A stretch of DNA of 17,191 nucleotides. Source: Deltaproteobacteria bacterium (GTDB lineage: Bacteria > Desulfobacterota_B > Binatia > UBA9968). The notes under the pieces are model-generated. The model saw only the letters and a program-made list of their open reading frames with translations. It was not told the DNA's origin and ran no database searches. Shown here piece by piece: positions 1-17,191 of this stretch; within the stretch, counting starts at the first letter, position 1; every line of letters begins with the position of its first letter. A program made the position numbers and the translations under genes. The stretch spans positions 1 through 17,191 of the forward strand of contig VBKY01000206.1 of assembly GCA_005879255.1 (NCBI GenBank), written 5' to 3'.

Positions 1-401
1 CCTTCCCTCGGCGCGGCTTTGCTTTCCGCCCCTCTCGCGGCTTTCACCGCTTCGGTACTATGGAGACTCTGACTCCTGCGCCGCTCACCACCCACAGCGC
101 AGGTCTCCCCGCTTACCTCGCCACACCTTCCTGTCGTTCCGTCTCCAACCACGTTGGGCTGCCTGAACATCGCTTTGTCCACCACCCTCAGCGTGTCCAG
201 CGAATTTCGGACTTCGCCCTGAGTGAGCAGGCTCGTCGCAGCACCCCCGCCGAATCGAGTTCGTTCACCTACGGACCGACAGTTCGCCTCCGGTTGCTCT
301 CCACGCCGCTTCGGGCCGACGCAGTTACCTTCAGCTACGGGGCTGTGACATACTCCGACACGGACTTTCACCGTGCTGATGTGACGCCATCACGGGCGCA
401 C
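1..401 (-). mobile_element. Group II intron, 5' part (domains I to III/IV), truncated by window edge
   Basis: Read on the minus strand, the element begins GTGCGCCC at 401-394, the canonical 5' end of bacterial group II introns. It is followed by a short hairpin with GGTGAAAGTCC (372-362) and, 300 bases on, by CCATAGTACC (63-54) and a GAGGGAAGG-type stretch. These match, in order, the landmarks I remember from bacterial ORF-bearing introns such as the Oceanobacillus iheyensis IIC intron. The intron-encoded reverse transcriptase should start just outside the window, so it cannot be confirmed here. The long plus-strand reading frame across this region (60-563) is antisense to the ribozyme and is not a gene. 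The class is uncertain; IIC is favoured by the insertion site behind a hairpin. Confidence 0.83.
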
Positions 402-403
402 TC

Positions 404-428
404 ACCCCCGAATGTTTTAATCGGGGGT
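404..428 (-). terminator. GC-rich hairpin in the 5' exon, probable intron target
   Basis: An 8-bp perfect stem (404-411 with 421-428) and a 9-base AT-rich loop lie two bases upstream of the intron's first base. Class C group II introns typically insert directly after transcription terminator hairpins. The T-tract that would prove a terminator would now lie in the 3' exon, outside the window, so its function as a terminator is inferred. Confidence 0.5.
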
Positions 429-447
429 CCAGTCGGAATTTTCGCCT

Positions 448-469
448 GTGGTGAGCCCGGTCGAACCAC
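448..469. repeat. Core of a dispersed palindrome (GTGGTGAGC...TCGAACCAC)
   Basis: Short inverted repeat with GTGGT/ACCAC arms (448-452 and 465-469). It has the same core, in inverted orientation, as the longer palindrome at 17135-17170. The rest of 402-560 shows no coding region; it lies between the terminator of the cytochrome gene and the intron. Confidence 0.45.
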
Positions 470-561
470 CGCTAAAAGCATGCGGGAACTGACGGACTTT
501 AAGAAGTCTGATTCGCTTTTACTCAGCAGGTGCAGGGAGTTAAACCCACAGATTAGAAATT

Positions 562-592
562 AAAAAAGACCCGACCTGCAAAACAGATCGGG
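562..592 (-). terminator. Rho-independent terminator of the TPP enzyme/cytochrome operon
   Basis: On the minus strand a 9-bp stem (592-584 with 578-570, one G-U pair) with a 5-base loop is followed by a run of T (complement of the A-run at 562-567). It lies about 40 bases after the cytochrome stop codon, which fits the end of that operon. Confidence 0.8.
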
Positions 593-629
593 CCTTCTGC
601 CATCAAATAGCCGCAGTGCGACTTTCCTA

Positions 630-989
630 CTATTCAAATTTCAACAGAGGAATATCCTTCGCCGCTGGGGATGCTTTAACCGTCCCCAGATAAGCGTAGA
701 TGTCGGCGAGCTCTTGGTCGGTCAGGAACTGTTGGCGATAAGCCGGCATGTCGAGCCGTGGCGTGCGCACCTGAAGCGCGAAGGCCGCGTAAGGAAGCAT
801 TCCCGGCGCTATTTTCGGGCCGGTGCCACGATCGGCTCCTTGACCTATCGTGCCGTGACACGTGTAGCACATATACTTCATGTAAGACTGGTGGCCGCGC
901 TCGGACGAGCCTGTAGGCACCGGTTCCTGCGCGAGCGCGGCAGAGGCAATCAATAACAGTAGCAGCACAGTCGAAGCCAGAGTGCGCAT
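630..989 (-). CDS. Secreted monoheme cytochrome c
   Basis: Small class I-type cytochrome c of 119 residues. The start at 989 is chosen because GAGGAG stands 8-9 bases upstream; a longer frame to 1025 would overlap the preceding gene and would hide the signal peptide. Residues 1-20 form a Sec signal peptide (LLLLLIASAALA). The heme site is CYTCH (C41, C44, H45), and M81 in DMPAY is the likely sixth ligand. The mature protein is about 100 residues, so it holds one heme and little else, and should act in the periplasm as an electron carrier. It starts 13 bases after the stop of the exported TPP enzyme and is followed by a terminator. Co-transcription and shared export suggest that it accepts electrons from, or works beside, that enzyme; this is inference. 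The partner oxidase or reductase is not in the window. Confidence 0.9.
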   Translation of the reverse strand: MRTLASTVLLLLLIASAALAQEPVPTGSSERGHQSYMKYMCYTCHGTIGQGADRGTGPKIAPGMLPYAAFALQVRTPRLDMPAYRQQFLTDQELADIYAYLGTVKASPAAKDIPLLKFE

Positions 990-1002
990 TCTAACTCCTC
1001 GG

Positions 1003-2892
1003 TTAACGCCCCTGCGAAACCACATCCACCAGCGCGGGTTCGCCGCGCTTTACCGCGGCCAGCGCGCGTGACAGAGCCGGGGCGATCGCCGCAGGATCCT
1101 TGATCGGTCCCTCCGACGAAACGCCCAAAGACTGCGCCAGCTTAGAGAAATCGATGTTAGGATTTTCGATCGTCGTGCCGATTGCGGCCGTGTCCATGCG
1201 CCGGTTGTGCAGGCTCGCCATCTTTTGCAGGTGCATCACTTCCTGGTGATAGGCCCGGTTGTTGTGTATCACCATCAGTATTGGGATCTTGTGATGCGCA
1301 GCCGTCCAGAGCACGCCGGGAGCATACATGAGATCGCCATCACCTCCGATCGAGACGGTGACGATTCCTTTGTCACGATTGGCGAGCGCTGCGCCAACGG
1401 CTGCCGGCGCTGAATAGCCGACCCCCGATCCACCCGAGCCGCCGAGAAAGTTATAATACTCCGTCGCCGGCCATAAACTGCGGTTCCACTGTACGCCGGA
1501 AGCAGCGACGCACCATTTCTCGTTCTTGATAGTGTTCCATAGGTGCGCGGACGTGCGTGCCGTACTGCACGGGCTCGCGTCCCAACCGGGGCTTGCTTCG
1601 GCGCGTGCCCGATCTTTCATGCGGCGATAGTCTTCGCGCAACTTAGTCGTGCGCTCGGCGATCGCTCCGCGTTGGGACATATTGGTGGCGCTCTTCACGG
1701 CCTCGACCAATGCCGGGAACGTCGCCTGGGCATCGCCGGAAATGGGCAGATCCACCGGCATGAACCTCTGCATATCCTGATAATTCGATTTCGTCAGGGT
1801 GTCGCCGAGCGAGATATGAATAACTTTGACGTCGGGTTTGGCCAGGCGGCGATATTCATGATGCGGGTCGCTGATCGTGTTGAACTGTCCCCAGGGATCG
1901 GCGACTTCCAGCATGAGAACAACGTCGGCCTGGCCTACCAAGGAGCGCTTGTCCGCGCTGCGGCAGAGATAATGGGTCGTGGGAAAATTCATGCGACCGC
2001 CGATATCGGCCACCGGTGCGTTTAAGGCCTCGGCTAACTCTACAAGGCGCTTCATCCCCTCTTGTGAGCGACAAGCGCGGTCAGCCAGAATCACCGGATT
2101 TTGCGCCGCCACCAACAACTTTGCCGCTTCGGAGACTGCGCCGCTGTCACCCTGCGACGGAATGGAAACAGTCAGCTTAGGAATGCGCAGCTTTTTTTCA
2201 TCATGCACCGCTTCTTCCGCCAGGTCGCCGTCGGCAGTGATCAGCACCGGCCCCATGGGCGGGGTCATGGCAATCTTGTAAGCGCGCATCACCGACTCGG
2301 CAAAATGCTGCAGCGAAACCGGCTGGTCATCCCACTTGGTAAAGTCGCGATGAATCGCCGCCGGATCTTGAACACAGTGATACCACTCGACGCCGGGACG
2401 ACGCTTATCAGCGTCGAGGAAATTCCCGGCGAACATCATGACCGGAACCCGGTCGCACCAGGCGTTGTATACGGCCATCGTCGCATGCTGCAGCCCCACG
2501 GTACCGTGAGCCATCATTCCCATCGGCTTGCCCGCCGCTTTGGCATAACCATGCGCCATCGCGACCGAAGATTCTTCGTGCATGCAGGTGAGAAACTCGG
2601 GTTTTTTGTTGCCGCCGTAGTTGATGATCGACTCTTGAAGGCTCCGGAAGCTCGACCCCGGATTCGACGCGATGTACTCGATACCAGTGGCCTTGATGAC
2701 ATCGACCATGAAATCCGAGCCGGGTCGGCCGATGATCTTGTCTCTACTCGGCGTCTTCTCTCTTCCGTCCGAATTGGACTCCGCTCCCTGCGCCGGCGTG
2801 TTCGCCGCTGCCATTTGAGTTCCGATGACTGCCGCCGCGGTGGCCGCGGCTCCTTTCAGAAACGCTCGGCGATCGATAGCCTGTTTGCTCAT
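1003..2892 (-). CDS. Tat-exported thiamine pyrophosphate-dependent enzyme
   Basis: A 629-residue member of the acetolactate synthase/benzoylformate decarboxylase superfamily. The start at 2892 has GGAGG 5 bases upstream; an ATG 12 bases earlier overlaps that ribosome site and is rejected. The N-terminus carries a twin-arginine signal (DRRAFLKG, then an Ala-rich stretch to about residue 35), unusual for a TPP enzyme. The PYR domain (about 55-200) has the catalytic Glu in MHEESSVAM (E106), and a degenerate central domain spans about 235-400. The PP domain (about 450-629) has the TPP/Mg motif GDGD (517-520), closed 25 residues later by NN (544-545). The active site therefore looks intact. The substrate is not readable; 2-oxoacid decarboxylation or carboligation is the family chemistry. 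The next gene is a secreted cytochrome c. A Tat signal fits export of a folded, cofactor-loaded protein. A paralogue without a signal lies at 13987-15699. Confidence 0.9.
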   Translation of the reverse strand: MSKQAIDRRAFLKGAAATAAAVIGTQMAAANTPAQGAESNSDGREKTPSRDKIIGRPGSDFMVDVIKATGIEYIASNPGSSFRSLQESIINYGGNKKPEFLTCMHEESSVAMAHGYAKAAGKPMGMMAHGTVGLQHATMAVYNAWCDRVPVMMFAGNFLDADKRRPGVEWYHCVQDPAAIHRDFTKWDDQPVSLQHFAESVMRAYKIAMTPPMGPVLITADGDLAEEAVHDEKKLRIPKLTVSIPSQGDSGAVSEAAKLLVAAQNPVILADRACRSQEGMKRLVELAEALNAPVADIGGRMNFPTTHYLCRSADKRSLVGQADVVLMLEVADPWGQFNTISDPHHEYRRLAKPDVKVIHISLGDTLTKSNYQDMQRFMPVDLPISGDAQATFPALVEAVKSATNMSQRGAIAERTTKLREDYRRMKDRARAEASPGWDASPCSTARTSAHLWNTIKNEKWCVAASGVQWNRSLWPATEYYNFLGGSGGSGVGYSAPAAVGAALANRDKGIVTVSIGGDGDLMYAPGVLWTAAHHKIPILMVIHNNRAYHQEVMHLQKMASLHNRRMDTAAIGTTIENPNIDFSKLAQSLGVSSEGPIKDPAAIAPALSRALAAVKRGEPALVDVVSQGR

Positions 2893-2976
2893 AACCACCT
2901 CCAATGACAGAGCTCAAATTTAATAATCGATTTTTACTACACCGAATAGTCGTAGGCTTTATCTAACGTCGACCAA

Positions 2977-3006
2977 ACGGTAGCTGAAATGGTGCTTTCC
3001 TGTCAA
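2977..3006 (-). promoter_or_regulatory. Possible promoter of the TPP enzyme/cytochrome operon
   Basis: A perfect TTGACA (complement of 3001-3006) is followed 18 bases later by a weak TACCGT (complement of 2977-2982). The -10 is poor, so this is tentative. The context CCATTGACA also occurs at the better promoter upstream of the methyltransferase gene. The rest of 2893-3128 holds no gene; a 7-bp stem (3063-3069 with 3090-3096) without T-run lies after the HEAT-repeat gene. Confidence 0.3.
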
Positions 3007-3128
3007 TGGTCCATGGAGGACTGACGGCAAACGAAACGGCGGGCCGAAATTACACTTGCCACGTCTTTGCCTTGGCGGCAGCTGCGCGACAAAGACAGTA
3101 ATTAAAGCAACCTTAGGCGAGCCAAAAC

Positions 3129-4748
3129 CTAAACGCCGGCAAGTTTCAGTTTATTTTTTGCGCTCTTGCCGATCTTGTTGCGGGGAAACTTCTCGGCTAC
3201 ATGTTCGAGCAAGTCGATCCCCAAGCCGCGTTCCTGACCCGTGCGCTCGGCCAGGCCGAAGCCGAGCGCGAAGAGATCTTCGGGCGCTAGGCTCCTTTCC
3301 TTCTTGAGCGCTTCGAACACCGGATAGGCCGAGTTCCGATAGAGATCGGTGAAGAGCTCCACAGCGGGATGATTTTTGTGACTTGCGACCGTGTGCGCGT
3401 GCAGCTTGAGCTGCGCCCATGCGAGGTGAAACTTGTTCTCCGGCTTGAACTGCGGAAATTCCTTGAGCGGCGTCAAGAAGCCAATCGCCTCTTTGTATTT
3501 CTTCGCCTTTACTAACTTGGCGCCCTGCTCGGCAAGTCGGTTGTATGCCATTTCCGCGTCCGCCTGCTTGAGCACGTGTAGAAAGGCCGTTTGTATCCGA
3601 CCCTGTGCGTCGATCGCTTCACGCAGCCTGTTCCACAATGTTTCCAAGGTATCTTGCCGCCATTTGCCCTCGAAGGACGGCAGCAATTCCGCGATGCTCC
3701 AGGCTTTACTGGCATCTTCGCAAGCCAACAGCTCTTTGATCAAAGCCGCACGGGCTTCGGGAATCTTGCGCAGGGAGCTGGCGGCGACATCGCGCCTGTG
3801 GTAGTCCGGATCGCCCAATTGCTCGACCAGGGTGCGCACCGTCGCCGGCGTGCCGACGTCGCCCATTTTTCTAAGAGCAAATTTTTGCACGTCCGTATGC
3901 GGGCTCTGCATCAGCTTGGCGAGCAGCGAGCGTGAATCGTCGGGCAACTCGTGGGCATCAAGTAAATCGAGCGCCAGTCGCGTCACTTCACTGAACTCCG
4001 CTTCTTCGAGCAACGGGAAGAGTTTCGTGTATTCTTCCTTGCGGATGTCCTGCTCGCGCAAACAACGAAGCAGCGCGACCAAGGCGTGTGAGCGCACGGC
4101 GGGGTGATGCTCGGCGCCGACAAATTTGCAAAGCCAACGGCGCGCCTGCGGACGTCCGAGTTGCCCCAACAGCCGCATGGCAGAAACCACCGCGGGGCGC
4201 TGCTGTTTAACGTCAAGCTTCGTCGCAAACGACTCGACCTCGTCATACAGCGCGTCATGCTCTTTTGCATCCATTTCGCGCACTGCCGGCGTTAGCAGAT
4301 CGCAAATCGTCTTATTCGTCTCATCAGTGCCCGCCGCAAGCATCTGCAGCAAGCCCTTCATCGCCGCCTTACCGCGCACCGCGCCCAAGACCCGCGCCGC
4401 GTTGAGCTGCCAGGCGCGTGACGCTCCGGTTATTCCTTGCAACAATGGTTGCACCGCCGATTGTTGGGCAGCGATTAGCGAGCGCACCGCCCGCTCTTGC
4501 ATCTCTTTGTCCGGGTCGTCGAGCATTTTGAGCAGCTGGACAATGTTGTTCTTCGGCTGCACCTCTTCGAAGTAGCGTAGCGCGTAATCTTTCAGCACCG
4601 GATTGGGATTGTCGAGAATCGTTCCGACCAGCTTCACGACCGCCGCGCTGTTCGATTTCAATGCGCCCAAAACCAGCAACGCCGCACAGCGCTGCTCAAT
4701 CGTCCCTTTTTCGACCAGGGTCAATATTTCCTGTAGAGTGTTATCCAT
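3129..4748 (-). CDS. HEAT-repeat protein with TPR-like C-terminus, function unknown
   Basis: 539 residues with no signal peptide or membrane segment, so probably cytoplasmic. From about residue 5 to 400 it consists of paired amphipathic helices with the spacing of HEAT/Armadillo repeats. Typical units are NPNPVLKDYALRYFEEV, PDKEMQERAVRSLIAA and SPHTDVQKFALRKMGDVG. From about 400 to 539 the pattern changes to TPR-like helices (MAYNRLAEQGAKLVKAKKYKEAIGFL begins one, near residue 400; AVELFTDLYRNSAYPVFEAL lies near 470) and ends in a basic tail. Such solenoids are protein-binding scaffolds; no catalytic motif is visible. The ribosome site is weak (GAG about 11 bases upstream). It is followed by 236 non-coding bases and then the TPP enzyme gene, so it is probably a separate transcription unit. 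I do not recognise a specific family. Confidence 0.85.
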   Translation of the reverse strand: MDNTLQEILTLVEKGTIEQRCAALLVLGALKSNSAAVVKLVGTILDNPNPVLKDYALRYFEEVQPKNNIVQLLKMLDDPDKEMQERAVRSLIAAQQSAVQPLLQGITGASRAWQLNAARVLGAVRGKAAMKGLLQMLAAGTDETNKTICDLLTPAVREMDAKEHDALYDEVESFATKLDVKQQRPAVVSAMRLLGQLGRPQARRWLCKFVGAEHHPAVRSHALVALLRCLREQDIRKEEYTKLFPLLEEAEFSEVTRLALDLLDAHELPDDSRSLLAKLMQSPHTDVQKFALRKMGDVGTPATVRTLVEQLGDPDYHRRDVAASSLRKIPEARAALIKELLACEDASKAWSIAELLPSFEGKWRQDTLETLWNRLREAIDAQGRIQTAFLHVLKQADAEMAYNRLAEQGAKLVKAKKYKEAIGFLTPLKEFPQFKPENKFHLAWAQLKLHAHTVASHKNHPAVELFTDLYRNSAYPVFEALKKERSLAPEDLFALGFGLAERTGQERGLGIDLLEHVAEKFPRNKIGKSAKNKLKLAGV

Positions 4749-4819
4749 AATTTTGGCTCGGTTTATTACTTACCAAGTTGTTTTAGAAAGACAAGTCAAG
4801 GCACGCGGCGGCGCTAGAC

Positions 4820-4883
4820 TTGTAGGGGCGACCCTATGTGGTCGCCCATCCGCAAGGGCAGACAAATAGGTCTGCTCCTACAA
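4820..4883. repeat. Compound palindrome of the GTAGGGGC family
   Basis: An outer stem joins TTGTAGG (4820-4826) to CCTACAA (4877-4883), extending with a bulge towards the centre. An inner perfect 8-bp stem pairs GGGCGACC (4826-4833) with GGTCGCCC (4840-4847) around a 6-base loop. It lies between two divergently read genes. Related fragments occur near 10355-10371 and 17062-17090. Confidence 0.65.
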
Positions 4884-4944
4884 TTGTCCCTTGACTCCCA
4901 AACAATTTGGCAGTAGGCGAAGTCATTGCCTGACAGGAGGATAG

Positions 4945-6102
4945 ATGTTCCACACGGATCTTAGCCCATTCGGCGTCGACATGGAGCGCCTGGCAAAGGA
5001 TCGTCTGGCGCGATTGCAAGCCGCAATGAAGCGGGAAAATCTCGGCGCGCTTTTGCTGACCGACTTTTTGAACATTCGCTACGCGACGAATACGGTCATG
5101 ATGTTGGGACTCCGCGCCACGGGCATCCAACGCTTCGCTCTGATTCCCGCCGAAGGCGAGCCGATCATTTGTCAGCGTGAGCTGGCGCGCAAGAAACACT
5201 ATCGGAGCCTTCGTTTCGATGCCTACATGTTCGCCATGCGGCCGCCGGTGGCGACCGATGATTTTGTCAACCAAGCAGTCATGGGATTGAAACAGTTGGG
5301 CGCCGCCGGCGAGCGCGTCGGCGTGGATTTCTTGAATCTGAGCGCGGTCGATGGCTTGAAGCGAGAAGAAATTGATCTCGTCGATGGTTGGCCGGCGATT
5401 AACCAAGCTCGCGTAGTGAAAACCGCGGACGAATTACAGCTCATCCGTTGGACCACCCGCGCCAAGGAACGTGGCTACGATTTCGTGCGCCAAGCGTTAC
5501 GCGAGTCAGACCCGCCCGAAGATAAGCTCAGCCGAATCATGCTCGATTATCTCATGGATCAGGGATTCGAAGCTGGCAGCGAGTTTATTTCGATTTACGA
5601 TTCTTCGCTCGCCGATTCCCGGCCGCACAACGAACCGATGGGCGCCGATCTGGTCGTCAGAGACGGAGACCTGGTGATCTGCGATGCCACCGTCGCCGGT
5701 CCCGGCGGTTACTACAGCGACTTCGCGCGCACATTTAGTCACGGAACCCCAACATCGGAGACCATGCAGCGCTATAAAGAAGCCTATCACTCGCTGCAAG
5801 AAGCGTTGAAGTTCGTCAAGCCAGGGCCATGCACCGAGGCGTTTCGCCATTTCGGTAAAGACGCATCTGCGCGACTGCCGGGCTTCGACGGCTTTCACGG
5901 CGTCGGTTTATGTATCTATGAATCCCCTTGGCTGCGCGGCGGCGACCCGGCAAAGTACATGATCTCACTGGAAGAAAACATGATCGTCGCGCTCGAGATC
6001 AACCACTATCCGGTCAAGCTCGAACACCTCCTCCGCGTCACCGCGGACGGCGCCGAGATTCTTTCGCAATATCCCGTCGATCCGGAATTAGTAGCGGCAT
6101 AA
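4945..6102 (+). CDS. M24 family metallopeptidase (aminopeptidase P/creatinase fold)
   Basis: A 385-residue protein with the two-domain layout of prolidases: a creatinase-type N-terminal domain (about 15-160) and a pita-bread M24 domain (about 165-375). The start at 4945 has AGGAGG 5 bases upstream. All five usual metal ligands can be placed: D247 (VICDAT), D259 (YYSDFARTF), H318 (FHGVGL), E351 (ALEINHYP) and E360 (KLEHLLRVT). H228 in PHNEP fits the conserved upstream His. The second His of the usual HExP motif is Tyr here (Y325 in YESP), which could alter catalysis. No signal peptide, so cytoplasmic. Likely roles are Xaa-Pro peptide cleavage or hydrolysis of a small amide or creatine-like compound; the sequence does not decide. 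It is a monocistronic plus-strand gene facing the binding-protein gene. Confidence 0.9.
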   Translation: MFHTDLSPFGVDMERLAKDRLARLQAAMKRENLGALLLTDFLNIRYATNTVMMLGLRATGIQRFALIPAEGEPIICQRELARKKHYRSLRFDAYMFAMRPPVATDDFVNQAVMGLKQLGAAGERVGVDFLNLSAVDGLKREEIDLVDGWPAINQARVVKTADELQLIRWTTRAKERGYDFVRQALRESDPPEDKLSRIMLDYLMDQGFEAGSEFISIYDSSLADSRPHNEPMGADLVVRDGDLVICDATVAGPGGYYSDFARTFSHGTPTSETMQRYKEAYHSLQEALKFVKPGPCTEAFRHFGKDASARLPGFDGFHGVGLCIYESPWLRGGDPAKYMISLEENMIVALEINHYPVKLEHLLRVTADGAEILSQYPVDPELVAA

Positions 6103-6109
6103 GAATTAT

Positions 6110-6141
6110 TCACCGCAAGGAACGCAAAGGTCGCAAAAAGC
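6110..6141. repeat. CGCAAAG-type dispersed repeat, short copy
   Basis: TTCACCGCAAGGAACGCAAAG begins a stretch in which CGCAA recurs every 10-11 bases. The same phrase recurs as a large inverted repeat at 9761-9829 and as a fragment near 10331. It lies just after the M24 gene stop, in a convergent gap. Confidence 0.45.
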
Positions 6142-6171
6142 GCGCAGCATGCCGCGCCCCTTCGGTTCGAT

Positions 6172-6207
6172 TTGAACGACTTGAACTGTTTGAACGGCGT
6201 GAACGAC
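6172..6207. repeat. Four tandem 9-bp units, consensus TTGAACGAC
   Basis: Units start at 6172, 6181, 6190 and 6199 and differ from the consensus at up to three positions. The last unit touches the stop codon of the minus-strand binding-protein gene. No gene lies between 6103 and 6206. Confidence 0.7.
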
Positions 6208-7316
6208 TATTTCCGTCCCAGCTCACGCAGTGCTTTCTGCCATTTCGTCGCTTCTTTATCGTATTGATCGGTGTTGAGGCCCGCCTCGGGATACCAGCGC
6301 TTAAAACCGAAATCTTTCGACGGACTGCCGAACTCCAAATTCTCCAGAATTTTTTGTCCGTCCGGGCCGAGAATAAAATCGGCCATCAGCATCGCCGCAT
6401 GCGGATGCGGCGCTTGGTAAATAATCGCGGTGGCGCCAGCGTTGGTCGGCACTCCTTCCATCGGTACCCAATCTATCGGCGCACCCTTGCCCTTCGATTC
6501 CATCGCGTGATCGCGAAAGACCGATGGCGAGATTGGTACCTCGCCGGAAATCGCCAGATCCGCCATCGCCCGGCCAGAAATGGAATGCAAACTGATGTCC
6601 TGAGCTTTGAGTTTTTTGGCGAACTCTTCGCCTTTGAATTTTAGAATGGCGCCCATCATGCGCACGCCGGTCTCACTGGTCGTAAGCCCCATCTTGCCCT
6701 TTAGCTGGGGATGCAAAAGACCGTTGAAATTCTTTGGCACCGCGCTCGGCGGAATCAAGTTGGGATTGTAGCCGACTCCGATAAAACTTTCGCGATTGAC
6801 GCCCCAATAGTAAAGCCCGTTTCCTGCGTTCTCCTTTGCATGGGTTGGATACTTGGTAAAATGAGGCGAGGTGTAGACCGCAAGAAGTCCGTCTTCGCGG
6901 AGACTCTTCAGCAGCGGCAAAGTTGTCTCGATCGTGTCGACCAAGTACTGCCGCGCCTTCGCCTCGGCAGTGATGCGCGCCATGAGCTCGTTGCTCGCGG
7001 CGCGATACACATCAACCTTGATGCCCGGATATTTTTTCTCGAATCCTTGCGCCAATTCCTTGTACGAGCTCCCGGCCAGCGAAGTGTACCAGACGACTTT
7101 GCCTTCCGCCTTGGCACCCGCGATTAGAATCTTCTCTCGGTCTGCGCCGGTATAGGCGACGAGATCAGAAAGCGTCGTCGGTTTCTTTACTTGGGCCTGA
7201 AGTAGAACCGGGGAAACAAAAACAGCAAGCGAAACGACTGCGACAAACGAAATCAACCGAGCGCGAACGAAAGCGACCGATGACATTAGCGACTGTCGAA
7301 TTCCCGCGCCAGTCAT
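6207..7316 (-). CDS. Periplasmic ABC-type substrate-binding protein (Fe3+/polyamine-like family)
   Basis: 369 residues. The N-terminal about 42 residues form a Sec signal with a basic start and hydrophobic core (LISFVAVVSLAVFVSPVLL), with cleavage near LQA/QVKK. The mature part begins GAKAEGKVVWYTSL and continues with a FEKKYPGIKVDVYRA segment and a GPDGQKIL segment near the end, all typical of the SBP_bac_6/8 (AfuA/FbpA-like) binding proteins. The ligand cannot be read; these proteins bind ferric iron, polyamines or organic anions. The ATG overlaps the stop of the upstream hydroxylase gene as ATGA, so the two are translationally coupled; a later ATG at 7286 has no ribosome site. No permease or ATPase gene is nearby. 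The coupling suggests that it binds the substrate of the hydroxylase, but this is inference. Confidence 0.9.
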   Translation of the reverse strand: MTGAGIRQSLMSSVAFVRARLISFVAVVSLAVFVSPVLLQAQVKKPTTLSDLVAYTGADREKILIAGAKAEGKVVWYTSLAGSSYKELAQGFEKKYPGIKVDVYRAASNELMARITAEAKARQYLVDTIETTLPLLKSLREDGLLAVYTSPHFTKYPTHAKENAGNGLYYWGVNRESFIGVGYNPNLIPPSAVPKNFNGLLHPQLKGKMGLTTSETGVRMMGAILKFKGEEFAKKLKAQDISLHSISGRAMADLAISGEVPISPSVFRDHAMESKGKGAPIDWVPMEGVPTNAGATAIIYQAPHPHAAMLMADFILGPDGQKILENLEFGSPSKDFGFKRWYPEAGLNTDQYDKEATKWQKALRELGRK

Positions 7317-9595
7317 TTCTGTTTCAACGCTTGATAGATTTTTTCGGCTTTGACCGGCAACTCGAACAGCCGCACGCCGACCGCATCGGCCACGGCGTTG
7401 GCGATGGCCGCCGGCGGCCCGTTGTTGGCGAATTCGCCGATTGGCTTGGAATCGAGCGGTCCGACACCGCCGGTGGATTTTACCAGAACAGTTTTCAGCT
7501 CCGGGATGTCCCTGATGGTGGGCATTTTGTAATCGCCCAGATTGTTGTTGGTCACTTTCCCTTCATCCATCACCAACTCTTCCATGACTCCCTGACCCAT
7601 ACCCATGATCACCGCGCCGTCGATCTGGCCTTGATGGCTGATCGGATTGATGATCGTGCCAACGTCGTGGGCGCTGACGACCCGCCGCACCTGCACTGAA
7701 CCGGTTTCGGGATCGACTTCGACCTCGGCCACTTGCGCGCAGATATAAGAAATATCTTCCGGATAGGGATAATCCTTATTCACCGTAACTTGAAGATGCT
7801 CCGTCGCTTGCGCGACCACGCGCCGCAAGGTGAGCTGCTGGCCCGGATCCTGTCGCAGATAAAACTTTCCGCCGTCGAATTCGATTTCCTCCGCGCCACA
7901 CTCCAACATACGCGCCGCCTGATCGAGCAAATTTTTGCGCAATGTTTCGCAAGCCTGCATAATCGCCTGGCCGGCAACGTAAGTCATCCTGCTCGCTCTC
8001 ATGCCGCCGTCGCGCGGCGCGCTGTCGGTGTCACCGACGATCACGCGCACCTGTTCGATAGCCACATTCATCTGGTCGGCGACGAGCTGGCGCAAGATGG
8101 TGTGCGTCCCCGATCCCTGATCGACGCTGGGGCTGACGATGGTAAAGCTGCCGTCAGGCTCGGCAGTCAAAACGACGCCGGTATCGCCGCCGCTGATGTG
8201 ACGCCCGGATAGTGCGATGCCGCGTCCGACGTTGGCGCGGCGCTTCGCCTTCTTCCACCCGACCGCATCCATTGCCGCTTGCAGCACTTCGCGAAAACGC
8301 ACGTTGTAGAGCCGATGACCGACCGCGTCCTCTTCCCCTTCGCCGAGAAAATTTTTCATACGAAACTCGGCGGTGTCCATCCCTAATTCTTTGGCAATAA
8401 GATCGGTGTGAGAGTCGATGGCGAAGGCGGTGGCCACCGCCCCTGGGCTGCGGTAGTAACCGCCGGGAACCGTATTAGTGTAAATTTGCAGGTATTCGAT
8501 ATCGGCATTGTCGATGCGATATTGCCCACCGGCGTAGTGCCAGGTGGCGAGCGACGCGTTGGATTTAAGCGCGCCGTAGGCGCCGCTGGCGTGCACCGCG
8601 CGCAGCTTGCGCGCGACGATGCGGCCATCGCGCTTGACGCCGCTCCGAACCGTGATCACGGTAGGATGCGCCGGATTACTCGCCGATAGTTCTTCTGCGT
8701 ATGTCATCACGATCTTGACGGGTCGTCCCGTACGCTGGGAAAGAAAATAAGCGATCGGCAAGTCGATGCCGTCGCCCTTGCCGCCGAACTCACCACCGAC
8801 GTTGACAACGTTGATACGGATGCGTTCCTCCGGCAACTGCAAACATTTCGCTAACTGGCTGCGCACACCGAAGGGATTCTTGGCCGATATCCAGACCTGA
8901 ATGCGGCCGTCAGGATCGATCGCGACCAGGGCCGCATGCGGCTCGAGATAGCCTTGATGCCGGCCGGGAATGTGAAAGACATGCTCCAAGACCAAATCCG
9001 CTTCGCGAAACCCTTTCTCGACATCGCCTTTTTTGTAGGCGAGTCTGGTTAATCCGTTATGGAGATCGGCAGCGAGTTTGTCCTTGGGGCCACCGTCATA
9101 GACTGTGACGTCGTCATGCAGGAGCGGCGCGCTCAGCTGCATCGCTTCGAGCGGATCGAACACTGCCGCCAGCGACTCATAGTCGACGTCAATCACATTC
9201 ACCGCCTCTTGAGCTGCGTCCAGCGACTCGGCGGCGACGGCGGCAACGCGGTCGCCGACAAAGCGCACGCGATCCCAGCACAGCACGGGCATGTCGCGAA
9301 TCTGTTTGCCGATCAGATGACCTTGGACTTCACTGCCGGTGAGTATCGCCTTCACGCCCCGAATGCGCTGCGCTTTCGAAACGTCGATATTGAGAATGCG
9401 CGCGTGTGAGTGCGGGCTCCGCAGAATTTTTGCCCATAGCGTCCCGGGCAGATTGACGTCCGCGGCGTACAACGTGCGCCCGCTGACTTTGTCGCTGCCC
9501 TCCGCACGCGGCACGGCGGTGCCGACTACTTTGAGTTCAGACGTAGTTTTCGTCCTCGTTGAATTCACGTCGATTTTTCCGGCCCGCTGACGCAC
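7313..9595 (-). CDS. Molybdopterin-binding large subunit of a xanthine dehydrogenase/aldehyde oxidase family enzyme
   Basis: 760 residues, the normal length of CoxL/XdhB-type large subunits, starting with GTG at 9595; a GTG 27 bases later is an alternative. The family motifs appear in order: LKVVGTAVPRAEGSDKVSGR (21-40), RSPHSHARI (59-67), QGYLEPHAAL (214-223), GGEFGGKGDG (267-276, molybdopterin), YYRSPGA (380-386), DQGSGTHT (492-499) and the catalytic Glu in KPIGEFANNGPPAA (E721). It should hydroxylate a carbon of an aldehyde or heteroaromatic substrate using water, with Mo-cofactor. The active-site loop is not the AYXCSFR of true CO dehydrogenase. Neither the FAD-binding nor the 2Fe-2S subunit, usually adjacent, is present, and the flanking genes are a binding protein and intergenic repeats. 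It has no export signal, so the protein is cytoplasmic. Confidence 0.93.
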   Translation of the reverse strand: MRQRAGKIDVNSTRTKTTSELKVVGTAVPRAEGSDKVSGRTLYAADVNLPGTLWAKILRSPHSHARILNIDVSKAQRIRGVKAILTGSEVQGHLIGKQIRDMPVLCWDRVRFVGDRVAAVAAESLDAAQEAVNVIDVDYESLAAVFDPLEAMQLSAPLLHDDVTVYDGGPKDKLAADLHNGLTRLAYKKGDVEKGFREADLVLEHVFHIPGRHQGYLEPHAALVAIDPDGRIQVWISAKNPFGVRSQLAKCLQLPEERIRINVVNVGGEFGGKGDGIDLPIAYFLSQRTGRPVKIVMTYAEELSASNPAHPTVITVRSGVKRDGRIVARKLRAVHASGAYGALKSNASLATWHYAGGQYRIDNADIEYLQIYTNTVPGGYYRSPGAVATAFAIDSHTDLIAKELGMDTAEFRMKNFLGEGEEDAVGHRLYNVRFREVLQAAMDAVGWKKAKRRANVGRGIALSGRHISGGDTGVVLTAEPDGSFTIVSPSVDQGSGTHTILRQLVADQMNVAIEQVRVIVGDTDSAPRDGGMRASRMTYVAGQAIMQACETLRKNLLDQAARMLECGAEEIEFDGGKFYLRQDPGQQLTLRRVVAQATEHLQVTVNKDYPYPEDISYICAQVAEVEVDPETGSVQVRRVVSAHDVGTIINPISHQGQIDGAVIMGMGQGVMEELVMDEGKVTNNNLGDYKMPTIRDIPELKTVLVKSTGGVGPLDSKPIGEFANNGPPAAIANAVADAVGVRLFELPVKAEKIYQALKQK

Positions 9596-9693
9596 GAACC
9601 ACTCTCAGTAAATGTCTGGCTATTAGTACGCCGGACCGTCGGGCGTCAAGCTGAATGGCGAATCGAGCGGTCGATCATGCTGCATGGCTCCTT

Positions 9694-9722
9694 GAAAGTT
9701 TTCGCGGCTCACGCAAACTTTC
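9694..9722. promoter_or_regulatory. Inverted repeat upstream of the hydroxylase gene
   Basis: GAAAGTTT (9694-9701) and AAACTTTC (9715-9722) are perfect 8-base arms; GCG/CGC can pair inside. There is no T-run on either side, so it is not a terminator. It lies about 100 bases upstream of the hydroxylase start and might be an operator; no regulator is encoded in the window. Confidence 0.35.
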
Positions 9723-9760
9723 CGAGCGTCGGCTACCGTCCATGAGGGGAGATTGACTCG

Positions 9761-9829
9761 CGCCAAGTCGCAAAGACGCCAAGTTTTCGGAAAATTTGGT
9801 TTTCACCTTTGCGCCTTTGCGTCTTTGCG
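9761..9829. repeat. Inverted CGCAAAGACGC repeat
   Basis: Two 23-base arms (9761-9783 and 9807-9829), matching at 19 positions by hand count, face each other across a 23-base spacer. Internally each arm repeats CGCAAAG-like 7- to 8-mers. The stretch 9596-9891 (296 bases) holds this repeat, the inverted repeat at 9694 and no recognisable gene. Confidence 0.65.
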
Positions 9830-9891
9830 GGAAATATTCCGAACTTTGGTTGCGGCTTTGCCGCGCTAGGGTCTTCTGGTACGATGAGGCT

Positions 9892-10299
9892 ATGAGCTGG
9901 CAGGAAAATCTTCTCAGTGATTTAGAAGAGATCAGAAACCTGATCCGTCAAACCAAACGCATCGCGGTTCTCGGCATCAAGACCGACGCCCAAGCCGACC
10001 AGCCGTCGGTTTATGTGCCGATGTATCTCAAGAAGACAGGCTTCGAAATTATTCCAGTGCCGGTTTATTACCCGGAAGCGACGGTCATTCTCGGCGAAAC
10101 GGTTTATCGAAGATTGATCGATATTCCCGGCGACATCGACATGGTCGACGTCTTCCGCCGTCCCAATGATATCAACGGCCATATCGAAGATATTCTTGCG
10201 AAGAAGCCGAAATCCATCTGGTTCCAATCCGGCATCCGCAATGACACCGCCGCGGAGATCTTTGCCAAAGCCGGCATCAAGGTCGTGCAAGATCGCTGA
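9892..10299 (+). CDS. CoA-binding domain protein (YccU-like), ending at an in-frame UGA
   Basis: 135 residues up to UGA at 10297-10299. It is a CoA_binding_2/YccU-type Rossmann protein: KRIAVLGIKTD (near 20-30) is the nucleotide-binding strand and loop, PVPVYYPEATVILGETVYR the middle, DIDMVDVFRRPNDI the signature and KSIWFQSGIRN the C-terminal part. The start at 9892 is preferred over a TTG frame opening at 9796, because the latter would translate a dispersed repeat; the ribosome site is weak (GAGG 2 bases upstream). Family members continue at this point as VVxDRC followed by a short tail (E. coli YccU has VVMDRC). Here the frame reads VVQDR, UGA, then LMVDHRRSAGT and UAA at 10333-10335. The UGA therefore replaces the conserved Cys. 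Either it encodes selenocysteine (147-residue protein) or the gene is truncated by a nonsense change. The cellular role of the family is unknown. Confidence 0.88.
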   Translation: MSWQENLLSDLEEIRNLIRQTKRIAVLGIKTDAQADQPSVYVPMYLKKTGFEIIPVPVYYPEATVILGETVYRRLIDIPGDIDMVDVFRRPNDINGHIEDILAKKPKSIWFQSGIRNDTAAEIFAKAGIKVVQDR

Positions 10300-10335
10300 C
10301 TGATGGTCGATCACCGGCGGTCAGCCGGAACGTAA
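10297..10335 (+). other. Possible selenocysteine codon, conserved C-terminal extension and SECIS-like hairpin
   Basis: The in-frame UGA is followed by eleven codons that match the family C-terminus (LMVDHRR...) and a UAA. A hairpin CCGGC (10314-10318), loop GGTCA (10319-10323), GCCGG (10324-10328) begins its loop 19 bases after the UGA. The E. coli fdhF SECIS also carries GGUC in its apical loop at about this distance. A competing fold exists: GCTGACTG (10295-10302) pairs with CGGTCAGC (10318-10325), enclosing a GGT/ACC mini-stem, and takes the UGA into its base. The UGA-C context is also leaky, so simple readthrough is another option. No sel genes are in the window. Confidence 0.45.
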
Positions 10336-10354
10336 AGAACGCAAAATTGTCCAA

Positions 10355-10371
10355 GGGCGCGGGTCGCCCCT
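10355..10371. repeat. Degenerate GTAGGGGC-family fragment
   Basis: GGGCGCGGGTCGCCCCTAC-like sequence with partial self-complementarity lies in the convergent gap between the CoA-binding and hydrolase genes. It resembles the right half of the palindrome at 4820-4883. A short CGTAAAGAACGCAAAA piece at 10331 belongs to the CGCAAAG family. Confidence 0.4.
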
Positions 10372-10392
10372 ACGGAAGCAATCCGCGCGCGC

Positions 10393-11256
10393 TCACGCCG
10401 CCAATTTTTTAGCCCGCAACTGTTTTGCGATAAACGCCTTGATCTGGACATAAGCGCGTTCGGTCTGCGGACCCGGCTTGGCAACCCAGCGATGCTCGGC
10501 GCCTTGGAACACCTCGAATTCGCATTCGCCGCCCGCCGCCTTATAGGTAGCGGCGAATTTCTCTTGTACCGCAGGCAAAACATTGTCATCCAGCTCGCCT
10601 TGCAGAATATACATCGGCGGCAATGAAACCTTCTCGCCACGCTCGAGGATCTTCTGCGGATTACCTTCGTGAATACTCTCCCAGGGATTGAAGTAAGTCT
10701 TGCTGTTCTGAATCATTTCCGCCCATTGCCTTCTCTCCGCCTGCTGAAAGCGAGCGTAAGGATCGCTGACTGGCGAGCGCGCCACGACATAGGTCAGAGT
10801 CGCGTCGACGCTCGGCGCCTCCGGAAGTGGATGCGCGTTATAGCGCGGATCCTGCGGGCGCATCGCGCACAGTTCGATTTCGTGACCGCCGCTCGAGCTC
10901 CCCAGCGCGGCGACGGTGGCGGCGTCACCGTTCCATTCCCGTGCCTTCGCCTTGAGCCAGCGAACGCCATAGTTGGCATCCTGGACCGAAGCCGGATAGG
11001 GTGCCTCCGGCGCGCGGGTCAAGTCGATGGCGACGACTAAAATACCGCTCCGCGCGAGACTCTCGTCCATCGGCGCATTGGCCGTGCGGTCTTGATTGTT
11101 CCACGCGCCGCCGTGCAGGTCCAACAATGCCGGAAACGGCCCATCGCCCTGCGGCTGATAGACCCGCGCCATCAGTTGCCTCGCGGGCGTGCGGCGAAAC
11201 TCGGTATCCCAAACTTTGATTTCGAATCGGCCTAACGGATCGTATGCAACTGTCAT
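10393..11256 (-). CDS. Alpha/beta hydrolase (esterase/HSL-like), copy 2
   Basis: 287 residues without a signal peptide. It has the oxyanion motif DLHGGAW (H48-G50), the nucleophile elbow GSSSG (119-123, S121), the acid in QGELDDNV (D223) and the His in GAEHRW (H255), so the triad is complete. The length and the HGG motif place it among HSL/carboxylesterase-type hydrolases acting on esters or amides; the substrate is unknown. AGGAG stands 9 bases before the ATG. It follows its paralogue after 41 bases in the same operon and matches it over the full length without gaps (about 74% identity by hand count). The two differ most around residues 131-180 and near the catalytic His (AEHRW against CEHLW), which suggests different substrates. 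Confidence 0.9.
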   Translation of the reverse strand: MTVAYDPLGRFEIKVWDTEFRRTPARQLMARVYQPQGDGPFPALLDLHGGAWNNQDRTANAPMDESLARSGILVVAIDLTRAPEAPYPASVQDANYGVRWLKAKAREWNGDAATVAALGSSSGGHEIELCAMRPQDPRYNAHPLPEAPSVDATLTYVVARSPVSDPYARFQQAERRQWAEMIQNSKTYFNPWESIHEGNPQKILERGEKVSLPPMYILQGELDDNVLPAVQEKFAATYKAAGGECEFEVFQGAEHRWVAKPGPQTERAYVQIKAFIAKQLRAKKLAA

Positions 11257-11297
11257 TTTACTTTTCTCCTTTGCTTAAAGAGATGTCGGCGTTTTGC

Positions 11298-12161
11298 TCA
11301 CGCCGCCAGCCGTTTCTTGCTCAACTGGCGTGCGATGAACGTTTTCAAAGTGTCGTAGGCGCGATCGGTCTGCGGCCCCGGTTCGCGGATCCATAGATGT
11401 TCGCAACCGGCGAAGACTTCATACTGGCACTCGCCGCCGGCGGCGCGATAGGATGTGACGAATTTCTCCTGCACCGCCGGCCGGACGTTGTCGTCGAGCT
11501 CGCCCTGCATAATCAGCAGTGGCGGCAGCTTTGCCTGATCGCCACGGTCGAGGATTTCTTGCGGATTGCCGTCGTGAATCGTATCCCACGGATTAAAATA
11601 AGTCTTGCTGTTTTGCACCATCTCGTCGCGCCCCAATTTTTCGGCGTTCAAGTAGCGGGCATAGGGATCGCTCACCGGCGAGCGGGTCGCGACGTAATTC
11701 AAGGTGGCGTCAAGTTCCGGAGCTTCGCCGAGTGTATGCACGCTGTAATAGGAGTCATGCGGACGCATGGCGCAAAGCTCGACCACATGCCCGCCGCTGG
11801 AGCTACCCAGCGCGCCGATCGTTTCCGGATCGCCGTTCCACTCGCGCGCTTTGTGTTTGAGCCAGCGCACGCCGTAGTTGGCGTCCTGCACCGAGGCAGG
11901 ATAGGGCGCTTCGGGCGCGAGGGTCAGGTCGATGGCAACAACCAAGATCCCGCTTGAGGCTAAGCTCTCATCCATCGGGGCGTTGGCTTTGCGGTCCTGG
12001 TTGTTCCACGCGCCGCCGTGCAGGTCCAACAGCACGGGAAAAGGCCCGGCTCCATTCGGTTGATAAACCCGCGCCATTAGCGTCCGCGTCGGCGTGCGGC
12101 GAAACTCGGTGTCCCAAACATTGATTTCGAAGCGGTCGGTTGGATCGTATGCAACCTTCAT
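11298..12161 (-). CDS. Alpha/beta hydrolase (esterase/HSL-like), copy 1
   Basis: 287 residues, preceded by AAGGAGGG at good spacing. Motifs are DLHGGAW, GSSSGGHVVEL (S121), QGELDDNV (D223) and CEHLW (H255), an intact Ser-Asp-His triad. It is cytoplasmic and starts 14 bases after the methyltransferase stop, so the two genes are very likely co-transcribed with the second hydrolase. Compared with copy 2, the N-terminal 110 residues are almost unchanged (about 13 differences), while the cap-like middle and the C-terminus have diverged. This fits duplication followed by a shift in specificity. Ester, lactone or formamide substrates are all possible; nothing in the sequence decides. Confidence 0.9.
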   Translation of the reverse strand: MKVAYDPTDRFEINVWDTEFRRTPTRTLMARVYQPNGAGPFPVLLDLHGGAWNNQDRKANAPMDESLASSGILVVAIDLTLAPEAPYPASVQDANYGVRWLKHKAREWNGDPETIGALGSSSGGHVVELCAMRPHDSYYSVHTLGEAPELDATLNYVATRSPVSDPYARYLNAEKLGRDEMVQNSKTYFNPWDTIHDGNPQEILDRGDQAKLPPLLIMQGELDDNVRPAVQEKFVTSYRAAGGECQYEVFAGCEHLWIREPGPQTDRAYDTLKTFIARQLSKKRLAA

Positions 12162-12175
12162 TGCAATACCCTCCT

Positions 12176-12751
12176 TTAATCAATATAAGCCGCCGGCGAT
12201 TCTCCAACTTTCCAGATATATAGCGTGCGGGATTCGGCATAGTCCGACGTGCCGTCCGTGGGCGGAGGTATATATTCGATTCGCGACGGTTTCCAGTCAT
12301 CGATGTCGAAATCATGAGCGATCACTCGCGAGCCGGGTTTTAGTTTCTGCAACTTCGGACGCAACGCATTATTAAACCACTTGAACATGTAAAGCGTAAC
12401 TACGGTCGCTTCGGAAATATCGACCGTCAGACCATCCTGCGCGCGAAATTCAGTCAAGTGGCTTACCCCTTCTTTTTCGGCATTCTCGCGAGCTTTGGCG
12501 ACCAGCTCCGCATTCAAATCGATGCCCACGCCACGGATACCGTACTTTTTTGCCGCTTCGATGACAATGCGTCCGTCGCCGCTGCCCATGTCATAAAGAA
12601 TATCGCCTTGCTTGAACTCGGCCACTTCAAGCATCCGTTGCACGACGTGCATTGGCGAGGGTACGAACGGGATGGAGTCTTGGCTCCGCGCCGTGTGACG
12701 AGGCATCACAATCAGTGCAAATACGACTAAAATCTGAGCACGGCGTTTCAC
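12176..12751 (-). CDS. Class I SAM-dependent methyltransferase-like protein with signal peptide
   Basis: 191 residues from a GTG start with GAGGAGG 8 bases upstream. Residues 1-23 look like a Sec signal peptide (basic start, ILVVFALIVM core, TARSQDS cleavage region). The rest is a compact Rossmann methyltransferase domain: PSPMHVVQRMLEVA leads in, motif I is YDMGSGDGRIVIEAA, the acidic ribose-binding end of strand 2 is GVGIDLN, and ATVVTLYMFKWFN lies at the motif IV position. It ends with RPKLQKLKPGSRVIAHDFDIDDW. This is a recognisable subgroup of methyltransferase-fold proteins of unknown substrate. Export is odd, because SAM is a cytosolic cofactor. The segment may instead be a membrane anchor, or the protein may bind a different ligand. 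It is the first gene of an operon with the two hydrolases. Confidence 0.88.
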   Translation of the reverse strand: MKRRAQILVVFALIVMPRHTARSQDSIPFVPSPMHVVQRMLEVAEFKQGDILYDMGSGDGRIVIEAAKKYGIRGVGIDLNAELVAKARENAEKEGVSHLTEFRAQDGLTVDISEATVVTLYMFKWFNNALRPKLQKLKPGSRVIAHDFDIDDWKPSRIEYIPPPTDGTSDYAESRTLYIWKVGESPAAYID

Positions 12752-12802
12752 TGGTGATGCCTCCTCAATCGATTACCTGGAGATTATTACAGCGACCGAA
12801 AT

Positions 12803-12831
12803 CTTATGCCTAGCATGGCGATCCTTGTCAA
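12803..12831 (-). promoter_or_regulatory. Sigma-70-type promoter of the methyltransferase/hydrolase operon
   Basis: On the minus strand TTGACA (complement of 12826-12831), a 17-base spacer and CATAAG (complement of 12803-12808) give a perfect -35 and a fair -10. Transcription would begin near 12796, leaving a leader of about 45 bases before the GTG. The divergent plus-strand gene shares this intergenic region (12752-12946); its own promoter is not clear. Confidence 0.6.
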
Positions 12832-12946
12832 TGGTTGATAAATCGAAAACTTTTGTAACGGAGTCGCTGAATAACCATCTGGACTGTGCAAACGCAGTTT
12901 GGTGTGGTAGTAGCAGCCGAGAATCATGTCGAAAGGAATTGCCCCA

Positions 12947-13975
12947 ATGATGTTGGTGCTGCGTCTGTTGTTTTCCGGCAGCTTGTTCATCGTTTTTCCC
13001 CTGTTCGCCGTCAAAGCACCTGCCGCAGGGCCGCTATTGATTGCCTATGGTGGCTACAACGAAACCATGGCTCCGTTGTGGGTCGGTATCGAAAGGGGTT
13101 TGTTTAAGAAATACGGCGCTGATGCCAGCGTGCTGCAAACCCGAAGCGGTCAAATCATGATGGCGACGCTCGCCTCCGGCGGTGCGCCGCTGGTATGGGC
13201 GGCCCCAAGCAGCGCGCTCAATTCAACGGCGAGCGGCATGAAGCTTGGATGTTTCGCCGCCGGCAACAACAAACTGCCGCGCGAGCTGGTCGTCAGGAAA
13301 GGCATCGACTCACTGGAGGAATTGCGCGGCAAGACCTTCGGCGTGCAGAGCATCGGCGGCGGCGCCTGGTTGTCAACCATGGTTGCGCTCGATGCAATCG
13401 GACTCGATCCTGACAAACACAAGCTCAATGTTCGAGTGATCGGTGACACCGGCACCCAGACCCAGGCGCTGGTTTCCGGGAACATCGACGCGGCCATTCT
13501 CCCTTACAGTTACTCGGAAATGGCGAAGCGCGCCGGCGCCCGCTCCTTGGCTGACGCGGGGGCTTTGAAACTGACCTATCAAGCGACGGTCATGTGTGCG
13601 CTGAAAGAGTCGAGTGTCGTCACGGCGGAGACGATGATCGCCTTGACCAAGGGCCTGATCGAATCGCTGATCTACATTCTTGAACCTGCGAACCGGCGCG
13701 ACGTGGCGGTCGTACTGAAAAAAAATCTCCGACTGAGCAAAGACGAAGACGCCGATGCCGCCGCTCGAGTCGCGCGCTTACAAATGCCCAACCTCGACGT
13801 TGCGCTCAATGTCGACGCATGGAAAACCGTGCGGCGTCTGGTGACGCGCATCAATCCCAAAGTTCAGGAAGTGGATCTCGATCAGGTGATCGTTACATCC
13901 GTCGTGCAAAATTTGGAAGCCAGTGGTTTCCTGCCTGAAATGAGAAAAAGAATACCCCGTCAAACGATTCAATAA
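12947..13975 (+). CDS. ABC-type substrate-binding protein (NitT/TauT or NMT1-like)
   Basis: About 342 residues. The ATG at 12947 is preferred because AAAGGA lies 9 bases upstream; the frame also has an ATG at 12926 with a weak site. The N-terminus is a Sec signal (LVLRLLFSGSLFIVFPLFAV, cleaved near APAAG). The mature protein starts LLIAYGGYNETMAPLWVGIERGLFKKYG, the classic opening of periplasmic NitT/TauT/NMT1-type proteins, followed by VRKGIDSLEELRGKTFGVQSIGGG and an ALVSGNIDAAILPYS segment. The ligand is unknown; relatives bind sulfonates, nitrate, pyrimidine precursors or aromatic acids. No permease or ATPase genes are nearby. A TPP enzyme starts 11 bases downstream, so the binding protein and that enzyme are probably co-expressed. 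Confidence 0.9.
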   Translation: MMLVLRLLFSGSLFIVFPLFAVKAPAAGPLLIAYGGYNETMAPLWVGIERGLFKKYGADASVLQTRSGQIMMATLASGGAPLVWAAPSSALNSTASGMKLGCFAAGNNKLPRELVVRKGIDSLEELRGKTFGVQSIGGGAWLSTMVALDAIGLDPDKHKLNVRVIGDTGTQTQALVSGNIDAAILPYSYSEMAKRAGARSLADAGALKLTYQATVMCALKESSVVTAETMIALTKGLIESLIYILEPANRRDVAVVLKKNLRLSKDEDADAAARVARLQMPNLDVALNVDAWKTVRRLVTRINPKVQEVDLDQVIVTSVVQNLEASGFLPEMRKRIPRQTIQ

Positions 13976-13986
13976 GGAGACGACTC

Positions 13987-15699
13987 ATGCGCAGCGGAAA
14001 AGCGATGGTGAAAATCATGCAACGAACAGGAATTGACCATATCATTTCCTCGCCCGGCTCGGAGTGGCCGCCGGTCTGGGAAGCGCTGGCCGAACTGGCG
14101 GCTGAGGGAGCGCAGAAACCGAAATACGTCAACTGCCGGCATGAAGCCGTCGCGGTCGCTATGGCGGCGGGCTACACAAAAGTCACCGGTAAGCCGCAGG
14201 TGGTGATGCTTCATGCCACGGCCGGACCATTGAACGCGGCCATGGCCATACGCGCCGCGCTGCACGAGCGCACGCCAATGGTGATCATCAGTGGCGAAGT
14301 CGCGGCCTACGGCGAAAACACCAAAGTCGCCGACCCCGGCGGGCAGTGGTTACATGATCTGACCGATCTCGGCGGCTCTCCTGATCTGTTGCGCAGTTGC
14401 GTGAAGTGGGCGGATCGGGTCATGTCCGCCGAACTGCTGGCGCCGACGCTTGAGCGCGCCGTTCAGATTGCGCTCGAACCGCCGGCCGGACCGGTTCTGG
14501 TCGGGATTCCCTTCGAATGCATGATGGAAGAGGTTAACATTGCCGATCACGGTCGCTCTAACGAAGTGATCCGCGCCGTTTCAGTCGATGACGCGGCGAT
14601 CGAAAAAGCTGTGGCGATGATCGCCAGCGCCAAGAACCCGGTCGTGCTCACCGAGCATGCCGGCGGCGATCCGCGCGCCGTCGAGCGGCTTGTGGAATTG
14701 TGCGAGCTGTTTTCGCTTCCCGTTATGGAATCCTATCGGCCGGCGTTTCTGAATTTCCCAAGGACCCATCCGCTCTATCAGCACCACGACCCTAAATTTG
14801 TCGATGCAGCGGATTTAGTCTTGATGGTCGACGCGGTGACTCCCTGGTACCCGGCGAGCAAGGGACCGGAAAACGCGAAAGTTATTTCTATCGCCGAGGA
14901 ATTTCCCAACTCGCGACTACCCTACTGGGGCTATAACGTCGATCTCGCGCTGATCGCGCCGCCGGCAGCGACTTTGGCGAAGCTCGTCAAGAAAGCGAAG
15001 CTCTCTGAACAGGTTGCGGCAAATCGCGCTGAGTATACGCAGCGTCTCGGGCGCAACCGTGAGCGGCACGAAGGTTACTTTGGCAAGCTTAAAGACGAAG
15101 CGCGCAAGCATGCCGACCAGTCGCCGATCGATCCGCGCTGGCTTTGTCACGTGCTCGGCGAGGCGCTGCCGGAAAACGCCGTGATCTCTGAAGAGACAAC
15201 CGTTTATCGCTCATTGATTCAAGAAGCGATCCCACGGAGTCAAACCCAATCCTATTTTGCGCGCATCACCGGCGGGCTCGGCGTCGGCCTCAGCTATGCG
15301 CTCGGCGTGAAGTTAGCGATGCCCGACCGTCCGGTTTTCGCTTTGATCGGCGATGGCGCGTTCCATTACAATGCTGTGCCGTCGTGCCTCGGCGTGGCGG
15401 AAGAATATGGCTTGCCGATCCACGTCGTCGTATTCAACAACGGCCGATACCTATCGATGGAAACTAGCCTGATTAAATATTTTCCCGACGGCGCCGCGAA
15501 GCACACCGGCGTTCACTACGGCGCTCATATCGCGCCAAAACCCGACTACCAACTCTACGGCAAAGCCCACGGTGGCTACGGCTATCGGGTAACGCAACCG
15601 AAGGACATCAAACCAGCCATCGAACAGGCATTGAAACACGAAACCGAAGGCAAGCTTACGGTCATCGACGTCGTGCTAAGCGACTTTAATCCGCGATAA
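13987..15699 (+). CDS. Cytoplasmic thiamine pyrophosphate-dependent enzyme (acetolactate synthase/decarboxylase-like)
   Basis: 570 residues with AAGGAG 7 bases before the ATG. PYR domain about 1-180 with the catalytic Glu in CRHEAVAVAMAAGY (E53); central domain about 195-335; PP domain about 375-570 with GDGAFHY (455-461) and NN at 484-485, 27 residues after the GDG. Both cofactor motifs are intact and there is no export signal. The family performs decarboxylation or carboligation of 2-oxoacids; the sequence does not identify the substrate, and it is not an obvious ilvB because no small-subunit gene accompanies it. It follows the binding-protein gene at 11 bases. It is a distant paralogue of the Tat-exported enzyme at 1003-2892, with the same PGS and HE motifs in the first 60 residues of the PYR domain. 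Confidence 0.92.
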   Translation: MRSGKAMVKIMQRTGIDHIISSPGSEWPPVWEALAELAAEGAQKPKYVNCRHEAVAVAMAAGYTKVTGKPQVVMLHATAGPLNAAMAIRAALHERTPMVIISGEVAAYGENTKVADPGGQWLHDLTDLGGSPDLLRSCVKWADRVMSAELLAPTLERAVQIALEPPAGPVLVGIPFECMMEEVNIADHGRSNEVIRAVSVDDAAIEKAVAMIASAKNPVVLTEHAGGDPRAVERLVELCELFSLPVMESYRPAFLNFPRTHPLYQHHDPKFVDAADLVLMVDAVTPWYPASKGPENAKVISIAEEFPNSRLPYWGYNVDLALIAPPAATLAKLVKKAKLSEQVAANRAEYTQRLGRNRERHEGYFGKLKDEARKHADQSPIDPRWLCHVLGEALPENAVISEETTVYRSLIQEAIPRSQTQSYFARITGGLGVGLSYALGVKLAMPDRPVFALIGDGAFHYNAVPSCLGVAEEYGLPIHVVVFNNGRYLSMETSLIKYFPDGAAKHTGVHYGAHIAPKPDYQLYGKAHGGYGYRVTQPKDIKPAIEQALKHETEGKLTVIDVVLSDFNPR

Positions 15700-15816
15700 T
15701 GGTTGCGCTGCACGGGCAGGTCGATGCCGAAGTCGGCAAGGAAATTGGCTTGGATGCGCGTTCTTTGAGCCGCAAGCCGGCTGCAACTCCCCGGACCTCG
15801 GCGCCGGCATAGAGCA

Positions 15817-16941
15817 ATGGCGGATCGCCGAATTCGTTGCGCAATGCTCCAACTCTGCGCGACCATTCTTTTTGCTTGTACCGGTAGCTCGGGAGCGGAC
15901 CCTGATCAGAAAAACGCCGCCGATCAACAACGCTTCGTTCGCGAAGCATTACTAAATCAGCTCGGTATTTCCGAGCCACTGGTTTTTGATGTGCCGCAAA
16001 ATACGCGGTCTTTGACAGTGACCGTCGTCGGCGAGCCGGCGCAGATTTATGCCCTCGCTTCGTTGCGTACGGCCGACGGCGTGGAACATGTAGGATGGGA
16101 TGAAAAAAAGCCCCCGGGCCCGGCTCTCGACTATTTCTACCGACAGGAACATGTCTGCCATTTTCCCGGGAGGCTAAGACAGTGTCCGCGATTGGGAACC
16201 TACACGCTCATTTATCCGAATCGTCCGGATCAGAAGTTACCCGCCGGAACCACGTCACTTAGAGTGTCCTCGGAAAAAGCCGGAAGCGCCCACGTGCATT
16301 TTTTCTTGTCGGAAACATCCAAAGCCAATTTTTTGCATCTGAACTTCTTCACGGTTTCCCGACAATCGACGCCCGTCGACACCAAGCGGTTGGCGAGAAA
16401 AATTCAAGATATCTTTGACCAGGCTGAAATTCAGATTGCGATCGACAACGAAGTCGCGCTTCATGATAGCTCCTTTAGCGATCTGACGAACTTGGCGGCG
16501 CCCAAGCTACGCCCCTCCGGCGCACCGACCGATCCCGAGGAAACGCCCAACGGCGGACCCGCCAAACTCGCGCTCTTGGGCCACCAGCGTTTGCCGTTGT
16601 CGAGTGCATTAAATATTTATCTGGTCGACTCATTCGGTGGTCACGGAACTAAAGCGTTAAGTCTGGGAACTCCGGGTCCGCCGTTGCCATCGAGTTATTA
16701 TTTTGGCGTTTTCGTCGAGCGTTCAAGCGACTACGATGCCATGGCTCGACTATCGGCTCACGAAATTGCTCATTTTCTGGGACTTGATCATCCTACTCGC
16801 TGGTCGGCGTCCGACGCCATCTATCGCGACGGTCTCGTAAGCGGCCCGGACATCGTAACAAATCTGATGGGCTCGGGCTCCGAGCTTACGGAGGCGCAAA
16901 TGAATGTAATGAGGCGAAGTCCACTCTTGAAACCGAACTAA
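15817..16941 (+). CDS. Secreted metzincin-type zinc metalloprotease, probable lipoprotein
   Basis: 374 residues from 15817; an internal ATG at 15844 is an alternative, and neither has a strong ribosome site. The N-terminus is basic, then MLQLCATILFAC, which ends in a plausible lipobox (LFAC, C21). The last third holds the zinc motif HEIAHFLGLDH (H315, E316, H319, H325) and a Met-turn-like NLMGSGS (M351) followed by LTEAQMNVM, as in metzincins of the M10/M43 kind. Residues 50-170 look like a beta-rich domain (SLTVTVVGEPAQIYALASL) with a possible disulfide C114-C123. The remaining middle (171-300) is unassigned. It should cleave proteins in the envelope or outside the cell. It lies 117 bases after the TPP enzyme in the same direction, but a functional link is not evident. 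Confidence 0.85.
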   Translation: MADRRIRCAMLQLCATILFACTGSSGADPDQKNAADQQRFVREALLNQLGISEPLVFDVPQNTRSLTVTVVGEPAQIYALASLRTADGVEHVGWDEKKPPGPALDYFYRQEHVCHFPGRLRQCPRLGTYTLIYPNRPDQKLPAGTTSLRVSSEKAGSAHVHFFLSETSKANFLHLNFFTVSRQSTPVDTKRLARKIQDIFDQAEIQIAIDNEVALHDSSFSDLTNLAAPKLRPSGAPTDPEETPNGGPAKLALLGHQRLPLSSALNIYLVDSFGGHGTKALSLGTPGPPLPSSYYFGVFVERSSDYDAMARLSAHEIAHFLGLDHPTRWSASDAIYRDGLVSGPDIVTNLMGSGSELTEAQMNVMRRSPLLKPN

Positions 16942-17017
16942 CTAAGGCTAATTTGCGGTTGTCGGCTTTTCATCGCAGCGAGCGATATAGATCGGGGTGC
17001 GATCGTCTTTGCGGGTA

Positions 17018-17040
17018 ACCCCCGGATTGCAGTCCGGGGT
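17018..17040. repeat. Hairpin ACCCCCGGA...TCCGGGGT
   Basis: Arms 17018-17026 and 17033-17040 pair with one bulged C. It stands 80 bases after the metzincin stop and is not followed by a T-run, so it is a weak terminator candidate at best. The region 16942-17191 contains no recognisable gene. Confidence 0.4.
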
Positions 17041-17061
17041 GGCGCAACCCGGAATCCAGAC

Positions 17062-17090
17062 GTAGAGGCGGGTTTCAAACCTGCCCCTGC
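17062..17090. repeat. GTAGGGGC-family palindrome, third copy
   Basis: Arms 17062-17075 and 17077-17090 match at 11 of 14 positions around a single central base. The outer part GTAGAGGCGG / CTGCCCCTGC resembles the outer arms of the palindrome at 4820-4883, while the centre differs. Confidence 0.5.
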
Positions 17091-17134
17091 TGGATACCGG
17101 CTGGAGTTCATTGAGTGCCGGACTGTGTGAAAAC

Positions 17135-17170
17135 TCCGTTCATGGTTCGACGGTGCTCACCACGAACGGA
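17135..17170. repeat. Dispersed palindrome TCCGTTCATGGT...ACCACGAACGGA
   Basis: Twelve-base arms (17135-17146 and 17159-17170) match at 11 positions around the 12-base centre TCGACGGTGCTC. The centre and inner arms recur in inverted orientation at 448-469. REP-like intergenic palindromes of this kind are common in environmental genomes. Confidence 0.65.
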
Positions 17171-17191
17171 ATCGCTTCATTTGAAATTGAG

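Follow-up and report, generated by a model that had tools for sequence, protein, structure and literature searches.

Gene and features at the locus

The window, i.e. the whole analysed stretch of 17,191 nucleotides, contains a gene that is interrupted by an in-frame TGA. Its frame starts with ATG at 9892 and runs up to VVQDR, followed by TGA at 10297-10299, the tail LMVDHRRSAGT and TAA at 10333-10335. The features considered here are the following:

9892..10335, + strand: predicted gene for a selenoprotein of the CoA_binding_2 type, 147 codons with selenocysteine (Sec) plus TAA (frame, PF13380, structural model with pLDDT 96.1)
10295..10325, + strand: competing 31-base fold that includes the UGA, not regarded as the signal (-16.3 kcal/mol)
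10297..10299, + strand: in-frame TGA, predicted Sec codon at the invariant Cys site of the family (141 aligned loci)
10300..10332, + strand: conserved C-terminal tail LMVDHRRSAGT, mostly predicted helix (frame, alignment, model)
10314..10328, + strand: candidate SECIS upper stem-loop CCGGC-GGTCA-GCCGG with the loop at 10319-10323 (scan, common register, folding)
10333..10335, + strand: TAA, predicted true stop (frame)

The Pfam profile PF13380 (CoA_binding_2) matches the window protein with an E-value of 1.6e-31 and 109.6 bits, the curated cut-off being 22.8. The match extends beyond the TGA, and homologous coding sequence is therefore present on both sides of it. A first-pass annotation of this DNA had already described the TGA after VVQDR and a family-like tail up to the UAA at 10333, which is confirmed by the sequence and by the Pfam match past the TGA; the 147-residue form that it expected agrees with the read-through product counted with Met. 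We infer from the family that the window protein would bind CoA. NCBIfam release 20 contains no family for the window protein, nor for one Cys homologue.

TGA is the stop codon of three of the 13 main open reading frames tabulated in the window, and apart from the gene itself the remaining 12 are free of in-frame TGA codons. A simple reassignment of the genetic code was therefore rejected.

The TGA codon among homologues

The codon at the Sec position was read in 141 aligned loci, composed of the best 80 of 251 loci from a scan of genome contigs, two further sets of 30 loci each, and the window itself. The two sets came from 193 relatives of genome G001 (126 with a match) and from 290 relatives of genome G003 (42 with a match at 1e-30), whereas 193 relatives of G035 yielded 19 matching genomes, none of them additional to the earlier ones. 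The codon is TGC in 89 loci, TGT in 39 and TGA in 13, and nothing else occurs. The TGA aligns with a conserved Cys, as 128 of the 141 loci have TGC or TGT and the other 13 TGA, and the proposal that the UGA sits at the conserved Cys of a CoA-binding protein is confirmed by the alignment (TGC, TGT or TGA in 141 of 141 loci).

Among the 13 TGA rows, L089, L093 and L161 are second retrievals of one gene; without them, the distinct TGA genes number ten: the window, L001, L003, L049, L090, L091, L106, L162, L165 and L167. According to their source labels, L001 is from Deltaproteobacteria, L003 from Syntrophobacter sp. SbD2 and L049 from Candidatus Rokuibacteriota. In the available part of PMC1088965, at least two different TGA-containing sequences are demanded for a selenoprotein, and ten distinct ones are present here. 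The motif LMV[DE]HR behind the TGA is kept in all ten. The further matches among the relatives of G001 and G003 have no internal stop, apart from a short and weak fragment in G164 with one TAG and one TAA. When the window is compared with each of four TGA relatives, synonymous and nonsynonymous codon differences occur in the ratios 52:29, 52:29, 38:26 and 45:31.

A search with the read-through protein scored 8000 candidates. Among the best 120 listed, 86 end exactly at DR (85 with 135 amino acids and one with 150) and the remaining 34 continue through Cys into the same kind of tail. The DR-ending homologues, here compared as protein records, share 81 to 100% identity with the query, and the point of truncation is therefore old and kept. 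With the TGA gene of L049 as query, 38 of the 120 listed homologues end at DR and 82 have Cys (75 by the pattern of the script plus seven reading DRCIMV). The two lists have no sequence in common.

A SECIS-like hairpin behind the TGA

The hairpin scan required a perfect stem of four or more pairs and a loop of 3-8 nt that has a G at one of its first two positions and begins 14-36 nt past the codon. After removal of eight duplicates and one short row, ten TGA genes and 122 Cys genes were compared. A hairpin at -6 kcal/mol or better is found in 10/10 TGA genes compared with 23/122 Cys genes; at -8 kcal/mol the counts are 9/10 and 10/122, and at -10 kcal/mol 7/10 and 5/122. The median energies are -11.35 for the TGA genes and -2.25 for the Cys genes (Mann-Whitney p 2.7e-7, which is a guide only since the rows are related). 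Restricting the comparison to the 92 closest Cys rows gives the same outcome (18/92 at -6 kcal/mol). The homologue comparison that the first-pass annotation had proposed turned out in favor of its reading: the site has a TGA or Cys codon throughout, the tail is kept and a hairpin is present in 10/10 TGA genes.

The hairpin with the GGTCA loop noticed at the outset was recovered at 10314-10328, its loop beginning 19 bases after the TGA. In eight of the other TGA genes the loop starts at +20 and in L106 at +23, and over all TGA genes the loops have 3-5 nt, the stems 5-8 bp and the spacing is 19-23 nt. Mononucleotide shuffles reach the energy of the hairpin in 4 of 500 cases for the window and in up to 49 of 500 for the other nine TGA genes. 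The window hairpin taken singly is not exceptional, and the case for the hairpin is comparative.

In a common register, five of the ten TGA genes form seven pairs and two form eight, while seven pairs occur in 2/122 Cys genes and eight pairs in 0/122. L106 falls outside this register (4/8 pairs) and has its own stem GGUCGCC-GGC-GGCGACC. Among the nine TGA genes within the register, seven have G-C at pair 21-30, L090 has G-T and L165 has C-G; at pair 23-28, eight have G-C or A-T and the window is unpaired. L163, a Cys gene that is 96% identical to L165 and its sister in the tree, has C-C at pair 21-30. This pair is thus compensated where the UGA is kept (L165) and broken in the Cys sister, which is one event.

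A competing fold of 31 bases at 10295-10325 had been raised as an objection. It is real, with -16.3 kcal/mol and 3/200 shuffles folding as well, and this fold or a shortened form of it is the best structure of the window RNA if folding begins at the UGA or directly behind it. However, its 5' arm contains the UGA together with flanking bases, and the fold is not adopted by the three TGA relatives for which folding likewise began at the UGA. With folding begun at +12 from the UGA, 9/10 TGA genes, the window included, have the hairpin as their best structure; the exception is L165, which prefers another fold even from +12 on. Since bases adjoining the UGA lie inside the ribosome during decoding, we give more weight to the fold from +12 on, and the 31-base fold was set aside as the signal.

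The SECIS of E. coli fdhF combines a short stem, a GGU in the apical loop and a spacing similar to that of the window hairpin. The window hairpin differs from this element in its stem sequence and in the bulged U, which the CCGGC/GCCGG stem does not have. The first-pass annotation had counted the missing bulged U against the hairpin; the stem is indeed without a bulge, but a bulge is not part of the bSECIS model as given in the accessible part of PMC13188914, which asks for a loop of 3-9 nt with a G in its first two bases and a stem of 4-16 bp at 16-37 nt from the UGA. All ten TGA genes lie within these limits of loop, stem and spacing, the energy limit of that partly available source being left aside. 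The Rfam scan of the window gave two matches, both below the gathering score and both elsewhere.

Selenocysteine machinery in relatives

SelB is found over the cut-off in six of the nine other genomes with a TGA gene (G002, G003, G013, G014, G035 and G200). The same six have SelA over the cut-off and a tRNA-Sec over the gathering score, and ARAGORN detects a tRNA-Sec with the anticodon TCA in 6/6 of them. SelD, itself with an in-frame TGA, is present in all five of these six that were included in the SelD search (which covered neither G200 nor G202 and G203). In G001, G202 and G203, where a TGA gene is present, no SelA, SelB or tRNA-Sec was found over the cut-off; G001 has a piece of SelD that starts at a contig end, and we infer that all three are incomplete assemblies. 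No tRNA genes were found within the window. Since many of the tested genomes with a Cys gene also carry the Sec machinery, e.g. G004, G005, G007 and G201, the machinery alone cannot tell Sec from Cys.

The SelD genes contain one in-frame TGA in 11/14 genomes searched, which suggests that SelD is a selenoprotein too in the majority of these relatives.

Phylogeny and gene neighborhood

On a quick tree based on few columns (102 rows, the Sec residue masked as X), a minimum of five changes between Sec and Cys is needed, counted in either direction, and three of them are forced by well-supported branches. Shuffled Sec labels need 9.7 changes on average and 0/500 shuffles need as few as observed. 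The window groups with L001, L003, L090 and L091 in an all-Sec set of five (SH-aLRT 99). In the sister pair of L163 (Cys) and L165 (TGA), both genomes have SelA, SelB and tRNA-Sec.

Genes for a molybdopterin-binding dehydrogenase subunit and an alpha/beta hydrolase flank L003 and L090 (both Sec genes) as well as L004 (a Cys gene), and one of these two neighbors adjoins L001, L091, L005, L006 and L097, where the other side is cut or different. In the window, two tandem alpha/beta hydrolase genes (10393-11256 and 11298-12161, - strand) are 74% identical over 287 residues. Upstream of the gene, an inverted repeat of 15 nt with 93% complementarity lies at 9769-9783 and 9815-9829; none of 191 loci matched a 14-base segment of this repeat. 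The 17-kb window also contains two genes for thiamine-pyrophosphate enzymes (1003-2904, - strand, and 13987-15699, + strand) and genes for solute-binding proteins (6207-7316 and 12926-13975).

Predicted structure and a possible link to CoA

The best AlphaFold2 model of the window protein has a pLDDT of 96.1 and a pTM of 0.91, the other four models having a pLDDT of 42-57. Its best match among solved folds is TT1466 (1iul) with a TM score of 0.86 and an rmsd of 1.4, and best model and match together give the Rossmann-type fold of the family. Sec is residue 135 (model numbering, Met left out); it comes after the last strand (129-131) and immediately before the C-terminal helix (136-144). According to the model, a stop at the TGA would remove this helix. 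The stretch of TT1466 that matches the TGA region reads VVADRCLMVEHKR.

In spores of B. subtilis, the 135-residue protein YneT, which putatively binds CoA, is modified by CoA in vivo as a disulfide at Cys126, the peptide that bears CoA being TVIMDLC(126)IK (PMC8127865, from the part of that paper available to us). By its motif (DRC or DLC) and its place near the C-terminus, in the unaligned sequences, we take Cys126 to be the same residue as the Sec site. Since this presumed counterpart carries CoA, the Sec may likewise meet the thiol of CoA.

Discussion

Overall, the gene very probably encodes a selenoprotein, i.e. a CoA-binding Rossmann-fold protein with Sec at the position of an invariant Cys, as judged from the sequences compared here. 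The candidate selenoprotein proposed by the first-pass annotation is supported by the codon alignment, the kept tail, the hairpins and the sel genes in six of nine relatives. In the mechanism that we envisage, UGA 10297 would be decoded by SelB and Sec-tRNA(Sec), with the stem-loop at 10314-10328 as a guide, and translation would then continue to the UAA at 10333. Sec would thereby be placed just ahead of the C-terminal helix, where it may meet the thiol of bound CoA and form a reversible selenenylsulfide, and the protein might in this way sense, store or reduce CoA thiols. This last part, which builds on the analogy to YneT, is put forward tentatively.

The TGA could also be a true stop that arose by a nonsense mutation, in a pseudogene or by a sequencing error, with the tail as dead sequence. 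It is true that gene callers end the protein at the TGA, 86 of the 120 listed homologues stopping at DR, and that three genomes with a TGA gene (G001, G202 and G203) gave no sel genes. Nevertheless, we consider this explanation highly improbable: there are ten distinct TGA genes with a kept tail and never a TAA or TAG at the site, the hairpins are biased toward the TGA genes, and synonymous codon differences outnumber nonsynonymous ones between the window and each of the four TGA relatives. Pseudogene and sequencing error were rejected because of the conservation across the aligned loci, and the null explanation of the first-pass annotation, a nonsense mutation or sequencing error, does not account for the nine additional TGA genes of other assemblies. 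It is hardly less unlikely that selection maintains the TGA as a working stop, which yields a shorter protein and which an ordinary tRNA reads through at a low level. Such a shorter protein would fit the model, in which the core strands precede the TGA and a stop would cost only the last helix. However, this leaves unexplained why the position is restricted to TGA or Cys codons, why the hairpins have their spacing and why the tail matches the sequence of the Cys forms.

A different question is whether the Sec reacts with CoA at all. The protein might be a selenoprotein whose Sec acts in a different redox step or as a metal ligand, and here we find the matter evenly balanced. The gene of the molybdopterin-binding dehydrogenase subunit, which is a direct neighbor in some relatives of both the Sec and the Cys type, points in this direction, and CoA binding is in the present case derived from the family. 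On the other hand, the best fold matches are members of the family such as TT1466 and PH1109, and the presumed same Cys is modified by CoA in YneT (PMC8127865, as far as available).

The selenoprotein reading can be compared with several known systems. E. coli YccU is a member of the CoA_binding_2 family; further members are TT1466 of T. thermophilus (1iuk/1iul), PH1109 of P. horikoshii (2d59/2d5a), the K. pneumoniae protein 2duw and YneT of B. subtilis. The window protein has the Pfam family and the fold in common with them, and TT1466 has the DRC motif with LMVEH, but the window gene is set apart from the known members by its predicted Sec codon, which replaces the Cys codon and is followed by a SECIS-like hairpin. 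A related CoA-binding Rossmann domain is that of the alpha subunit of E. coli succinyl-CoA synthetase (2scu and 2nu9, among the weak Foldseek matches). Its Cys123 lies near the thiol of CoA and may correspond to the Sec residue; a Sec form of this subunit is not known to us.

With the bacterial selenoproteins in the available part of PMC13188914, the window gene shares a UGA at a conserved Cys, the existence of Cys homologues, a hairpin of the bSECIS type and sel genes in relatives. In contrast to them, it has no UxxC or CxxU motif and its fold is not thioredoxin-like. The families in Table 1 of that source include the FAD-dependent CoA-disulfide reductase (TIGR03385). As far as the table entry goes, this enzyme resembles the window protein in that Sec takes part in CoA-thiol chemistry, but it is a flavoenzyme by name, whereas the 147-residue domain of the window shows no sign of a flavin site.

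The inventory of May 2026 in Table 1 of PMC13188914 comprises 119 prokaryotic selenoprotein families and subfamilies, and this table lists no CoA_binding_2 protein. The accessible text of the deep-Sep paper contains neither 'CoA' nor 'PF13380', the available part of a selenoprotein list from 2022 has 'CoA' solely in other families, and a literature search, as judged by titles and the openings of abstracts, returned no CoA-binding selenoprotein. Deng et al. 2026 reported unvalidated selenoprotein candidates from groundwater genomes (according to the available part of PMC13188914), which could include this protein. Within the literature searched in this way, a Sec-bearing CoA_binding_2 family, here a predicted selenoprotein, was not found.

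If the reading is true, a family outside the thioredoxin-like folds would be added to the 119 listed prokaryotic families and subfamilies. Databases carry the protein in a truncated form (86/120 and 38/120 of the listed homologues), and the read-through reading corrects the gene. Sec usually marks a catalytic or redox-active residue, and the Cys of the DRC motif is therefore indicated as the working residue of a very common family without an assigned function, whose redox link to CoA becomes testable. The Sec/Cys pair of L165 and L163 represents a natural experiment on the benefit of selenium. In its widest form, our proposal, which we hold to be possible rather than probable, is a widespread family of selenoproteins, gained or lost repeatedly and present in at least three bacterial lineages, in which a Sec in the pocket would form a reversible Se-S bond with CoA and would act as a one-residue sensor or reductant of the CoA/CoA-disulfide couple.
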